A stretch of DNA of 64,000 nucleotides, from the NCBI RefSeq assembly GCF_002868715.1, contig NZ_PKLZ01000012.1, forward strand, positions 62,001-126,000. Direction: 5' to 3'. Source of the DNA: Kineobactrum sediminis. GTDB taxonomy: Bacteria; Pseudomonadota; Gammaproteobacteria; Pseudomonadales; Halieaceae. The notes under the pieces are model-generated. The model ran no database searches. It had not been told where the DNA came from and saw only the letters and a program-made list of their open reading frames with translations. This document shows, piece by piece, positions 1 through 64,000 of this stretch. A program made the position numbers and the translations under genes. Within the stretch, counting starts at the first letter, position 1. Each line of letters opens with the position of its first letter.

Positions 1-747
1 GGCGGTGGCCGCCAGCAGGTTGGCCTGGACCACATTGTCGATGTAACAGAAGTCACGGGAGGTTTCCCCGTCACCGTTGATCTGGCATGGCCGGCCCTGC
101 ATCAGCTCGTCGAACCAGCGCGGGATAACGGCGGCGTAGGCGCCCTGCGGGTCCTGGCGCGGGCCGAATACATTGAAATAACGCAGGCCGATGGTTTCCA
201 TGCCGTAGGCGGTGGCAAAGACATCCGCATACAGTTCGTTTACATATTTGGTCACGGCATAGGGCGACAGCGGCTTGCCGATCTCGTCCTCCACCTTCGG
301 CAGGCCGGGGTGGTCACCGTAGGTCGAGGAGGAAGCGGCGTAGACGAAGCGGCGAACCCTGGCGTCGCGAGCGGCCACCAGCATGTTAACAAAGCCGTCT
401 ATATTGGAGGCGTTGGTGAGCAGCGGGTCTTCCAGGGATCGGGGCACACTGCCCAGGGCAGCTTCGTGCAATACATAGTCCACCCCGGCTGTCGCGCGCC
501 GGCAATCTTCCAGTGAACGGATGTCGCCCTCGATGAACTGCCAGTGGCCACCGTGGTTCACGGCCTTTGCCACTGCCTCCAGGTTGTGCTGGTAACCCGT
601 GGAGAAATTATCCATGCCCACCACGCGCTGGCCAAGGCTGACCAGCGTCTGCGCCAGGTGAGAGCCGATAAAGCCCGCCGCTCCGGTTACCAGCCAGGTT
701 GCCGGCGTGGCCTGTAATTTCTGCTCTGTTACCTGAAATGCATTCAC
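1..747 (-). CDS. UDP-N-acetylglucosamine 4-epimerase (WbpP/TviC type), 3' end outside window
   Basis: Extended SDR that interconverts UDP-GlcNAc (or the uronic acid form) and the galacto epimer, giving a precursor for surface polysaccharide in the cytoplasm. The N-terminal Rossmann motif [10 protein letters not shown] follows a short extension. The segments [23 protein letters not shown] (catalytic YxxxK) and [21 protein letters not shown] are typical of the TviC/WbpP branch rather than GalE. A GTG at 747 is the best start because it is in frame shortly before the Rossmann fold. About 249 codons are visible and the rest runs off the left edge. It is divergent from prsK and belongs with the XrtA polysaccharide genes. 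The family call is from recalled sequence similarity; substrate choice is inference. Confidence 0.88.
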
Positions 748-938
748 GCGCAAATCCCGTTCCCTGTGATTGGGCCAGCAGGCGCCAGAATAACGCCTGC
801 TCCTTGCTGTTTTGTGCGGTGGGTCTCGCTTGCACATGGCCAGCGTTTACACCACGAAGGCGGGAGTATAAGGTCTACTGGAATTTACAGCCACGCCAAA
901 GCGTGATGCGGTGCACATCATGGCAACAGGATAACCAC
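748..938. promoter_or_regulatory. Divergent intergenic region between the epimerase and prsK
   Basis: This 191-bp stretch must carry the promoters of the leftward epimerase and the rightward prsK. No gene, clear sigma-70 pair or sigma-54 -24/-12 pair was recognised by eye. An open frame runs through it into prsK, but its amino acids do not resemble the kinase N-terminus. Confidence 0.4.
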
Positions 939-3029
939 ATGCCGGCCAGTATCGGGCTATTTACCCACCTTATCGCGAGCCTATGTTTTGCCGCTCTCGC
1001 CGGGCTGCTGTTAATACAGTGGCGGGTAAAGCCGCTGGGGCCCAGCCTGGTAATGGCCTGCGCTGCGAGCAGCCTGTGGGCTGCAACCGTCGGCCTGGGC
1101 ACCCTGGCCGACTATCCACCCATCACCCTGATGTACATTACCGAGTTACTGCGCAATGCCGGCTGGCTGTTCTTTTTACTGCAGCTGCTGGGCCTGCAAA
1201 GTGACGGCAATGCCTGGAGTGTTCACGGCAAGACCTGGCGCCCGGTTTTTCTGCTGGTGCTGGCGGTCATCCTGGCGGTGCTGGTGATGCCGCTGCTGCA
1301 GCCCTTGCTGCCTGTTCGCGTGACCATAGGCTATGAGCTGATACTGGCGCTGTGGCTGGGCATGGCGCTGCTCGGCCTGCTGCTCATTGAACAATTGTTC
1401 CGCAATGCCGGTTCCGGTGAGCGCTGGTCACTCAAGTATCTGTGCCTGGGCCTGGGCGCGCTGTTTGTGTACGACTTCTTCATGTATTCCGAGGCCCTGC
1501 TGTTTCGCAAGCTGGACTCGGACCTGTGGCAGGCGCGGGGGCTGATCAATGCGGTGGCTACCCCCTGGCTGGCGATAGCCATGGCGCGCAACAGCAGCTG
1601 GAAGGTCAACCTGCAGCTGTCCCGGCAGGTGGTGTTTCACACCGTGACCCTGATGGGCGCGGGTATCTACCTGCTGGGCATGGCGGTTATCGGCTACTTT
1701 ATCAAGTTCATGGGCGGTACCTGGGGCGGCGTACTGCAGCTGGGTTTCCTGGCCGCCGCCGCTGCGCTGTTGTTCAGCCTGCTATTCTCCGGCAAGTTCC
1801 GCGCCCTACTGCGGGTGCAGCTGAGCAAGCACTTTTTCAGCTATCGCTATGATTACCGCGAGGAGTGGCTCAAGTTTACCCAGGCGCTGGCGACACTCAA
1901 TGATGATGTAGCCGAGGGGATTGTGCGAACCATGGCGCCGCTCGCCAGCAGCCATGCCGGCCTGCTGTGGGGTGGCCGCGAGGGGCGCAATTTGTGCCTG
2001 CTGGCCAACTGGCAGATGCCGGTGCCCGAGGGTTCTTCAGCGGAGGGACTGGGGATGCTGCCGGAGTGGCTGCAGCGCCGGGATTGGGTAGTGGACCTCA
2101 AGGAGTGGCACAGTACCCCGGACCTGTATGGCGATTTGCAGTTGCCGGAATGGCTGGTGCGGGACCAGCAATTGTGGCTGGTCATCCCGCTGCTGTTTCG
2201 CGATCGTGTGGAAGGGGTGGTGATGCTTCGGCAATCCGACCTGAAGGACAGTATCAACTGGGAAGACCGCGACCTGCTGAAAACCGCCGGGCGCCAGGCC
2301 GCCAGTCACCTGGCCCAGCATCTGGCCAGCCAGGCGCTGGTGGAGGCGCGCCAGTTTGACGCCTTCAACCGGTTATCCGCCTATGTGGTGCACGACCTGA
2401 AAAATATCCTGGCACAACAGTCACTGATTGTGTCCAATGCGGCCAAGCATCGCGATAACCCGGCGTTCATTGATGACATGATCAGCACCGTGGATAATTC
2501 AGTGACCCGGATGCAGCGGCTGATGGAGCAAATGCGCACCGGCCTGCGCAGCGCGGCGGCGGGAAGGGTTGAACTGGCACCCTTGTTACAGCGGGTGGTA
2601 AGCGGCCGCAGTGGTTCGCAACCTGCGCCGCACTATTTTGGGGGGGATTTTGACTGCGTGGCGGAAGCCGACAGCGAACGCCTGGCTACCGTGTTCAACC
2701 ACCTGATCCAGAATGCCCAGGAGGCCACGCCCGCGGAGGGCACGGTCACGGTGCGGCTGAGCGGCAATGCGCATCAGGCCACGATTCACATCGAGGACAG
2801 TGGCCGGGGTATGGATGAGGCGTTCATCCGCGAGCGGCTGTTCCGGCCCTTTGAATCCACCAAGGGCCTGACCGGCATGGGCATCGGCGCGTTTGAAAGC
2901 CGCGAATATATCCGCCAGATTGGCGGCGACATCCAGGTAGAAAGCAATCCCGGGCACGGCAGCCTTTTCCGCGTGACCCTGCCGGTTGCCGGTGAACCCG
3001 AAGCGGATTCCGCTGCGGATATTCAATAA
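939..3029 (+). CDS. prsK: XrtA/PEP-CTERM system histidine kinase PrsK
   Basis: Membrane sensor kinase of about 696 aa that phosphorylates PrsR. Residues 1-300 are a run of hydrophobic helices. A GAF-like region follows (about 310-460). The dimerisation/phosphoacceptor helix carries His485 in AYVVHDLKN, and the ATPase domain has the N-box HLIQNAQEAT (Asn592), DSGRGM and GMGIGAFES. The HDLKN box and the GMGIGAFES G-box are typical of this family (TIGR02916 as recalled). The ATG at 939 is preceded by an ACAGGA ribosome site. An upstream in-frame ATG at 699 would add 80 residues unlike the family. prsR follows after 14 bp. The signal sensed is unknown. Confidence 0.93.
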   Translation: MPASIGLFTHLIASLCFAALAGLLLIQWRVKPLGPSLVMACAASSLWAATVGLGTLADYPPITLMYITELLRNAGWLFFLLQLLGLQSDGNAWSVHGKTWRPVFLLVLAVILAVLVMPLLQPLLPVRVTIGYELILALWLGMALLGLLLIEQLFRNAGSGERWSLKYLCLGLGALFVYDFFMYSEALLFRKLDSDLWQARGLINAVATPWLAIAMARNSSWKVNLQLSRQVVFHTVTLMGAGIYLLGMAVIGYFIKFMGGTWGGVLQLGFLAAAAALLFSLLFSGKFRALLRVQLSKHFFSYRYDYREEWLKFTQALATLNDDVAEGIVRTMAPLASSHAGLLWGGREGRNLCLLANWQMPVPEGSSAEGLGMLPEWLQRRDWVVDLKEWHSTPDLYGDLQLPEWLVRDQQLWLVIPLLFRDRVEGVVMLRQSDLKDSINWEDRDLLKTAGRQAASHLAQHLASQALVEARQFDAFNRLSAYVVHDLKNILAQQSLIVSNAAKHRDNPAFIDDMISTVDNSVTRMQRLMEQMRTGLRSAAAGRVELAPLLQRVVSGRSGSQPAPHYFGGDFDCVAEADSERLATVFNHLIQNAQEATPAEGTVTVRLSGNAHQATIHIEDSGRGMDEAFIRERLFRPFESTKGLTGMGIGAFESREYIRQIGGDIQVESNPGHGSLFRVTLPVAGEPEADSAADIQ

Positions 3030-3043
3030 CGGACGAGATTACA

Positions 3044-4396
3044 ATGGCAAAAGCAACGCCCAAGCACCTGCTGGTGGTTGAAGATGATAAAGGCCTGCAA
3101 AGCCAGTTGCGCTGGGCCTTTGATGGTTACGAAGTGGCAATAGCCGGGGACCGGGCCGAGGCCATTGCCGCTCTGCGTCGCTTCCAGCCCGGGGTGGTAT
3201 TGCTGGACCTGGGGCTGCCGCCGGACCCGGGTGGTGTTACCGAGGGCCTGGCGACTTTGCGGGAAATACTGTCGCTGGCGCCGGAGACCAAGGTTATTGT
3301 GGTGACCGGCGATAACGACCGTGCCAACGCGGTAAAGGCAATTGCCGGCGGCGCCTACGACTTTCACCAGAAGCCGGCGGAAGCGGAGCTGTTGTCACTG
3401 CTGGTTGACCGTGCGTATCACGTGTTCGAGCTGGAAATGGAAAACCGGCGCCTGCAGCGCGCCAGCGAAGACATGCCGCTGCGGGACATCATCGCTATCA
3501 GCCCGCAGATGCTGAAGGTGTGTCGCACGGTCGAGAAAATTGCGCCGACCGATATCACCACCCTGCTGCTGGGCGCCAGTGGTACCGGCAAGGAGCGTTT
3601 CGCTCGCGCCCTGCATGAGTTGAGCCCCCGGGCCAACCATAAAATGGTGGCCATTAATTGCGCTGCGATTCCTGCCAACTTGCTGGAGAGCGAACTGTTT
3701 GGTTATGAGAAAGGTGCCTTCACCGGCGCCAGCCAGCAAACCGCGGGGAAGATCGAATACGCGGACAAGGGCACCCTGTTCCTGGACGAAATTGGTGACC
3801 TGCCCCTGGAGCTGCAGGCCAAGTTGCTGCGCTTCCTGCAGGAGCGGGTGGTGGAGCGCATTGGCGGGCGCAAGGAAATCCCGGTTGATGTGCGCATCAT
3901 CTGCGCCACTCACCAGAATCTTGAACAGCAGATAGCGGATGGTCGTTTTCGCGAGGACCTGTACTACCGGGTGAGCGAGATGACTATCAAGATACCGCCG
4001 CTCAAGGACCGCACCGGCGATGCCCAGGTACTGGCCAAGGCCTTCCTGGCGCGCTTTGCGGCGGAGCTGGGTGGCGGCACCAAAGCCTTTGACGACGGTG
4101 CGCTGGCCGCCATTGAAGCCTACGCCTGGCCCGGCAACGTGCGCGAACTGGAAAGCCGGGTAAAGCGTGCTGCCATCATGGCCGACGGTAGCCAGATCTC
4201 CGCCGATGACCTGGAGCTGGAAGCCGGTACCGAGGAGCGCCCCCTGAACCTGCGCCAGGTGCGCGATGCCGCGGAGCGCGACGCCGTCCTCCGCGCCCTC
4301 GGCTACGCCGGCGAAAGCATCTCCGAGGCCGCAATACTCCTCGGCGTCACCCGCCCCACCCTCTACACCATGCTCGAAAAATACGGCCTCAAGTAG
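3044..4396 (+). CDS. prsR: XrtA/PEP-CTERM system sigma-54 response regulator PrsR
   Basis: NtrC-type activator of 450 aa that works with sigma-54 RNA polymerase. The receiver domain (about 5-125) has the acidic pocket VVEDD and phosphoacceptor Asp55 in LLDLGLP. The AAA+ domain has Walker A GASGTGKE, the sigma-54-contacting loop GAFTGA and the arginine-rich segment after FREDLYYRVSEM. A Fis-type helix-turn-helix closes the protein (SEAAILLGVTRPTLYTML). Length and order fit TIGR02915 as recalled. It is cotranscribed with prsK. Its likely targets are PEP-CTERM and polysaccharide genes; one candidate sigma-54 promoter lies near 12023. A palindromic repeat begins 17 bp after the stop. Confidence 0.95.
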   Translation: MAKATPKHLLVVEDDKGLQSQLRWAFDGYEVAIAGDRAEAIAALRRFQPGVVLLDLGLPPDPGGVTEGLATLREILSLAPETKVIVVTGDNDRANAVKAIAGGAYDFHQKPAEAELLSLLVDRAYHVFELEMENRRLQRASEDMPLRDIIAISPQMLKVCRTVEKIAPTDITTLLLGASGTGKERFARALHELSPRANHKMVAINCAAIPANLLESELFGYEKGAFTGASQQTAGKIEYADKGTLFLDEIGDLPLELQAKLLRFLQERVVERIGGRKEIPVDVRIICATHQNLEQQIADGRFREDLYYRVSEMTIKIPPLKDRTGDAQVLAKAFLARFAAELGGGTKAFDDGALAAIEAYAWPGNVRELESRVKRAAIMADGSQISADDLELEAGTEERPLNLRQVRDAAERDAVLRALGYAGESISEAAILLGVTRPTLYTMLEKYGLK

Positions 4397-4413
4397 ATTG
4401 TGTTTGAAGGGAT

Positions 4414-4527
4414 GGGGTCAGGTCTCGCATTGTTGCATTTGGCTGTGCAACTTGAAGGCTGGGGTCAGGTCTCGCATTGTTGCATGCGCCCGTTAAGGCG
4501 CATGCAACAATGCGAGACCTGACCCCA
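4414..4527. repeat. Composite palindromic repeat, copy 1 (left part only)
   Basis: An outer arm GGGGTCAGGTCTCGCATTGT starts at 4414. It is followed by a 21-bp linker (4439-4459) and a perfect inverted repeat with 31-bp arms at 4460-4490 and 4497-4527, loop CGTTAA. The right outer arm found in copy 2 is missing; the vanZ-like gene starts there instead. The linker differs from that of copy 2 by one base. The copy may act as a terminator for prsKR. REP-like mobile origin is inference. Confidence 0.9.
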
Positions 4528-4530
4528 CCT

Positions 4531-5724
4531 TTGATATCGCGCTGGCCATTGCTGGCGTATGTGCTGTTGCTGGTATATGGCACGTGGTTTCCGCTTAACG
4601 CCTGGGATTGGCCCCGTGGTGGGTTGGAGCCGTTCCTCGCCATGGACTGGCCGACCAGGATGTCACGGCCAGACACCATTCTAAACCTGCTGGTTTATGT
4701 ACCCTTTGGTTTGCTGGTGATGCTACACCTGCGTTATCGGACATGGCTGCGGTTGCTGCTTGCGATACTTGCCGGAGCGAGCCTCTCAACTGTACTTGAG
4801 TTCGGCCAGACGTATCTGCCGGGGCGCGTAACATCGCTTGCAGACATATTGCTCAATACCTGCGGCAGTCTGGTAGGTGCACTGATTGCAGGTGCGGCTA
4901 CCCGGCTGTCACTGGTCCAGAAGCTCTACAAGAACTCAGTTCGCGCATTACGCGACCCGGGCAAGGGACGGCTGGCATTACTCGCGCTGTCACTTTGGGC
5001 CTTGTCGCAATGGCTTCCCCTGGTGCCCTCTCTGGACATGGATAATCTTCGAGCCGGGCTGGCACCACTAAAAGCGCACCTGCTCGATCATGCTCCCTTC
5101 AATCACAATGGCTTTATCCGCTATTTTTTGATGTTATTCGGGGTTGCCACTGTCGCCCTGGCGGCGCTGCAACCCACATCACGCCATGCGCGGTTAATCG
5201 TGATTGCCATTATGCTGGTATTGGCTGGCAAGCTGATTATCGTTAGTCGAGTATTGGCGCCGGAAACGCTGATCGCGGGTATCTGTATCGTTCCGCCATT
5301 GTTGCTCTTGCGGCACCTGCCGGCACCCATGCTGCGGCTGCTGGCGTTCTGCGCATTGTTCGCATTCCATGTGCACGAATCACTACTGCCCGGAACTGCA
5401 GATGACGCCCTACGCCCAATAAACTGGATCCCGTTCCGGGGCCACATGGGCAGCATTAACGGGATATTGCATTTGCTGGAACTGGTCTGGTTATTTGTTG
5501 CGCTGGCCTATGTCACTTCTCCCGAATATCCGCTCAGGTGGCGCGGCAAAATGATCCGCGGCGGGCTATTGATGCTGCCGGTGATTGCCCTCGAGTGGTA
5601 CCAGCAGTTTGTTCCCGGACGTTATCCCGACGTTACCGATATTATTGTAGCTGCCACCACCTGGTGGCTCGCCAGCGGCTGGCCAGGAGGAAGTAGGGAG
5701 CCGGGGTCAGGTCTCGCATTGTAG
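4531..5724 (+). CDS. VanZ-like integral membrane protein
   Basis: About 397 aa, almost entirely hydrophobic helices. The N-terminal 110 residues have the VanZ signature: a first helix followed by YGTWFPLNAWDW, then VLEFGQTYLPGRVTSLADI and a glycine-rich helix NTCGSLVGALIA. The C-terminal half adds more helices. VanZ-like proteins are frequent in XrtA/EPS loci, but their role is unknown. The start is uncertain: TTG at 4531 is the first start codon after repeat copy 1, while in-frame ATGs at 4477 and 4510 lie inside the repeat. The stop codon at 5722 and the last residues (GSGLAL) are supplied by repeat copy 2, so both gene ends touch repeats. Confidence 0.8.
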   Translation: MISRWPLLAYVLLLVYGTWFPLNAWDWPRGGLEPFLAMDWPTRMSRPDTILNLLVYVPFGLLVMLHLRYRTWLRLLLAILAGASLSTVLEFGQTYLPGRVTSLADILLNTCGSLVGALIAGAATRLSLVQKLYKNSVRALRDPGKGRLALLALSLWALSQWLPLVPSLDMDNLRAGLAPLKAHLLDHAPFNHNGFIRYFLMLFGVATVALAALQPTSRHARLIVIAIMLVLAGKLIIVSRVLAPETLIAGICIVPPLLLLRHLPAPMLRLLAFCALFAFHVHESLLPGTADDALRPINWIPFRGHMGSINGILHLLELVWLFVALAYVTSPEYPLRWRGKMIRGGLLMLPVIALEWYQQFVPGRYPDVTDIIVAATTWWLASGWPGGSREPGSGLAL

Positions 5725-5863
5725 CATTGGGCTGTGCAACTTGAAGGCTGGGGTCAGGTCTCGCATTGTTGCATGCGCCCATCAAGGCGCATGCAACAAT
5801 GCGAGACCTGACCCCAGCTCCTACCCCTGCACCACCAAATGCTACAATGCGAGACCTGACCCC
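5703..5863. repeat. Composite palindromic repeat, copy 2 (complete)
   Basis: Nested inverted repeats. The outer arms are 5703-5727 and 5839-5863 (25 bp, perfect complement). Inside them lies a perfect 31-bp inverted repeat, 5749-5779 against 5786-5816, loop CATCAA. It sits between the convergent vanZ-like and phosphatase genes and encodes the last residues and stop codons of both. It could work as a two-way terminator, although no T-run is present. Confidence 0.92.
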
Positions 5864-6357
5864 CGTAATCTTTGTTGAAGATCCGGGACCAGGCCATCCA
5901 GCGCCCTATCAATCTGTGAGAAGACTTCGACAAAGCCCTCCAGGTGACCAAAGTAAGGGTCTGCAATGTCTGCTTCCGCCGTCTCCGCGGAAACGTATTC
6001 TCCCAGCAAGCGCACTGACTCGGGGACCGGCGCATCGCCCATGAGAACGGTGATGTCGGACAGGTGCCCACGGTCCATGACCAATACATAATCGCTGTTT
6101 GCCAGCATGTCCGGAACCAGTGGCGCCGCACGAATACGCCCCAGCGATACCCCCGCCTCACCGGCAACCTTCACCACCCTCGGGTCCGGGCGGCGGCCGC
6201 GCTGCCCCACCCGGGTGCCCGCGGAACGCACTTGCACCCTGCGACCCAGCCCCATGGCCCGCAAGCGGTGGCGCAACATGGCCTCTGCCAGTGGTGAGCG
6301 ACAGACATTGGCGGTACACACAAAGAGCACTCGCAACTCGGGACGAAACCACATCAT
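5842..6357 (-). CDS. Low-molecular-weight protein tyrosine phosphatase (Wzb/EpsP type)
   Basis: Cytoplasmic phosphatase of 171 aa that removes phosphate from tyrosine autokinases controlling polysaccharide export. The P-loop is Cys14-x5-Arg20 in FVCTANVCRSPLAE near the N-terminus. The general-acid Asp133 lies in IADPYFGHLEGF, and VMDRGH is the conserved D-loop region. Its partner kinase is not in the window. The last residues (GSGLAL) and the stop are read from repeat copy 2, so the native C-terminus was probably replaced. Start at 6357, or at the next ATG 6354. Confidence 0.92.
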   Translation of the reverse strand: MMWFRPELRVLFVCTANVCRSPLAEAMLRHRLRAMGLGRRVQVRSAGTRVGQRGRRPDPRVVKVAGEAGVSLGRIRAAPLVPDMLANSDYVLVMDRGHLSDITVLMGDAPVPESVRLLGEYVSAETAEADIADPYFGHLEGFVEVFSQIDRALDGLVPDLQQRLRGSGLAL

Positions 6358-6390
6358 AAGCTGTCTATAAAAACTGCCCGTAACCAGGTT

Positions 6391-7179
6391 TCAAGGGCTT
6401 GCACGCGCCAGCAACTCCCGTACCCAAACCACGGGGATGACGTAGGTGATACCCGAGGGACGCTCCAGCACTGCCTCGCGAGACTCTTTCACGAATACAC
6501 TGTTGACCACACCGAGCACCCGGCCAGTGTCCGGATGGTAGACCGGGCTACCACTGTTACCGGGATAGGCGATGGCATCCAGCTGCAATACGTTAAACGG
6601 ATTGCGCATGCGTAGCATCTGCGCCGCGCTGAGATCGCGTGCGGCATCCGCGGTGCGGGCGACCGGAGTAATGGACGAGACCATACCGCGATGGGTTACC
6701 GGGTACAGGCCCAGCACAGCGCCAATCGGAAAGCCGGTAAAGGCCACCGGGTCACCCTCGCGGACATTTGTGGCATCGCTCAACTCCAGTGTCGGCAAGG
6801 GCCCTGAACTGATCCGTAACAAGGCGAGATCGTGCAGCACGTCCTGTGCCACGAGCGTCGCCGGGCGAACCACGGCATCATCCCCACGACCGGAAAATAC
6901 CGCCAGCACCTGCTTGTTTTCAAGGTCCAGCAGTTCCGGCAACACATGGTAGTTGGTGACGATGTACTGCCCGTCGCCCACCGCAAAGCCGGTACCCAGC
7001 AACTGGTTGGGACGCTCCGCACCGATCGGCTGTCGCGGGGGATAACTGGTACCCACACCGACCACCGAAGGGCTAACCCGTTCTATAATATCGGCCAGTG
7101 ATGCCGCCAACAGAGGCGGGCTGACCAAAAGCAGCAGCGCGGAGAACAACAGATGACGTACTTTCATTAACTGGCTCAT
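6391..7179 (-). CDS. Secreted trypsin-like serine protease (S1C-like)
   Basis: About 262 aa. The N-terminus has a signal peptide (a hydrophobic run ending LLAAS at about 22-27), so it acts in the periplasm or outside. The triad is visible as His78 in VTNYHVLP, Asp117 in HDLALLRI and Ser209 in YPGNSGSPV. No PDZ domain follows, unlike DegP/DegS. The start chosen (7179, MSQLMKV) is the methionine just before the signal peptide. ATGs at 7194 and 7167 are alternatives. It is divergent from the acyl-CoA ligase gene. A role in processing surface proteins is possible but unproven. Confidence 0.85.
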   Translation of the reverse strand: MSQLMKVRHLLFSALLLLVSPPLLAASLADIIERVSPSVVGVGTSYPPRQPIGAERPNQLLGTGFAVGDGQYIVTNYHVLPELLDLENKQVLAVFSGRGDDAVVRPATLVAQDVLHDLALLRISSGPLPTLELSDATNVREGDPVAFTGFPIGAVLGLYPVTHRGMVSSITPVARTADAARDLSAAQMLRMRNPFNVLQLDAIAYPGNSGSPVYHPDTGRVLGVVNSVFVKESREAVLERPSGITYVIPVVWVRELLARASP

Positions 7180-7323
7180 AATGCCGTTTTCCATGACATG
7201 GGTCACATTCCGGGACCCGACGGTTGCAGCACAAACCTGCAGGGAGGACACTCCCGCCTCGGGAAACCATAGTCCAGAATGCCCATACAGCGCAAACAAA
7301 CACGCTACCCCGGAGATAAATGC

Positions 7324-8937
7324 ATGGCTGACCTGCTCCACGAACTCATCGCCACGCGTGCTGCCGGCGATGGCGACCAGCCTGCCCTGCTCTACCGGGC
7401 CACCAGCCTGACATACGCCCAATTGTGGGCCGAGGTAGAGTGCGCCGCCAACGGCCTGCTGGCAACCGGCATCAACGCCGGTGACCGGGTAGCGGTGTAC
7501 CTGCCCAAACAGATTGAAACCGCCACCGCCCTGTTCGGTGCCGCCGCGGCGGGAGCCTGCTTTGTGCCGGTGAATCCCCTGCTGAAACCGCGCCAGGTGA
7601 ACTACATCCTGCAACACAGCCAGGCCCGGGTACTGGTCACCTCTGCCCAGCGCTTGCAGCTGTTGGCGGATGAGCTGGCTGAATGTGATCAACTGAAGAC
7701 CATACTACTGGTCGATGAACTCACCGGGGAACGCGGCGAGGCCGTGGCGCGCCAACTGGCCGATTTCACTATCATCAACTGGCCACAGCTGCGGACCACT
7801 CCCCCACAAACCCCACACCGACGCATCGACAGTGACCGGGTAGCCATTCTTTACACCTCCGGCAGCACCGGCAACCCCAAGGGCGTGGTGCTATCCCACC
7901 GCAATATGGTGGCGGGCGCACGCAGCGTTGCCCAATACCTGGAAAACACCCCCGGTGACCGCCTGCTTGCGGTATTGCCATTGAGTTTTGATGCCGGGCT
8001 GAGCCAGTTGACCACCGCCTTTTCCGCAGGCGCCTCTGTCGTGCTGATGGACTACCTGCTGCCGCGAGATGTCCTTAAGGCCGTACAACGTTACCAGGTC
8101 ACCGGCCTGGCGGCAGTGCCGCCTTTGTGGAACCAGCTGATCCAGCAGGACTGGCCGCCCGCGGTGGCCGAGAACCTGCGCTACGTGACCAATACCGGTG
8201 GCGCCATGCCCGTGGCCACCACCCGGGAGTTGCGCCAGCGCCTGCCCAACACCCGTGTATTCCTGATGTACGGCCTCACCGAGGCATTCCGCTCCACTTA
8301 CCTGCCGCCGGAACAACTGGACCTGCGGCCCCAGTCCATCGGCAAGGCAATTCCCAATGCCGAGATCCTGGTGGTTAATGAAGCCGGTGAGCTGTGTGCC
8401 CCCAACGAGCCGGGGGAACTGGTTCACCGCGGCGCACTGGTGGCGCTGGGTTACTGGAATGATGCCGAGAAAACCGCCGAGCGCTTCAAACCCTGCCCGG
8501 CCCAGGATGCCGCCCTGCCGCTACCCGAGCTGGCAGTATGGTCCGGCGACCAGGTAGTAAAAGATGAAGAGGGTTACCTGTATTTTGTCAGCCGCAAGGA
8601 CGACATGATCAAGACCTCCGGGTACCGGGTCAGCCCTACCGAAGTGGAAGAAATCGCCTACAATTCGGGGCTGGTAGCCGGCGCCGCCGCCCTGGGCCTG
8701 GCACACGGGCTCCTGGGCCAGGCCATCGCGCTGGTGGTAACACCGGGCCAGGGTACCGGCGAACATGATACTGTAGCCGCCGAACTTTTGGCCTATTGCC
8801 AGCGCGAACTGCCGAACTTCATGGTACCGAGCCGGATTGTGGTGCGCGATACCCTGCCCCACAACCAGAACGGCAAGATTGATCGCCGTGCACTCGGCGC
8901 CGAATACGCCACCCTTTTCGAGGACACATCCGCGTGA
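7324..8937 (+). CDS. XrtA-associated acyl-CoA ligase/AMP-dependent synthetase
   Basis: ANL-superfamily adenylating enzyme of 537 aa that activates a carboxylate with ATP. The P-loop motif LYTSGSTGNPKGVV, the A5 motif LMYGLTEAF and the hinge/C-terminal motif SRKDDMIKTSGYRVSPTEVE are present, and the C-terminus ends with the catalytic lysine segment QNGKIDRRAL. A GGAGAT ribosome site precedes the ATG at 7324. Its stop overlaps the start of the PLP decarboxylase, the usual pairing in XrtA loci (TIGR03098 with TIGR03099 as recalled). The substrate is unknown. Confidence 0.9.
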   Translation: MADLLHELIATRAAGDGDQPALLYRATSLTYAQLWAEVECAANGLLATGINAGDRVAVYLPKQIETATALFGAAAAGACFVPVNPLLKPRQVNYILQHSQARVLVTSAQRLQLLADELAECDQLKTILLVDELTGERGEAVARQLADFTIINWPQLRTTPPQTPHRRIDSDRVAILYTSGSTGNPKGVVLSHRNMVAGARSVAQYLENTPGDRLLAVLPLSFDAGLSQLTTAFSAGASVVLMDYLLPRDVLKAVQRYQVTGLAAVPPLWNQLIQQDWPPAVAENLRYVTNTGGAMPVATTRELRQRLPNTRVFLMYGLTEAFRSTYLPPEQLDLRPQSIGKAIPNAEILVVNEAGELCAPNEPGELVHRGALVALGYWNDAEKTAERFKPCPAQDAALPLPELAVWSGDQVVKDEEGYLYFVSRKDDMIKTSGYRVSPTEVEEIAYNSGLVAGAAALGLAHGLLGQAIALVVTPGQGTGEHDTVAAELLAYCQRELPNFMVPSRIVVRDTLPHNQNGKIDRRALGAEYATLFEDTSA

Positions 8938-10202
8938 CCAGTACAGATATCGCAAGCGCCGAAGGCAAAGTCCGCAGCCGCCCCCAACACGTCGGGCAGC
9001 ATAATTTCCCGGTGGTGGACAACTGCCTGCACATTGGTGGCCAGCCCATCACCACCCTCGCGGAGCGCGCCGGTGACCGGGCCTTCTACGCCTATGACAG
9101 CAGCGTGATGAGCCAACGGGTAACGGAGCTCAAAGCACAATTACCGAGTGCCATCCAGTTGCACTATGCGATCAAGGCCAATCCAATGCCAGCGGTGGTA
9201 CAGCACATGTCCGGCCTGGTGCAGGGCCTGGACGTGGCCTCTGGAGCCGAGCTGGCGGTGGCGATTGCCACCGGCACCGCCAGCGCCGACATCAGCTTTG
9301 CCGGTCCCGGGAAGTCCGATGCCGACCTCCGCGCAGCCGTCGCCGCCGGGGTAATCATCATTCTTGAATCCAGCACCGAGATGCACCGCGTGGCGGCACT
9401 GGCCGGCGAGACCGGAACCCTGCCGAAGGTGGCCATCCGCGTTAACCCGGACTTTGAACTGAAAGCCTCCGGCATGAAAATGAGCGGCGGCCCCAAGCCC
9501 TTTGGCATCGATGCCGAGCAAGTCCCCGAGGTGATGCAGGTGTTGGCGAACCTGCCGCTGGATTTTGTCGGCCTGCATATCTTCAGCGGCTCGCAAAACC
9601 TGCGTCCGGAATCGCTTATTGAAGCCCATGACAAGACCTTTGACCTGGCGCTGCGCCTGGCGGAACAGGCACCCCGGCCACTGCGCTGGCTTAACATCGG
9701 TGGCGGCTTTGGCGTACCCTATTTTCCCGGCGAACAAACCCTCGACCTCAAGCCGATAATGCACAACCTCCAACGCCTGGTGGATGAACTGCTTGCGGCA
9801 ATGCCCGATGTGGAGATCGTGATGGAGCTCGGCCGCTACCTGGTAGCGGAAGCGGGTTTGTACGTGTGCCAGGTCAGCGACAAGAAAGTATCGCGCGGGC
9901 AGACCTTCCTGATCACCAACGGTGGCCTGCACCATCATCTCGCGGCATCCGGCAACTTCGGCCAGGTGATACGCAAGAACTACCCTGTCTGTATCGGTAA
10001 CCGGGTAACCAGTGACACCCTGGAAAACGTGTCGGTGGTCGGCCCGCTGTGCACACCCCTGGATATTCTTGGCGAGCGGATGCCCCTGCCCGCCGCCGAC
10101 ATTGGCGATCTGGTGGTACTGTTCCAGTCTGGCGCCTACGGCTTTACTGCCAGCCCGCATCTTTTTTTAAGCCACCCACCACCGCTGGAATTCCTGGTAT
10201 AG
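8934..10202 (+). CDS. XrtA-associated pyridoxal-dependent decarboxylase
   Basis: Fold-type III PLP enzyme of the ornithine/diaminopimelate decarboxylase family, 422 aa. PLP lysine Lys81 lies in HYAIKANP. The phosphate-binding GGGFGVPY, the active-site VVGPLCTPLD and the C-terminal FQSGAYGFTASP are all present. It starts with GTG at 8934, overlapping the ligase stop (GTGA), so the two are translationally coupled. The family (TIGR03099 as recalled) is found with XrtA polysaccharide genes and may make an amine-bearing precursor with the ligase. That role is inference. Confidence 0.92.
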   Translation: MTSTDIASAEGKVRSRPQHVGQHNFPVVDNCLHIGGQPITTLAERAGDRAFYAYDSSVMSQRVTELKAQLPSAIQLHYAIKANPMPAVVQHMSGLVQGLDVASGAELAVAIATGTASADISFAGPGKSDADLRAAVAAGVIIILESSTEMHRVAALAGETGTLPKVAIRVNPDFELKASGMKMSGGPKPFGIDAEQVPEVMQVLANLPLDFVGLHIFSGSQNLRPESLIEAHDKTFDLALRLAEQAPRPLRWLNIGGGFGVPYFPGEQTLDLKPIMHNLQRLVDELLAAMPDVEIVMELGRYLVAEAGLYVCQVSDKKVSRGQTFLITNGGLHHHLAASGNFGQVIRKNYPVCIGNRVTSDTLENVSVVGPLCTPLDILGERMPLPAADIGDLVVLFQSGAYGFTASPHLFLSHPPPLEFLV

Positions 10203-10387
10203 GGCCTTAAGTCTTACCTCGATTTCCTTGACTTACTCAGTTACTGCGACCTTGATCACAAATAACCACATCAAACCAGCAATGTCATATTGAACTGCTA
10301 GACTTCAAATCCTGAAAGAATAAAGCCGGCCCCTCCAGCGGATCCCAAAGAAGTACCGCCGCTGGCAACGGCATGGAGTTAACAGTC

Positions 10388-11812
10388 ATGATTCTGGGTA
10401 ATGTTTTGGGTACGACGCGAGTTTTCAATCACCATGTGCACACTGCCTACTACTGGTTGGCAATCCTGGATATGGTCCTGTTTATTGGCGCCTGCTACCT
10501 GGCCACCTGGCTCTACTTCCTGTCCGCACCCGCGCTACTCCCCGACTATATCAATGCCCTGCCCCTGAAAGCGGCGCTTTTTGGCGGCATGACCACCCTC
10601 GCCATGTTCTCCCTGGGCATGTACCAGCCACGCCTGCGCGAGGGCCCCAACGGTATTATTCTGCGCACTGCCGGCGCGGTCCTGATGATGACGGTCGGCA
10701 TGGCGGTTATCTATTTTTTCCTGCCGGGCACCCAGCTGTGGCGCGGCATGTTCGTTTACGCGGCGGTTATCGCTTTCACCTCCGCCCTGATTACCCGCCT
10801 GGTATTCATCAATACCGTGGAGCTGGAACAGTTCAAGCGCAAGGTCCTGGTGCTTGGCAGTGGCCAACGGGCCGCCAATATCGCCGCCAGAATGCGGCGC
10901 AACAGTGACCGCCGGGGTTTTCGGATATTCGGCTATGTGCGTTTCCCCGAGGAAGAAAGCGCTGTTGAATCGCCCAGGATCTTCAGCCTGGACCAGCCGC
11001 TGTCTGCCTATGTGCGCGAACACAACATCCAGCAAATTATCGTGGCCCTGGACGAAAACAGTACGGAATTGCCCGCCGAAGAACTTATCCGCTGTCGCAC
11101 CATGGGCGTGGAGGTAATGAGCATCATTGACTTCTTTGAGCAGGAAGCCGGCAAGGTGCTGGTAAATGAAGCACCCGCGGAATGGTTCATTTTTGCCGAC
11201 GGCTTCAAGCGCAAAGACATTGGTAGCTGGGTAAAACGGGTCTTCGACATTGCCGCCGGCTTTCTGCTACTCACCATGACCTGGCCGCTGATGCTGTTAA
11301 CCGTGCTGGCCATCAAACTGGAAGACGGCTGGAAAGCACCGGTGATTTTTCGGCAAAAAAGGGTCGGCCTGAACGGTCGCGTGTTTGAGGTCATGAAATT
11401 TCGCAGCATGACAGTGAACGCCGAGAGTGACGGCAAAGCCCGCTGGGCCACCGCCAACGATGCACGGGTTACCCGGGTTGGACACTGCATTCGCAAGCTG
11501 CGCATCGACGAGTTGCCACAGATATTCAACGTTATGATGGGTGACATGGCCCTGGTGGGCCCCAGGCCGGAGCGGCCGGAGTTTGTACGCGAACTGTCAG
11601 AACAGATCCCCTTTTTCGACAAGCGCCACTGCGTGAAACCCGGTATTACCGGCTGGGCGCAGCTGAATTACCCCTATGGCGCGTCGGTTCAGGATTCCAT
11701 GCATAAACTCGAATACGACCTTTATTACGTCAAGAACCAGAGCCTGTTTTTGGATTTTCTGGTTTTGATGCAAACCGCCGAAGTGATCCTGTTCGGCAAG
11801 GGGGCCCGCTAG
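10388..11812 (+). CDS. XrtA system undecaprenyl-phosphate sugar phosphotransferase (TIGR03013-like)
   Basis: Initiating enzyme that loads a sugar phosphate on undecaprenyl phosphate at the inner membrane. Of about 474 aa, the first half has four or five transmembrane helices and a CoA-binding-like Rossmann segment (VLVLGSGQRAANIAARM). The second half is the bacterial sugar transferase domain, with a fifth helix (DIAAGFLLLTMTWPLMLL), VIFRQKRVGLNGRVFEVMKFRSM, and the conserved DELPQIFNV, GDMALVGPRPERPEF and PGITGWAQ. ATG 10388 has GGAG at a good distance; ATG 10373 is an alternative. It stands alone after a 185-bp gap. Confidence 0.92.
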   Translation: MILGNVLGTTRVFNHHVHTAYYWLAILDMVLFIGACYLATWLYFLSAPALLPDYINALPLKAALFGGMTTLAMFSLGMYQPRLREGPNGIILRTAGAVLMMTVGMAVIYFFLPGTQLWRGMFVYAAVIAFTSALITRLVFINTVELEQFKRKVLVLGSGQRAANIAARMRRNSDRRGFRIFGYVRFPEEESAVESPRIFSLDQPLSAYVREHNIQQIIVALDENSTELPAEELIRCRTMGVEVMSIIDFFEQEAGKVLVNEAPAEWFIFADGFKRKDIGSWVKRVFDIAAGFLLLTMTWPLMLLTVLAIKLEDGWKAPVIFRQKRVGLNGRVFEVMKFRSMTVNAESDGKARWATANDARVTRVGHCIRKLRIDELPQIFNVMMGDMALVGPRPERPEFVRELSEQIPFFDKRHCVKPGITGWAQLNYPYGASVQDSMHKLEYDLYYVKNQSLFLDFLVLMQTAEVILFGKGAR

Positions 11813-11964
11813 GAATCCGTGGGACTCCTGGGGCCGCCTGAAAGGATCTACAGCGATCTGTAGCACATACCCACGGGTGTCAATAATACGTCACTTTTAA
11901 TGCGACGGCGTTGCAATGGCGTCGCAAAGACTGTCGGTTTTTTTAACACAATCCCCTCCTGTTT

Positions 11965-11984
11965 GTTTGCACCAGGAAGCAAAC
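11965..11984. promoter_or_regulatory. Candidate enhancer dyad for PrsR
   Basis: Perfect inverted repeat GTTTGC-N8-GCAAAC. Its centre is about 60 bp upstream of the -12 element of the sigma-54-like promoter at 12023-12036. NtrC-family activators bind dyads upstream of such promoters, and PrsR is encoded in this locus. Binding by PrsR is inference. Confidence 0.4.
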
Positions 11985-12021
11985 TTCTTTAACCTCCTGA
12001 TTTAGATATCAATATCCTATC

Positions 12022-12037
12022 TGGTGTGACTCTTGCT
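12022..12037 (+). promoter_or_regulatory. Candidate sigma-54 promoter
   Basis: TGGTGTGACTCTTGCT has the invariant GG (12023-12024) and GC (12035-12036) exactly 10 bp apart and a full TTGC -12 block. The -24 block matches the TGGCAC consensus only in TGG. It ends 46 bp before the ATG of the small membrane protein gene. PrsR is the obvious activator in this locus. Confidence 0.5.
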
Positions 12038-12083
12038 TGGTAAATTAAAGCCCGCCGGATGGCACTCAGGAGTGAAACAATAA

Positions 12084-12359
12084 ATGGATACGATATTGAC
12101 GATCATTGCCGTACTCGGTTTGGGGGCACTCCTCATCTCCGCGTTCATATTCGCCATGGCAGCGCGTCGCTTTGTTTCCGATGACCATAACTCCCAGGCC
12201 CATCGCCCGGTTATTTCCAGCTATAAACCCCGTACCCGGGAAGACCGTCGCCAGCAACAGGCACCCAAACTATTCCCCGTTACCATTAATGGCCGATATA
12301 TTGCGGAAGATCGCAGAGCAGGTGGCGACCGGCGCCACATGGGTCGCCAGTTCGCCTGA
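12084..12359 (+). CDS. Small single-pass membrane protein, unknown function
   Basis: 91 aa. One N-terminal transmembrane helix (about 5-26) is followed by a charged, arginine-rich tail with a duplicated-looking EDRRAGGDRR element. No family recognised. AGGAG lies 11 bp before the ATG. It is placed at the end of the XrtA region, behind a possible sigma-54 promoter, so it may belong to the PrsKR response. Codon use looks like that of neighbours, so I take it as real. Confidence 0.6.
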   Translation: MDTILTIIAVLGLGALLISAFIFAMAARRFVSDDHNSQAHRPVISSYKPRTREDRRQQQAPKLFPVTINGRYIAEDRRAGGDRRHMGRQFA

Positions 12360-12509
12360 TTCATCCTCAACTGCACCGGCCCTCATTCCATCTGCCCTGA
12401 TACTCGGTTAACAGTCCCGCCAAAAGAGCAGCCGGGTCGTCCACTTGTTGACTCGCCTTACCACCCACAGTACTAGTGACAACCTCTTGCACGCGCTGTA
12501 AACTCAACT

Positions 12510-12528
12510 CTTGTTAGACGCAAACAAG
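12510..12528 (+). promoter_or_regulatory. Operator motif A, site 1
   Basis: CTTGTTAGACGCAAACAAG, arms CTTGTT/AACAAG around a 7-bp spacer, 92 bp before the SDR start. Near-identical sites, in the same orientation towards the gene, occur at 20016-20034 and 39138-39156. This suggests one regulator, probably the TetR protein encoded at 35020-35664. Confidence 0.65.
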
Positions 12529-12549
12529 CAAATGTTAAAGAACATCTGC
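12528..12549. promoter_or_regulatory. Second dyad downstream of motif A
   Basis: GCA-x-ATGTT-N4-AACAT-x-TGC, a 22-bp imperfect palindrome directly abutting motif A. It may be a second protein-binding site or a start-site structure. It was not found at the other two motif A promoters. Confidence 0.35.
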
Positions 12550-12620
12550 CTGCCTATTAATAATGCAGCTGCCCGCCAGCACCCTCGACGCCTGCGCAGC
12601 TAATAACAGGACATATCGCA

Positions 12621-13400
12621 ATGGCTGAAAACATCTCCAAAACAATCGCGGTCGTGGGTGGCAGTGGTGGACTGGGCGCCGAGATCTGCCGGGAACTGGC
12701 CGCACAGGGTCACCTCGTCGTCATCGGCTATCACAGCCGTCAGGCCCCCGCCGAAGAAGTGGCCGCAGCTATCGGGACAGCGGGAGGCAAGGCCTTTACC
12801 CGCGCCGTTAACCTGTGCGACGAACAGCAGGTGCTCGACTTCCTGGATTACACCCAAAGCTGTGCCAAAGAGGCTGGCAGCAGCCTTGGCGGTGTGGTTA
12901 ATGCCGCCGGTCCGGCCATTCCCCTGCGCCCGATCACCGACATCAGCAGCGCGGAATTTCGCCGGATCATGACCACCGACGTGGAAGGTTCCTTCAATCT
13001 GCTGACCAGTGCCGCCCGGATCATGGCCGCCAGTGGCGGTGGCCCCATCGTACAACTGCTTACCACCGCGGTACTGCGGACACTGGAGAACGACGCCATG
13101 TCCGGCGTGCCGAAAATGGCGATCGAGGGCATTGTGCGGCAACTGGCCCGGGAGCTGGGCCCACAGAACGTGCGGGTGAACGGCATTGCCCCCGGGGTGA
13201 TGAATGTGGGCATTGTGCACAGTTCGTTCACCGCGGACCCGGTGGCGGAAAGTGTTATCCAGAGCTGCCTGGACCGCACCCCGATGCCGCGCATGGGTAA
13301 GCCCGAGGAAATATCGGCTTTGGTCGCTTTTCTGCTGAGTGATGCAGCGGCTTATATCAACGGCCAGGTGATCGGGGTTGATGGGGGGTACAGTGCATGA
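12621..13400 (+). CDS. Atypical SDR-family protein lacking catalytic Ser/Tyr
   Basis: 259 aa with a good Rossmann start ([12 protein letters not shown]), NAAG and the C-terminal [14 protein letters not shown] of classical SDRs. The usual Ser and YxxxK are not present: the Ser region reads QLLTTAV, and the Tyr position before Lys165 is Ser161 (AMSGVPK). No FabI-like Tyr is found either. It may bind a nucleotide without normal oxidoreductase chemistry, or use other residues. Its stop overlaps the ATG of the PQQ dehydrogenase by 4 bp (ATGA), so they are translationally coupled. Confidence 0.8.
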
Positions 13401-15520
13401 CTACATCGGCCAGCAAGCATTTCAAACTCACAGCAGCTGCGGCCGTCCTCGCCGCAGTCACTGCCGCCAGTAGCCCGGGAGCGCTGGCAGATGAGGCGCT
13501 GGCCGCCACCGGCGAGGCTTTGTACGCCGCGAACTGCGCCACCTGCCACGGTCTTAATCTACGCGGCTCCGCCCACGGCAACACCCTCAAGGGGCCGGGA
13601 TTCCTGGGCCAGTGGAGCGAGCGCGAGGCCCTGGCGCTACTGGCCTACAACCGAGCCAACATGCCCCCCGGAGGTGCCGGGAAACTGAGTGACGCCCAGC
13701 ACGCCGCCATCGCGGCCTGGTTGATCGAATCCAACCGCGAGACCGGCGACCCCGAGAGCCTGCTGTTCACCAGCACTCCCGCCCTGGCAGCGGCGGCGGA
13801 CGGCTCGGAAGCCGTCTCCTGGGTGGCCTTTGACGCCGCCGGCAGCATCGATGCCGATGCCCGCACCCGGGGCGGCTTCCGCAACCGGGAAGTCGAGGAT
13901 TTCCAGCCGGTCACCGCAGACCAGCTGAGCAACCCGCCGGACGGCGACTGGCTGAGCTGGCGCCGCACCCTGGATGGCCAGGGCTATAGCCCGTTAAAGC
14001 AGATCAATCGCGACACCGTCGGTGACCTGAAGCTGGCCTGGGTTCTGACCATGAAGGATGGCAGCAATCAGGGTACACCGCTGGTACGCAACGGCATCAT
14101 GTACCTGACCCACCCGGGCAACGTGATCCAGGCGATCGAAGCAGACAGCGGCGAGCTGATCTGGGAGTACAGCTATACGTTCCCGGAAGCCTCGCGCACC
14201 CTGGGCGGACCCACCCGCAATATCGCCATCTACGACGACAAGCTGTACATGGCTACCTACGATGCGTCCATCGTCGCCGTTGATGCTCGCACCGGCGAAG
14301 AGGTCTGGCGCACGCCGAAAGCGGATTTTGAAAAAGGCTATACCCATACGGCGGGCCCCATCATGGGCGACGGCGTGGTGCTCAGTGGTATCAACGGCTG
14401 CGAATGGTACAAGGAGGACGGCTGCTTCATTACCGGCCACGATGCCGAGACCGGCGCAGAGCTGTGGCGCACCTCCACCATTGCCCTGCCGGGCGAACCC
14501 GGTGGCGATACCTGGGCCGGGTTACCCGCGGAAATGCGTGCCGGTGGCGACAACTGGATCGCCGGCTCCTACGATCCGGAACTGAATCTGTTCATCCTGG
14601 GCACCTCCCAGGCCAAGCCCTGGGTCGCCGCCAGCCGCGGCATGTCCGCCACGGACGAGGCCCTGTATACCAACTCGACCCTGGCCCTGCGCGCGGATAC
14701 CGGTGAACTGGTGTGGTATTTCCAGCACATTCCCGGCGAAACCATCGACATGGAGGTCGGCTTCGAGCGCGTGCTGATTGATGTCGACGGCGATAAGCGA
14801 GTATTCACTATCGGCAAGGACGGCTTACTGTGGCAACTGGATCGCAAAAGCGGTGAGTATGTCAACGTGGCGGAAACCCTGCCCCAGACCATCTACGCCG
14901 AGATCGACAAGGTGCGCGGCGTGGTGCATTACCGGGATGACATTGTCGCCGCCGGCGTTGGCGACACCATCGAAGCCTGCCCCGGCATTTACGGCGGCCA
15001 CAACTGGCAGGCCTCTGCTTACAGCCCGGAAACCGGCAACCTGATCATCCCCCTGCACCAGCTGTGCTCGGACATGGTGGGCCGGGAAGTGGCCCAGGAG
15101 CCGGGCTCCGGTGGTTACGGGGCGGATTCCCGCACTTATGAAATGCCCGGGGTGAACGGCATGCTCGGGCGACTGGCGGCGTGGGATGTGCGTAGCATGA
15201 GCGAAAGCTGGGCCGTTGAACAGCGCGCGATGTTCCTCACCGGCGCCCTCACCACCGGCGGAGGGCTGGTGTTTGTTGGTGATCTCGACCGCTATTTCAA
15301 GGCGTTTGACGTGAAAACCGGCGAACTGAAGTGGCAAACCCGGCTGGGTGCGCCCTTGCACGGCTACCCCGTCACCTATGCGGTGAATGGCAAACAGTAC
15401 ATTGCGGTACCCACCGGTATCGGTGTGTTTCGCGCCATGACCGCGGTAGTCAGCCCGGATATCTACCAGCCCACGGGCGGGCAGGCACTGTATGTGTTTG
15501 AACTACCCGGCGACGAATAA
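13397..15520 (+). CDS. PQQ-dependent quinohemoprotein dehydrogenase, N-terminal cytochrome c
   Basis: Periplasmic alcohol-type dehydrogenase of 707 aa. It has a signal peptide (1-31, ending ALADEA), then a cytochrome c domain with Cys47-x2-Cys50-His51. From about residue 180 there is a PQQ beta-propeller with repeated AxDxxTGExxW blades ([33 protein letters not shown]). The heme domain comes first, as recalled for polyvinyl alcohol dehydrogenase, and not last as in type II ethanol dehydrogenases. The adjacent Cys-Cys of methanol dehydrogenase is not seen; two spaced cysteines ([10 protein letters not shown]) lie in that area. Substrate unknown, probably a secondary or complex alcohol. Confidence 0.9.
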
Positions 15521-15636
15521 CATAGGGGGTCAGGTCTCGCATTGTAGCAATTGGCTGCACATGCGAAACCGAAACATGTGAGCCCGGCGCGCGCTTATGC
15601 AAAATGCTACGATGCGAGACCTGACCCCGTATGTTA
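15518..15636. repeat. Composite palindromic repeat, copy 3 (outer arms only)
   Basis: Inverted arms of 32 bp at 15518-15549 and 15605-15636 with two mismatches, containing the same GGGGTCAGGTCTCGCAT core. The 55-bp interior differs from the other copies and lacks the inner palindrome. The repeat lies between the convergent PQQ dehydrogenase and SDR genes, where it could act as a two-way terminator. Confidence 0.88.
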
Positions 15637-15655
15637 CAGGCGAGAACTGGGCCGG

Positions 15656-16492
15656 CTAGTCGGGGATACCCGACTGGCCGGCCTCGCGGATCATTGGTTG
15701 ATACTCCGCAAACGCCGGCCCTGCGGCGGTAGCACCGACAGTAATGCCGGCATCTGTGGTCAGGGTGTGGCCGGTAGTGTATGCCGACTCATCACTGGCC
15801 AGCCAGAGCGCGGCATTGGCCACATCCAGAGCCAATCCTGCCCGACCGCGCAGCGGTGACGCCTCGGCCAGCACCTTGATGGCGCCGTCGATATCCGCCG
15901 GATCCCCGGTGAGCACATTGGCCACCATGGGGGTGGCCATACTGGCTGCCGCAATGGCGTTTACCCGTACCCCGCTGCCTGCAAGTTCGGCAGCGCCACT
16001 TTTGGTCAGCCCTACGACCGCATGCTTGGCTGCGGTATAGGCGTGCGGCCCAAGCCCGCCCATGATACCCGCGGTACTGGCCATGCTGATGATGGACCCG
16101 GATCCCTGGGGCTGCATAACCCGCGCAGCGTGCTTCATGCAATAGAACGAGCCGTTTAGCAATACATCCATGGTGAAGCGCCATTCCGCGCCAGGGGTTT
16201 GCGCCAGCGGGCCGACAGCACCCACAATACCGGCGCTGTTGAACAGGACATCCAGCCTGCCAAACTGTTTTACCACGGTATCAACAGCGTTACTGACGCT
16301 GTCTTCATCAGTGATATTGCAGGGAATGAATATCGCCTTGTCGCCGAACTGCGCGGCAAAGGCACGACCCTCGGTTTCCTGAATATCGCACAGGCCCACT
16401 GAACAGCCCTCGGCGATAAACCGCTCTACCGCGGCGGCACCCAGGCCGCTGGCAGCGCCGGTGATCAACGCTACCTTACCTGATAGTCTCAT
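15656..16492 (-). CDS. Classical SDR oxidoreductase
   Basis: 278 aa NAD(P)-dependent alcohol/ketone oxidoreductase. TGAASGLGAAA (nucleotide), Asp36 region favouring NAD (LCDIQ), NSAG, Ser in SMASTAG, and Tyr-x3-Lys in YTAAK are all present. The C-terminus extends about 25 residues beyond the usual DAGITV end. It is the last gene of a leftward group that begins at the SnoaL-like gene 19460-19945. The hydroxy or keto substrate cannot be told from sequence; steroid-like alcohols are typical of close families. Confidence 0.88.
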   Translation of the reverse strand: MRLSGKVALITGAASGLGAAAVERFIAEGCSVGLCDIQETEGRAFAAQFGDKAIFIPCNITDEDSVSNAVDTVVKQFGRLDVLFNSAGIVGAVGPLAQTPGAEWRFTMDVLLNGSFYCMKHAARVMQPQGSGSIISMASTAGIMGGLGPHAYTAAKHAVVGLTKSGAAELAGSGVRVNAIAAASMATPMVANVLTGDPADIDGAIKVLAEASPLRGRAGLALDVANAALWLASDESAYTTGHTLTTDAGITVGATAAGPAFAEYQPMIREAGQSGIPD

Positions 16493-16507
16493 CGTGTGTT
16501 CTCCAGA

Positions 16508-17071
16508 TTAAAGCTGATACACCGGGTCATCCGGTGCTCGCTTGCCGATGGTGTCGGCGGCGATAGCGCCAAAACCACGGGAATGAGCGGGTTCAAGACG
16601 GGTCCAGTCGGTCATGCCGGTGCGACGGCTGATCTTCCATTCGCCCTCGCGTAACTCGAAATGATCAAGGTAACGACCACCCACAAAGAAGTCCATTTCG
16701 TTGTCGTAGGCGTCGGGCCCCGCAAGTGGGTCTGTTACCGAGCGCATGCGGTGAAATGCCGTGAAGTACGTCTCCGAGGTTGCTCGCTCCGCCCCCTGGA
16801 AGGTGATCAGGATATTACCGAGCTGATGGTGTGTGCGGCTATAGGTCCCCAGCAAACCCAGGGCAAAGGCGACGAAGTCACCCGGCTGCTCCGGGGTTGA
16901 AGGAAGCGAGGGGTCCGATGAGGGCCCCTCGTAAAAGTGCTGGTGCTGTGACCCCGGATGAAACACGCTGCGCAGCAGCGGTTCATCCAGCCGGTCAATC
17001 GCGCGGGCGTAGCGGACGATCACTTCCGTGATCGCCTGCTTTGCCAGCAATGCCTCCAGTTTTTCGTCCAT
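16508..17071 (-). CDS. SnoaL/NTF2-like protein (187 aa)
   Basis: Cone-fold protein. It starts MDEKLEALLAKQAITEVIVRYARAIDRLDEPLL, the usual SnoaL_4 opening, with the aromatic and acidic pocket residues typical of polyketide cyclases, dehydratases and small isomerases. ATG 17071 has GAGGAG at 9 bp. The longer TTG start at 17080 would overlap the ribosome site. It lies 15 bp before the SDR. Members act as isomerases, dehydratases or dioxygenase-like small subunits; which one cannot be decided. Confidence 0.75.
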   Translation of the reverse strand: MDEKLEALLAKQAITEVIVRYARAIDRLDEPLLRSVFHPGSQHQHFYEGPSSDPSLPSTPEQPGDFVAFALGLLGTYSRTHHQLGNILITFQGAERATSETYFTAFHRMRSVTDPLAGPDAYDNEMDFFVGGRYLDHFELREGEWKISRRTGMTDWTRLEPAHSRGFGAIAADTIGKRAPDDPVYQL

Positions 17072-17098
17072 TGGCAACAACTCCTCGTGTCTACCGCC

Positions 17099-19393
17099 TC
17101 AGTTATTGAAGTTGTAAACCACTTCAAGGCCGTAGGTACGTGGTGGACGGGTGGAAGCGTAAGACCAGAGACCGGCCACTTCGTAGCCATGGGTATAGCC
17201 ATCTTCATCGGTCAGGTTGCGACCGAACAGGCTCAGCTGCACATTGTTGATGGAGTAGTTGATAGAGGCGTCCACTATCCCCTGGCTGTCGTTTTTCAGC
17301 TCTTCGTTGTTCGTTGCATTAGTGAAGTGCTCGCCAATGTAACGATAGGAGGCCCGGGCCCAGGCATTGCCGCCGGCCACGTCCCACTCGTAGGTGGCGT
17401 CAACAGTGCCGGTAAACTCCGGCGCCCGGCGGAACTCAAAGTTGCTGAAATCGACGATGGTACCTTCGGAATCCGTAAATACAAAATCATCGTAGGACGA
17501 ATCGAGGTAACCCAGGTTGGCACGAATACTCAGGTTCTCGTTCACGTATGCCATGGCTTCCAGCTCAATGCCCTGGATGGTCGCGGTGGAGGGGTTGGCC
17601 ACTACGGTCTTCTGTCCGGTATCGGTTTCGGTGGAGGGCAGTTGCAGTTCTTCCTGCTTATCCTTGTAGTCCATGTTGAAAATGGTCGCGTTCAGGCGCA
17701 GGCGCCGGTCCAGCAACTCGGACTTGATGCCGATCTCATAGTTGTCGATGGTCTCGGGATCGTAGGGCTCGAAGGCCTCCACCACGCTGGCGACACGACC
17801 ATTGAAGCCACCCGCGCGATAGCCGCGGGAGTAGGTACCATAGAGCATGATGTTGTCGTCCACGTTGTAACGCAGGCCAACCTTGGGCGTGAACTCATCC
17901 CACTTCTCCTGGGGATGGCTGGTGCGACCCTCGGCCTCATTGACCGTGTCCACTTCACCGTACTGCTGGGATTCCTTCTCGTCCTCGGTGTAGCGACCGC
18001 CAAGGGTCAGGGTCCACTTGTCGGTGAAGCGATAATCGGCTTCGAAGAAGCCCGCGATGGAATCAGTCTTCTGCACCGTGGTCTGGGGGATATCCGCAAT
18101 CAGGCTGGTAAAGGTCGGGTCGCCCGGGGCACCGTTGATGATATCCAGGAAGCCGATGTAGGAGCGCATGCGGCTTTCATACTCGGAATCCCAGACAAAC
18201 AGGCCACCGACCATGCTGAAGGCACCGCCATCATCCCAGGTCAGGCGCAGCTCGTGGCTGTCCTGCTTCCACTCACCGGGACGACGGGTGTGATAGAGCA
18301 GATCCGGGGTGCCGTCCCAGTCCTGCAGGCTGTCTTCGTCGGATTCCCAGCGGCCGAAAATATAGTCAAACTTCAGGGCATCGTTGACATCCCAGCGCGC
18401 CTCGACAATGTGGGTATCGGTGTCGAAAAACGCTGTCATGAAATTGTCATTCAACTGATCGCGCAAGGTAACATTGGTTTCCAGGGCAGGCGCTGTTGGT
18501 GGCTCGCCACCACCTCCGGCGACGGCGCGGCGATCACCGGTAATGGTCGTGTCGTTGTTGGGGGAGCAATAACCATACACTGTGCAGAACAACTGGTCGG
18601 GGCGCGTGGCGTTCACCAGCGGGGGCGTATCCTGGTCCAGGCGCTCGCGTATATAGGAGTACTCGAGTTCAAGCGTATCGGTGGGGTTCCAGAGGAAGTT
18701 GGCACCGAGCTGCTCATAGTCCTGCCGACCCTGGTCACCACGGCGAGTGACGTTGTCATAGTAACCCTCACCCTGGTCGCGCTTGGAGGCGGTCAGTTTC
18801 ACCGCGAGTTCATCCGTCACCGCGAAGTTGAACACCCCATCCATGTACCAGGTATCATAGTTCTCTATCCCGGCACGAAAGCGACCGCCGAGCTCACCGG
18901 TGGGCTGGGTGCGGGTGATATTGATGATACCGCCTACAGTGTTGCGTCCGAACAGCGTGCCCTGCGGGCCGCGTAGCACTTCCACACTGGCGATGTCGAT
19001 GCCGCGCATCAGGGCACCGGCGGTGGAGCCGATAAACACACCATCAACGCTGACGCCGACTGCCGGGTCGAAGTTCTTTTCAAGATCCGCGATGCCTACA
19101 CCGCGTATGTAAATCGCTGCGGTGCCACCGGGGCCCTGGCCGGTATCATCAATGATGACATTGGGGGCGATGTTGGCCAGGTCCTGGATATCCCGCACGA
19201 ACTGCCGCTGGATTTCAGTTTCGCTGAGAGCGCTGACCGCCAGGCCAACGTCCTGCATACTTTCCTCGCGTTTACGGGCAGTAACGGTGATCTCTTCCAA
19301 GACGCCCGCCTGGGCGTTGACTACGGTTGGGGCCGAGAGGCCGACCGAAGCCGCAGCGATTGCGGCAAACATGATGCTGCGTTGTGTTTTCAT
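17099..19393 (-). CDS. TonB-dependent outer-membrane receptor (764 aa)
   Basis: Outer-membrane importer powered by TonB. It has a signal peptide (1-28, ending NAQA), a TonB box/N-terminal LEEITVTARKREESMQDV, a plug domain (about 40-170, with the conserved RGPQGTLFGRNTVGGIINI) and a large beta-barrel ending in aromatic-polar residues VVYNFNN. The pattern is the sphingomonad/OMG type of receptor often linked to hydrophobic or plant-derived substrates. GAGGAG precedes the ATG. It lies within a leftward group between two SnoaL-like genes and probably brings in the substrate of the PQQ/SDR enzymes. Confidence 0.95.
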   Translation of the reverse strand: MKTQRSIMFAAIAAASVGLSAPTVVNAQAGVLEEITVTARKREESMQDVGLAVSALSETEIQRQFVRDIQDLANIAPNVIIDDTGQGPGGTAAIYIRGVGIADLEKNFDPAVGVSVDGVFIGSTAGALMRGIDIASVEVLRGPQGTLFGRNTVGGIINITRTQPTGELGGRFRAGIENYDTWYMDGVFNFAVTDELAVKLTASKRDQGEGYYDNVTRRGDQGRQDYEQLGANFLWNPTDTLELEYSYIRERLDQDTPPLVNATRPDQLFCTVYGYCSPNNDTTITGDRRAVAGGGGEPPTAPALETNVTLRDQLNDNFMTAFFDTDTHIVEARWDVNDALKFDYIFGRWESDEDSLQDWDGTPDLLYHTRRPGEWKQDSHELRLTWDDGGAFSMVGGLFVWDSEYESRMRSYIGFLDIINGAPGDPTFTSLIADIPQTTVQKTDSIAGFFEADYRFTDKWTLTLGGRYTEDEKESQQYGEVDTVNEAEGRTSHPQEKWDEFTPKVGLRYNVDDNIMLYGTYSRGYRAGGFNGRVASVVEAFEPYDPETIDNYEIGIKSELLDRRLRLNATIFNMDYKDKQEELQLPSTETDTGQKTVVANPSTATIQGIELEAMAYVNENLSIRANLGYLDSSYDDFVFTDSEGTIVDFSNFEFRRAPEFTGTVDATYEWDVAGGNAWARASYRYIGEHFTNATNNEELKNDSQGIVDASINYSINNVQLSLFGRNLTDEDGYTHGYEVAGLWSYASTRPPRTYGLEVVYNFNN

Positions 19394-19459
19394 GGAACGT
19401 CTCCTCGACGGTGTTATTAATAGTTATTTGCGGTTTATAGTGTCTTGCCAGGGCCTCTT

Positions 19460-19945
19460 TCAGCCCTGCGGCGCCTTCAGTGGCGCGCCGGGTATGGGGT
19501 TGAAGTAATGAATCTTGACGTCGCGCTGAACGATCTTCCAAAATCCATTCCGTCGCCGTACGGTGTCAGTATAGGTCGCCCCGACAATCTGGCAGTCGGT
19601 ATCGCCGGTCAGTGTGCCCACACAATCGACATCACAGACACAACTGGCGTTGTCAGGATCGCGGAAACTGATGGCGTGGTTGGTGGACAGGTGGTGCGAT
19701 TCCTGCCAGGCCGGCCATAGAATGTCCTGCACTGCCTCGCGTATTCCGTCATGACCGCTGAAGGAACCAAACGGCGGGCCAATATTCCACACACAATCTT
19801 CGCTCCAGATGGCAAGGAATCGGTCGAAATCGCGCTTGTCGAAGCCGTGGCAATATTCGGATGTGAGGTCAATAATCGCCTGACGGCTTTCGAGCGCATC
19901 AATTCTTGCGGTGAGGGCTGTCAGCGTATCGCTGCTTTCGGACAT
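19460..19945 (-). CDS. SnoaL/NTF2-like protein (161 aa)
   Basis: Opens with a helix (RIDALESRQAIIDLTSEYCHGFDKRDFDRFLAIWSEDCVW is the area of the typical SnoaL motif; positions 14-53) and continues with the family's ISF...VD strands. It is the first gene of the leftward group SnoaL-TonB-SnoaL-SDR. Motif A lies 70 bp upstream. Probable small isomerase, dehydratase or binding protein; the activity is unknown. Confidence 0.75.
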   Translation of the reverse strand: MSESSDTLTALTARIDALESRQAIIDLTSEYCHGFDKRDFDRFLAIWSEDCVWNIGPPFGSFSGHDGIREAVQDILWPAWQESHHLSTNHAISFRDPDNASCVCDVDCVGTLTGDTDCQIVGATYTDTVRRRNGFWKIVQRDVKIHYFNPIPGAPLKAPQG

Positions 19946-20015
19946 GCTTTACTCCGCGGTATTGTTATCGTTCATCCACTCGCATCAGCGCCCTAACTTT
20001 CCTGGAAAGCATGCG

Positions 20016-20034
20016 CTTGTTTGCGTCTAGCAAG
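20016..20034 (-). promoter_or_regulatory. Operator motif A, site 2
   Basis: On the minus strand it reads CTTGCTAGACGCAAACAAG, one base different from site 1. It lies 70 bp before the start of the SnoaL-TonB-SnoaL-SDR group and has the same orientation towards the gene as the other two sites. Confidence 0.62.
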
Positions 20035-20089
20035 TGTATGAATAATAGGAGAGCGGAGTCAATAGGTCCAGTAATGAATTGTTGGAGAC

Positions 20090-20267
20090 GGGGTCAGGTC
20101 TCGCATTGTTGCATTTGGAGACGGGGTCAGGTCTCGCATTGTTGTGAAGGCTGGGGTCAGGTCTCGCATTTTTGCATGCGCCCATCAAGGCGCATGCAAA
20201 AATGCGAGACCTGACCCCAGCTTCCCACCCCAGCACCGCCAAATGCAACAATGCGAGACCTGACCCC
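20090..20267. repeat. Composite palindromic repeat, copy 4 (with an extra arm)
   Basis: Two left outer arms (20090-20113 and 20123-20144), a perfect inner palindrome (20152-20182 against 20189-20219, loop CATCAA) and a right outer arm (20244-20267). The inner arms read CATTTTTGCA where other copies read CATTGTTGCA, and the opposite arm has the matching change, so pairing is kept. The right linker resembles that of copy 2. It ends 4 bp before the stop codon of the PVADH-like gene. Confidence 0.9.
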
Positions 20268-20271
20268 GGCC

Positions 20272-22149
20272 CTAGCGGGGGCCGAAGGCGAGGAGGACGT
20301 TGCCGGGCATGTGGAAGTAGATGCCGTAGCCGGAGTTTACGAACATCATGCCGTTACTGAAGACCGGGCCGGAGGCGCCGCCGAAGGAACCGCCCCGCGC
20401 GGTAGCGCCACCCAGCGCGGAGAACTCGCGGGCGCTGTCGAATTGCCAGAATACTTCGCCGGTGTCGCGGCTGTAGGCGCGCAGTACACCGTCCATGGCA
20501 CCGCCAACTACCGCCCCCTCTATCGCAGATGCCGCGGCGGAAAGACCCGGCTGGCAAAATTCCCGGCCCTCGCACTGGTCCTCGGTTTTGGTGAACCAGA
20601 GCACTTCACCGGAGCGGATATCCACCGCGTACATGCCCGGCAGGGCCTCACCGGGCCAGCGTGCGCCGCCATCAAAGTCGGACATGGGGACATAGAGCAC
20701 GTCGCCGTCCAGTGCCATGCCAAAATGCACACCGCCCTGGATACCGCCGCGACCCAGCTTTTTGCGCCAGATAATTTCTCCGCCTTTATCGGGGTCCAGT
20801 GCGAACACCTCACCCGACTTCTGCCCCGCCAGTACGACATCGCGACCTTCCGAAGTGGTGGCGAGAATGGTGGCGGCTCCAAAGTCATAATCGGGGCCGT
20901 CTTCCGGCGGACAGTTGATACGATCCTCGGTTTCACAGCCCATGTTCCAGGCGTCACCCGCGGTCATCTGCTGGCTCCAGACGATGGAGCCATCTTCAAG
21001 GCTCAATGCCAGGATCGCGTCACTGGTATCGTTGGCCGGGGAAGAATAGTTTTCACCCGTGCCCACATACATTACGCCCCGCGCGGGATCCAGTGACGGG
21101 GTATTCCACACCGGCGAACCGGAAGGCGCAATACGGTCAGTGCCCACCGCATTCTTACCCACGACGCGTGGCGCCTCCGCGATGGTGTAACTGATACCCA
21201 GCTTGTCACCGCTTTGCGCGTCGTATACCGCGACACCACCGCGGAAGGTACAGCAGGCATATTCCGGATCCGCCGCGGCCGTAACCTCCAGCGAAGACAA
21301 AGGCACATACAACTTGCCCTCGTGCAGCGCGGGCGATGCAGTCAGGGTCAGGCTGGGATGATCATCGGGCCGATCGCGCCAGGCCAGGGCACCGGTGACG
21401 GCATTTATCGCATAGACATTGCCCACCAGGTCACCAAAGTAGAGCAGGGGCGCCTCGGTGGACCCGGACTGCCAATCGGCAACCACAATACCGTTGCGCA
21501 CTTCCGCAACCGTGGAAAATTGCCAGCGGATACAGCCGGTCTCCCGATCCAGGGCATACACAGTACCGTCCTGGCTGCCGACATACAGCGCGCCACCGGC
21601 GATTGCCGGCTGGGACCGGGCACGCACCGCGCCGGGAAAGGCAAAGGACCACTTGAGTTCCAGCTCGCCCAGGTCATCCGCGGTCATGCCTGCGGTCGCC
21701 TCGTCAAACATGCGGGCATTGCCGGCATTAACGCCCCAACCCCGGGTATCCGGTCGCGCCGAGTAATCAAAGGCGGCCCGTTCGGCGCTGCAAGCGGGCG
21801 CGGACGCCTGCATGTGTTCCTCTGTCAGCGACTGGCCGGAAAGGTATTCCGCCACCCGCTGCTGTTCGGCAGCGTTCATGTTCGCAGCCTGGGTTTGCAT
21901 GACACCCCCCTGCATGGCGCGCAGAATGGAACTGGGCGCCATTATTTCCAGCAAGCTCAGCTGTGGCGCCTTGGCAACACCGCCACCGTGACAACTTTCA
22001 CAGTATTGCCCGTAGAGCGCCGCGCCGTCCCGCTCGGCCTCCACTCCAGCATCTGCGCCCAGCGCCGCCATACTGACGAAAGCACTCGCACAGCCGACCA
22101 TGCCAGCCCTTGCCAGAATTCCCAGGGACGACCATTGAATCTTTCTCAT
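20272..22149 (-). CDS. Polyvinyl-alcohol-dehydrogenase-like quinohemoprotein
   Basis: Periplasmic PQQ-binding propeller protein of 625 aa. Signal peptide to about residue 31, then a short cytochrome c domain with Cys50-x2-Cys53-His54. Propeller blades with the repeat (V)YALDxxTG are visible at VYALDRETG, VYAINAVTG, VFALDPDKG and MYAVDIRSG. A vicinal Cys-Cys (YACCTFRGGV) fits the PQQ-adjacent disulfide of quinoproteins. Heme-first order and length suit PVA dehydrogenase (EC 1.1.2.6) relatives, but the natural substrate may be another secondary alcohol. The start overlaps the GST-like stop by 4 bp (ATGA), so both are made together. Confidence 0.88.
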   Translation of the reverse strand: MRKIQWSSLGILARAGMVGCASAFVSMAALGADAGVEAERDGAALYGQYCESCHGGGVAKAPQLSLLEIMAPSSILRAMQGGVMQTQAANMNAAEQQRVAEYLSGQSLTEEHMQASAPACSAERAAFDYSARPDTRGWGVNAGNARMFDEATAGMTADDLGELELKWSFAFPGAVRARSQPAIAGGALYVGSQDGTVYALDRETGCIRWQFSTVAEVRNGIVVADWQSGSTEAPLLYFGDLVGNVYAINAVTGALAWRDRPDDHPSLTLTASPALHEGKLYVPLSSLEVTAAADPEYACCTFRGGVAVYDAQSGDKLGISYTIAEAPRVVGKNAVGTDRIAPSGSPVWNTPSLDPARGVMYVGTGENYSSPANDTSDAILALSLEDGSIVWSQQMTAGDAWNMGCETEDRINCPPEDGPDYDFGAATILATTSEGRDVVLAGQKSGEVFALDPDKGGEIIWRKKLGRGGIQGGVHFGMALDGDVLYVPMSDFDGGARWPGEALPGMYAVDIRSGEVLWFTKTEDQCEGREFCQPGLSAAASAIEGAVVGGAMDGVLRAYSRDTGEVFWQFDSAREFSALGGATARGGSFGGASGPVFSNGMMFVNSGYGIYFHMPGNVLLAFGPR

Positions 22150-23060
22150 ACCGACTTCTCCACGCGATAACCCAGACGGGGGAAATGCACAACCACCTCC
22201 CCCGCTCTCTCATCTCTTCGCCTCAAGGCTATATCCTCATGTGTCAGGCGCACCAGCTCACCCGTTACCGGCACCGCGCCATAGTCCTCCGGTGTCACCG
22301 TAACTTCAGTGCCAACCGCCAGGCCTGCCATAAGGCCCGGCAACACTTCCGCTTCTGTAGCAGGACTGTGCTCCCGGGCAACTGCCAGGGCTGATTCCGC
22401 ATCAAGCTCCGTGTATTCGCCGTGTCCAATGGCTGCCATCCTGGCCTCCCATTTTTCCAGCTGCGTATGGGCAGCCAGCAGAGACTCGCCGTCGCGGATA
22501 TTGCCGCGGCACATCCACACCGGAAAATACCCCTGCATATCCGCCCAGGACGGCGTCGCACCCAAGAGGTATTCGCGGCCATCCGCGAGCATGGAGGCCA
22601 ACAGCGCCAGGTGGGCATCGAAGCGCGCATACAGGTGTGGCAGGTCACGAGAGAGAAAGTTGAAATCCAGAAACCTGAACAATTCCCGCCGGTCGCGCAG
22701 GACCGCAGACGGCAATGCTGTATTTGTTCCCAGGGACAAACCCGCCCCAGTCTGGAAAAAGCCGGTGTCGCTCCAATACCCGAGCGCGGCGCACAACCCC
22801 TCGCTCCCCCCGGGAAACAACGTCCGCGCCGGAAACCGACGCTCCAGTTCACGAGCTATGCACTGGGTGTCACAATAAATGTCGGCGCCGATCTGCAGCA
22901 CGGGTGTTTTGCGGTAACCCCCGGTCAGCGCGGTAAGGTCGGGCTTCGGCATGATCATGGGAATAGTGACCGAGCGCCAGGCCAGGCCCTTGAATCCCAT
23001 CACCAGCCTGATTTTTTCGGCAAAGGGTGATGCGTCAAAATGGTGGAGAATGAGTTCCAT
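22146..23060 (-). CDS. Glutathione S-transferase-like protein
   Basis: 304 aa. The N-terminal thioredoxin-like domain (1-80) has HFDASPFAEKIRLVMGFKGL, the cis-proline segment KTPVLQIG and the DTQCIARELE motif of GSTs. A helical domain follows with ATPSWADM, and an extra C-terminal part of about 80 residues is unlike ordinary GSTs. Glutathione may be used for ring or epoxide chemistry, but this is uncertain. It is the first gene of a two-gene unit with the PVADH-like enzyme; motif B lies 30 bp upstream. Confidence 0.82.
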   Translation of the reverse strand: MELILHHFDASPFAEKIRLVMGFKGLAWRSVTIPMIMPKPDLTALTGGYRKTPVLQIGADIYCDTQCIARELERRFPARTLFPGGSEGLCAALGYWSDTGFFQTGAGLSLGTNTALPSAVLRDRRELFRFLDFNFLSRDLPHLYARFDAHLALLASMLADGREYLLGATPSWADMQGYFPVWMCRGNIRDGESLLAAHTQLEKWEARMAAIGHGEYTELDAESALAVAREHSPATEAEVLPGLMAGLAVGTEVTVTPEDYGAVPVTGELVRLTHEDIALRRRDERAGEVVVHFPRLGYRVEKSV

Positions 23061-23089
23061 GGATTCGTCCTGTAATCAGGTTATATTAT

Positions 23090-23104
23090 TTGAATAGAGT
23101 TCAA
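23090..23104. promoter_or_regulatory. Operator motif B, site 1
   Basis: TTGAATAGAGTTCAA, a TTGAA-N5-TTCAA palindrome 30 bp upstream of the GST-like start. It matches the form of the site at 32392-32406 next to a divergent TetR gene. Confidence 0.5.
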
Positions 23105-23132
23105 GATAGAACTTCGTACTTGTTCTTGTCAA

Positions 23133-23162
23133 TTAAAAAAAAGGGCCGACAATGCCGGCCCT
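23133..23162 (-). terminator. Rho-independent terminator after the TonB receptor gene
   Basis: On the minus strand a perfect 7-bp stem AGGGCCG/CGGCCCT with a 7-base loop is followed by eight T. It lies just past the receptor stop at 23183 and separates the catabolic operon from the GST-PVADH unit. Confidence 0.9.
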
Positions 23163-23182
23163 CAACGCACTACTTTTAGAGA

Positions 23183-25636
23183 CTAGCGACCACCAAACTT
23201 GTATCCCACTTCCAGACCGTAGGTGCGCGGCGCACCGTAGTAGGACATGGTCCACAAATCAGCCACCGGCAGTTCACCTACCCGATAACGCTTGTCCGTA
23301 AGATTGCGGCCATAAACGCGGGCGAAGAAGCGCTCGTCTGCGCTGGTATAGGTCACGCTCGCGTTCACCAAAGTGCGCTCATCGGTCATGCCATGGTACT
23401 CGGGGGCAACATTCGAATACACGAATATGGCCTCGTCTTCGTAGGTCACGTTAGCCACCCAGTCCAGGTCACCGTTCATGAAGGTGTGGTTATAAATGGC
23501 ATCCAGGCCCCACTGCCACTCTGGCGCGCGGTTCACATCTTCATTGGTCAGGTCAACGTTATCAACGCCGTCGAAGTTGGTATCGGCCAAGAACTGGTCG
23601 TATTCACTGTGCAGGTAACCCAGGTTACCGCGCAGGGTGAAGTTGGAGGTGACCAGCGCGCTGGCCTCCACTTCAAGACCATACGAGGTCAGGTCGGCCG
23701 CGTTGAAAAAGCGTGTTTCCTGGAAGCTGCCGCCAAAGGGATTGTCGAACTCCGCCACCAGGTCCCGCTGCGCATCCGAATATTCCGCATAGAAGGTGGC
23801 CACGTTCACCCGCATGCGACCGTCCAGGTACGTACTTTTCAGGCCCAGCTCAAGGGAGTCGGCGATCTCGGGGTCGGTCGGGGCTGCCGAGCGAGCCGTA
23901 ATAACGGTTCCGGATGACCCGGTCTGGTCGTTATAGGCACCGCTTTTGAAGCCACGCGAATAATTGAGATAGGCGAAGTGGTCATCGGAGAACGTATGGC
24001 TCAGGGTCAAACGCCAGGTCGGCTCCTTCCAGGTTTTGCTGTCACGGAACACACCGGTGGAGTACTTGTCGAAATCGGCGGCATCAAGCACCTCATTGAA
24101 GGTGTCCGCAGTCAGGGTCGGGTCAAAACCACCATTCAGCTGTTGGAAGAATACCTGGTTGCGACCGGTCCAGCGCTTGCGCTCATTGGTATAGCGGATA
24201 CCACCGGAAATGGTCCACTTGTCATCAATGTCGTAGCTACCGTCGGCAAACACGGCCCAGTTGTCCGCTTTCTGCTGGTTACACATAACCTGCGGGTTGT
24301 TATCCCAGAACGTGGGGTCGCCAAAAGCAGAGCTACCCACACCCAGGAGATCGAGGAAACCCAGGATCTGCACTACGCAGAAAGTGGTTTCGTCTTCCTG
24401 GTAAAACCCGCCCAACACGTAATTGAAGGGGCCGGAGAAGTTTGAGGCCAAGCGCAATTCCTGCTGGAATGTTTCGCGATCATCAACCCGGTTGGCATCA
24501 AACAGCGAGTTGGGGCCCGCCTCGCCGGTGTAGGTTGAGGGCAGCTCGCTTTCCTGCTTGCGCAAACCGGTCACCGAGCTCAGGGTATAGTCTCCAACCT
24601 CCCAGTCCATATTCAGGTAAAAGCCATCAACATCGACCTGGTGGCCGTTAGACATGTTCATCAGCAGGTCATCGCGATTGGTCACCGCACCCACATCCAG
24701 GGGGTCACGGCCGACATCCTTGGTGAGGCCCAGCAGGTTGAAGACCACCGGCGCGTCCAGGGGTGTGCCGTTGGCAACTGGCGGCGAATCACCATTGTCG
24801 CGAATGATCTCGTATTGCGCCATTGCGGTGAAATTCGGCGTGGGCTCCCACAGAGCCTTCAGGCGGCCCGATATCGTATCGTCGCCACCCAGGTCACGAC
24901 CGTCACCACCACCGGTGGTACCCAGAGCCGGATGGTTCGGGTCGAACGCGGTGACCGGGCCATATTCAGAGCCTGCCTTCCAGAAACCGTCGGACTTCAT
25001 ATACAGGCCCGCCGCCCGCAGCGCCAGGGTATCGGTCACTGCGAGGTTACCCGCAATCCGGGTTTCATGACGACCGTAGTTCTCGATCTTGCCCTGTACT
25101 TCCAGGGAGTTCTCATTCAGCACCGGACGCTTGGTCTTGACGTTGACAACACCACCGGTGGTGTTCTTGCCAAACAGGGTACCCTGGGGCCCGCGCAGCA
25201 CTTCAATCTGTTCGATATCAAACATTTCGAGCAACTGGGATTGAATGTGCGGTATGACAAAATCGTCAACCGTTACACCCACCTGGGGATCCTGGTAAAC
25301 AATGATTGAGGTCTGGCCAACGCCGCGCATCGCAAAGGATGCCGCATTGAAACCGGCGGGCTTGGCGGCGGAAAAGTTCGGTACCAGCGTGGCGATATCA
25401 CCCAGGTCCCGGGGACTGAGTTTGTCGATATCATTGGTGGTGATCGCGCTGACCGATACCGCCGTGGTTTGCACGTCGGTAACGGAACGCCGGTTGGCGG
25501 TAACCAGGACTTCTTCCAACTGGGCCACCGCCGACAGTGATACCCCGCCGATCATCGGTGCGCTGGCCATGGCCAGCGCAAGGGGTAGCGTTTTTGCGGT
25601 AAACCTGCGCTGCTTTGCTTTAAATTGACTTATCAT
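23183..25636 (-). CDS. TonB-dependent outer-membrane receptor (817 aa)
   Basis: Signal peptide, then LEEVLVTANRRSVTDVQ as TonB-box/plug start. The plug has RGVGQTSIIVYQDPQVGV and RGPQGTLFGKNTTGGVVNV, followed by a beta-barrel with TTYG-type late strands and a C-terminal VGYKFGGR. GAGGAG precedes the ATG. It is the last gene of the long leftward catabolic operon (85 bp after the Rieske gene) and ends at a strong terminator. Likely role: uptake of the hydrophobic substrate that the operon degrades. Confidence 0.95.
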   Translation of the reverse strand: MISQFKAKQRRFTAKTLPLALAMASAPMIGGVSLSAVAQLEEVLVTANRRSVTDVQTTAVSVSAITTNDIDKLSPRDLGDIATLVPNFSAAKPAGFNAASFAMRGVGQTSIIVYQDPQVGVTVDDFVIPHIQSQLLEMFDIEQIEVLRGPQGTLFGKNTTGGVVNVKTKRPVLNENSLEVQGKIENYGRHETRIAGNLAVTDTLALRAAGLYMKSDGFWKAGSEYGPVTAFDPNHPALGTTGGGDGRDLGGDDTISGRLKALWEPTPNFTAMAQYEIIRDNGDSPPVANGTPLDAPVVFNLLGLTKDVGRDPLDVGAVTNRDDLLMNMSNGHQVDVDGFYLNMDWEVGDYTLSSVTGLRKQESELPSTYTGEAGPNSLFDANRVDDRETFQQELRLASNFSGPFNYVLGGFYQEDETTFCVVQILGFLDLLGVGSSAFGDPTFWDNNPQVMCNQQKADNWAVFADGSYDIDDKWTISGGIRYTNERKRWTGRNQVFFQQLNGGFDPTLTADTFNEVLDAADFDKYSTGVFRDSKTWKEPTWRLTLSHTFSDDHFAYLNYSRGFKSGAYNDQTGSSGTVITARSAAPTDPEIADSLELGLKSTYLDGRMRVNVATFYAEYSDAQRDLVAEFDNPFGGSFQETRFFNAADLTSYGLEVEASALVTSNFTLRGNLGYLHSEYDQFLADTNFDGVDNVDLTNEDVNRAPEWQWGLDAIYNHTFMNGDLDWVANVTYEDEAIFVYSNVAPEYHGMTDERTLVNASVTYTSADERFFARVYGRNLTDKRYRVGELPVADLWTMSYYGAPRTYGLEVGYKFGGR

Positions 25637-25721
25637 TATTCCTACTCCTCAACAGAGACTATTATTAAACGTGTTTTACTCAAATTCCGTCGCGCCGTCT
25701 TGCGGACCTCGCGCGAACTCC

Positions 25722-27074
25722 TTATTCCTCCAGCCTGCGCTCCAGTTCCACATGAAAGTGACGCAGCCGTTGCTCCTGCTCGCTCCATAACTGGCCGTCA
25801 AATCCCCTTGAACGCATACCCTGTTGCACTACCGGCATCAACTCCGAATCCTGGCTCAACACCTGGCCAAGACCGGCATCCTCTTCAATGGAATAGTGCT
25901 CTGTAGGGGGCCGCACCGCACCGGTGATATCGGTGTCATCGGGCAGGCCCATCCACGCGGGTGGCGTGTAACTGCCATCCGCGACCGGAAATATCAGCGT
26001 CATGGTATCGTAGTAGAAGCGCTCCGGATCGGACTCGTGGGGCAGGAAACGCATCAGGAAAATAGCTTCCGGATGGCAGCCGATCTGCACATTGGGAAAG
26101 ATGCCGGTGGCCCAGCTATCCGAGAGCTGGCCATCCACCAGCTGGCTGTAGTCCAGGCCGTTACGCGCGGCGCGCTCACGCTTGGCCACCTGTATGGCCC
26201 TGCGCACGTCGGCGGCGGTGCCGGTAAAACCCTCCGCGTTAACACCGGCGTCTTCGAGCATCATCTTCAGGCCCTCGTTCACGGTTGCCTGGTCGTGGAT
26301 GCGCGGGCTGGGCTGGCCCAGTGGCACTATCATGCGACTGGCGCCCTTCGGGTACAGGTCATACTGCACGTTCAGGTCGCCCATTACACCGCGAGTCTCG
26401 GGGTGAACCGCATGCAGGTGATAACTTTCATAAAACGCTTCAACGCCCACTTTCCAGTTGGAGCCCCACTCGCTGCGGACGTGGCGGACAACCCGCATCT
26501 GGTCAATGTTGTAGGCTTCCAGATAGCCTTCCGGCAAACCAATCGCCTCTTCCAGGGGACCCGGTGAAGCATCCATGTTGATAAAGATGATACCGGCATG
26601 GCTTGCACAGGCCACCGGCTTCAAACCAGGGCGATGGGCGATAACTTCGGGTTTGAAATGCTCTTCATCGGTAATGCGACGCAGTTCGCCAGTGTTGTTG
26701 AAACTCCAGCTGTGGAACGGGCAGACGAACACCTTGCGGTTACCCCGTTCATCACGGACCAGACGGGCGCCGCGATGGCTGCAGACATTGTAAAAGGCCT
26801 TGATGCCCTCGTCCGTGCGGGTCACGATGATGGACTCTTCAGCAATATTGAACAGGAAGAAATCACCCACCTTCGGCAGGTCGGATTCAACGCCCGCGAT
26901 CAGCCAGCTGCGAGTCCAGATCTTGTCCCATTCCCGGGCCATGTATTCGCGACTGAAGTACCCTTCCTTGCCGGCGATATCGGTGCCGTTGTCAAACTCC
27001 GGCTGCTTTGCTTCCAGGGAGTCCGCAGGTGCATCAGGGTTGATCACCGCAGTGGGGATAATGTTAGACGTCAT
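25722..27074 (-). CDS. Rieske non-heme iron oxygenase, alpha subunit
   Basis: 450 aa catalytic subunit that adds oxygen to its substrate. The Rieske cluster is Cys98-x-His100-x17-Cys118-x2-His121, in NVCSHRGARL and VFVCPFHSWSF. The mononuclear iron ligands include His219 and His224 in FYESYHLHAVHPE. ATG 27074 has GAGGAG at 7 bp; TTG 27080 is less likely. No beta subunit, ferredoxin or reductase gene is next to it, so electrons must come from elsewhere. It lies within an operon with a DUF35 protein and an Ltp2-like aldolase, suggesting oxidation of a ring or side chain of a lipid-like acid. Confidence 0.93.
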   Translation of the reverse strand: MTSNIIPTAVINPDAPADSLEAKQPEFDNGTDIAGKEGYFSREYMAREWDKIWTRSWLIAGVESDLPKVGDFFLFNIAEESIIVTRTDEGIKAFYNVCSHRGARLVRDERGNRKVFVCPFHSWSFNNTGELRRITDEEHFKPEVIAHRPGLKPVACASHAGIIFINMDASPGPLEEAIGLPEGYLEAYNIDQMRVVRHVRSEWGSNWKVGVEAFYESYHLHAVHPETRGVMGDLNVQYDLYPKGASRMIVPLGQPSPRIHDQATVNEGLKMMLEDAGVNAEGFTGTAADVRRAIQVAKRERAARNGLDYSQLVDGQLSDSWATGIFPNVQIGCHPEAIFLMRFLPHESDPERFYYDTMTLIFPVADGSYTPPAWMGLPDDTDITGAVRPPTEHYSIEEDAGLGQVLSQDSELMPVVQQGMRSRGFDGQLWSEQEQRLRHFHVELERRLEE

Positions 27075-27086
27075 AAGCAAACTCCT

Positions 27087-27485
27087 CTAGTTTTCATCGA
27101 GCGTAAATACGGGCATTGCCTGAGTCTCTGACCAGGCCGCAAAGGTCACTGTGACAGCGGCACCCACACTCACGCTCTCGGGGTCACACTCAACAATATG
27201 GCTCATCAGTTGCGGCCCTTCCACAAGCTTGATGAGCGCCACCACATAGGGCGCCTCATAGGCTGCTGAAATTGCGCGTCGTACCACTGTAAAACTGGCC
27301 ACGTGGCCACGGCCACTGCTCGGGCTCCACTTCAGGCTACTGCTGTTGCAGCTGGTGCATATCGAGCGCGGATAGAACTGTAGCGCAGCGCAGCTTTCAC
27401 AGGCCTGGATCAACAGGGTACCGGCATTGCAGCCGGCAAAATACGCTTCACTCAGGGGGCCCGGCACGGGCTGGATTTTTTCCAT
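27087..27485 (-). CDS. DUF35 OB-fold Zn-ribbon protein, aldolase partner
   Basis: 132 aa. The rubredoxin-like zinc ribbon is Cys-x2-Cys (ACESCAAL) and Cys-x2-Cys (CTSCNS), followed by an OB-fold (VASFTVV...VVALIKLVEGPQLMSHIV). Such proteins pair with SCP-x/Ltp2 thiolase-fold enzymes and shape their acyl-CoA site, as with the DUF35 domain of ChsH2. It lies 1 bp downstream of the thiolase-fold gene. Confidence 0.88.
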   Translation of the reverse strand: MEKIQPVPGPLSEAYFAGCNAGTLLIQACESCAALQFYPRSICTSCNSSSLKWSPSSGRGHVASFTVVRRAISAAYEAPYVVALIKLVEGPQLMSHIVECDPESVSVGAAVTVTFAAWSETQAMPVFTLDEN

Positions 27486-27486
27486 G

Positions 27487-28656
27487 TCAGTAACCGTCCC
27501 TTCCCAGTATCAGTGTCGTATGGCTGGACATGATCCCACCCTGGGCGTGCAGCAGACCGGCTTCGGCATTCGGTACCTGGCGTTCGCCCGCCGTGTGGCG
27601 CAATTGCCAGACGGATTCGGTCAGTGCAAACATCGAACCGGGATTGCCGGGATGGCTGTGGGATAACAACCCGCCGTGGGTATTCACCGGCAGCGCGCCA
27701 CCGGGGCCAATACCGGCCTCGGTAATGAAGGCCCCGCCCTCGCCCTTCTGGCAAAAGCCGAGATCCTCCAGCTCTACCAGTACCGTGGGTGTAAAGCAGT
27801 CGTAGAGTTGCGCAAAGGCCATATCGGCAGGCCCCAGCCCGGCCATGGCATAGGCCCGCTCGCCGGCCTCCACCGCCGCCGATGTGGTGAGGCTGTGCGC
27901 CTGGCTGATGTGTTCGTGGCTGTGACCCTCGCCCACGCCCAACACATACACCGGGGTATGGGGAAAGTCACGGGCGCGCTCCGCGGAGGTCATCACGATG
28001 GCGGCACCACCATCGGATACCAGGGAACAGTCCAGCAGGTGCAGCGGGTCAGCGATCGGTCGCGACGCCAGCACATCCTCCACGGTGATGGGAGTGCGCA
28101 TCTGCGCCGCGGGATTACGTGCGGCATGGGCACGACAGGCCACCGCCACCTGCGCAAAATGTTCCGCCGTCGTACCGTATTGCGCCATGTGTGCCTGGGC
28201 GACAAGGGCGTAGTACGCGGGCACCGTGAGGCCATAGGGCTGCTCAAACTGGGGGTGGCCAGTAGAGGACTGGACCATCATTGCCTGCTCGCGACTGAGC
28301 CCGCTGCGCAGGCTGTCGGCCATGGCGATAACGATGGTATCCGCCATGCCGGTCATGATCGCGGAAGCCGCGTGATGCAGTACCGAAAAGGTGGTACCGC
28401 CGCCGGCGCCGGCGGCAAAACAGTAGCGGGGAAAAATCTGCAGGTACTCCGCCATCGCCTCGGCGTGATACAGCATCGGCTGCGACATACTGTTACAGGT
28501 AATCAGGCCGTCGACCTGGTGCTTGCTGATGCAGGCATCATCCAGTGCCTTTAAAATCGCATCGACACACAATTCCGTTGCACTCACTCCGGGTACGGTA
28601 CCCACCCGGGTATCCGCTGCACCGACAATCGCGACCTTGCCACGCATGGAAGCCAC
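27487..28656 (-). CDS. Ltp2-like thiolase-fold enzyme (probable retro-aldolase)
   Basis: 389 aa of the SCP-x/lipid-transfer thiolase family. The usual nucleophile cysteine motif is replaced by AAGAGGG (residues 81-87). Tyr-containing YDCFT (285-289) and NTHGGLLSHSHPG (325-337) are present. Loss of the Cys with retention of the Tyr motif fits Ltp2-type aldolases, which cleave beta-hydroxy acyl-CoAs without CoA attack, rather than a thiolase. The DUF35 partner and a MaoC pair on either side match the aldol cleavage order seen for steroid side chains. Start GTG 28656, or ATG 28647. Confidence 0.85.
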   Translation of the reverse strand: MASMRGKVAIVGAADTRVGTVPGVSATELCVDAILKALDDACISKHQVDGLITCNSMSQPMLYHAEAMAEYLQIFPRYCFAAGAGGGTTFSVLHHAASAIMTGMADTIVIAMADSLRSGLSREQAMMVQSSTGHPQFEQPYGLTVPAYYALVAQAHMAQYGTTAEHFAQVAVACRAHAARNPAAQMRTPITVEDVLASRPIADPLHLLDCSLVSDGGAAIVMTSAERARDFPHTPVYVLGVGEGHSHEHISQAHSLTTSAAVEAGERAYAMAGLGPADMAFAQLYDCFTPTVLVELEDLGFCQKGEGGAFITEAGIGPGGALPVNTHGGLLSHSHPGNPGSMFALTESVWQLRHTAGERQVPNAEAGLLHAQGGIMSSHTTLILGRDGY

Positions 28657-29084
28657 TATACCTCCATCACTGCTTTGGCGACGCCGGGGGTAATCACCTC
28701 ACCGGCCTCATTACGAATGTACACCTCGAGCTGGATTTCACCGCTGGCGTGATCAACCGCGGTTACCTTGCCGCCGGAGTACACCGTGTCGCCGATATAG
28801 CATGCGGCGCGATTGGAGTAGGAGATGGAGACCAGCCGGCCCTCTTCGCCCAGCCACTCTTCCACGCTCTGGTTGAGCCAGTCACCCAGCATGGGTCCGG
28901 CAATCACCAGCCCCGGGTAGCCTTCCACCTGGGTGGCGTAGGGCTCATCAAAATGAATACGGTGGGCATTCCACAGGGCGGCGTTATACAAAAACAATTG
29001 CACATTGTCGGGCTTGAGCGCCCGCTCGGGCAACTCCTCTCCCACCTGTACGGCCGCCAACGGTAAACTTCTGTTCATCAACAC
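28656..29084 (-). CDS. MaoC-like enoyl-CoA hydratase subunit
   Basis: 142 aa hotdog-fold protein. HFDEPYATQVEGYPGLVIAGPM holds the hydratase 2 motif region with its Asp and a His, though the full D-x4-H pattern is displaced. It is paired with the next upstream gene, as in heteromeric MaoC hydratases such as ChsH1/ChsH2 that act on bulky acyl-CoAs. GTG 29084 has GAGG 8 bp before; ATG 29078 is possible. Confidence 0.8.
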   Translation of the reverse strand: MLMNRSLPLAAVQVGEELPERALKPDNVQLFLYNAALWNAHRIHFDEPYATQVEGYPGLVIAGPMLGDWLNQSVEEWLGEEGRLVSISYSNRAACYIGDTVYSGGKVTAVDHASGEIQLEVYIRNEAGEVITPGVAKAVMEV

Positions 29085-29089
29085 GGCCG

Positions 29090-29545
29090 TTACCTCAGGA
29101 GTCTGGTGGTTTGTTCGCGAATAACCGGAGTACCGGCATCATCCACAATCTGCATATCCACCTCGTAGAAAATCAGTGGCCCGGAGCGACCGTGTTTTTC
29201 ATAGATATTGGTCAGCGTGCGGGTTGCGGTAAGCCAGTCACCGGGATACACGGGCTTGAAATAGTCAATCTCCAGCCCACCCGCCATTGCTTTCTCCAGC
29301 GGGAACTTTGGCAGCAGGGTGTCGATGGAGACACCATCCGGGGTCAGCTCATCCAGCTCCACGACATCCCAGAACAACGCCACATGAAACATCGGCGGGG
29401 CCTGGTCGCCATCAAGGTACTTACGCTGGCGATTACCGGTCGCGATCGCATATTTGCGAATATCGCGACGCGTCACCAGCTCCCGGTGCGGCGCACTCTG
29501 GCGCCCGATAGTGGCAAGCAGCTCGTCACTGAGCAGCGTTGTCAT
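29090..29545 (-). CDS. FAS1-like/MaoC N-terminal dehydratase subunit
   Basis: 151 aa. RDIRKYAIATGNRQRKYLDGDQAPPMF is the start of the MaoC_dehydrat_N family; LEIDYFKPVYPGDWLTATRTL and FYEVDMQIVDDAG complete the hotdog. It probably forms a heteromer with the 28656-29084 product to hydrate an alpha,beta-unsaturated CoA ester. Its ATG overlaps the stop of the acyl-CoA synthetase (ATGA). Confidence 0.82.
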   Translation of the reverse strand: MTTLLSDELLATIGRQSAPHRELVTRRDIRKYAIATGNRQRKYLDGDQAPPMFHVALFWDVVELDELTPDGVSIDTLLPKFPLEKAMAGGLEIDYFKPVYPGDWLTATRTLTNIYEKHGRSGPLIFYEVDMQIVDDAGTPVIREQTTRLLR

Positions 29546-31101
29546 ACGTTTCTCTCCCCGTTATTCCAGTAAGGATCGCGCAGTTCCCGCTTGAGAATCT
29601 TGCCGGTGGGCGCCTTGGGCAGGCTGTCGACAAAATCCACCGAACGCGGTTTCTGGTAGGACGCCAGGTGTTGGCTGGCGGTGTTGATAATGTCTTCCGC
29701 GGTGGCTGTCATGCCCGGCTTGAGCACCACCACCGCCTTGACCGACTCGCCCCACTGGGTATCCGGCACCCCGAATACAGCGGATTCGAGTACCGCCGGA
29801 TGCTGGTGGATAGCCGCTTCAACCTGGGTGCTGTAGATGTTCTCGCCACCGCTGATGATCATGTCCTTGGCCCGGTCGACGATGAATATGTAACCCTCTT
29901 CATCCCATACGGCGATGTCCCCGGTCCACATCCAGCCCTCGCGCAGGGTCTGCTCGGTGAGATCCGGGCGCCCCCAGTACCCCGCCATGTTCGCCTCGGA
30001 CTGGATCAGGATTTCCCCCGGCGTCGTGCTGTCACGGGGGACCGTATTGCCCTGGCTATCCACCAGCTTGATGGTGGTCATGAAGCCTTCACGTCCACAG
30101 GAGCTCAGGCGCTCGGGGTGGATACCCGCCACCGCATTGGCGTGATCTTCCTGGGACAGGAAGCTCATGGTCATACCCTCGGTCTGGCCGTAACCCTGAA
30201 TGATGGTGCAGGGAAAGGCCTCGAGCGCAGCGCTGACCACACTGTGGGGCATGGGACCGCCGCCGTACTGGATATTGCGCAGGCTGCTCAGGTCATAGTC
30301 GGCAAAATTGTCCACCGCCATCATCCAGTTGAGCATGGTGGTAATGCCCAGGAAAGCAGAAACCCGCTCCCGCTGGATGACTTCCAGGGCCAGCCGGGCT
30401 TCAAAATTGATCAGCACCAGGGGGCAGCCATGGGCCATATAGTTCATCGCCAGGCCAACCGGAATGTGGAACATCTGGCCGGTCAGCATGTACACATCAG
30501 ATGGTACGATACGCTCGGCGACTGTCTGGTTGATCATGCCGGCGAACAGCGAGCGATGGGTATGCAGCGCACCTTTTGATTCGCCCGTGGTACCACCGGT
30601 GTAGAGGATCAGCACCGGGTCATCATCGCCAACAGTGGCCGCCGCCGCAGGCTCATCCGCGCTCGCCGCGGCCACCAGGGCGTTATAGCTACCATCGCTG
30701 TCAGGGCCGAAGGCCAGGGTGACGGGGATGTCCACCAGGGCTCCGAGTTCAGCCGCAATACCGGCATACTCACTCGCGCAGACCAGCACATCCGGCTCGC
30801 CCCCGGCGACAATCCTGGCCAGTTCCGGCACGCCCAGACGCCAGTTCAGCGGCTGTACAATCAGCCCGACCAGGGCACAGGCGTAGTAGGTTTCCATGTA
30901 CTCAATGCAGTTTCTGGCCAGCACCGCCACCCGTGCACCCTTGCGGGCGCCCAGCTCGCCAGTCAGCCCGTTGGCCAGGCGCTGCACCCGCTCGTTCAGC
31001 TCGCCATAGCTCATCCTGCGGTCATTGGGCACATCAATCAGTGCCTCCCGCCGGGGATCCAGGCGCGCCGTCTTGGCCGGTATCTTGCCTATATTCACCA
31101 C
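29542..31101 (-). CDS. Acyl-CoA synthetase (AMP-forming)
   Basis: 519 aa ANL enzyme that makes an acyl-CoA from a carboxylic acid, ATP and CoA. LYTGGTTGESKGAL (P-loop), QGYGQTEGM (A5), WTGDIAVWDEEGYIFIVDRAKDMIISGGENIYS and the final lysine PTGKILKREL are all visible. Start GTG 31101 or 31098. It is placed to feed the MaoC/aldolase steps below it in the operon. Substrate is not identifiable from sequence; bulky or branched acids are likely from context. Confidence 0.92.
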   Translation of the reverse strand: MVNIGKIPAKTARLDPRREALIDVPNDRRMSYGELNERVQRLANGLTGELGARKGARVAVLARNCIEYMETYYACALVGLIVQPLNWRLGVPELARIVAGGEPDVLVCASEYAGIAAELGALVDIPVTLAFGPDSDGSYNALVAAASADEPAAAATVGDDDPVLILYTGGTTGESKGALHTHRSLFAGMINQTVAERIVPSDVYMLTGQMFHIPVGLAMNYMAHGCPLVLINFEARLALEVIQRERVSAFLGITTMLNWMMAVDNFADYDLSSLRNIQYGGGPMPHSVVSAALEAFPCTIIQGYGQTEGMTMSFLSQEDHANAVAGIHPERLSSCGREGFMTTIKLVDSQGNTVPRDSTTPGEILIQSEANMAGYWGRPDLTEQTLREGWMWTGDIAVWDEEGYIFIVDRAKDMIISGGENIYSTQVEAAIHQHPAVLESAVFGVPDTQWGESVKAVVVLKPGMTATAEDIINTASQHLASYQKPRSVDFVDSLPKAPTGKILKRELRDPYWNNGERNV

Positions 31102-31110
31102 AATGCTCCG

Positions 31111-31536
31111 TTAGTACGACTTGTCCAGATCCAGGTGTCGGGACTGCAACTGCCAGACGCCGTCACGCTGCACGACACGGTCGCGGTAGACCCCGGCGGT
31201 CAACAGCTTGATGGCATCGTTTTCCGTGGCCATCAGGGTGAGATTGGAAATCACCACCACGCCTTCACCGGTGTCTGCTTCAAAAAAGATATTGGAAACC
31301 GCATGGCGTCGCTTGTCGGCCTGCTCCGCCATGGAGCTGCTCATCAATTGCATGATGCCGTCGCGACTTTCAAAGGGGCCGATGACATCGCCACCGGCAA
31401 TACGCATACTGAAACTGGCGTCTTCCGCAAAGCTGGCCGCCAGCATTTCCATCTCACGCTCGTCCAGGGCATAGGCCGCCCGGGCAAGCAACTCGTGTAT
31501 TGCCAGTTTTTCGGCGACTGTGATTTCTGCGCTCAT
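31111..31536 (-). CDS. SnoaL/NTF2-like protein (141 aa)
   Basis: MSAEITVAEKLAIHELLARAAYALDEREMEML opens a SnoaL-type cone fold that also contains SNIFFE and the final QLQSRHLDLD. ATG 31536 overlaps the SDR stop (ATGA). An upstream in-frame extension to 31650 reads through the SDR gene and was not used. Third SnoaL-like protein of the region; activity unknown. Confidence 0.75.
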   Translation of the reverse strand: MSAEITVAEKLAIHELLARAAYALDEREMEMLAASFAEDASFSMRIAGGDVIGPFESRDGIMQLMSSSMAEQADKRRHAVSNIFFEADTGEGVVVISNLTLMATENDAIKLLTAGVYRDRVVQRDGVWQLQSRHLDLDKSY

Positions 31537-32348
31537 GCGGTTTCTCCCATACCCAGTACATCCAGGGTCCCACGCCAGGCGAGGGACCCACCGTCTATCA
31601 GCCACACCGCACCGTTGATAAAGCTGGCGGCGGGGCTCGCCAGGAAACACACCAGTTCTGCCACGTCCTGCGGTTTGCCCATGCGCGGGATCAGGTGGGT
31701 AAGGGTCATGGTGTTGAGCATGGCCGAGGGGTCAGGCGCGGCGGCAAGGAAATCGTCAACCATTTTGGTATGAATGGAGCCCGGGCAATAACAATTCACC
31801 CGGATCCCGTCGGGCGCCAGGTCTACCGCGAGCATTTTGGTCATCTGCATTACCGCACCCTTGCTGGAGCCGTAGGCGACACAATTGGGATAACCGGTAA
31901 CGGAACTGGTGGAGCCCGCATTGATAATGGAAGGCAGTGCACTCTCGCGCAGATACGGCAGGGCATACTTGGCACAGAGCCAGACACCGGTGACATTGAC
32001 CGACATGACACGATCAAATGTTTCCCTGCTCATGGATTCCAGCGACAGCTCCTGCGACAGCATGCTCTCGTGAATGCCGGCGTTATTGTGGAGCACATCG
32101 ATGCCGCCAAGGTCTGTGCCGGCGGCTGCCATCAACGCCTTCACTTGCGCTTCATCGGTAACATCACAATGTTGATAGAATGCTGTCCCGCCTTCAGCGC
32201 GAATTGACTCCACCACAGCCAGCCCATTGGCGTCATTGGTATCGGACACCATCACCCTGGCGCCGTAGCGGGCAGCCAGGGTCGCGGTACCGGCACCAAT
32301 TCCCGCGCCGGCGCCGGTAATGACAAATTTCAGGTCTTCAACATTCAT
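31533..32348 (-). CDS. Classical SDR oxidoreductase, first gene of the Rieske operon
   Basis: 271 aa. TGAGAGIGAGTA, NNAG, Ser in NAGSTSSVTG, Tyr-x3-Lys in YGSSK and the C-terminal INGAVWLIDGG identify an active NAD(P)-dependent dehydrogenase. ATG 32348 has GGA upstream; the open frame further up runs through the promoter. It heads a leftward operon of nine genes down to the TonB receptor and is divergent from the TetR gene at 32487, with motif B between. Confidence 0.9.
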   Translation of the reverse strand: MNVEDLKFVITGAGAGIGAGTATLAARYGARVMVSDTNDANGLAVVESIRAEGGTAFYQHCDVTDEAQVKALMAAAGTDLGGIDVLHNNAGIHESMLSQELSLESMSRETFDRVMSVNVTGVWLCAKYALPYLRESALPSIINAGSTSSVTGYPNCVAYGSSKGAVMQMTKMLAVDLAPDGIRVNCYCPGSIHTKMVDDFLAAAPDPSAMLNTMTLTHLIPRMGKPQDVAELVCFLASPAASFINGAVWLIDGGSLAWRGTLDVLGMGETA

Positions 32349-32391
32349 TATTGTTATCCATAACGGAATATGCGGAAATGATAGCCCTACT

Positions 32392-32406
32392 TTGAACAAT
32401 GTTCAA
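32392..32406. promoter_or_regulatory. Operator motif B, site 2
   Basis: TTGAACAATGTTCAA, a palindrome with 7-bp arms around one centre base, between the divergent SDR operon (44 bp away) and TetR gene (80 bp away). This is the standard place for an autoregulating TetR repressor. The same form occurs at 23090-23104. Confidence 0.65.
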
Positions 32407-32486
32407 GTTTAAATGCAGGCCCTTCCCGCGGCAACTACCGGGAAACCAATAGCCGCTTTTCCCATTAACTGCTACAGTCCATCGCC

Positions 32487-33110
32487 ATGACAAAAACACA
32501 AAAAAAATCAGCAAAAAGCGACGCGCCCGCACGCCCGGGTTCACGTGGTGCGAACCGCAGAAGAGTTATCTTCAAGGCGCTGCACGACTGCATCATCAAC
32601 AAGGGATATGTAAAAACCACCCTCGCGGATGTCGCCGAGCGCGCGGACATGTCCGCCAGCCACCTGCTGTATTATTTCAATGGCAAGGAGGCCATTCTCG
32701 AACAGTATTTCGCCAACGTCGCAGTGCGCTTTCTACAACGCATCGAGAATTTTGCCGGCAACCCGCCGCAAGAACAGATTGAGCTGCTCGCGGACTTCTG
32801 GTTCCGGGGAGAAACCAGCACCAAGCTGGAGATCGGCTTCATGCTGGAATGCTTTGGTGCCGCGGTTAATGACAACATACTGCGGGTCACCAAGACCGAT
32901 TTTGACGGTCGCTGCAAGGCGTACCTGGTGGATGTTTTTGAAGCTGCCCCGCAGCTGTTCCTGGCCGACGCCAGTGACTCGGCGGAGATCGCCTATTCGA
33001 TGATGATCGGGCTGCGCTCCGCCGTGTACTTTGATGATGACGTTACGCTGGAAAGCGCGCACCGCCTGTTCATAGATACCCTGAACAAAATGTGCGGGTT
33101 CGATACCTGA
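32487..33110 (+). CDS. TetR-family repressor (divergent to Rieske operon)
   Basis: 207 aa. The N-terminal helix-turn-helix lies about residues 26-75, with TLADVAERADMSASHLLYYFNGKEAIL, and the C-terminal ligand domain has the length usual in TetR regulators. The first 25 residues are lysine-rich and flexible. It probably represses itself and the SDR/Rieske operon through motif B, responding to an acyl-CoA or the free substrate. Ligand inference only. Confidence 0.9.
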   Translation: MTKTQKKSAKSDAPARPGSRGANRRRVIFKALHDCIINKGYVKTTLADVAERADMSASHLLYYFNGKEAILEQYFANVAVRFLQRIENFAGNPPQEQIELLADFWFRGETSTKLEIGFMLECFGAAVNDNILRVTKTDFDGRCKAYLVDVFEAAPQLFLADASDSAEIAYSMMIGLRSAVYFDDDVTLESAHRLFIDTLNKMCGFDT

Positions 33111-33122
33111 AACCGCACCCCG

Positions 33123-33180
33123 GCCGGGCTGCGCTCAGCTGCGCTCAGCCGGGCTGCGCTCAGCTGGGCTGCACTCAGCC
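33123..33180. repeat. Short tandem repeat with mini-hairpins
   Basis: Three units close to GGGCTGCGCTCAGCY and one 10-bp partial unit lie between the convergent TetR and LLM genes. Each full unit can fold as GGCTG/CAGCC with a 4-base loop. The stop codon of the LLM gene lies inside the last unit. Confidence 0.8.
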
Positions 33181-34188
33181 CGTTACACGCGGCAGCCGCG
33201 GCAGTACTTTCTCCGCGATATAGCGCATACGCCGGTTACCGGATTCCAGCGGCTCGCCGGGAAACTGGGCCCAGAAGTGAATATCGCTGATCATCGGGTA
33301 ATCCTTCGCCAGCTTGCTGAGCTTGGCTACCGCCATATCCGCATCCCACAATTCGTACAGGCCGTTTTCGACCGCGCTGGCAACGTTATCGTGCAGCTTC
33401 GCCTGGTCCGGCGGGCCGAACGCTCCCCACTTTATGTATTCGTTGGTCTGGTAGAGGATATGCTCGCCAATCCTGTTGGCCTCGGCTTCGGGATCCTCGG
33501 CGATAATGGCCCAGTTACCGAGCACGATATTGCCTTCTGCCAGGGTCTTGCCCTGTCGCAACAGCGCTTCACAGTAGCTGTCCAGGCCCAGGCCGCCGGT
33601 CGACAGGAAGCCGTCGGCAATACGCGCGGCGCGGTCAATGGCCGGTACCGCCATACCACCCAGCAGAATGGAGGGCGGATGTACCGGCGTAGGCGTAATA
33701 CACAAATCCCCCACTTCAAATCGCTTGCCCGCAAAGTTGACCGGGGCACCCGACCAGCCGCGACGGATCACCTCGATCCCCTCTTCCACCAGGCTGGGGC
33801 GATGTGACACCTTGCGCTTGAACTGGTCAAACTCAACCTGGCGGTAGCCGATACCTACCCCGAGATCAAAGCGCCCACCGGTGAGCAGCGACAGGGTTGC
33901 GCAGTCCTCTGCCATGCGCACGGGATCGTGCAGGGGCAACAGCATCAGGTTGGTACCGATGTGCATGTTGGTGGTGCGAGCACCAATCGCGGCGGCGACC
34001 ACCAGGGGCGACGGGGTATAGCCGTCGTCACAGAAATGATGCTCGGTAAGCCACACGGAATTGAAGCCAAGCTGCTCCGCCTCGGCTATCTGCTGCAGTC
34101 GGCTCGCATAGAATACTTCAAAATCCTCGCGCCACTGGGCAGGATTGCGAAAGTCATACCAGAGGCCGTAATTTATCGTTCGTGACAT
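33175..34188 (-). CDS. LLM-class flavin-dependent oxidoreductase
   Basis: 337 aa luciferase-like TIM barrel that uses reduced flavin from a partner reductase. The start WYDFRNPAQWREDFEVFY, the typical SVWLTEHHF, GARTTNMHIGTNLMLLPLHDPVRMAEDCATLSLLTGGRFDLGVGIGYR (positions about 60-115) and PPSILLGG are family marks. It may be a Baeyer-Villiger type or other monooxygenase, or an F420-like homologue. It is the last gene of the leftward operon that starts at 39104. Confidence 0.9.
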   Translation of the reverse strand: MSRTINYGLWYDFRNPAQWREDFEVFYASRLQQIAEAEQLGFNSVWLTEHHFCDDGYTPSPLVVAAAIGARTTNMHIGTNLMLLPLHDPVRMAEDCATLSLLTGGRFDLGVGIGYRQVEFDQFKRKVSHRPSLVEEGIEVIRRGWSGAPVNFAGKRFEVGDLCITPTPVHPPSILLGGMAVPAIDRAARIADGFLSTGGLGLDSYCEALLRQGKTLAEGNIVLGNWAIIAEDPEAEANRIGEHILYQTNEYIKWGAFGPPDQAKLHDNVASAVENGLYELWDADMAVAKLSKLAKDYPMISDIHFWAQFPGEPLESGNRRMRYIAEKVLPRLPRVTG

Positions 34189-34208
34189 TATAAAATTCTC
34201 CCGGGAGC

Positions 34209-35015
34209 TCAGGCGTTGTCAGCAAGGAAGCTGAGTAAATCGCGGTTATAGTCTTCTGACACTTCAATGAAAGGCGCGTGACCCACACCCTCGTATTCAA
34301 CCACGCGGGCATTGGCATTGTTCTGGCCCACCCAGCGGCAGATCTCGGGATCGACGAAGACATCCGCGGAACCGACGAAGGACAGAATGGGCATGGATAG
34401 CGCCGCCAGCTGGGCGCGCTGGTCGAGCGGCGCCAGCTGCGCCAGGGAGGCAGAGGCCATCGGCGATGCGCTGCAGAATACCTGCCACATCCAGCGCTCA
34501 ATGGGCTCGCCCACGTCTTTGGCACACACCGCCTGCGCCAGGCCGGCGAGAAACGAGACCCGGTCGGCCGTGAGTGCCGCCAGGGTGCCGGCCATGTCTT
34601 CGGCGGTGCCTCCAGCGGGAAAATCGGGCTTCTGCACATAGATGGGTGATGCCCCGCAGGTGAGCACCAGGCCCGAGCAACGCTCGCCGAGCTGGTCAGC
34701 GGCCTCTACTGCAACAGCGCCGCCCAGGGACCAGCCATTGAGCACCACCGATTCAAGGCCCAGTTCGCCGACCAGCCTGACCACGTCACCGGCGATCGCC
34801 AGGATACCCATGTCCGCAAAGTCCTTGTCTGACTGTCCGCAGCCACGGTGGTCAATAAGCACTACCCGTTTGCCGGCCGCCAGCAGTGCCGGCAGCGTAT
34901 TGTCCCAGGCGCGACAACTCATGCCCCAGCCGTGAATCAGCAGCACCGCGGTGCTACCGCTACCGTAGTCTTCGTAATACACATTTTTTGCACAATCGGT
35001 TTTCAGGAGTGCCAT
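34209..35015 (-). CDS. Alpha/beta hydrolase
   Basis: 268 aa. Oxyanion HGWGMS, nucleophile Ser in NGWSLGG, Asp in FVGSADVFVDP and His in GVGHAPFIE form the triad. Possible roles are lactone, ester or C-C bond hydrolysis; the lid region does not show a decisive motif. It lies between TetR and LLM genes, consistent with opening a lactone made by an LLM-type oxygenase, which is inference. Confidence 0.88.
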   Translation of the reverse strand: MALLKTDCAKNVYYEDYGSGSTAVLLIHGWGMSCRAWDNTLPALLAAGKRVVLIDHRGCGQSDKDFADMGILAIAGDVVRLVGELGLESVVLNGWSLGGAVAVEAADQLGERCSGLVLTCGASPIYVQKPDFPAGGTAEDMAGTLAALTADRVSFLAGLAQAVCAKDVGEPIERWMWQVFCSASPMASASLAQLAPLDQRAQLAALSMPILSFVGSADVFVDPEICRWVGQNNANARVVEYEGVGHAPFIEVSEDYNRDLLSFLADNA

Positions 35016-35019
35016 AGCC

Positions 35020-35664
35020 TTAGTCCTTCTTGCTGAGGAGTCGTTTTATCGTGGACTCGTAGTCGTCAAAAATGGCGGGCAGATCCAGCGCTTCGGCGTT
35101 CACCAGCCACTGATAGATAATCCCGAAAATGAAGCCGTTGAATTGTACGGAGAACTGCTCCGCATTAATGACCGGGTCAATCTCGCCCTGTTCGATGCCG
35201 AGCTGGACCCAGCGCGCCGCATCTTCACGATAGATGCGGTGGTGATCCGCCAGCTTGTTCCTGATCTTGGAGTCGTGCCCCAGGGACTCGTACCAGAGGA
35301 TGTACATGGCGCGCATGTAGCTCGGCTCGGCAATGAGGAACTCACGTACTGCGCGCAGCGCCGCCAGCACGGCCTCGATACCGCTCTTGTCACCCACATG
35401 GTCATTGATGTGGGCTTTCCAGCGACCATCAAACCGCGTAAACAGCTGGCCGAGAAAACCCTCCTTGGAGCCAAAGCGAGAGTGGGCAAGGCCACGGCTG
35501 TAGCCCGCAAGTTCACCAATTTCCTTGAGCGTGGTGCGCTCGGTACCGTGTTCGCTGATCAGCTTGATGGCAGCATCAAACATGCGGGTATCCGATAACG
35601 CGGTGCGCTCCGCCTGGGTCCTGCGGCGGGCGGGGGCAACCGCCCCCTTAACCTGTGCTCTCAT
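35020..35664 (-). CDS. TetR-family regulator inside the 39104 operon
   Basis: 214 aa. The DNA-binding part (about 25-75) has TTLKEIGELAGYSRGLAHSRFGSKEGFLGQLF. ATG 35664 has AGGAG 10 bp upstream. It lies in the operon SDR-kinase-ligase-TetR-hydrolase-LLM, whose promoter carries motif A, so it is the best candidate for the motif A regulator that would also act at 12510 and 20016. This is inference. Confidence 0.88.
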   Translation of the reverse strand: MRAQVKGAVAPARRRTQAERTALSDTRMFDAAIKLISEHGTERTTLKEIGELAGYSRGLAHSRFGSKEGFLGQLFTRFDGRWKAHINDHVGDKSGIEAVLAALRAVREFLIAEPSYMRAMYILWYESLGHDSKIRNKLADHHRIYREDAARWVQLGIEQGEIDPVINAEQFSVQFNGFIFGIIYQWLVNAEALDLPAIFDDYESTIKRLLSKKD

Positions 35665-35708
35665 GAACTCGTTTCTCCTGGCTGCGGCCTGCCGGGTACA
35701 GCCTGCCA

Positions 35709-37325
35709 TTATTTTTTGTAGTGTATCGCGAACTCACCGGCCTCTTGCTGAATACGCAGCAATTTCTTGTCTATTTTGCCCACGCTGGTCTTGGGAATAC
35801 TCTCCACAAAGGCCCAGTATTCGGGAATCCAGAACTTTGCCACGCGATCAGCGAGAAACTCGCGGAAAGGATCGCCGGAGGTAGCACCGCTTGCGGATAC
35901 AACGATGGCCAGCGGCCGTTCCTGCCAGCGCTCGTCATCAACCGCGATGACCGCCACTTCGATGACATCGGGGTGTGACAGCAGCGCGTTTTCAAGGTCC
36001 ACGGAGGAAATCCACTCACCACCAGACTTGATTACATCCTTGGTGCGATCCGTTAACTGTACAAAGTGTTTTTCATCAATGTAGCCGACATCGCCAGTGC
36101 GCAACCAGCCGTCGGCGGTAAATGAATCCTCTGCACTGTTATTGTGATAGGCGCCGGTTACCCAGGGTCCGCGCAGTTGTAATTCGCCGATGTCGCGGCC
36201 ATTGTGCGGCAATTCATTGCCGGCCTCGTCCACCACCCGTACCTGGACCCCGGGTACCGGACGACCACTTTTGGCCCGCCAGGGTGTCTCACCACCGGGG
36301 CCGGGGTCTCGCGGAGGATGCGACAAATGGCACAGCGGACTTGTTTCGGTCATCCCCCAGCCCTGCAATACCGGCACCCCCCAGTGCTCGCGGGCGGCAT
36401 CGATCATCGCCGGTGCCACCGCCGCACCGCCGGCCACCAGCATCCGGAAGCAGCTCATATCGAGGCCACCGCGCTTGGAAGCGCGCAGCATATCGCCGAG
36501 GATGGTGGGGACCATGGCGGTAAAGGTGGGACGCTCGCTGCGGATCATCGTTTCGATGCCATCGGCCTGCAAGTGCGGCCCGGGCATGATGAAATCACTG
36601 CCACTGAGCCAGCCGCTGTAGGGCAGCCCCCAGGCATTGGCGTGGAACATTGGCGGCAGCAGCAGAATCCGGTCGCGCTCATTGATACCAAAGGTGTCGG
36701 TCGCGCGCGAGGCCAGCGAGTGCAGGAAGGTGGTTTTATGGCTGTAGACAACACCCTTGGGATTGCCCGTGGTGCCGCTGGTATAGCACACCGCAGCCGC
36801 CCGGGTTTCGTCAAATTCCGGCCAGTCAAAGTGTCCGCTGGCAGCGGCCAGGGCGGATTCGTAACAGGTTGCGGGAATACCCCCCACCGCGGTGTCATCG
36901 GCGCCCACCAGGAGGACATGCTCCACGGTTTCCAGCAGGGGTATCACCGGCAAAAACAACTCCAGCAGGCTCGCATCGAGAATCAGCACACGGTCTTCGG
37001 CATGGTTGATCACATAGGCAATCTGCTCACTTGATAACCTGATGTTGACGGTATGCAGAATCGCACCCATCGAGGGCACGGCCAGGTAGGCCTCCATGTG
37101 GGACAGGTTGTTCCAGCTGAAGGTGGCAACCCGGTCGCCCAAACCCACGTCCAGGCCCTGCAGGGTTTCCGCCAGGCGCACGGCGTGATCCGCCACCTGC
37201 CGATAGGGTGTCCAGGTAGTGACCGCGCCATCAAACACACCGACCCGGCTGTCGGGAAATATGCCGGCACCGTGCTCCATGATCATCCGCACGGTCATCG
37301 GTGTGTGCATCATTGTTGCATTCAT
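35709..37325 (-). CDS. Fatty acid/medium-chain acyl-CoA ligase
   Basis: 538 aa ANL enzyme. CYTSGTTGNPKGVVYSH, QGWGMTETSP, RTGDVGYIDEKHFVQLTDRTKDVIKSGGEWISS and a final KTSVGKIDKKLL identify it. It is closest in pattern to AlkK-like ligases. ATG 37325 keeps a 9-bp gap from AAGGA, whereas ATG 37331 is too close. In the operon it could supply the CoA ester used by the kinase and ACAD11-like enzyme, the position of LvaE in Pseudomonas. Confidence 0.92.
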   Translation of the reverse strand: MNATMMHTPMTVRMIMEHGAGIFPDSRVGVFDGAVTTWTPYRQVADHAVRLAETLQGLDVGLGDRVATFSWNNLSHMEAYLAVPSMGAILHTVNIRLSSEQIAYVINHAEDRVLILDASLLELFLPVIPLLETVEHVLLVGADDTAVGGIPATCYESALAAASGHFDWPEFDETRAAAVCYTSGTTGNPKGVVYSHKTTFLHSLASRATDTFGINERDRILLLPPMFHANAWGLPYSGWLSGSDFIMPGPHLQADGIETMIRSERPTFTAMVPTILGDMLRASKRGGLDMSCFRMLVAGGAAVAPAMIDAAREHWGVPVLQGWGMTETSPLCHLSHPPRDPGPGGETPWRAKSGRPVPGVQVRVVDEAGNELPHNGRDIGELQLRGPWVTGAYHNNSAEDSFTADGWLRTGDVGYIDEKHFVQLTDRTKDVIKSGGEWISSVDLENALLSHPDVIEVAVIAVDDERWQERPLAIVVSASGATSGDPFREFLADRVAKFWIPEYWAFVESIPKTSVGKIDKKLLRIQQEAGEFAIHYKK

Positions 37326-37356
37326 TATCATCTATCCTTTTTACCAGCGCGCCTTT

Positions 37357-38376
37357 TTACCAATGCCCTTTGGCGGCCGCCTCTGCCTCGGCGAGCAACG
37401 CCGGCACATCGTACTCCAGGCCGCGCGCGTATTCCGTATCCACCTTGCCCTCGCAATACAGGGCGTAGGCACCTTCAACAATCGCTGCGAGACGCCAGAA
37501 CGCAAAACAGAGGTAGAAATCAAGCTTCGCCACCGAGAAGCCGGTAGCGGCACTCCAGCGCTCGGCCAGGGCACGCCGGCTGACCACACCGCTGCGCCGG
37601 GTCACCGCCTGCAGGCGCCGGAAGCCCGGGGGGTCCACCGCCCTGGGGCCCCAGAACATCAAAAACAGGCCGAGATCCGCCGTCGGATCCCCGATTGCCG
37701 CCAGCTCCCAGTCAATCACCGCCGCGAGCTCGGGTCGATCCGGCCGCGCCAGGGTGTTATCAATATGGAAGTCGCCATGGATCAGGCCAACGGGGCCGTC
37801 GCTGGGCAGGTTGGCCAGCAGCCACTCGGCGAGCTCGGCCAGCCGGGGCAGGTCGCGCACGGGTGCCTGCGCGCGGGCATCACGCCAGCGCGTAATCTGT
37901 CGTTCCAGGAAATTGTCGGGGTTGCCGAATTTTTCCAGCCCGACCTTGCGCCAGGGTAGCTTGTGAATGGCCGCCAGCTCGTCGACCAGGTCTTCACCCA
38001 GGCGGTTTACACTGGTGGCGGTATCCGGGTAGGCCGGGGGTAGCGTATCGGTGATCGCAATACCATCTACGTGAGACACCAGCAGGAAAGGGCGGCCCAG
38101 CACCGCGGGGTCATCGCACCAGCCTATTACCTCGGGCGCCTTCACATAGCCCTTGATCGCGCGCAGCACGGTGGCCTCGCGCTCAATCCCGCGATGGGCA
38201 GTGGCGGAGATGGCATTCTCCGGCGGCGTGCGCAGCACCAGCGGACCACTGTCGGTATCCAGTAACAATGTCAGGTTGGAGTTGCCGCCGCTCAGGGCGC
38301 GTGCCACTTTGGCACCGGTGATGCCGGTGTGCTCGGCCATCCAGCTCGCCAGCGGTGCATTCAAGTGCTCCATCAT
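37357..38376 (-). CDS. APH-type acyl-CoA kinase (ACAD10/LvaA-like)
   Basis: 339 aa phosphotransferase family protein. The glycine-rich LSGGNSNLTLLL, catalytic loop HGDFHIDN and metal-binding IDWELAAIGDP are the kinase motifs. Relatives fused to or paired with ACAD10/11-type dehydrogenases phosphorylate 4-hydroxyacyl-CoAs (LvaA in levulinate breakdown). Here an ACAD11-like gene lies on the other side of the promoter, supporting that role. Its ATG overlaps the SDR stop (ATGA). Confidence 0.85.
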   Translation of the reverse strand: MMEHLNAPLASWMAEHTGITGAKVARALSGGNSNLTLLLDTDSGPLVLRTPPENAISATAHRGIEREATVLRAIKGYVKAPEVIGWCDDPAVLGRPFLLVSHVDGIAITDTLPPAYPDTATSVNRLGEDLVDELAAIHKLPWRKVGLEKFGNPDNFLERQITRWRDARAQAPVRDLPRLAELAEWLLANLPSDGPVGLIHGDFHIDNTLARPDRPELAAVIDWELAAIGDPTADLGLFLMFWGPRAVDPPGFRRLQAVTRRSGVVSRRALAERWSAATGFSVAKLDFYLCFAFWRLAAIVEGAYALYCEGKVDTEYARGLEYDVPALLAEAEAAAKGHW

Positions 38377-39104
38377 CCCGGCACCCCAAAACTGCTCATC
38401 AGGCCGCCATCGACAGGCACAAAAGCGCCCGTCATGTAGCGCGAGCGGGCCACCCACTCAACCACTTCGGCAACTTCCTCCGGCTGGCCATAGCGGCCCA
38501 GGGGAATTGTCTGGCGCATGGATTCCAGCGCCCGCTCGGACAGCCCGCCGGTCATTTCAGTTAACACCAGACCCGGGATAACCAGGTTCACGGTAATACC
38601 ACGCTTGGCAAACTCGATAGACAGCGCGCGAGTAAGACCCGCCAGCGCGGCCTTGGACGCCGCGTAGGCAGAGTCGCCGGGGAATCCGCGGAAGCCGACC
38701 ACGGCGCCGATATTGACCACCGCCGCCCCCTCGCCAAGATGGGGGTCCGCCGCCCGGATCACGTTAACAGCGCCCTTGAGGTTGGTGTCCAGCACACTGT
38801 CCCAGTCGTCCAGCCCGATACGCCCGATCTTACCGCCCCGGTGTAAACCGGCATTATTGACGAGGTAGTCCAGCTTCCCCCAGCGCTGGACAACCGAGTT
38901 CACCGCCGCTTTTACCGCTACCATATCGGTAACGTCCGCCCGACAGGCCATGCAGTTGTCGCCCAGCTCTTGCGCCAGCGCGGCAACACCGTCGCCGCGC
39001 GCAAGCACCGCTACCCGATCACCTGCTTTTATGGCACGTTCTGCTATCGCGCGACCGATACCACGGGACGCGCCCGTTATTAACCAACTTTTTTGCTCTA
39101 CCAT
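38373..39104 (-). CDS. Classical SDR oxidoreductase (LvaD position)
   Basis: 243 aa with TGASRGIGRAIA, NNAGLHRGG, NIGAVVG (Gly in place of the usual Ser in the first position but a nearby Asn present), Tyr-x3-Lys in YAASK and FVPVDGGLMSS. ATG 39104 has GGAGA upstream. First gene of the leftward operon to the LLM gene; motif A lies 33 bp before the start. Could reduce a 4-oxo to a 4-hydroxy acid, as LvaD does, but ordinary 3-hydroxy chemistry is equally possible. Confidence 0.88.
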   Translation of the reverse strand: MVEQKSWLITGASRGIGRAIAERAIKAGDRVAVLARGDGVAALAQELGDNCMACRADVTDMVAVKAAVNSVVQRWGKLDYLVNNAGLHRGGKIGRIGLDDWDSVLDTNLKGAVNVIRAADPHLGEGAAVVNIGAVVGFRGFPGDSAYAASKAALAGLTRALSIEFAKRGITVNLVIPGLVLTEMTGGLSERALESMRQTIPLGRYGQPEEVAEVVEWVARSRYMTGAFVPVDGGLMSSFGVPG

Positions 39105-39137
39105 TGTTCTCCAGCCATCCGGTGAGTTTATTATTTG

Positions 39138-39156
39138 CTTGTTTGCATCTAACAAG
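39138..39156 (-). promoter_or_regulatory. Operator motif A, site 3
   Basis: On the minus strand CTTGTTAGATGCAAACAAG, one base different from site 1, 33 bp before the SDR ATG. TTGTTA followed by TAATAA 16 bp later reads as a weak promoter with the operator over its -35 and spacer. Conservation with site 1 continues for several bases downstream (GCAAAT). Confidence 0.65.
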
Positions 39157-39182
39157 TCTAAACTAGGGCCTGCTCAAGTCAA

Positions 39183-39199
39183 GCAAAACAATGTTTTGC
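39183..39199. promoter_or_regulatory. Palindrome before the ACAD11-like gene
   Basis: GCAAAACAATGTTTTGC, perfect 8-bp arms around one centre base, 96 bp upstream of the GTG start. Its core AACAATGTT is the same as in motif B site 2, so the motif B regulator could bind here, but the flanks differ. Confidence 0.5.
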
Positions 39200-39295
39200 A
39201 GACAAAGGCCAGACAAACATAACCGGTGCATAGAGGTGCGGGCCCGCCTGCAGTATCCTCGACCAACCAGGATTCACACGCAAGAGGACACAATA

Positions 39296-40594
39296 GTGAG
39301 TTGGAGCTTTGAAACCGACACTGAATTCCAGCAAGAGCTGGACTGGATCGAAAAATTCACCCGGGAGGAGATAGAGCCACTGGACCTGGTGTTTCGCGAG
39401 CCTGGAGATCCCTGGGACCCCGCCTCCCCTGCGGCAAAAGCGATGGCGCCGCTGCGCGCAATTGTCAAGGAAAAGCGGCTGTGGGCCTGCCACATCGGCC
39501 CCGAGCTGGGCGGTGAAGGCTACGGCCAGGTCAAGCTCGGCCTGATGAATGAAATCCTGGGCCGCAGTCGTTTTGGTCCCAGCGTATTCGGTTGCCAGGC
39601 GCCGGATTCCGGTAACGCCGAAATCCTCGCGCACTTTGGCACGCCAGACCAGAAGGCGCGCTTCCTGCAGCCGCTGCTCAACGGTGAAATCGCCTCCTGC
39701 TATTCAATGACCGAGCCCCAGGCGGGTGCGGACCCGGCGGAGTTTACCTGTGTCGCCACCCGCGACGGCGACGAGTGGGTTATCAACGGCGAAAAATGGT
39801 TTGCCTCGCACGCCCGCTTTTCCGAATTCCTGCTGGTCATGGTGGTTACCGACCCGGACGCCCCCATTCACCAGGGCGCCTCCATCGTGCTGGTGGAAAA
39901 AGACACACCGGGGATGGAAATCATTCGCAACTCGGCGGTGGGACCCTATGTTGAGCAGGGCGACGGCGTACACGCCTACATTCGCTTTACCAATTGCCGG
40001 GTGCCCGCGGAGAATCTGCTGGGCGAGGAAGGCCAGGGCTTTATTGTGGCCCAGACCCGCCTCGGTGGCGGTCGCGTGCATCACGCCATGCGTAGTGTCG
40101 GTGTGCTGAAAAAAGCCATGGACATGATGTGTGAGCGGGTACTCAGCCGCACCACCAAGGGTGAACTGCTGGCACAAAAGCAGCTTACCCAGGAGAAAAT
40201 CGCGGACAGCTATACCCAGATCCTGCAGTACCGGTTGCACGTGCTGTATACCGCCTGGCTGATCGACAAGCACAAGGAATACAACCGTGAAGTGCGCAAG
40301 GAAATTGCCGCGATCAAGGCGGCGACACCCAAGGTGCTGCACGAAGTGATCTACCGCGCGATGCACCTCCACGGCAGCCTGGGTATGTCTGATGAAACAC
40401 CGCTGATGACCATGTGGGCGAACATCCCCGAGCTGGGTATTGTCGATGGCCCTTCAGAGGTGCACAAGATCACCGTCGCCCGTACCGTGCTGCGTGAGTA
40501 CCAGCCGGCAGAAGGGTTATTCCCAAGCTACCACACGCCCACGCTGCGCGAAGCGGCGATGAAGAAGTACGGGCATTACCTGGTAGAGGGCTGA
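39296..40594 (+). CDS. ACAD11/LvaC-like acyl-CoA dehydrogenase
   Basis: 432 aa flavoprotein. The FAD/substrate motif CYSMTEPQAGADP, WVINGEKWF and RVHHAMRSVG are present. FGCQAPDSGNAEIL near residue 98 matches the corresponding ACAD11 segment as recalled, and the region of the usual catalytic Glu reads VDGPSEVH, as in ACAD10/11, not YEGT. Such enzymes turn phosphorylated 4-hydroxyacyl-CoA into enoyl-CoA. GTG 39296 is chosen because AGAGGA lies 8 bp before it. It is divergent from the SDR-kinase-ligase operon. Confidence 0.9.
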   Translation: MSWSFETDTEFQQELDWIEKFTREEIEPLDLVFREPGDPWDPASPAAKAMAPLRAIVKEKRLWACHIGPELGGEGYGQVKLGLMNEILGRSRFGPSVFGCQAPDSGNAEILAHFGTPDQKARFLQPLLNGEIASCYSMTEPQAGADPAEFTCVATRDGDEWVINGEKWFASHARFSEFLLVMVVTDPDAPIHQGASIVLVEKDTPGMEIIRNSAVGPYVEQGDGVHAYIRFTNCRVPAENLLGEEGQGFIVAQTRLGGGRVHHAMRSVGVLKKAMDMMCERVLSRTTKGELLAQKQLTQEKIADSYTQILQYRLHVLYTAWLIDKHKEYNREVRKEIAAIKAATPKVLHEVIYRAMHLHGSLGMSDETPLMTMWANIPELGIVDGPSEVHKITVARTVLREYQPAEGLFPSYHTPTLREAAMKKYGHYLVEG

Positions 40595-40619
40595 ACGCCC
40601 GGGTGACTGAATGACCAAC

Positions 40620-40652
40620 CGCGAAGCTCCTGCTCAAGGCAGCAGCTTCGCG
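40620..40652. terminator. Hairpin between convergent genes
   Basis: CGCGAAGCT/AGCTTCGCG outer stem plus CTGC/GCAG inner stem with one C-C mismatch and a 5-base loop. It lies 26 bp after the ACAD stop and 21 bp before the AhpD-like stop. No T-run follows on either strand, so termination strength is unsure. Confidence 0.6.
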
Positions 40653-40672
40653 ATTCACCCTGCCCACCAACG

Positions 40673-41188
40673 CTAACGCGGAACGCTGATCTCCATCACC
40701 GGTACATGGTCCGGCATGCCGCCCAGGCCCACGGCGCAGCGTGAGAAACCATTGAAGTACGCTACCACCAGCGATAAATGCAGCAGTTCCTGTTCGCTGA
40801 ACTCCTCCAGCAAGTCCCCTTTCAGACCCTCATTCAACCCCGCCGGATCCTGCGCGTACTGATCCGTAAAGGCGATAATCAGGTTTTCCCTTGGGGATAG
40901 TTGCTCCGCCGGTGACTGCTGCCGGATGATCTGCACCTTTTCTTCGGTCAACCCCGCCGCCATGGCAACGTCATAGCGCACCGCCTGGCAGAACACACAA
41001 CCCACATGTTGTGCGTTGCGCAGCCTCGCGAGCTCTATCTCCGCGGCATTGAGTGGCCCGGCATCCCAGATCGCGGCATTCAACGCCAGGTAGTGTTCCA
41101 GCGTCTGGGGGACAATGCCCAGCGCGGAATCCCTGATCACGTTGCCGGTATCACTGGCCGGAGCCTGTACCCGTGCTTCAGTGGCCAT
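40673..41188 (-). CDS. Carboxymuconolactone decarboxylase/AhpD-like protein
   Basis: 171 aa helical protein. ELARLRNAQHVGCVFCQAVR carries the CxxC redox motif of AhpD-like proteins. It could act as a peroxidase-type thiol protein or a decarboxylase-like enzyme. ACAGGAG lies 9 bp before the ATG. It overlaps the upstream AhpD-like gene by 11 bp; together they probably form a heteromer. Confidence 0.82.
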   Translation of the reverse strand: MATEARVQAPASDTGNVIRDSALGIVPQTLEHYLALNAAIWDAGPLNAAEIELARLRNAQHVGCVFCQAVRYDVAMAAGLTEEKVQIIRQQSPAEQLSPRENLIIAFTDQYAQDPAGLNEGLKGDLLEEFSEQELLHLSLVVAYFNGFSRCAVGLGGMPDHVPVMEISVPR

Positions 41189-41639
41189 TGTCGGTCACTC
41201 CTGTTGCCGAGGTTTGCCAGATCAGGCCCAGGCGAATAACACCATCAAACACGCCCAGGGCCTGCAGCAAGGCGACCAGCCCGACCTCGCCGTGGTGTTG
41301 CTTGACGGCGGTCGCCTGTTCATCGGTAATATTCCTGCAGTCCATGGCATATATTTCGGTGAATTCCAGGCAGGCGCGCTCGGCCGCGGTAAAGAGTTCG
41401 CCGCGATGCCAGTCCTTGAGGCTGTCGCGTTTGGCGGACGCCAGCGGATACTTCTGCAGTTCAAAATCAGCGTGGCTGCGATGCAGTTGCGCCAGGCGCA
41501 GGCGGCACAGCTCCAGCGTCTGTGCCGGCAACTGGGGCAGTTCCCAGAAGCTGGCGTACAGCTGCTCGAAGTGGTCACCAATCACCGGCAATGCAGCGGT
41601 GTGTGTCTCGCGGTCCGCGCCATCAATAATCCAGCTCAT
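41178..41639 (-). CDS. AhpD-like protein without CxxC
   Basis: 153 aa. LCRLRLAQLHRSHADFELQKY aligns with the CxxC segment of the previous protein but has no cysteine pair, so thiol redox chemistry is unlikely. ATG 41639 has GGGAGAG upstream. It is coupled by overlap with the CxxC-bearing gene, so it may be a structural or regulatory subunit. Confidence 0.78.
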   Translation of the reverse strand: MSWIIDGADRETHTAALPVIGDHFEQLYASFWELPQLPAQTLELCRLRLAQLHRSHADFELQKYPLASAKRDSLKDWHRGELFTAAERACLEFTEIYAMDCRNITDEQATAVKQHHGEVGLVALLQALGVFDGVIRLGLIWQTSATGVTDNGH

Positions 41640-41661
41640 GAAGGTCTCTCCCTGTTACTGT

Positions 41662-42081
41662 TCAGCCGCCGAAACCGTCACCCGCGGCGGCTTCACCCAT
41701 GCGCAGCAGGCGACTGTCTTTTACCGCAACCTGGCGGTGCACTACCGCTTTTTTGTAGGCTTCGTCGGTCACCATGGCCATGAATGCGCCTGAATTCGGG
41801 TAGCGGGCAATAAACGCTATATCCCAGTGCTTGTCCGTGGGCCCGATTACCATGCACTCCGGCTTGCCCCGCCAGACGATACTGCCACCCAGGCCCTGGA
41901 ATATGGGGCCGCTTTCCCGGCCATAGCGGGCATAAGCCTCGGCTCCTGTCACCTGCTCGCCATCCGGGTAGTGGGCCTCGGCGTTGAGCCGGATCAGGTT
42001 GAGCATGAATATCGGGGTATCGCGCGGCAGGCTCTTGAACTCGTCAAACTGCTCGCGGGTAGGGTCAACGTAATACGCCAT
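41662..42081 (-). CDS. DUF1330 dimeric alpha/beta-barrel protein
   Basis: 139 aa. MAYYVDPTREQFDEFKSLPRDTPIFMLNLIRL, GAEAYARYG and WDIAFIARYPNSGAFMAMVTDEAY match the EthD/DUF1330-like barrel. ATG 42081 leaves a 10-bp gap to AAGGAG, whereas ATG 42090 would leave one base. Possibly a small isomerase, monooxygenase-like or binding protein; substrate unknown. Starts the leftward set DUF1330-AhpD-AhpD. Confidence 0.8.
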   Translation of the reverse strand: MAYYVDPTREQFDEFKSLPRDTPIFMLNLIRLNAEAHYPDGEQVTGAEAYARYGRESGPIFQGLGGSIVWRGKPECMVIGPTDKHWDIAFIARYPNSGAFMAMVTDEAYKKAVVHRQVAVKDSRLLRMGEAAAGDGFGG

Positions 42082-42163
42082 GCGGATCATGCTCCTTCAG
42101 AGTTGCGGAATCGGTTTACCTTATTATTGATACTGCCACAGTCACCTGAGTACTCAAACGGCT

Positions 42164-43096
42164 TCAGACTACGACATGGCGCAACAACGGGCCGTAACCG
42201 TTGAATTGCGGCACGCCGTCCAGGGCGTGGCCTGCCTGCAGGTGCCGGCGCAGTGCCGCCAGTCGATAACAGGGTACGCTGGCCATGAAATGATGCTCAA
42301 GATGGTAGTTCACCCCGTTGGGCGCCAGCAGCAGGCGCTGCCACCAGGGCGCGTCCACGGTGCGGGTATTCATGCGCGGATCGGGGTGATAGAGGTCCGG
42401 CACCGCGGCGTGCTCGGCTATCTGGCGAATACGGATCACCAGCATGTACGCGGTAACAAAGGTGCCCAGCCACAGCAGATAGGCCCAGGCGATCCCGAAC
42501 GCCGCCAGCACCGCTATCATCAGGCCCTGCACCAGTAACTGGGCGAGAAAGGGCCGCGCGCTGGCACGCCGTTCGCTGCTGGTAATGCCGGCGGCGCCGC
42601 GCCCAATGGCGGCCAGCAATTTAAATCCGGTCCGGCCACTGAGGTCGCGCGCCAATTTGCGGCGGAAGCTGGCCCTGGACACTGGATAAGCCGCGTAGTT
42701 GGCCAAATCGGGATCATCCCGGCTACCGGCCAGTTGGTGGTGGCGCAGATGACCCCGGGCATAGGAGGGCATATCGTTGAATACGGGTAGTGCGCAGAAC
42801 CACTGGCCGACTACGGTATTCAACCAGGGGGTGCGGAATAATGTGCGATGGCCCGCCTCGTGGGTCAGTACCGCCAGTCCCAGCTGGCGCCCTGCCAACA
42901 GGGGCACCGCCAGCAGTATGGTCAGGGGCTGTGGATACAGTCCCACCACGACAAAGATGGCGATGATGGCCAGCCAGTTGCCCAGCACCAGACGCCAGGC
43001 ATGGGCGTCGCTCTTGGCGGTGAAGCGGGCGATGTCCTCCCGACTCAGATAATCTGCAATTTTCATATCGGTACCCGGCGCCCCCAGCCCTCTCAT
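42164..43096 (-). CDS. Membrane fatty acid desaturase
   Basis: 310 aa. Three histidine boxes for the di-iron centre are seen: HEAGHR, HLRHH and HLEHHF. Between them lie paired transmembrane helices. It inserts a double bond or hydroxyl into a fatty acyl chain or a similar lipid in the inner membrane. ATG 43096 overlaps the CoA-transferase stop (ATGA), so they are coupled. A second ATG at 43066 is possible. Confidence 0.9.
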   Translation of the reverse strand: MRGLGAPGTDMKIADYLSREDIARFTAKSDAHAWRLVLGNWLAIIAIFVVVGLYPQPLTILLAVPLLAGRQLGLAVLTHEAGHRTLFRTPWLNTVVGQWFCALPVFNDMPSYARGHLRHHQLAGSRDDPDLANYAAYPVSRASFRRKLARDLSGRTGFKLLAAIGRGAAGITSSERRASARPFLAQLLVQGLMIAVLAAFGIAWAYLLWLGTFVTAYMLVIRIRQIAEHAAVPDLYHPDPRMNTRTVDAPWWQRLLLAPNGVNYHLEHHFMASVPCYRLAALRRHLQAGHALDGVPQFNGYGPLLRHVVV

Positions 43097-44439
43097 GGAA
43101 CCACCGCAAAGCTTACTTTTTTCGGCGGCACAGGTATACCGCTATCACGCCCAGCTGCGCAACCCCAACGTCTCCCGGCCTCGCGTGCCAGCTGTTCGCG
43201 AAAATCCGGGTGCGCTATCCGAACAAGATCCGCAGCGCGCTCCGCAATTGAGCGCCCGCGCAACTCGGCAATACCGTACTCCGTCACTACATAATCCACC
43301 TGTGCCCGGGTGGTTACCACACCGGCACCGCTGGCCATGGCGGCGACCAGGCGTGACACTTTGCCGCCGCGGGCGGTACTGGGCAGGGCGATGATCGATT
43401 TGCCGCCCTCGGAGTACATCGCACCCTGGACAAAATCCACCTGCCCGCCCACACCGGAATAGATCTTGTGGCCCATTGAGTCAGCGCAGACCTGGCCGGA
43501 CAGATCCACCTGAATGGCACTGTTGATGGACATTACCTGCTTGTTGCGGGCGATGACCACCGGGCTGTTCACGTACTCCACATCCAGGAATACCACTTCC
43601 GGATTATCATTCACAAAATCATAAAGCCGCTGCGAACCCATGGCGAAACTGGTCACCACGCGCCCGTGCACCACTTTCTTGCGGGAATTGTTCACCACCC
43701 CGCTTTCCAGCAAAGCCAGCACGCCATCGGAAAACATTTCCGTATGCACACCCAGGTCCTTGCGATTGCCCAGGCACGCCAAAGCCGCATCCGGAATGGC
43801 GCCGATGCCCATTTGCAGGCAACTGCCATCCTCCACCAGGCTGGCCACATGCTCACCAACCCGGCGATCCACTTCGGACACTGCACGGCTTTCGTGCAGT
43901 AACAATGGTGCCGGTTGGGTGAAGGCATAATCAATACGCTTCAGGTTGATGAAACCATCACCGTGAGTGCGCGGCATATTCGGGTTGATATGGGCAACGA
44001 TCCTGCCCGCCACTTCACAGGCGGCCGCCGACGCTTCCACTGAAATACCCAGGGAGCAGTTACCGTGTTCGTCGGGGCTTGAGACCTGGACCAGGGCGGT
44101 ATCAATGCGCTGTTCACCACGGCGGAACAGTTTGGGGATTTCCGAGAGAAAGATAGGCACGTAATCGGCGCGGCCCTGGTTGATAAGGTCACGAGTTACC
44201 TTGCCTGCAAAAAAACAGCGGTTGCGCAAGTGTCCTTCGAGCGCGGGATCGGCCAGCGCCTCTGCGTGTTCCAGGTGCAACTGCAGTATATTGACATTGC
44301 GCAGGTCACGCTCGCGGGCATGAATGGCCAGGGCATCCAGCAATACCGTGGGGGTTGCGGCCATGGAGTGGCTCCAGAGAAATTCACCGGAGCCGATTGC
44401 GGCAACCGCTTCCATGGCGCTGTTCACATAGTGTGGCAA
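43093..44439 (-). CDS. Acetyl-CoA hydrolase/4-hydroxybutyrate CoA-transferase family protein
   Basis: 448 aa. QMGIGAIPDAAL, RGGKVSRLVAAMASGAGVVTTRAQVDYVVTEYGIAELRG (about 370-410; the Glu in VTEYG and the motif GAGVVTT are family features) identify a class I CoA-transferase. The start is TTG 44439, with GAGGAG six bases before. It transfers CoA between acetyl-CoA and a carboxylate; the acceptor may be a hydroxy acid from the neighbouring pathway. First gene of the unit with the desaturase. Confidence 0.88.
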   Translation of the reverse strand: MPHYVNSAMEAVAAIGSGEFLWSHSMAATPTVLLDALAIHARERDLRNVNILQLHLEHAEALADPALEGHLRNRCFFAGKVTRDLINQGRADYVPIFLSEIPKLFRRGEQRIDTALVQVSSPDEHGNCSLGISVEASAAACEVAGRIVAHINPNMPRTHGDGFINLKRIDYAFTQPAPLLLHESRAVSEVDRRVGEHVASLVEDGSCLQMGIGAIPDAALACLGNRKDLGVHTEMFSDGVLALLESGVVNNSRKKVVHGRVVTSFAMGSQRLYDFVNDNPEVVFLDVEYVNSPVVIARNKQVMSINSAIQVDLSGQVCADSMGHKIYSGVGGQVDFVQGAMYSEGGKSIIALPSTARGGKVSRLVAAMASGAGVVTTRAQVDYVVTEYGIAELRGRSIAERAADLVRIAHPDFREQLAREAGRRWGCAAGRDSGIPVPPKKVSFAVVP

Positions 44440-44597
44440 TTACAACTCCTCAAAGCGGGTAGGCAGGCACAACCGACTATGCAGCATAGCCGCAAATACG
44501 CTATGTTTGAACTTTAAGGCAAAAAGAGCTGGAACCAGTGTGTGGTTGAGACGCCACATCCGGCATGTACGCCAGCGACACTTGAACAGGGGTCCAC

Positions 44598-45503
44598 ATG
44601 GCAATATCGGAACGCAAACCACAGACCAGAAAAGCGGCCACACCGCCGTTAATGGCGACCCTGCGAGCCGAACACGTTCACCTAGAGAGTGTCGCGGGGT
44701 TACTGGAAGAACAGTTGAACGCGATCGAGGCCGGCAAACCCGTTGATGCGCACGTGCTGTATGAAATCATGAACTATCTCGGCACCTGGGCAGACCGCTA
44801 CCACCATCCGCGAGAAGACCTGATCTATGGCAGGGCCGCTGAACTGGACCGGCAGCTGGCGGACGATGTCGACAGCCTGCAGCGGCAGCACGACAGCATG
44901 GCCAGGAAGGGGCAGGCGCTGCAACAGAGTATCGCCGGTTGGCGCGACGGCACTGTCGACAGTACTACGCTGGTAGGTGAAGGCCGTGCTTATCTTGATA
45001 ACAGCCTGAACCACATGCACAGTGAAGAACAGCGGGTCTTTCCCCGCATCGAAGCCCTGCTGACAACCGCAGACTGGCGCGAACTGGAGTTGGATGACCG
45101 CCTGCAACCTGCCGGCGACCCACTGTTCGGGGCCAGGGCTGACAGGGAGTTCCGCAACCTGGCCCGCAAGCTCAAGCGCGGCCTGCGCCACCGCCTGGAG
45201 CAGGGTGTTGTCGCGGAATGGGCAGGGCTGGGAGCCGCTGTTGAGTCCTGGGAAATTATGTGTGGCGCCAGACGCTCCGCCCTCACCATCACCGGCGAAA
45301 CGGTGCGCCAGTCGGCACGGGATTCATTGCGCATCCTGGGCGAGACGCCGCTCACCGCTGGTGTGCGCTGTGCAGCCAACAATACGCGCCTCGGTGGTCG
45401 CTGGCTGGCGGAGGTATTCGATATCGCCCGTGACGCGGGCACCGACCTGGCGCGAGTAAACCGGGAGCGTCGGGACAACATCGAGCGTGCTCGCAACAGT
45501 TAG
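44598..45503 (+). CDS. Hemerythrin-like cation-binding protein with C-terminal extension
   Basis: 301 aa. The HHE fold shows LRAEHVHLE, ADRYHHPREDLIYG, QRQHDSMARKG and HMHSEEQRVFP, which supply the His/Glu iron ligands in order. A C-terminal helical part of about 110 residues is of unknown type. Likely binds oxygen or NO, or senses redox. AGGGGT precedes the ATG. It is convergent with the diguanylate cyclase gene. Confidence 0.85.
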   Translation: MAISERKPQTRKAATPPLMATLRAEHVHLESVAGLLEEQLNAIEAGKPVDAHVLYEIMNYLGTWADRYHHPREDLIYGRAAELDRQLADDVDSLQRQHDSMARKGQALQQSIAGWRDGTVDSTTLVGEGRAYLDNSLNHMHSEEQRVFPRIEALLTTADWRELELDDRLQPAGDPLFGARADREFRNLARKLKRGLRHRLEQGVVAEWAGLGAAVESWEIMCGARRSALTITGETVRQSARDSLRILGETPLTAGVRCAANNTRLGGRWLAEVFDIARDAGTDLARVNRERRDNIERARNS

Positions 45504-45507
45504 GACT

Positions 45508-46305
45508 TCAAGTGCCGACGGAGGCTGGGGAGACAATGGCACCCACCGGCTGGCCAGTAGAGCTCGCGGCTATGACGACACGATTCCTGCCGGTATCCTT
45601 GGCGCCGTAAAGCGCGGAGTCTGCCGCGAGGTAAAGATCATCTTCATTCATACCCGGCTGCAATTCCGCTATCCCGATACTACAGCTTACCTTGAGCTCT
45701 GGCCCCAACTCCTCCAGTTCGATGTCGGCTATGCTTTGCCGCAGTCGCTCGGCAACCACCAGGCCGGTGGGCAGCGATGTCAGCGGTAGCTGAACCCCGA
45801 ATTCCTCACCACCCAGGCGCCCGACCATGTCCGCCTTGCGCAGTTGTGCCTGCAGGGTTGTGGAGACTTTTATCAGCACTTTGTCACCAACGGTATGGCC
45901 GCAGGTGTCGTTGATCGCTTTAAAAAGGTCCAGGTCCAGCACCAGCAGGCAAAACGACTGATTGTAGCGGGAGACCATTGCGATATGGTTACCCAGCGCC
46001 TGGAAAAAGTGCCTCCGATTGGGGATCTGGGTGAGATGGTCGGTAAGGGATTCCGCCCTCAACATTAATGCCAGTTGTCGCTGCTTTCGATACAGCACCA
46101 GCATGATCATCAGTGACAGTGCCATAAATCCCAGCAATATCGACAGTGTTGTCTCGGTCACTGTCGCACCCAGCAACTCCTGCGCACCGGCAGGCAGTGG
46201 CACCAGCGTACCCATAACCGGCACCTGGCGCATGAACCCCGGCCGCGCACGCCCGGAAACGTCGTCCCTGAATTCTTTCACATGACTTTCCCTTGCCACT
46301 GACAC
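45508..46305 (-). CDS. Diguanylate cyclase
   Basis: 265 aa, one transmembrane helix (about 50-72) followed by a GGDEF domain. The active loop reads GGEEF, an active variant. The inhibitory site Arg-Lys-Ala-Asp lies five residues before it, so product inhibition by c-di-GMP is expected. LTDHLTQIPNRRHF opens the domain. Start by GTG 46305, uncertain. It makes c-di-GMP, a signal for biofilm and polysaccharide. Confidence 0.92.
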   Translation of the reverse strand: MSVARESHVKEFRDDVSGRARPGFMRQVPVMGTLVPLPAGAQELLGATVTETTLSILLGFMALSLMIMLVLYRKQRQLALMLRAESLTDHLTQIPNRRHFFQALGNHIAMVSRYNQSFCLLVLDLDLFKAINDTCGHTVGDKVLIKVSTTLQAQLRKADMVGRLGGEEFGVQLPLTSLPTGLVVAERLRQSIADIELEELGPELKVSCSIGIAELQPGMNEDDLYLAADSALYGAKDTGRNRVVIAASSTGQPVGAIVSPASVGT

Positions 46306-46499
46306 TCGATTATTGGCATATCACCCGCCCCTGACAACCTTTAACGCCGGTTAATTTTGTTTTTGGTGTCTGGAAAGAAGACGCGAATATCCACACAACC
46401 GGGCTCGCCTGCGCAAATTCGTCCACCAAACCTGATACTATCGCTTTTTTAATCCGGGATGATGTTTTGCAGGATTCCACACATGGCTCCAGACACGCA
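46306..46499. promoter_or_regulatory. Divergent promoter region
   Basis: Between the diguanylate cyclase and the AstE/AspA-family gene. AT-rich patches around 46340-46370 and 46440-46465 could hold promoters for both. No clear operator seen. Confidence 0.35.
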
Positions 46500-47774
46500 A
46501 TGACGATACGGCCGTCAGGCCTGGCCAGGAAGGCCAGCCAGCTGTTGTTAGCGGGCGCGATTAGTGCCACCGCAGTGCCCGGTAACGCCGCAGCCATTAC
46601 CGACACCAATACGGCGGTCGTCGCAGGGGATAGCGTGGCCACCACCTCCGAGGTACTGCCTGAAGCCGAGCCGGAGCAGGAAATTCCAGAGGAGGCAATT
46701 GATGTCACGCCACACCTGGACTTACTGAAGACGAGGGTTCCGCCCAATACCTATACCCGTTTGGCCTGGGCGCCGACCCAGTCCTTTGAGGGCATCTATA
46801 TTGCCACGCCGGTGCTGGTAGCCAACGGTGCCGACCCCGGCCCCACCCTCTGCATTACCGCTGCCCTGCACGGGGATGAATTAAACGGTATCGAAACCGT
46901 ACGCCGGGTGTTATACAACCTGGACCCGGCCAAACTCAAGGGCACGGTAATCGGTGTACCCATCGTCAATCTCCAGGGCTTCCACAGCAGCTCGCGCTAT
47001 CTGGCTGACCGGCGCGACCTCAATCGCTATTTCCCGGGAGACCCCGGCGGCAGTTCCGCGTCACGTCTCGCCTACTCGTTTTTCAACGAAATCATTCAAC
47101 ACTGCAGCGCGGTTGTGGATCTGCACACAGGTTCCTTCAATCGCACCAACCTGCCCCAGTTGCGAGGCGATCTCAGCAACCCCGGGGTTGTACAGCTGAC
47201 CAAGGGCTTCGGCTCAACAGTGGTCCTGCACAGCGACGGCTCCAAGGGTACCCTGCGCCGCGCCGCAGTGGAGTTCGGGATACCGGCGGTCACACTTGAA
47301 GCCGGAGGCCCATCGGTGCTGGATGAGGATAGTGTCGAGCACAGCGTCAAGGGCATACGCACCCTGCTCAACCACCTCGGCATGACTGCCCGCTTCAGCC
47401 TGTGGGGCGACCCCGAGCCGGTCTACTACAACTCAGTGTGGCAGCGGGCACCAGTGGGTGGCATCGTGTTCAGCCGGGTAGCCCTGGGGCAGAGTGTGAA
47501 AAAGGGTGAAGTACTGGCCACAATCAATAACCCCATCACCAATGTGCGCACCCGGATTGTGTCCAGTTATGATGGGCGCATTATCGGCATGGCACTCAAT
47601 CAGGTAGTACAGCCGGGTTTTGCCACACACCATATCGGCATCGCACCACCGAAGGACCAGATCAGCGACCCGGAGCCGGTGGTTACCCTCGAGGGGCGAC
47701 CGGAGCCCGGTGATGCTGACGAAGAAATGGCTGAAATCAGCGAAGACGAGGATGAAGCGCGCGGCGAAGACTAA
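46500..47774 (+). CDS. Succinylglutamate desuccinylase/aspartoacylase family protein, secreted
   Basis: About 424 aa. It has a signal peptide (MTIRPSGLARKASQLLLAG..., cut near residue 31) and an M14-like zinc amidohydrolase fold, with zinc ligands in LHGDELNGIE and DLHTG and the substrate Arg segment DRRDLNRYFPG. A beta-strand C-terminal domain is followed by an acidic tail. It hydrolyses an N-acyl amino acid or a related amide in the periplasm, substrate unknown. A TTG start at 46467 is open but lacks signal peptide logic. Its end overlaps the MFS gene stop by 4 bp (convergent). Confidence 0.85.
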   Translation: MTIRPSGLARKASQLLLAGAISATAVPGNAAAITDTNTAVVAGDSVATTSEVLPEAEPEQEIPEEAIDVTPHLDLLKTRVPPNTYTRLAWAPTQSFEGIYIATPVLVANGADPGPTLCITAALHGDELNGIETVRRVLYNLDPAKLKGTVIGVPIVNLQGFHSSSRYLADRRDLNRYFPGDPGGSSASRLAYSFFNEIIQHCSAVVDLHTGSFNRTNLPQLRGDLSNPGVVQLTKGFGSTVVLHSDGSKGTLRRAAVEFGIPAVTLEAGGPSVLDEDSVEHSVKGIRTLLNHLGMTARFSLWGDPEPVYYNSVWQRAPVGGIVFSRVALGQSVKKGEVLATINNPITNVRTRIVSSYDGRIIGMALNQVVQPGFATHHIGIAPPKDQISDPEPVVTLEGRPEPGDADEEMAEISEDEDEARGED

Positions 47775-48970
47775 ACCGGCTGTTGCTGGCGGGTAATGAA
47801 GCGTCCCTGTTCATCAATATCCAGATGGCGATTCCTGCCCGCCAGCAGTGCCAGCAGCATCGCTGCCACTACCAGCCCCGTCAGCAGCGCCCATATTCCG
47901 CCTATGCTCGCCTCAAAATGCAACAACACCCCGACCAGCAGCGGCCCCAGTGCCGCCAGGCAATAGCCGATACCCTGGGTCATTGCCGACAACTGCCCCG
48001 CTATTGCCGGCGTTGAGCTGCGCAGTACCAGCAGCGTCAGTGCCAGGCTGAAACTTCCCCCCTGCCCCAATCCCAGTGCCACGACACCTGGCCAGCGCAG
48101 TACCGGCGGTCCCAGCAACAGGCAGTAGAACCCCGCGCCTATGAGCGCCAGCAGCAACAATAATGCAGGACGCTCATCGCGCCCGAGTCGGGCAAGCCAC
48201 GGCGCGCCGAGGGCCGAGAACAATTGTACAAAGACGGAAGCGCCCAATAGCACACCGGCTTCGGCTTCACCGATATCACGCCGCTGCAACAAGGTGGGGA
48301 GCCAGCCAAACACAATATAGGCCATCGACGACTGGCACCCCATCAGCAGGGTTACCTGCCAGGCCAGGGGCGAGCGCAGCAAACCGGTCCCCATTATGCC
48401 GTGCCGCTGATGACCCGGACGGGGAATGGGCTGGGGCATCATCGCCCACCAACATACCAATGCGACCAGTGCCGGCAGCGCCCAGCTGCCAAGGCTGCGC
48501 TGCCAGCTGCCCAGCCACTCCGCCAGTGGAATACTCAGGCCGGCTCCCAGAGCGCCACCCAGGCACAGTGCCATGGTGTAGAACCCCGTCACCAGGTCGG
48601 CGCCCCGGGGCAGTTCGCGCTTCACCAGAACCGGCAGTACCGTACCGGCAATACCAATAGCGGCTCCCGCCATCGCAGTGCCGGCAAACAGGGGCCACAG
48701 GCCTTCTCCTGCGCGCAACAGCAAAGCGACAGCCAGCAGCAAAAGAGCAATGGACAGTGTGCGTTCAATGCCTATACGGCGGGATAACCAGGGCGCGGCT
48801 GGCGCGAACAGTCCCAGGCACAAGACAGGCAAGGTCGTGAGCACCCCGATTGCCGCCGCGGACAGACCCAGTTCCAGCTGCACTCTCGCCAGCAGGGGGG
48901 CTAGCGAGGACAGCGCTGGTCTCAGGTTCAATCCCACCAGCGCCATCAGCAAAAACAAACCGATGCGCAC
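47771..48970 (-). CDS. MFS transporter, CynX/NimT-like
   Basis: 399 aa with 12 hydrophobic helices. N-terminal GLNLRPALSSLAPLL and LSRRIGIERTL are marks of the cyanate/nitroimidazole MFS group. It exports or imports small anionic or aromatic molecules. It starts 14 bp after the autotransporter stop, in the same direction, so it may be read from the same message. Confidence 0.9.
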   Translation of the reverse strand: MRIGLFLLMALVGLNLRPALSSLAPLLARVQLELGLSAAAIGVLTTLPVLCLGLFAPAAPWLSRRIGIERTLSIALLLLAVALLLRAGEGLWPLFAGTAMAGAAIGIAGTVLPVLVKRELPRGADLVTGFYTMALCLGGALGAGLSIPLAEWLGSWQRSLGSWALPALVALVCWWAMMPQPIPRPGHQRHGIMGTGLLRSPLAWQVTLLMGCQSSMAYIVFGWLPTLLQRRDIGEAEAGVLLGASVFVQLFSALGAPWLARLGRDERPALLLLLALIGAGFYCLLLGPPVLRWPGVVALGLGQGGSFSLALTLLVLRSSTPAIAGQLSAMTQGIGYCLAALGPLLVGVLLHFEASIGGIWALLTGLVVAAMLLALLAGRNRHLDIDEQGRFITRQQQPV

Positions 48971-48984
48971 CGGCTAAACCCCGA

Positions 48985-51900
48985 TCAGAATGCCAGTTCC
49001 CAGCGCGCCCCGAAGGACACTGTTTCTCCACTGAGGCCATCGTAACCACCCAGGGCCTGGTAGGACACAAAGCCACTGAAGCCGTGGGCAAACTGGGCCG
49101 CAACACCGGCACCATAGACCATATAGCTGGTATCGGGATCATCAACCCGGATCTGCAGTGTGCTGTCGGCGAAGGGATCGTTGACAAACCGGTAGCGCAC
49201 ACCGGCGGCGCTGTCTTCCAGCTCGCGGGTATATTCAAGCCGCAGGTACGGTGTGATCACACCCCAACCGGGCAGGAACATATAGCTGAGCTGGCCACTG
49301 GCGCTCACCGTCATGGACTGGAAATCGTTATCGCTTACCGCCAGGTTAAGACCCTGGGCACCGGTTTCGGTGAAGCCGTCAACACTCCCGTCAAGATAGA
49401 AAAAGCGCATAACCGGGTCCAGCCGCAAGGCACCGGAGCTGAAGGAATAACCGGCGTTAACGCTGACATAGTATTCAGAGCCATCGGTGGAACCTGCCGC
49501 CGTGCGCTCGACACTGCCGCCGAAATCCTGGTAGGAAATATTGCGCTCGGTATCGACATCGGACCAGCCATAGCTAAAGATGCCATCGACGTAGCCGTTG
49601 CCTGAATACAGGCTTCCGTAGACCGCCAGCGCCTGATTATCTGTCGTGGTTTCGCCCTGCTGCTGGTCAAAAGTCACCTCTGCCTGGCCTATGGATAAAG
49701 ACGTACCAACAAAGGCGTTATCGGTCAGCCGGTAATCCATGCCCACGGTGAGCGTCTGCGAATCAAAATCAAAGCCGGATTCCAGTCCGGTACGATCCTG
49801 GTCACCAAAACTGAGATCGCCGGTAACGAATACACCCAGGCGGCTGCCCGCGAGCATTTCATCGCCACTGGCGCCCATACCCAGGCTTTCCTGAAGAAGG
49901 GCATCCAGGGTGCTGCCGGAAACACGAGAATTTTCATAGTTGAGGTCAAGGCCGGCCAGACTGACACCGCGCGAGCCCTCGCGGACCCTCGCCATACGGC
50001 TGCCATGGTTACGGAACTGCGAAAACGACAGGACCCGAACCGTTTTACCAATAGCCGCCAGTTCTTCGGGAGTAATCACCCGCAGCGCATCCAGAGCCTG
50101 CTTTGCGGTGGTACCCTGCTTGCGCAGATTAGCGCAAAGGGTCAGCAGGTCCTGCTGGTCCGCATTGGCTGGATCAAGACGGGTGCAGATATCATCGAAG
50201 CGCCGAGCAACCGCCAGTTCATTGGGCGTCGCGTCGACCAGCACACTGGTGCCATCGGCGTCCTTCTTGGCCGCAAGGCCACCTTCACCTGCGGTATTCC
50301 CGTCTACTGTCAGGAGTACCGTAGCAACGTTGGATTCCAGGCCATCGGGATCACGCACCAGGTAGGTAAAACTGTCATTGCCGGTGAAGCCTGCAAACGG
50401 TCGATAGGTGAAGCTGCCATCGGGATTGATCTCGAGACTGCCCTCCCCAGGGTCGGTTACCTTGATCGCGGCCAGGTCCTGGGGATTGGCATACAGGTCG
50501 TTGGTAATCAGGTTCGCACCGCTGAAATCGCCTTCGAATTCGTCGTCTACCGCGACAGCAGGGGTTACGGTTGCGTCGACAACCAGCAGCGTCACCGTAG
50601 CCACATCACTCAGCAGCTCGCCATTGGAAGCCCGGTAACTGAACACATCCTCGCCCACAAAGCCGGCGTTGGGCTCGTAGGTAAAGGTACCCGAGGAGTT
50701 GAGCTGCACAGTACCGTTTGCCGGACCCTGTTCCAACAGCGCTACCAGCCCTGCTCCGCTGGGATCCTCATCGTTGGCCAGCACATTGCGGCCGGCGAAA
50801 TCGGCACCAAAGTTATCATCCAGTGCAACGGGGTTGAGTGGAACGGGTTCCTCAGCCGGGGCTTCCACCTGCAGTGTCACGGTGGCGGTGTTACTCAGCT
50901 CGCTGCCATCGCTCGCCTGGTAGGTAAATGAGTCAGTACCACTGAAGCCCGTCGCAGGCGTATACGAAAAGCTGCCGTCGGAGTTCAGGGTCAGGCTGCC
51001 ATTCTGGATAGGCGTTACCAGAATGGCGGTCAGGGGATCTTCATCTACATCGGTATCGTTGGCGAGCACATTGCGGCCCTGGTAATCAAAACCGAAATTA
51101 TCATCCTGAGCCACTGGCGCGCTGTTGGCGGGCGCCTCGACCAACAGCGATACTGTTGCCACGTTGCTGAGATCAGTGCCATCACTGGCCTGATAGGTAA
51201 AAACGTCATTTCCACTGGCGCCGGTATTGGGTGTATAGGTGAAGGTTCCATCGGAATTGAGCGTTACAGTGCCCAGCTCCGGCTGGGTCACCAGGATCGC
51301 CGTCAGGGGGTCTTCATCAATATCGGTATCGTTGGCGAGCACATTTTTGCCCTGGTAATCCACTCCGTAGCTATCGTCCTGTGCCACTGGCGGGCTATTG
51401 GCGGGCCCTTCTACAAATAGTGTTACGGTCGCTATATTACTGAAGTCCCCGTTGGCTACCGCCCGGTACTGGAAGCTGTCCGAGCCGGAAAAGCCTTCGT
51501 TGGGTGTGTAGCTGAACGTGCCATCGAGCTGCATGAATACGGTTCCGCCCAGGGGCTGGGAGACCAGGTCCGCGGCCAGTGGGTCCCCTTCCGCATCGGA
51601 GTCGTTACTGAGGACATTCTGCCCGAGGTAGTCGCCACCATAGTTATCGTCAACCGCCACCGGTGGCGTATTGCTTTCCGAAGTACTGCCCCCGACCTGC
51701 AAATACACATTAACGACATTACTGAATTCTCCGGCGGCCTCGGCCCGGTACTGGAACGTGTCCGGGCCCGAAAAACCTTCGTCCGGCGTATACTCGAACA
51801 CACCGTTGGTCTGCAGGAATACGGTACCACCCTGGGGTTGGGAGACCAGGTCCGCGCTCAGGGGATCGTCGTCAGCATCGGAGTCATTGTCGAGTACGTT

Positions 51901-52023
51901 CGCACCCGAGAAGAAACGACCGTAATTATCTTCAACCGCCACGGGTGCGGCGGCATGGGCGGCTTGAGATAAGCAGGACAGTAATCCCACCACACACACC
52001 ACGGCAACATGTTGGACTTTCAT
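48985..52023 (-). CDS. Autotransporter with six cadherin-like (tandem-95) repeats
   Basis: 1012 aa. Signal peptide (MKVQHVAVVCVVGLLSCLSQAAHAA) is followed by six Ig/cadherin-like repeats of about 90-95 aa. Each starts PVAxDDNFG and has NVLANDTD, LVTQP, G(T)FTYTPNxGF-G-D-FTYxASDG and SNVATV, where the Asp residues suit calcium. A helical linker (about 600-700) leads into a C-terminal autotransporter beta-barrel ending in WELAF. Exposed adhesin-like protein that may bind polysaccharide or neighbouring cells. ATG 52023 has GGGGGA upstream. Repeats 3 and 4 are the most alike and suggest recent duplication. Confidence 0.9.
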   Translation of the reverse strand: MKVQHVAVVCVVGLLSCLSQAAHAAAPVAVEDNYGRFFSGANVLDNDSDADDDPLSADLVSQPQGGTVFLQTNGVFEYTPDEGFSGPDTFQYRAEAAGEFSNVVNVYLQVGGSTSESNTPPVAVDDNYGGDYLGQNVLSNDSDAEGDPLAADLVSQPLGGTVFMQLDGTFSYTPNEGFSGSDSFQYRAVANGDFSNIATVTLFVEGPANSPPVAQDDSYGVDYQGKNVLANDTDIDEDPLTAILVTQPELGTVTLNSDGTFTYTPNTGASGNDVFTYQASDGTDLSNVATVSLLVEAPANSAPVAQDDNFGFDYQGRNVLANDTDVDEDPLTAILVTPIQNGSLTLNSDGSFSYTPATGFSGTDSFTYQASDGSELSNTATVTLQVEAPAEEPVPLNPVALDDNFGADFAGRNVLANDEDPSGAGLVALLEQGPANGTVQLNSSGTFTYEPNAGFVGEDVFSYRASNGELLSDVATVTLLVVDATVTPAVAVDDEFEGDFSGANLITNDLYANPQDLAAIKVTDPGEGSLEINPDGSFTYRPFAGFTGNDSFTYLVRDPDGLESNVATVLLTVDGNTAGEGGLAAKKDADGTSVLVDATPNELAVARRFDDICTRLDPANADQQDLLTLCANLRKQGTTAKQALDALRVITPEELAAIGKTVRVLSFSQFRNHGSRMARVREGSRGVSLAGLDLNYENSRVSGSTLDALLQESLGMGASGDEMLAGSRLGVFVTGDLSFGDQDRTGLESGFDFDSQTLTVGMDYRLTDNAFVGTSLSIGQAEVTFDQQQGETTTDNQALAVYGSLYSGNGYVDGIFSYGWSDVDTERNISYQDFGGSVERTAAGSTDGSEYYVSVNAGYSFSSGALRLDPVMRFFYLDGSVDGFTETGAQGLNLAVSDNDFQSMTVSASGQLSYMFLPGWGVITPYLRLEYTRELEDSAAGVRYRFVNDPFADSTLQIRVDDPDTSYMVYGAGVAAQFAHGFSGFVSYQALGGYDGLSGETVSFGARWELAF

Positions 52024-52186
52024 TGCGAACTTTCCCCCAAGAAAACGCAACCGCCCGGGTATAACCGGACAGCGTGAACCTGCCGCCTGTGGCAGCTATT
52101 ATATACAATCCCACTCGCCGACAAGATAACACCTTTTACGCGGGACGGCATGCCCCCCAGCATGAATCACGCCCCTCATTTGTGCC

Positions 52187-54247
52187 TCACCAATGCACCC
52201 CGCGCAGTACCTGGGAAAACAGCTTCCGCCCCAGCGCCAGACGCGACGAGGGAATATCCCTGAGCTCTTCCGCCGCTTCTTCCGGGCTCAAGCCACGAGC
52301 CGCCGGCGAGTCGGGAAACAGGTCATAGGCCTGGCTCAGGAATGCCTCGGTAACGGAAGGCATGGTGGCCTGCGCTATCGCACCAGCCACCCCCAGCCCC
52401 GTTGACACTTTCTTGGGGCGGCTCACAATCGCTTTCATGACCAGGTCTCGCGCCTGTTCCGGGGACAACGTTGGAAAGGCTTTGTAGAGGCCGGTAGGAG
52501 CGATCATCGGTGTGCGCACCAGTGGCATGTGAATGGTGGTGAATTCAATGTTGCAGCGGGCATACTCGGGGGCCGCACACAGACTGAACGCGTCCAGCGC
52601 CGCCCTGGAGGCCACGTATGCGGAAAACCGTGGTGGGTTGGCGAGCACACCAATGGAGGAGATGTTGATAATCTGGCCGCTGTTCTGCGCCTCCATATGC
52701 GGCAGGAACCCGAGAATAAGGCGCAGCGCGCCAAAGTAATTGAGCTGCATGGTGCGCTCAAAATCGTGGTAACGATCATAACTGAAGCGCACCGAGCGAC
52801 GGATTGACCGGCCCGCATTGTTGATCAGGATATCGGCGCCGCCGAAATCCGTAAGCACACTCTGCACCAGGCGATCACAGTCCTCGAGATCAGATACATC
52901 ACAGGCATAGGCCCGTGCCGTGCCCCCGGCTTCGGTAATCTCCTCCAGCGTCGCATCAAGTTTTTCCAGGGTACGCGCCACCAGAATCACCAGGGCTCCC
53001 GCCTGCCCCAGGCGCAGCGCACACTCGCGGCCGATACCGGAGGTGGCGCCCGTCACCACCACCACCTTGCCCTCCACCTGCCGCCGCAGGGCCGCAACAC
53101 TGGTTCGGCCCACCAGACGATCAAACAGCTTGTCCACCTCGTTGATCAGGGACGGCGAATCCTTATGCATGAAATGCAGCCAGTAATCCCACAGCGCCGA
53201 CGCATAATCCTCAAACGGCGGGCAGATGATACCGGCGGGCTCAAGCAGTGCCCGGGTTCGGCTGGAATCAAAGCGGGTCGGGTAGTTGATATAAGCGAGA
53301 ACCTCCGGGGGTATACCCATGCGGGCTATCAATCGCTCACCGAGTTTTTTGACTGGGCCCAGGCGACTCATACCCGCGCCCGCGACGCGGGTCGCTTTAT
53401 CCGCCAGCGCGGAATCCACCGCACGCAATCTGGGCCCATGCGATACCCGCATCAGGGTCTTGAGCATATCGCCAACGTAAATACCTTCGGGGTCGGTCAG
53501 GAAAAAGCATTCACCATCGTGACCGGGTAAGTGGGCGAGGTAATCCATGGCGTTTACCACATAATCCACTGGCACCACGTTAAGCACACCTGCCTTGTTC
53601 ATTAACAGGGGGAATCCTTCGGGCACCACATTACTGAGGTTATGCAGGGTCTCAAAGAAATAATAGGGACCATCAATCTTGTCCATTTCACCGGTGTGGG
53701 AATGGCCGACCACCATACCGGGACGATAAATACGCCACTTCATGCGTCGGGTGTTACGCACAATACCCTCGGACTCGTGCTTGGTCTCGAAATAGGGGTT
53801 GTCGAATGGCCCCGCCTGTTCGAACATTTCCTCGGTAAAGGTACCTTCATACAGGCCGGCAGCGGCGATTGAACTCATCTGGTGAAAACAGCCGGCACGC
53901 AGGGCCCGGGACAGGGCAATAGCCTGGCGGGTGCCTTCAACATTACTCTGGCGCTGGCTCTCGGCGCTGGCGGTAAGGTCGTAGATGGCCGCGAGATGAA
54001 AAAAGTGGTCTATCTTCCCCGCATGCTGTCGTATCCAGGCCGGTTTGACGCCCAGTTTGGGCTGGCCGAGGTCGCCTTCAACCGCAATCACCTGTCGTTT
54101 GTTGGCTCCCCATAGCGCGCGCAAACTGTCGACCTTGACCAGCGAACCCGGGCGCACCAGCAGATATACCCGACCGCCGCGATCCAGTAATTTCGGCACC
54201 AGAAACCGGCCAATAAAGCCCGTTCCACCCGTTATGAAATAGTCCAT
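52187..54247 (-). CDS. Bidomain fatty acyl-CoA reductase (alcohol-forming)
   Basis: 686 aa. The N-terminal extended SDR domain (GGTGFIGRFL, YFETK active site) and the C-terminal classical SDR domain (VVVTGATSGIGREC near residue 395) match the Marinobacter Maqu_2220-type reductase as recalled, including the end LRGVHW. It reduces fatty acyl-CoA via aldehyde to fatty alcohol for wax ester synthesis. In the second domain the catalytic Lys of YxxxK is Arg548 (YVASR), unlike the recalled Lys. The start has a GAGGT-type site. Confidence 0.9.
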   Translation of the reverse strand: MDYFITGGTGFIGRFLVPKLLDRGGRVYLLVRPGSLVKVDSLRALWGANKRQVIAVEGDLGQPKLGVKPAWIRQHAGKIDHFFHLAAIYDLTASAESQRQSNVEGTRQAIALSRALRAGCFHQMSSIAAAGLYEGTFTEEMFEQAGPFDNPYFETKHESEGIVRNTRRMKWRIYRPGMVVGHSHTGEMDKIDGPYYFFETLHNLSNVVPEGFPLLMNKAGVLNVVPVDYVVNAMDYLAHLPGHDGECFFLTDPEGIYVGDMLKTLMRVSHGPRLRAVDSALADKATRVAGAGMSRLGPVKKLGERLIARMGIPPEVLAYINYPTRFDSSRTRALLEPAGIICPPFEDYASALWDYWLHFMHKDSPSLINEVDKLFDRLVGRTSVAALRRQVEGKVVVVTGATSGIGRECALRLGQAGALVILVARTLEKLDATLEEITEAGGTARAYACDVSDLEDCDRLVQSVLTDFGGADILINNAGRSIRRSVRFSYDRYHDFERTMQLNYFGALRLILGFLPHMEAQNSGQIINISSIGVLANPPRFSAYVASRAALDAFSLCAAPEYARCNIEFTTIHMPLVRTPMIAPTGLYKAFPTLSPEQARDLVMKAIVSRPKKVSTGLGVAGAIAQATMPSVTEAFLSQAYDLFPDSPAARGLSPEEAAEELRDIPSSRLALGRKLFSQVLRGVHW

Positions 54248-54323
54248 ATCACCACCTCAGCCCGCCGTATATGACGTTGTACCTTACTGCCAAATGCCCG
54301 ACCTGTCACCGCAGCGCCTGCGG

Positions 54324-56069
54324 CTATATTTCCCAGTTGTGCGGCTCCTTGCCATGACCGGCGTTTTCAATGGCGCTGACATGTCGAACCGCGCCGTGCT
54401 GGGACATAAATACCTTGCCGGTAAGCGCTTCCAGAAACTGAGTATGGCGCAGAATATCCATCACCGGGCCTTTCAGTTCCGACAGGTGCAAGGTAATCCG
54501 GCGTTCGGCCAGCTGCCGGTTGATCGACTCCAGTGCCTCCAGTGCGCTCAGGTCAATTTCGTTGACCGCGGTGCACATGAGAATCACATGGCGCACATCA
54601 GGGCGTTCATCAAGCAGCGCATACAGGCGCGATTCAACAAAGCTGGCGTTGGCGAAATACAGGCTTTCGTCAATGCGCACTGACAGGATATCGCTACGTG
54701 TGATGACCTCGTGCCGATCTATACTGCGATAGTGTTCGGTACCGGGCACCTCGCCCACTACTGCGATATGGGGCCGGGAGGTCTTGTACAGGTGCAGGGC
54801 AAGGGACACCAGCACCCCGCAGGCGACTCCGGTTTCCACGCCCAGCGCAAGGGTGACAACGATAGTGATTGCCACGGCGATAAAATCCGACAGCCCGTAA
54901 TCCCAGGTGCGCTTGAGAATGGAGAAATCCGCCAGCGACATGACCGCAACAATGATGGTTGCCGCGAGGGTAGCATTGGGCAGGTAGGCCAGGTAGGGCG
55001 TGAAAAACAGCGCGGTCAGCGCAATCCCGGCAGCGGTAAAGATACCGGCAGCGGGGGTAGCTGCGCCCGCATCAAAATTCACTATTGAACGAGCAAAACC
55101 ACCGGTCACCGGGTAGCCGCCGGAAAAGGCGGCCGCGAGATTGGAAGCGCCGAGGCCAATCAATTCCTGGTCGGGATCAACCCGCTGGTGCCGCCTTGCC
55201 GCCAGGGTATGGCCGATGGAAACCGACTCGACAAAACCGATAATGGATATCAAAAGCGCTGACAGCAACAGTTCGCGCCAGGCCGGGTGTACCAGGACCG
55301 GCAGGGTGAAATCGGGCAGGCCGGCGGTAACATCGCCAACCAGCGCCACTCCCCGTCCACCGAGATCAAGGCTATGGGCCGCAACACTGGAACCGACCAC
55401 CGCAAACACCGGCCCGGTGCGGGCGAGCATTCCCGCCCAGTAACCGGGCATCCCGATACGCACCAGCAGCGGCTCGAGCCCCTTGCGCATACCCACCAAA
55501 AAAAGCAGTGTAGCGGTTCCCACTGCCAGAGTTGGGAGATTGACCTCGGCCACGGCGCCGGCAAGGTTCGCCACCAATTGCAACAGATTGTCGCCACTGG
55601 CACTGACACCCAGGATATGACCGGCCTGGCTGATCGCGATGATTACCGCGGAGGCGGTGATGAAGCCGGCGATAACGGGGTGAGACAGAAAACTGGCGAG
55701 GAACCCCATGCGCAGCACCCCAAACAGCAACAACATGGCGCCGGACATCAGTGCCAGCAAAATAGCGGCCTCTACATAGCCCGCGGTGCCCGGCTCGGCA
55801 ATCTGGGCAACTGCCGATGCCGTCATCAGCGACACCACGGCCACGGGCCCCACCGACAGGGTGGTACTGGTGCCGAAAATGGCATAGGCCACCAGCGGCA
55901 GCATACTGGCATACAGGCCCATCTCCGGCGGCAGCCCCGCGAGCATGGCATACGCCAGCGACTGGGGGATAAGCATCACCGTGACGATTATCGCGGCGAT
56001 ACCATCGTCGACCAGAGTGGTGCGATTGTAACGTCGCCCCCAATCCAGTATCGGGGGTTTACGGAGCAT
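54324..56069 (-). CDS. SulP-family anion transporter with STAS domain
   Basis: 581 aa. The N-terminal part has about 12 helices with IVTVMLIPQSLAYAMLAGLPPEMGLYASMLP and SVGPVAVVSL, SulP marks. A C-terminal STAS domain (about 440-560) has VRIDESLYFANASFVESRLY and VNEIDLSALEALESI. It imports sulfate, bicarbonate or another anion by symport or exchange. ATG 56069 starts at the usual SulP N-terminus; upstream in-frame codons (to 56237) look non-coding. Confidence 0.9.
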   Translation of the reverse strand: MLRKPPILDWGRRYNRTTLVDDGIAAIIVTVMLIPQSLAYAMLAGLPPEMGLYASMLPLVAYAIFGTSTTLSVGPVAVVSLMTASAVAQIAEPGTAGYVEAAILLALMSGAMLLLFGVLRMGFLASFLSHPVIAGFITASAVIIAISQAGHILGVSASGDNLLQLVANLAGAVAEVNLPTLAVGTATLLFLVGMRKGLEPLLVRIGMPGYWAGMLARTGPVFAVVGSSVAAHSLDLGGRGVALVGDVTAGLPDFTLPVLVHPAWRELLLSALLISIIGFVESVSIGHTLAARRHQRVDPDQELIGLGASNLAAAFSGGYPVTGGFARSIVNFDAGAATPAAGIFTAAGIALTALFFTPYLAYLPNATLAATIIVAVMSLADFSILKRTWDYGLSDFIAVAITIVVTLALGVETGVACGVLVSLALHLYKTSRPHIAVVGEVPGTEHYRSIDRHEVITRSDILSVRIDESLYFANASFVESRLYALLDERPDVRHVILMCTAVNEIDLSALEALESINRQLAERRITLHLSELKGPVMDILRHTQFLEALTGKVFMSQHGAVRHVSAIENAGHGKEPHNWEI

Positions 56070-56312
56070 GGAACGGGACACATCCGTGCAACCGAAACAT
56101 GATCTTGTCCTCTCAAGGTAACTCCGGGCCGGAGTCGTGAGCAGGCATCTTATTATTCGCGCCCTGAAACCACAAATCGCTCGTCGGCCGGCCTGTGGCG
56201 AGCAAATATTGGTGCCAGATACACTACGGGCGGTCATCTGATGCTATTGTCTTCGACAAGCGCCGAATCGAGCGGCAAAAACCTAACACAGGCAGGCTGG
56301 GGAACACGACAA
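56070..56312. promoter_or_regulatory. Divergent region between SulP and acetolactate-synthase-like genes
   Basis: 243 bp without a gene that I can support. Promoters of both genes must lie here. No palindrome or RNA element recognised. Confidence 0.4.
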
Positions 56313-57953
56313 ATGAAAGCATCAGATCTTATGGTAAGGGCACTGGAAGCTGAAGGTGTTGAGTATATTTTCGGGATCCCCGGCGAAGAGAACCTGGATT
56401 TACTGGAATCACTGCGCAGTTCATCCATACGGCTGATACTGACCAGGCACGAACAGGGCGCCGGCTTCATGGCCGCCACCTATGGCCGCCTGACCGGCAA
56501 GGTCGGCGTCTGCCTGTCTACCCTGGGGCCGGGTGCCACCAATCTGGTGACGCCTGCCGCCTATGCCCAGCTCGGTGCCATGCCGATGTTGATGATTACC
56601 GGCCAGAAACCGATAAAAGCCAGCAAGCAGGGGCGCTTCCAGATCATTGACGTGGTCGACATGATGCGTTCCATCACCAAGTTCACCCACCAGATTGTCA
56701 GCGGCGACCGCATCCCTTCGGTGGTTCGCGAAGCGTTCCGCCTGGCGCTGGAAGAGCGACCCGGTGCAGTGCATATCGAGTTGCCCGAGGATATCGCCGC
56801 CGAGGAAACGTCCGCCGCGCTGATCCCGGCCAGCGCCGTGCGCAGGCCTATCGCCGAACATAAATCGATTGACGCCGCAGTGGCCATGATCCAGGAAGCG
56901 GAAAGCCCGGTTCTGGTAATTGGTGCCGGCGCCAACCGCAAGCTCACCTGCAAGATGCTGCGTGAATTTGTCGACAAGACCGGCATCCCTTTCATTACCA
57001 CCCAAATGGGCAAGGGGGTACTGGATGAACACGGCGAACTGTTCCTGGGCAATACCGCCCTCTCGGACCACGACTTCATTCACCGGGCGCTGACCAGGGC
57101 AGACCTGATCCTGAATATCGGCCACGACGTGGTGGAAAAACCACCCTTCTTCATGAACGCCGATGGCGCCCGGGTGATTCACATCAACTTCAAATCAGCC
57201 GCGGTGGACCCGGTGTATTTCCCGCAACTGGAAGTGGTGGGTGATATCGCCAACAGTATCTGGCAGATCAAGCAGCAAATTGTTACGCAGCCGCATTGGG
57301 ACTTCGGCTTTTTCCAAAAAGTCCACAAAGCCTACACCGAGCACCGGCGGGAACTGGAGAATGACGACCGCTTCCCCGTTTTGCCCGAGCGTTTCGTGAA
57401 GGATATCCGCCGGGCCCTGCCCCGGGATGGGATCGTCACGCTGGATAACGGCGTCTACAAGATCTGGTTTGCCCGCAACTACCCTGCCGCCTTTCCCAAC
57501 TCCCTGCTGCTGGACAACGCCCTTGCCACCATGGGGGCGGGTCTGCCCTCCGCCATGGCCGCCAAAATGGTATTCCCGAATACGTCGGTGATTGCGGTAT
57601 GTGGCGATGGTGGTTTCATGATGAACAGCCAGGAGATGGAGACTGCCGTGCGCCTTGGCCTGCATATTGTGGTGATCGTGCTGCGCGATGACGCCTACGG
57701 GATGATCAAGTGGAAACAATCCAACATGAAATTCGCCAATTATGGGCTGGATTATGGCAATCCGGATTTTGTGGCCTATGCCGAAGCCTACGGCGCCAAA
57801 GGCTGGCGCATCGGCAGCACTGAGGAACTGTTGCCACGGGTGAAAGCCTGTCTTGAGGAGCCGGCCGTACACCTGATTGATGTGCCGGTGGACTACACCC
57901 TCAACGACGAAACCCTGAATGTCACCATACGAAAGCTGAGCGCCGCTCTGTAG
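56313..57953 (+). CDS. ThDP-dependent acetolactate-synthase-like enzyme
   Basis: 546 aa. The activating Glu47 lies in TRHEQGAGFMA, FAD/central-domain sequence follows, and the ThDP-Mg motif GDGGFMMNSQEMETAVRLG is near residue 430-450. It resembles the catabolic AlsS type, which needs no regulatory subunit, and none is nearby. It condenses pyruvate to acetolactate or performs related ThDP carboligation or decarboxylation; the exact reaction is uncertain. A hairpin GCCGCT-N4-AGCGGC overlaps the stop codon at 57942-57957. Confidence 0.85.
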   Translation: MKASDLMVRALEAEGVEYIFGIPGEENLDLLESLRSSSIRLILTRHEQGAGFMAATYGRLTGKVGVCLSTLGPGATNLVTPAAYAQLGAMPMLMITGQKPIKASKQGRFQIIDVVDMMRSITKFTHQIVSGDRIPSVVREAFRLALEERPGAVHIELPEDIAAEETSAALIPASAVRRPIAEHKSIDAAVAMIQEAESPVLVIGAGANRKLTCKMLREFVDKTGIPFITTQMGKGVLDEHGELFLGNTALSDHDFIHRALTRADLILNIGHDVVEKPPFFMNADGARVIHINFKSAAVDPVYFPQLEVVGDIANSIWQIKQQIVTQPHWDFGFFQKVHKAYTEHRRELENDDRFPVLPERFVKDIRRALPRDGIVTLDNGVYKIWFARNYPAAFPNSLLLDNALATMGAGLPSAMAAKMVFPNTSVIAVCGDGGFMMNSQEMETAVRLGLHIVVIVLRDDAYGMIKWKQSNMKFANYGLDYGNPDFVAYAEAYGAKGWRIGSTEELLPRVKACLEEPAVHLIDVPVDYTLNDETLNVTIRKLSAAL

Positions 57954-57982
57954 CGGCCCGTCTCGTCAAACAGACCGCAGGT

Positions 57983-59755
57983 TTATCCCCCACTTGCGGC
58001 CTTGGGATACGGATTCGGGCCGCCGGCTTCGATCCATGCATCCAGCTGGGCCTCAAGCACCGGCAAGGGCACCGAGCGCAGCCCCAGAATCAGGTCGTGA
58101 AAATGGCGTTTGTCAAAATCCTGCGCCAGCGCGGCTTCCGCTTCCCTGCGCTTGCGACGGATCAACATTTCCCCCAACTTATAGGCCAGGGCCTGGCCCG
58201 GCCAGGAAATATAGCGGTCGATTTCAGTGGTGAGCTCGTGTTCTGACAACGCCGTGTGCTCGCGCAGGAATGCCTGCGCCCGCTCCCGGCTCCAGCCATA
58301 ATGGTGCAGGCCCGTATCAATCACCAGACGCGCCGCCCGCCACATTTCATAAGACAGGCGACCAAAGTGTTCGTAAGGGGTGTCGTATACGCCCATCTCA
58401 ACCCCGAGCCATTCGGTGTACAGGCCCCAGCCTTCACCATAACCGGAAAAGTAATTATTCGCCCTGAATTCCGGGATAGCACCGGGCCCCTCCAGGGCTA
58501 TCGCAGCTTGTAGTGCATGCCCCGGCGCGCATTCGTGAAGAGTGAGCGCAGTCAATGTGTACAGTGGCCGCGAAGGCAGGTCGTGGGTATTGAACAGGCA
58601 ACTTTCCAGGCCACCGCGACCGCCGGTGTAAAACGGCGCTATGGCATCGGGCACCGGCAGGATGGTAAACCGTTGCCGGGGCAGGAAGCCCAGGGTAGCG
58701 CCTAACTGGCCGTCCACACGCTTGGCCACATATGCGGTAAAAGCCAGAAGCTCATGGGGCGTTTGCGCGTAGAACTGCGGATCCGTGCGCAGGAACTCCA
58801 GAAACGCCGGCATATCGCCCTCAAAGCCGGTTTCGGCTTTGGTTTGCCGCATTTCCGTCCGGATACGCGTCACTTCCTCCAGGCCCACGGCGTGAATTTG
58901 CTCAGGGGTCATGTCCAGCGTGGTATAGCTGCGGATCATGGCCTGGTAAAAAGCCGGGCCGTCGGGCAGGTCCCGGGCGGATAGCGTTTGCCGGGTATGG
59001 GGCAGGTATTCCTCTCGCATGAATGTCAGCAAGGTACGGTAAGCCGGCACCACGGCTTCGGCAATCGCCGCTTTTACCGCAGACTGCAGGCGGGTACGGC
59101 TGGCGGCGGGTATACTTTCGGGCATGGCCGCCACAGGCCCCCAGAATGGATTTTGCTCCGCGGGAGCCAGGTAGGGCTCAAGAGACTGTTCACGGCCTTC
59201 CAGGGTAATGCGAGGCACGCTGTAGCCCCGCCCCAGTCCGGCGCGCATGTTGCTTTGCTGCTCGCCAAAGAAGCGCGGCAGATCGCGCAGCCGATCAACA
59301 TAATCCTCATAGGCCTGCTCGGAATCGAATCCTCCCATGCGCGGATGCAATCCGCTCCAGAAAAAGGTATCGGAATTTAAAGGCGCTTCCCAGGTGCGGT
59401 ACCGGGCGTTATCAGCCAATGAAGTAATAATCTGCTGAAACACCGCAGCGTTGATCTGCTCATCGGTACTGAGTTTTTCCCGGGGTATCCGCGCAAGCTC
59501 TGCCAGGGTCTGGTCCCAGTAGGCAAGCCGCCCGGCTTGTGATTCCGCATCCACCCGGGGCAGCCCGGCCCCTGCTCGCCAGTGGCCGTCACCGGTACGC
59601 ACCTGTTTCAGTTCCCCTTGTCGCCAGGCAAACTCGGTCTCGTACAAATTGCGCAAGCGGGTGTCCGCATCAGGCTCGTGAGTTTGAGCGAAGACCGGTG
59701 CTGCCAGCAGCAGACACAGCACTATCAGCGCAACAGGGTGAACATGGGGGTTCAT
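57983..59755 (-). CDS. DUF885 secreted metallopeptidase-like protein
   Basis: 590 aa with signal peptide (ending VFAQ). HECAPGH (residues 407-413) is the metal-binding motif typical of DUF885, and ALAYKLGE and GPGAIPEFRANNYFSGYGEGWGLYTEWLG are family features. It is probably a zinc peptidase acting in the periplasm. Cleavage target unknown. It follows the C39-like gene by 42 bp, so it may be transcribed with that cassette. Confidence 0.88.
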   Translation of the reverse strand: MNPHVHPVALIVLCLLLAAPVFAQTHEPDADTRLRNLYETEFAWRQGELKQVRTGDGHWRAGAGLPRVDAESQAGRLAYWDQTLAELARIPREKLSTDEQINAAVFQQIITSLADNARYRTWEAPLNSDTFFWSGLHPRMGGFDSEQAYEDYVDRLRDLPRFFGEQQSNMRAGLGRGYSVPRITLEGREQSLEPYLAPAEQNPFWGPVAAMPESIPAASRTRLQSAVKAAIAEAVVPAYRTLLTFMREEYLPHTRQTLSARDLPDGPAFYQAMIRSYTTLDMTPEQIHAVGLEEVTRIRTEMRQTKAETGFEGDMPAFLEFLRTDPQFYAQTPHELLAFTAYVAKRVDGQLGATLGFLPRQRFTILPVPDAIAPFYTGGRGGLESCLFNTHDLPSRPLYTLTALTLHECAPGHALQAAIALEGPGAIPEFRANNYFSGYGEGWGLYTEWLGVEMGVYDTPYEHFGRLSYEMWRAARLVIDTGLHHYGWSRERAQAFLREHTALSEHELTTEIDRYISWPGQALAYKLGEMLIRRKRREAEAALAQDFDKRHFHDLILGLRSVPLPVLEAQLDAWIEAGGPNPYPKAASGG

Positions 59756-59797
59756 AGTGATACTCCGGCGGATTCCGTATGCCGCAGCAGCAGCACT

Positions 59798-60508
59798 TCA
59801 TTGCATGGTAAGCGGCTGGTGGGGGAAGTCAACGCGCACCAGAGCGGCCGAGCGGGAAATCCCAAAATACGCCTGTTGCGGCTGCAGGATACTTTCTGCA
59901 AAGGGCGCCAGAAGAAGAACGGTGCCAGACGCACGAGGATCTTCGTCGGCAAGCCACAGCGACAGGAACGCCTCGCGATCCAGGCGAATATTACCCCAGG
60001 AAGGATCCGCCAGCTGTACCTGACCCCGGGTATTAACACCGCGCAACAAGCTGAAATGAGGCACACCGTTCACCTCAAGGCGAACAATCGCCGGCACAGT
60101 CAGGGCAAACAGCTGTTCGGGCGCCAGGGCCAGCCCCAGCCCACGCAGACCGTGGTCTTCTGCCAGCTTCAGCAACACAGCATAGGATACTCCCCGGGCG
60201 CGCCAGTCCTCCGCCAGTGCCCATTCATCGCCACGTTCAGCCAGGCGCTCCAACAGCGCCTGCTCCGATACCGGCGATTGCAGATAGAATGTCAGGTAGG
60301 TTGCCAGCGCAGCAATGCCGCAGGAAAAATCCAGCGTCTGCCTGACCACACCCTGGTCGCGCAGCGCCACCCAATTGCGAAAGCCCTTTTCTTCGGCGGC
60401 GGCTGGCGGGTTACCCAACAACAGGACCAGCAACAGCAAGCCGCACACTCTATGGCAAAGGCCAGGAGGCTCAGAGCAGGGAATCGGGCGGTATATAGTC
60501 GGCATCAT
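59798..60508 (-). CDS. C39-like cysteine peptidase (FapD-like)
   Basis: 236 aa. Signal peptide (a hydrophobic run LLLLVLLLG, about 23-32) then a C39 fold. Cys63 in DFSCGIAALATYL, His151 in VPHFSLLRGV and Asp168 in ADPSWGN are the catalytic residues. No ABC transporter domain is fused, unlike bacteriocin exporters. Free, secreted C39 proteins occur in Fap amyloid operons as FapD. It overlaps the small membrane protein gene by 38 bp. ATG 60508 or 60505. Confidence 0.85.
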   Translation of the reverse strand: MMPTIYRPIPCSEPPGLCHRVCGLLLLVLLLGNPPAAAEEKGFRNWVALRDQGVVRQTLDFSCGIAALATYLTFYLQSPVSEQALLERLAERGDEWALAEDWRARGVSYAVLLKLAEDHGLRGLGLALAPEQLFALTVPAIVRLEVNGVPHFSLLRGVNTRGQVQLADPSWGNIRLDREAFLSLWLADEDPRASGTVLLLAPFAESILQPQQAYFGISRSAALVRVDFPHQPLTMQ

Positions 60509-60767
60509 GAGGTAACTCGGCGCGCATGTCTTCAAATGCGCACCTGCGACTGAGATAAATCGAAACAGTGCACACCAGGGTCAGGCCCGCCGCAGACAGG
60601 ACAAGAAATACGGCCCCCGGCCAGTCTTCCTTGAAAAGGGCCAGTAACAAGGCAAGCACACTGGTCACCGCGACGCATCCATGAAAAAGGTAGCGATACG
60701 CATGCCGACTTTGCAGTTCTTCAAAACGAGTATCCCTGAGCTTTTGTTCAAGAGCCGGGTCTTTCAC
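60471..60767 (-). CDS. Small two-helix membrane protein, unknown
   Basis: 98 aa with an N-terminal amphipathic part, two transmembrane helices and an acidic tail. No family recognised. GTG 60767 is chosen because a perfect AGGAGG lies 9 bp upstream. The ATG at 60776 directly abuts that site and is unlikely. Overlap with the C39-like gene suggests joint expression. Confidence 0.7.
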   Translation of the reverse strand: MKDPALEQKLRDTRFEELQSRHAYRYLFHGCVAVTSVLALLLALFKEDWPGAVFLVLSAAGLTLVCTVSIYLSRRCAFEDMRAELPHDADYIPPDSLL

Positions 60768-60864
60768 GCGTTGCATCCTCCTGTTTAAAAACCTCTGTTT
60801 CCGAGGCCGGGAAATGCTCCACAGCAGCGTGGTGCAGGACTGCTGCAGAGCGTCGTGCCTAACG

Positions 60865-61194
60865 CTATTGGCTGCTGATCATCGCATCAGTACAGCCCGA
60901 GCAGGAGCCTCCCCCTCCGTAGTTGGGAACATAGACTCCCCAATACATTCCCATCAGCGCCAGATCAACGCCGACTATACTGAATGCCAGAAGCAATGGC
61001 GCCACCTTGCCATCACTTTCGGCAAGCGCATCGGGCGAAAGTACCTCCGCACCCGATGCCACAACATCCGCGCCACCAAAGGCGGCACTTACCCATGCGG
61101 TGTCATCATGTCCGACCGCTGCATTTGCAACGACTGGTTGGGAAACAATAGCAGCCAGCGCTATGCCGACTGAAATGCCTGACAGTTTTTTCAT
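60865..61194 (-). CDS. Small secreted glycine-rich peptide with C-terminal CxxC
   Basis: 109 aa. Signal peptide (MKKLSGISVGIALAAIVS...NAA), a Gly-Gly step at residues 40-41, a hydrophobic stretch (66-89) and the C-terminus YGGGGSCSGCTDAMISSQ, where Cys98-x2-Cys101 is a CxxC. Fap amyloid subunits are known to carry a C-terminal CxxC motif. AAGGAG lies 9 bp before the ATG. It is encoded between the barrel gene and the small membrane protein. It could be an amyloid-like subunit, a secreted bacteriocin-like peptide or a cofactor-binding peptide. Confidence 0.75.
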   Translation of the reverse strand: MKKLSGISVGIALAAIVSQPVVANAAVGHDDTAWVSAAFGGADVVASGAEVLSPDALAESDGKVAPLLLAFSIVGVDLALMGMYWGVYVPNYGGGGSCSGCTDAMISSQ

Positions 61195-61266
61195 GGTACA
61201 TCTCCTTGTACACGTTTGTAGTTCAGCAAGCCTGCGCCCCAAGGCAGGCATATATACACTCCCGGA

Positions 61267-62124
61267 TCAAAAACGGTAAAGCCACTCCAGAACCAGTTGC
61301 GCTGACTCATCGCCACTGGTGCCAATACGGGTATCGACAAACACGGTTGAATGTTCGCCGGCCAGCACGCCCAGGCCAAGATTAAGCGCCGTGCCGTGCT
61401 CTCGCAGCGAAAACGTGGCGTCATTGACTTTTTCGCGCTCACGGATTTGCACGGATACTCCGCCGGTGAGAGTCACTCGGTAATTAACGGCGAAATTCAC
61501 CTGTGGTTGCAGGAAAAACAGGTTACCCGGCTGTAACCGGCCACCGGCGATATCACGCGCGCCGCGCACTTCATAACCGGCTGCCAGAGACAGCACCAGA
61601 GGATCAATGGACCGGTACAGGGTGGCGCCGACACGGCCGGTTTTGCCATGATATTTTGCATCGGGATCCAGCCAGCTACTTTCCAGCACATCCACACCCG
61701 CTGTTAACAGAACCGCCGGCGTGCGGTTTTCCGCCGACACCAGCCAGCTTGCCCCCAATGCCAGGCGGTATTGATCGGCACCACCGGCAAGACCTGGCTG
61801 GCGCCATTCAGCGCGCGCGTGCACGGCGCTGACGTTGATTTCGAGATCAGGTCTTACGCCGTAGCGAAGGCGGCTGGTTGTCGAGGTGACGCGCGTCTGC
61901 CGTCGATTGAAGGCCGGGGCGGCACTGCTAAGCCCAGGGTTCACAGGTATCGGAACCAGAGTCTGGCTATTGCTGTAACTGACCGCCGACTGCAGCTGCA
62001 GGGTGCGCTCGCTGACCAGTAACTCCTCAATGCTGAGAGGCAACTGGGCACTGGCCGTCAAGGCGCCGGTCGCCATCCAGCACCCTGCCAGTACTCTCGC
62101 GGTGGACCCCGATGGAAATGACAT
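61267..62124 (-). CDS. Outer-membrane beta-barrel protein, possibly FapF-like
   Basis: 285 aa with signal peptide (cut near SAQ, about 26-28). After a short N-terminal segment it shows alternating strands with aromatic girdles (e.g. LRYGVRPDLEINVSAV, FLQPQVNFAVNYRVTL, VFVDTRIG) and ends with Phe (EWLYRF), the BAM signal. FapF has a similar barrel, usually longer through a coiled-coil N-terminus, which is absent here. ATG 62124, or GTG 62133. First gene of the cassette. Confidence 0.75.
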   Translation of the reverse strand: MSFPSGSTARVLAGCWMATGALTASAQLPLSIEELLVSERTLQLQSAVSYSNSQTLVPIPVNPGLSSAAPAFNRRQTRVTSTTSRLRYGVRPDLEINVSAVHARAEWRQPGLAGGADQYRLALGASWLVSAENRTPAVLLTAGVDVLESSWLDPDAKYHGKTGRVGATLYRSIDPLVLSLAAGYEVRGARDIAGGRLQPGNLFFLQPQVNFAVNYRVTLTGGVSVQIREREKVNDATFSLREHGTALNLGLGVLAGEHSTVFVDTRIGTSGDESAQLVLEWLYRF

Positions 62125-62241
62125 GTCCTGCACCCCTGCCCAAACTGCCTTGCGTGAGGTACAGAATCGCCTATTACCGACGCCGTTGGTACGTCATAAA
62201 CATCCTAAAAACATCAACTGTGGCAACGATATCCTGGTGAT

Positions 62242-63615
62242 TTACCCGCCAGGGCCGGTAACAAGACGCAGCGGATCGAGCAAAGACTGTAATTCTGCCC
62301 GCGGAATGTCGGTGTCCTCCGCCGCCACATCCAGTACCGCGCGTCCCTCGTGCAACGCGCGTTTGGCAATAGCCGCCGCGGCTTCATAGCCGATCACCGG
62401 GTTCAGGGCCGTTACCAGTACCGGATTCCGCGCAAGGGTAGCCGCGGCATGTTCACGGCAGGGCGCTAGCCCCGCTACGCAATTGGCCAGCGCAGCACAA
62501 CCACCGTCCAGCAACTCGATACTGGCCAGCAGCTTGTCCGCTATCAGTGGCAGCATGACATTCAGCTGAAAGTTACCGGACTGTCCCGCAAGGGCTATGG
62601 TGGCGTCGTTGCCCAGCACTTCGGTCGCCGCCATGAGTACCGCCTCGGGCAGTACGGGGTTGACCTTACCCGGCATGATTGAGGAACCGGGTTGCAGTGC
62701 CTGCAGCTGGATTTCCCCCAGCCCGGCCAATGGCCCGGAGCCCATCCAGCGCAAGTCATTACTCATCTTGATCAGTACCAGGGCCAGCCCCCGCAGTACA
62801 CTGGAACACTCCACACTGACGTCCTGGGATGCCATGCGAGTGGATGGCATCGCCGCACCGGTAAACAGGCAACGGGTGGACGCTGACAATGCCTCAAGCA
62901 GCGCGGCCACATAACCTGTGGGCACATTGATCCCCGTGCCGACCGCCGAGCCGCCAATGGCCAGCGCCCGCAAACGCGGCTGCAGTTCGGCCAGCCGCTG
63001 CTCGCAGTCCAGCAACTGGGCATCCCAGGTACGCAATTCAAAGCCCAGCGTAACCGGCATGGCATCCATCAGGTGGGTGCGCCCGGTCTTGACCACATCC
63101 TCCAGTTCCATGGCGCGCTGTTGCAGTACACTGCGCAGATCAGCCACCGCCGGCTGCAAGGTGTCGCGCAACGCGAGTACCGCTGCAACGGCAATAGCCG
63201 AAGGAATGACATCGTTACTGCTCTGGCTGCAATTGACGTGGTCGTTGGGATGCACGGGCAATGGACTGTTGCCGCCGGCGAGCTGCGCCAGCACCTCGTT
63301 CATGTTCATGTTACTGCTGGTACCAGAGCCGGTCTGGAATACTGACACCGGAAATGCATCGGCATGGGCACCCTCCGCCACGGCATCAGCGGCTTCGGCA
63401 ACCGCCCGGGCGATGCCGGCATCGAGTGCCCCGACTTCGCTGTTGGCCCGGGCGGCGGCCCCCTTGAGCAGGGCGAGAGCCCGAATGAAACGTTCCGGCA
63501 TGGCGCGCGGTGCAATCTGGAAATTATCGACGGCACGCTGGGTCTGGGCACCATAAAGGGCCTGCGCAGGCACTGCCACCTCGCCCATGCTGTCGTGCTC
63601 TATCCGGTCTGTCAT
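62242..63615 (-). CDS. fumC: Fumarate hydratase class II
   Basis: 457 aa TCA-cycle enzyme converting fumarate to malate in the cytoplasm. GSGTSSNMNMNEVLA, KTGRTHLMDAMPVTLG and the signature GSSIMPGKVNPV are all present. Oxidation-stable class II form. CAGGAG lies before the ATG. Monocistronic; the next cassette begins 117 bp downstream. Confidence 0.97.
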   Translation of the reverse strand: MTDRIEHDSMGEVAVPAQALYGAQTQRAVDNFQIAPRAMPERFIRALALLKGAAARANSEVGALDAGIARAVAEAADAVAEGAHADAFPVSVFQTGSGTSSNMNMNEVLAQLAGGNSPLPVHPNDHVNCSQSSNDVIPSAIAVAAVLALRDTLQPAVADLRSVLQQRAMELEDVVKTGRTHLMDAMPVTLGFELRTWDAQLLDCEQRLAELQPRLRALAIGGSAVGTGINVPTGYVAALLEALSASTRCLFTGAAMPSTRMASQDVSVECSSVLRGLALVLIKMSNDLRWMGSGPLAGLGEIQLQALQPGSSIMPGKVNPVLPEAVLMAATEVLGNDATIALAGQSGNFQLNVMLPLIADKLLASIELLDGGCAALANCVAGLAPCREHAAATLARNPVLVTALNPVIGYEAAAAIAKRALHEGRAVLDVAAEDTDIPRAELQSLLDPLRLVTGPGG

Positions 63616-63813
63616 CTCGCGACTCCTGTATTAGCCGGACACCCCCGGCCAGCAAATCCATCCTACCCATGGGTCCCAAAGCTGACAAGCTGTGGCAGGC
63701 GACCAGGCTACATAACTTGTTGTGTTATCGCCCTGATTTCCCCTACTATTGAGAAACCACCTGCCACGACAGATGGAGATAATTCTTATAATAGTTGATG
63801 GAAAGGATTTACT
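63616..63813. promoter_or_regulatory. Divergent promoter region, fumC and TonB receptor
   Basis: 198 bp with no gene. A small dyad ATAAC-N7-GTTAT lies at 63712-63728, and the AT-rich segment 63740-63800 probably holds the receptor promoter. No regulator was assigned. Confidence 0.4.
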
Positions 63814-64000
63814 ATGCCGCTGTTGTTTCGTAAGGCTCCCCTGGTAGCCGCCATAGCATTTGCCACCGCAGCTCCCCTGAGCTACGCACAGTTACTCGAA
63901 GAAGTTATCGTCACCGCGCAAAAACGCGCCCAAAGCCTTCAGGATGTACCCATCTCCGTATCCGCCATCCAGGGCGGGAAAATACAGAGTGCCGGCATAC
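63814..64000 (+). CDS. TonB-dependent receptor, 5' part only
   Basis: The first 62 residues are visible. A signal peptide (MPLLFRKAPLVAAIAFATAAP..., cut after YAQ) is followed by LLEEVIVTAQKRAQSLQDVPISVSAI, the usual opening of the plug in this receptor group. AAGGA lies before ATG 63814. It is cut by the right edge. Confidence 0.85.
   Translation, partial: MPLLFRKAPLVAAIAFATAAPLSYAQLLEEVIVTAQKRAQSLQDVPISVSAIQGGKIQSAGI

Follow-up and report, generated by a model that had tools for sequence, protein, structure and literature searches.

Four genes on the reverse strand at positions 59798 to 62124 of the window, the 64,000-nucleotide stretch of DNA from the marine bacterium Kineobactrum sediminis (Halieaceae) analysed here, probably form a compact cassette for peptide maturation and export, which is related to the Fap systems yet distinct from them. 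A C39 peptidase would trim a Sec-exported precursor peptide of 109 amino acids (PEP), and an outer-membrane barrel would probably export the product. From the barrel leftwards, the genes encode the barrel, PEP, a small membrane protein and the C39 peptidase, all of them at the positions given in the original prediction. The cassette is flanked by genes for fumarase (62242 to 63615) and a DUF885 protein (57983 to 59755), which are also read leftwards. Since the intergenic gaps are only 72 and 88 nt and the small membrane protein gene runs at its end into the C39 gene, a single transcript of all four genes is likely, judged from this spacing. Promoter and terminator scans gave results no better than chance level. 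The order barrel-PEP-C39 is retained across Halieaceae genera and PEP is under purifying selection, with dN/dS values of approximately 0.06 to 0.20 between close pairs where these could be estimated. The kept gene order, the low dN/dS of PEP and a C39 domain above the Pfam cut-off mark the four genes as more than chance open reading frames.

The barrel protein (285 aa, 61267 to 62124, reverse strand; open reading from a GTG at 62133) is homologous to FapF. Because a plain HMM search of the PDB found FapF only at E 0.19, structure and profile-profile comparisons were used. The AlphaFold2 model, built with 14 sequences, has 12 strands (pLDDT 83, pTM 0.76), and its best 18 Foldseek matches in the PDB were all FapF, with E values from 4.4e-13 (5o67_B) to 1e-9, approximately 15% identity and TM values up to 0.70/0.72. 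The next matches were a COG4313 channel and then autotransporters. With hhalign, the barrel aligned to a profile of 15 FapF-type barrels over 259 columns (Prob 99, E 2.9e-18), the alignment beginning past the coiled-coil region of FapF. The proposed likeness to FapF thus held in both comparisons, which rule out an unrelated transporter. COG4313 channels (Pput2725) have the same barrel fold (4rl8, E 4e-9), but FapF is the better match, and the barrel of the cassette is linked to C39 and has no match to Phenol_MetA_deg in Pfam. As had also been predicted, the N-terminal coiled coil of FapF is absent: in the model, only a signal peptide and a short helix (residues 30-33) precede the first strand. 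The signal peptide (residues 1-26, 62047 to 62124, reverse strand) is predicted to be cut before Q27 from the alignment, in which A26 and Q27 are invariant, and from the hydrophobic N-terminus, of which residues 1-27 are modelled with low confidence. The barrel family is present in 23 family genomes, with a C39 gene within a few kb in 21 of them; of the two exceptions, G015 is split between contigs and in G138 the match is partial. A FapF-like barrel protein encoded elsewhere (L080:5711-6985) carries a helix-turn-helix-like N-terminus (excisionase-type, by eye) in place of the coiled coil.

The C39 peptidase (59798 to 60535, reverse strand; TTG start, alternative ATG at 60508/60505) is a stand-alone protein of 245 aa with its own N-terminal hydrophobic segment and no fused ABC exporter; it is predicted to be Sec-exported and periplasmic. 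It matches PF03412 in Pfam at 44.1 bits (cut-off 22). Its expected likeness to FapD was recovered with the NCBIfam FapD model at E 5.9e-17 and 61.7 bits, below the cut-off of 330 bits, and the FilB model was matched at E 2.2e-15 and 56.8 bits, far below the cut-off of 475. The active site is intact, the catalytic residues Q66, C72, H160 and D177 being invariant in 24 C39 sequences. Foldseek matches of the model (pLDDT 82) were the leader-cutting double-glycine peptidase domains of PCAT1, ComA and 6mpz. In a quick tree, the deep forks of which are weak and of which only the Fap clade is relied on, all FapF-associated C39 proteins, including that of locus L097 described below, form one group (SH-aLRT 95), and the window C39 falls outside it. 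The putative Fil pilus of Acinetobacter (FilB, FilC) resembles the cassette in the FilB match of the C39 peptidase and in a FilC model that also matches FapF-type barrels, whereas the cassette scores under the FilB cut-off and has no FilA-like large subunit. Larger exported proteins are encoded beside C39 at L211:284-1762 and L213:5360-9691; close to their mature N-termini they have MTDTAMSNATGQ or MDESAMSDVSGQ, which resemble a leader and may be a Fil-type version of the C39 leader signal.

The gene for PEP (60865 to 61194, reverse strand) has AAGGAG approximately 7 nt 5' of its ATG. A signal peptide, MKKLSGISVGIALAAIVSQPVVANA (61120 to 61194), is predicted from a KK n-region, a hydrophobic core in the hydropathy profile and an ANA cut site. 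It is followed at 61006 to 61041 by the leader motif LSPDALAESDGK, for which the consensus among homologues is L-xxxx-[LM]-xx-x-x-G-[GRKEQA], then the hydrophobic core. The register is that of C39 leaders (L-12, L/M-7, G-2); the window PEP has L-12, L-7 and G-2 with Ser at -4 and Lys at -1. Conservation within PEP is highest in the core VAPLLLAFSIVGVDLALMGMYWGVYVP (60925 to 61005), a 27-residue hydrophobic segment by hydropathy (0.72), followed by the leader motif (0.50); outside the core it ranges from 0.32 to 0.50 and is low in the spacer and the tail. The polar tail holds CSGC, a CxxC motif (60892 to 60903), and the C-terminal end reads GSCSGCTDAMISSQ. Besides M1, the residues G62, D77, L80, G86, Y88 and P90 are invariant in 31 PEP homologues. 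Neither Pfam nor NCBIfam gave a convincing family match for PEP; weak matches to Phr, proteasome and photosystem models were judged to be chance. In some members, the leader region gives a weak match to the class IIb bacteriocin model TIGR03949 of NCBIfam (E 0.004-0.03).

A cut is predicted after G62 or K63. The Gly-Gly step named in the original prediction is real as a position and reads G-G in many relatives, but the window itself has G-K; among 46 homologues readable at -1, the residue is R in 18, G in 12, K and E in 6 each, and Q and A in 2 each. The C39 fold, the catalytic residues and L-12/L-7/G-2 are common to the double-glycine leader peptides with PCAT/AMS ABC exporters (class II bacteriocins, ComC), from which the cassette differs in a C39 protein predicted to be periplasmic and not ABC-fused and in a Sec signal on the substrate. 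The Lys at -1 speaks against a C39 cut of PEP, as canonical C39 enzymes want Gly, Ala or Ser there. Cleavage of PEP by the C39 peptidase is likely, at a site placed from the motif.

In the proposed mechanism, the PEP precursor would cross the inner membrane via Sec and lose its signal peptide. The periplasmic C39 peptidase would then bind the leader through the hydrophobic residues at -12 and -7, to which most relatives add one at -4. It would cut beside the invariant Gly, following either G62-K63 or G62, to yield a peptide of 46-47 residues, consisting of the hydrophobic segment with one conserved Asp and a Gly-rich tail with the Cys pair. The FapF-type barrel would probably take the mature peptide to the cell surface and the small two-helix membrane protein would probably help at the inner membrane, while the product may have a conserved envelope or surface role. 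Taken by itself, export of the product through the barrel, where one is present, stands at even chances.

PEP homologues were found in 60 of the 140 family genomes, including 8/8 of genus g9 and 4/4 of genus g7, with one copy each. When 84,980 species genomes were scanned with a pattern, 37 PEP loci were confirmed, and nearly all of them are labelled as Halieaceae or as one of its members (Haliea, Luminiphilus, Pseudohaliea, HTCC2080); PEP was found only in this family, one of the 37 loci being labelled just Gammaproteobacteria. In each of the 35 loci that could be assessed, the C39 gene lies directly downstream of PEP and on its strand, the contigs of the remaining two ending before the C39 position, so that the co-occurrence looked for in relatives was present wherever contigs allow. 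In the window's genus, the one further genome (G054) has a Fap-like locus and no PEP.

The small membrane protein (101 aa, 60471 to 60776, reverse strand) has hydropathy peaks at approximately residues 29-47 and 53-75, homologues in the closest relatives and no family match above cut-off in Pfam or NCBIfam. In a bacteriocin- or microcin-like system it would be the immunity factor, with C39 freeing a hydrophobic toxin that the barrel releases. Such a system would agree with a PEP leader like those of class II bacteriocins (TIGR03949, E 0.007), with the hydrophobic core, with the glycine-zipper-like substrate of a relative (L226) and with the recurrence of small membrane proteins beside the substrate. 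However, in some loci, e.g. L122, PEP and C39 are too close together for a membrane gene to fit in, the core is strongly conserved under purifying selection and PEP occurs as a single copy in every g9 and g7 genome. Since PEP is near-universal, single-copy and conserved in several genera, a diversifying toxin is disfavoured; the earlier bacteriocin-like reading was right about the type of leader, but as a whole it is improbable.

Barrel-less loci, mostly of Luminiphilus, retain PEP and C39; export of PEP through the barrel is therefore not needed in all lineages. The barrel-bearing L093 and barrel-less, Luminiphilus-type loci such as L079 and L090 have common flanks, with genes that by eye encode a permease and an M16-type peptidase, which suggests that the barrel was lost in place while PEP and C39 were kept. 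CxxC was found in 16 of 49 distinct PEP homologues, every one with an adjacent barrel, and in none from barrel-less loci; barrel-bearing loci without Cys in PEP are L069/L101 and L077. It is suggestive that the Cys pair tracks the presence of the barrel, in a sample much of which is one lineage. As a defining feature of PEP, CxxC is ruled out, most homologues being without it. PEP might instead remain in the envelope as a membrane peptide with a single helix that is processed or chaperoned by C39, with the barrel serving another substrate or having only a regulatory part. The retention of PEP and C39 in barrel-less lineages, the one long hydrophobic segment with its invariant Asp and the missing Cys pair where no barrel is found would fit such a peptide. 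The barrel nevertheless adjoins PEP and C39 in barrel-bearing genomes, and FapF relatives export C39-dependent proteins (PMC5557850); a purely envelope-resident PEP is doubtful.

With regard to Fap of Pseudomonas (FapA-F), the export cassette favoured here is alike in a Sec-exported FapD-like C39 protein, a FapF-type barrel and a FapE-type leader LSxxELxxxRG[GRK] on the substrate. It differs in having no FapA, FapB or FapC, no subunits with N/Q repeats of the FapB/FapC kind among its genes, a barrel without coiled coil, a C39 protein outside the Fap clade, a very short hydrophobic substrate and an additional small membrane protein. The genome of the window has a separate Fap-like locus (L097:2737-7328, G000:C2), encoding a 525-aa repeat-type protein, a FapD-like C39 (E 3.6e-38), a FapE-like protein with ASEEELDGLRGG and, on the opposite strand, a FapF-like barrel (E 2.6e-38). 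Because L097 holds FapD- and FapF-like genes together with a repeat-type protein, the window cassette is an additional system. This locus and the position of the window C39 outside the Fap clade rule out a decayed Fap operon and do not support the 'reduced' system that had been suggested. The same locus tells against PEP as a minimal Fap-type fibre subunit cross-linked via CxxC, as do the conserved core, which is a hydrophobic segment rather than N/Q-rich repeats, and the absence of CxxC from most homologues. The FapF-like barrel, the FapD-like peptidase and the conserved CxxC of FapC, which lies outside the fibre core (PMC6173800), would suit an amyloid; this earlier proposal of a FapB/FapC-type subunit did not hold up and is very improbable.

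With Fap, PEP shares a C39-type leader, the one present on FapE. When PEP was compared with 19 FapE-type proteins by hhalign, only the 19 motif residues (PEP 47-65) aligned (E 6e-5, probability 65%), in the same register. A motif-blind FapE model, built from the region downstream of the motif to avoid selection on it, found 24 homologues with the motif at the same position in 23; the 24th reads VVPEHELANQRGR, which is nearly the motif. Only three columns are invariant in FapE, among them R58 and G59. One motif-bearing FapE-type protein matches the NCBIfam FapE model at E 1e-22, below its cut-off. Among Sec-type neighbours of C39, the strict motif was present in 15/215 compared to 1/156 in the background (both sets pooled; shuffled approximately 0.001), and this test and the motif-blind one are the statistical support for the motif. 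It does not hold as a rule that a stand-alone C39 is accompanied by a leader-bearing partner, as some loci have no recognisable neighbour of this kind. FapA-sized small proteins in Fap loci with leader-like VEDSELHEISGK, VSDSVLHGVNGR and LSESHLAEVYGK were seen at L189:7767-8081, L194:4030-4368 and L198:8740-9072.

FapD is a periplasmic C39 cysteine protease that is catalytically required and needed for secretion, with an unclear target; FapE alone among the Fap proteins yielded no peptides from the mature N-terminus, and the Fap proteins are stated to have no canonical C39 site (PMC5557850). Given this unclear target and the missing N-terminal FapE peptides, the FapE motif provides a specific putative cut site for FapD. 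With the compact cassette, the question of the C39 substrate comes down to a single peptidase and a single short peptide. The leader common to PEP and FapE, with the invariant R-G of FapE, points to one precise candidate site for Fap biogenesis. A general two-step route in gammaproteobacteria, with Sec export, leader cleavage by a stand-alone periplasmic C39 peptidase and passage through a FapF-type barrel, could equally well prove right or wrong; Fap would be one user through FapE, and in the Halieaceae and related compact cassettes the route would serve short hydrophobic peptides that are not amyloid. If true, this route would tell what FapD cuts and where. The comparison suggests that FapF-type pores export more than amyloid.

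That homologues of fapD and fapF lie together in further phyla too had been noted before (PMC6173800). Outside the Halieaceae, five loci (L222, L223, L225, L226 and L227) have a short barrel beside C39, four of them with a small exported protein carrying the motif (LSDQEMKNTEGA, LSHDEMQKTEGE, LSTAEMGEIKGG and MNDAEMAETQGR); the substrate of L226 has a weak glycine-zipper match. Within the family, L093/L094 encode a longer PEP-like protein with a CDTFC motif at its end. The gammaproteobacterium G185 has at least six pairs of C39 and short barrel in one genome, and its locus L227:9-6668 holds two C39-plus-substrate units around a single barrel.
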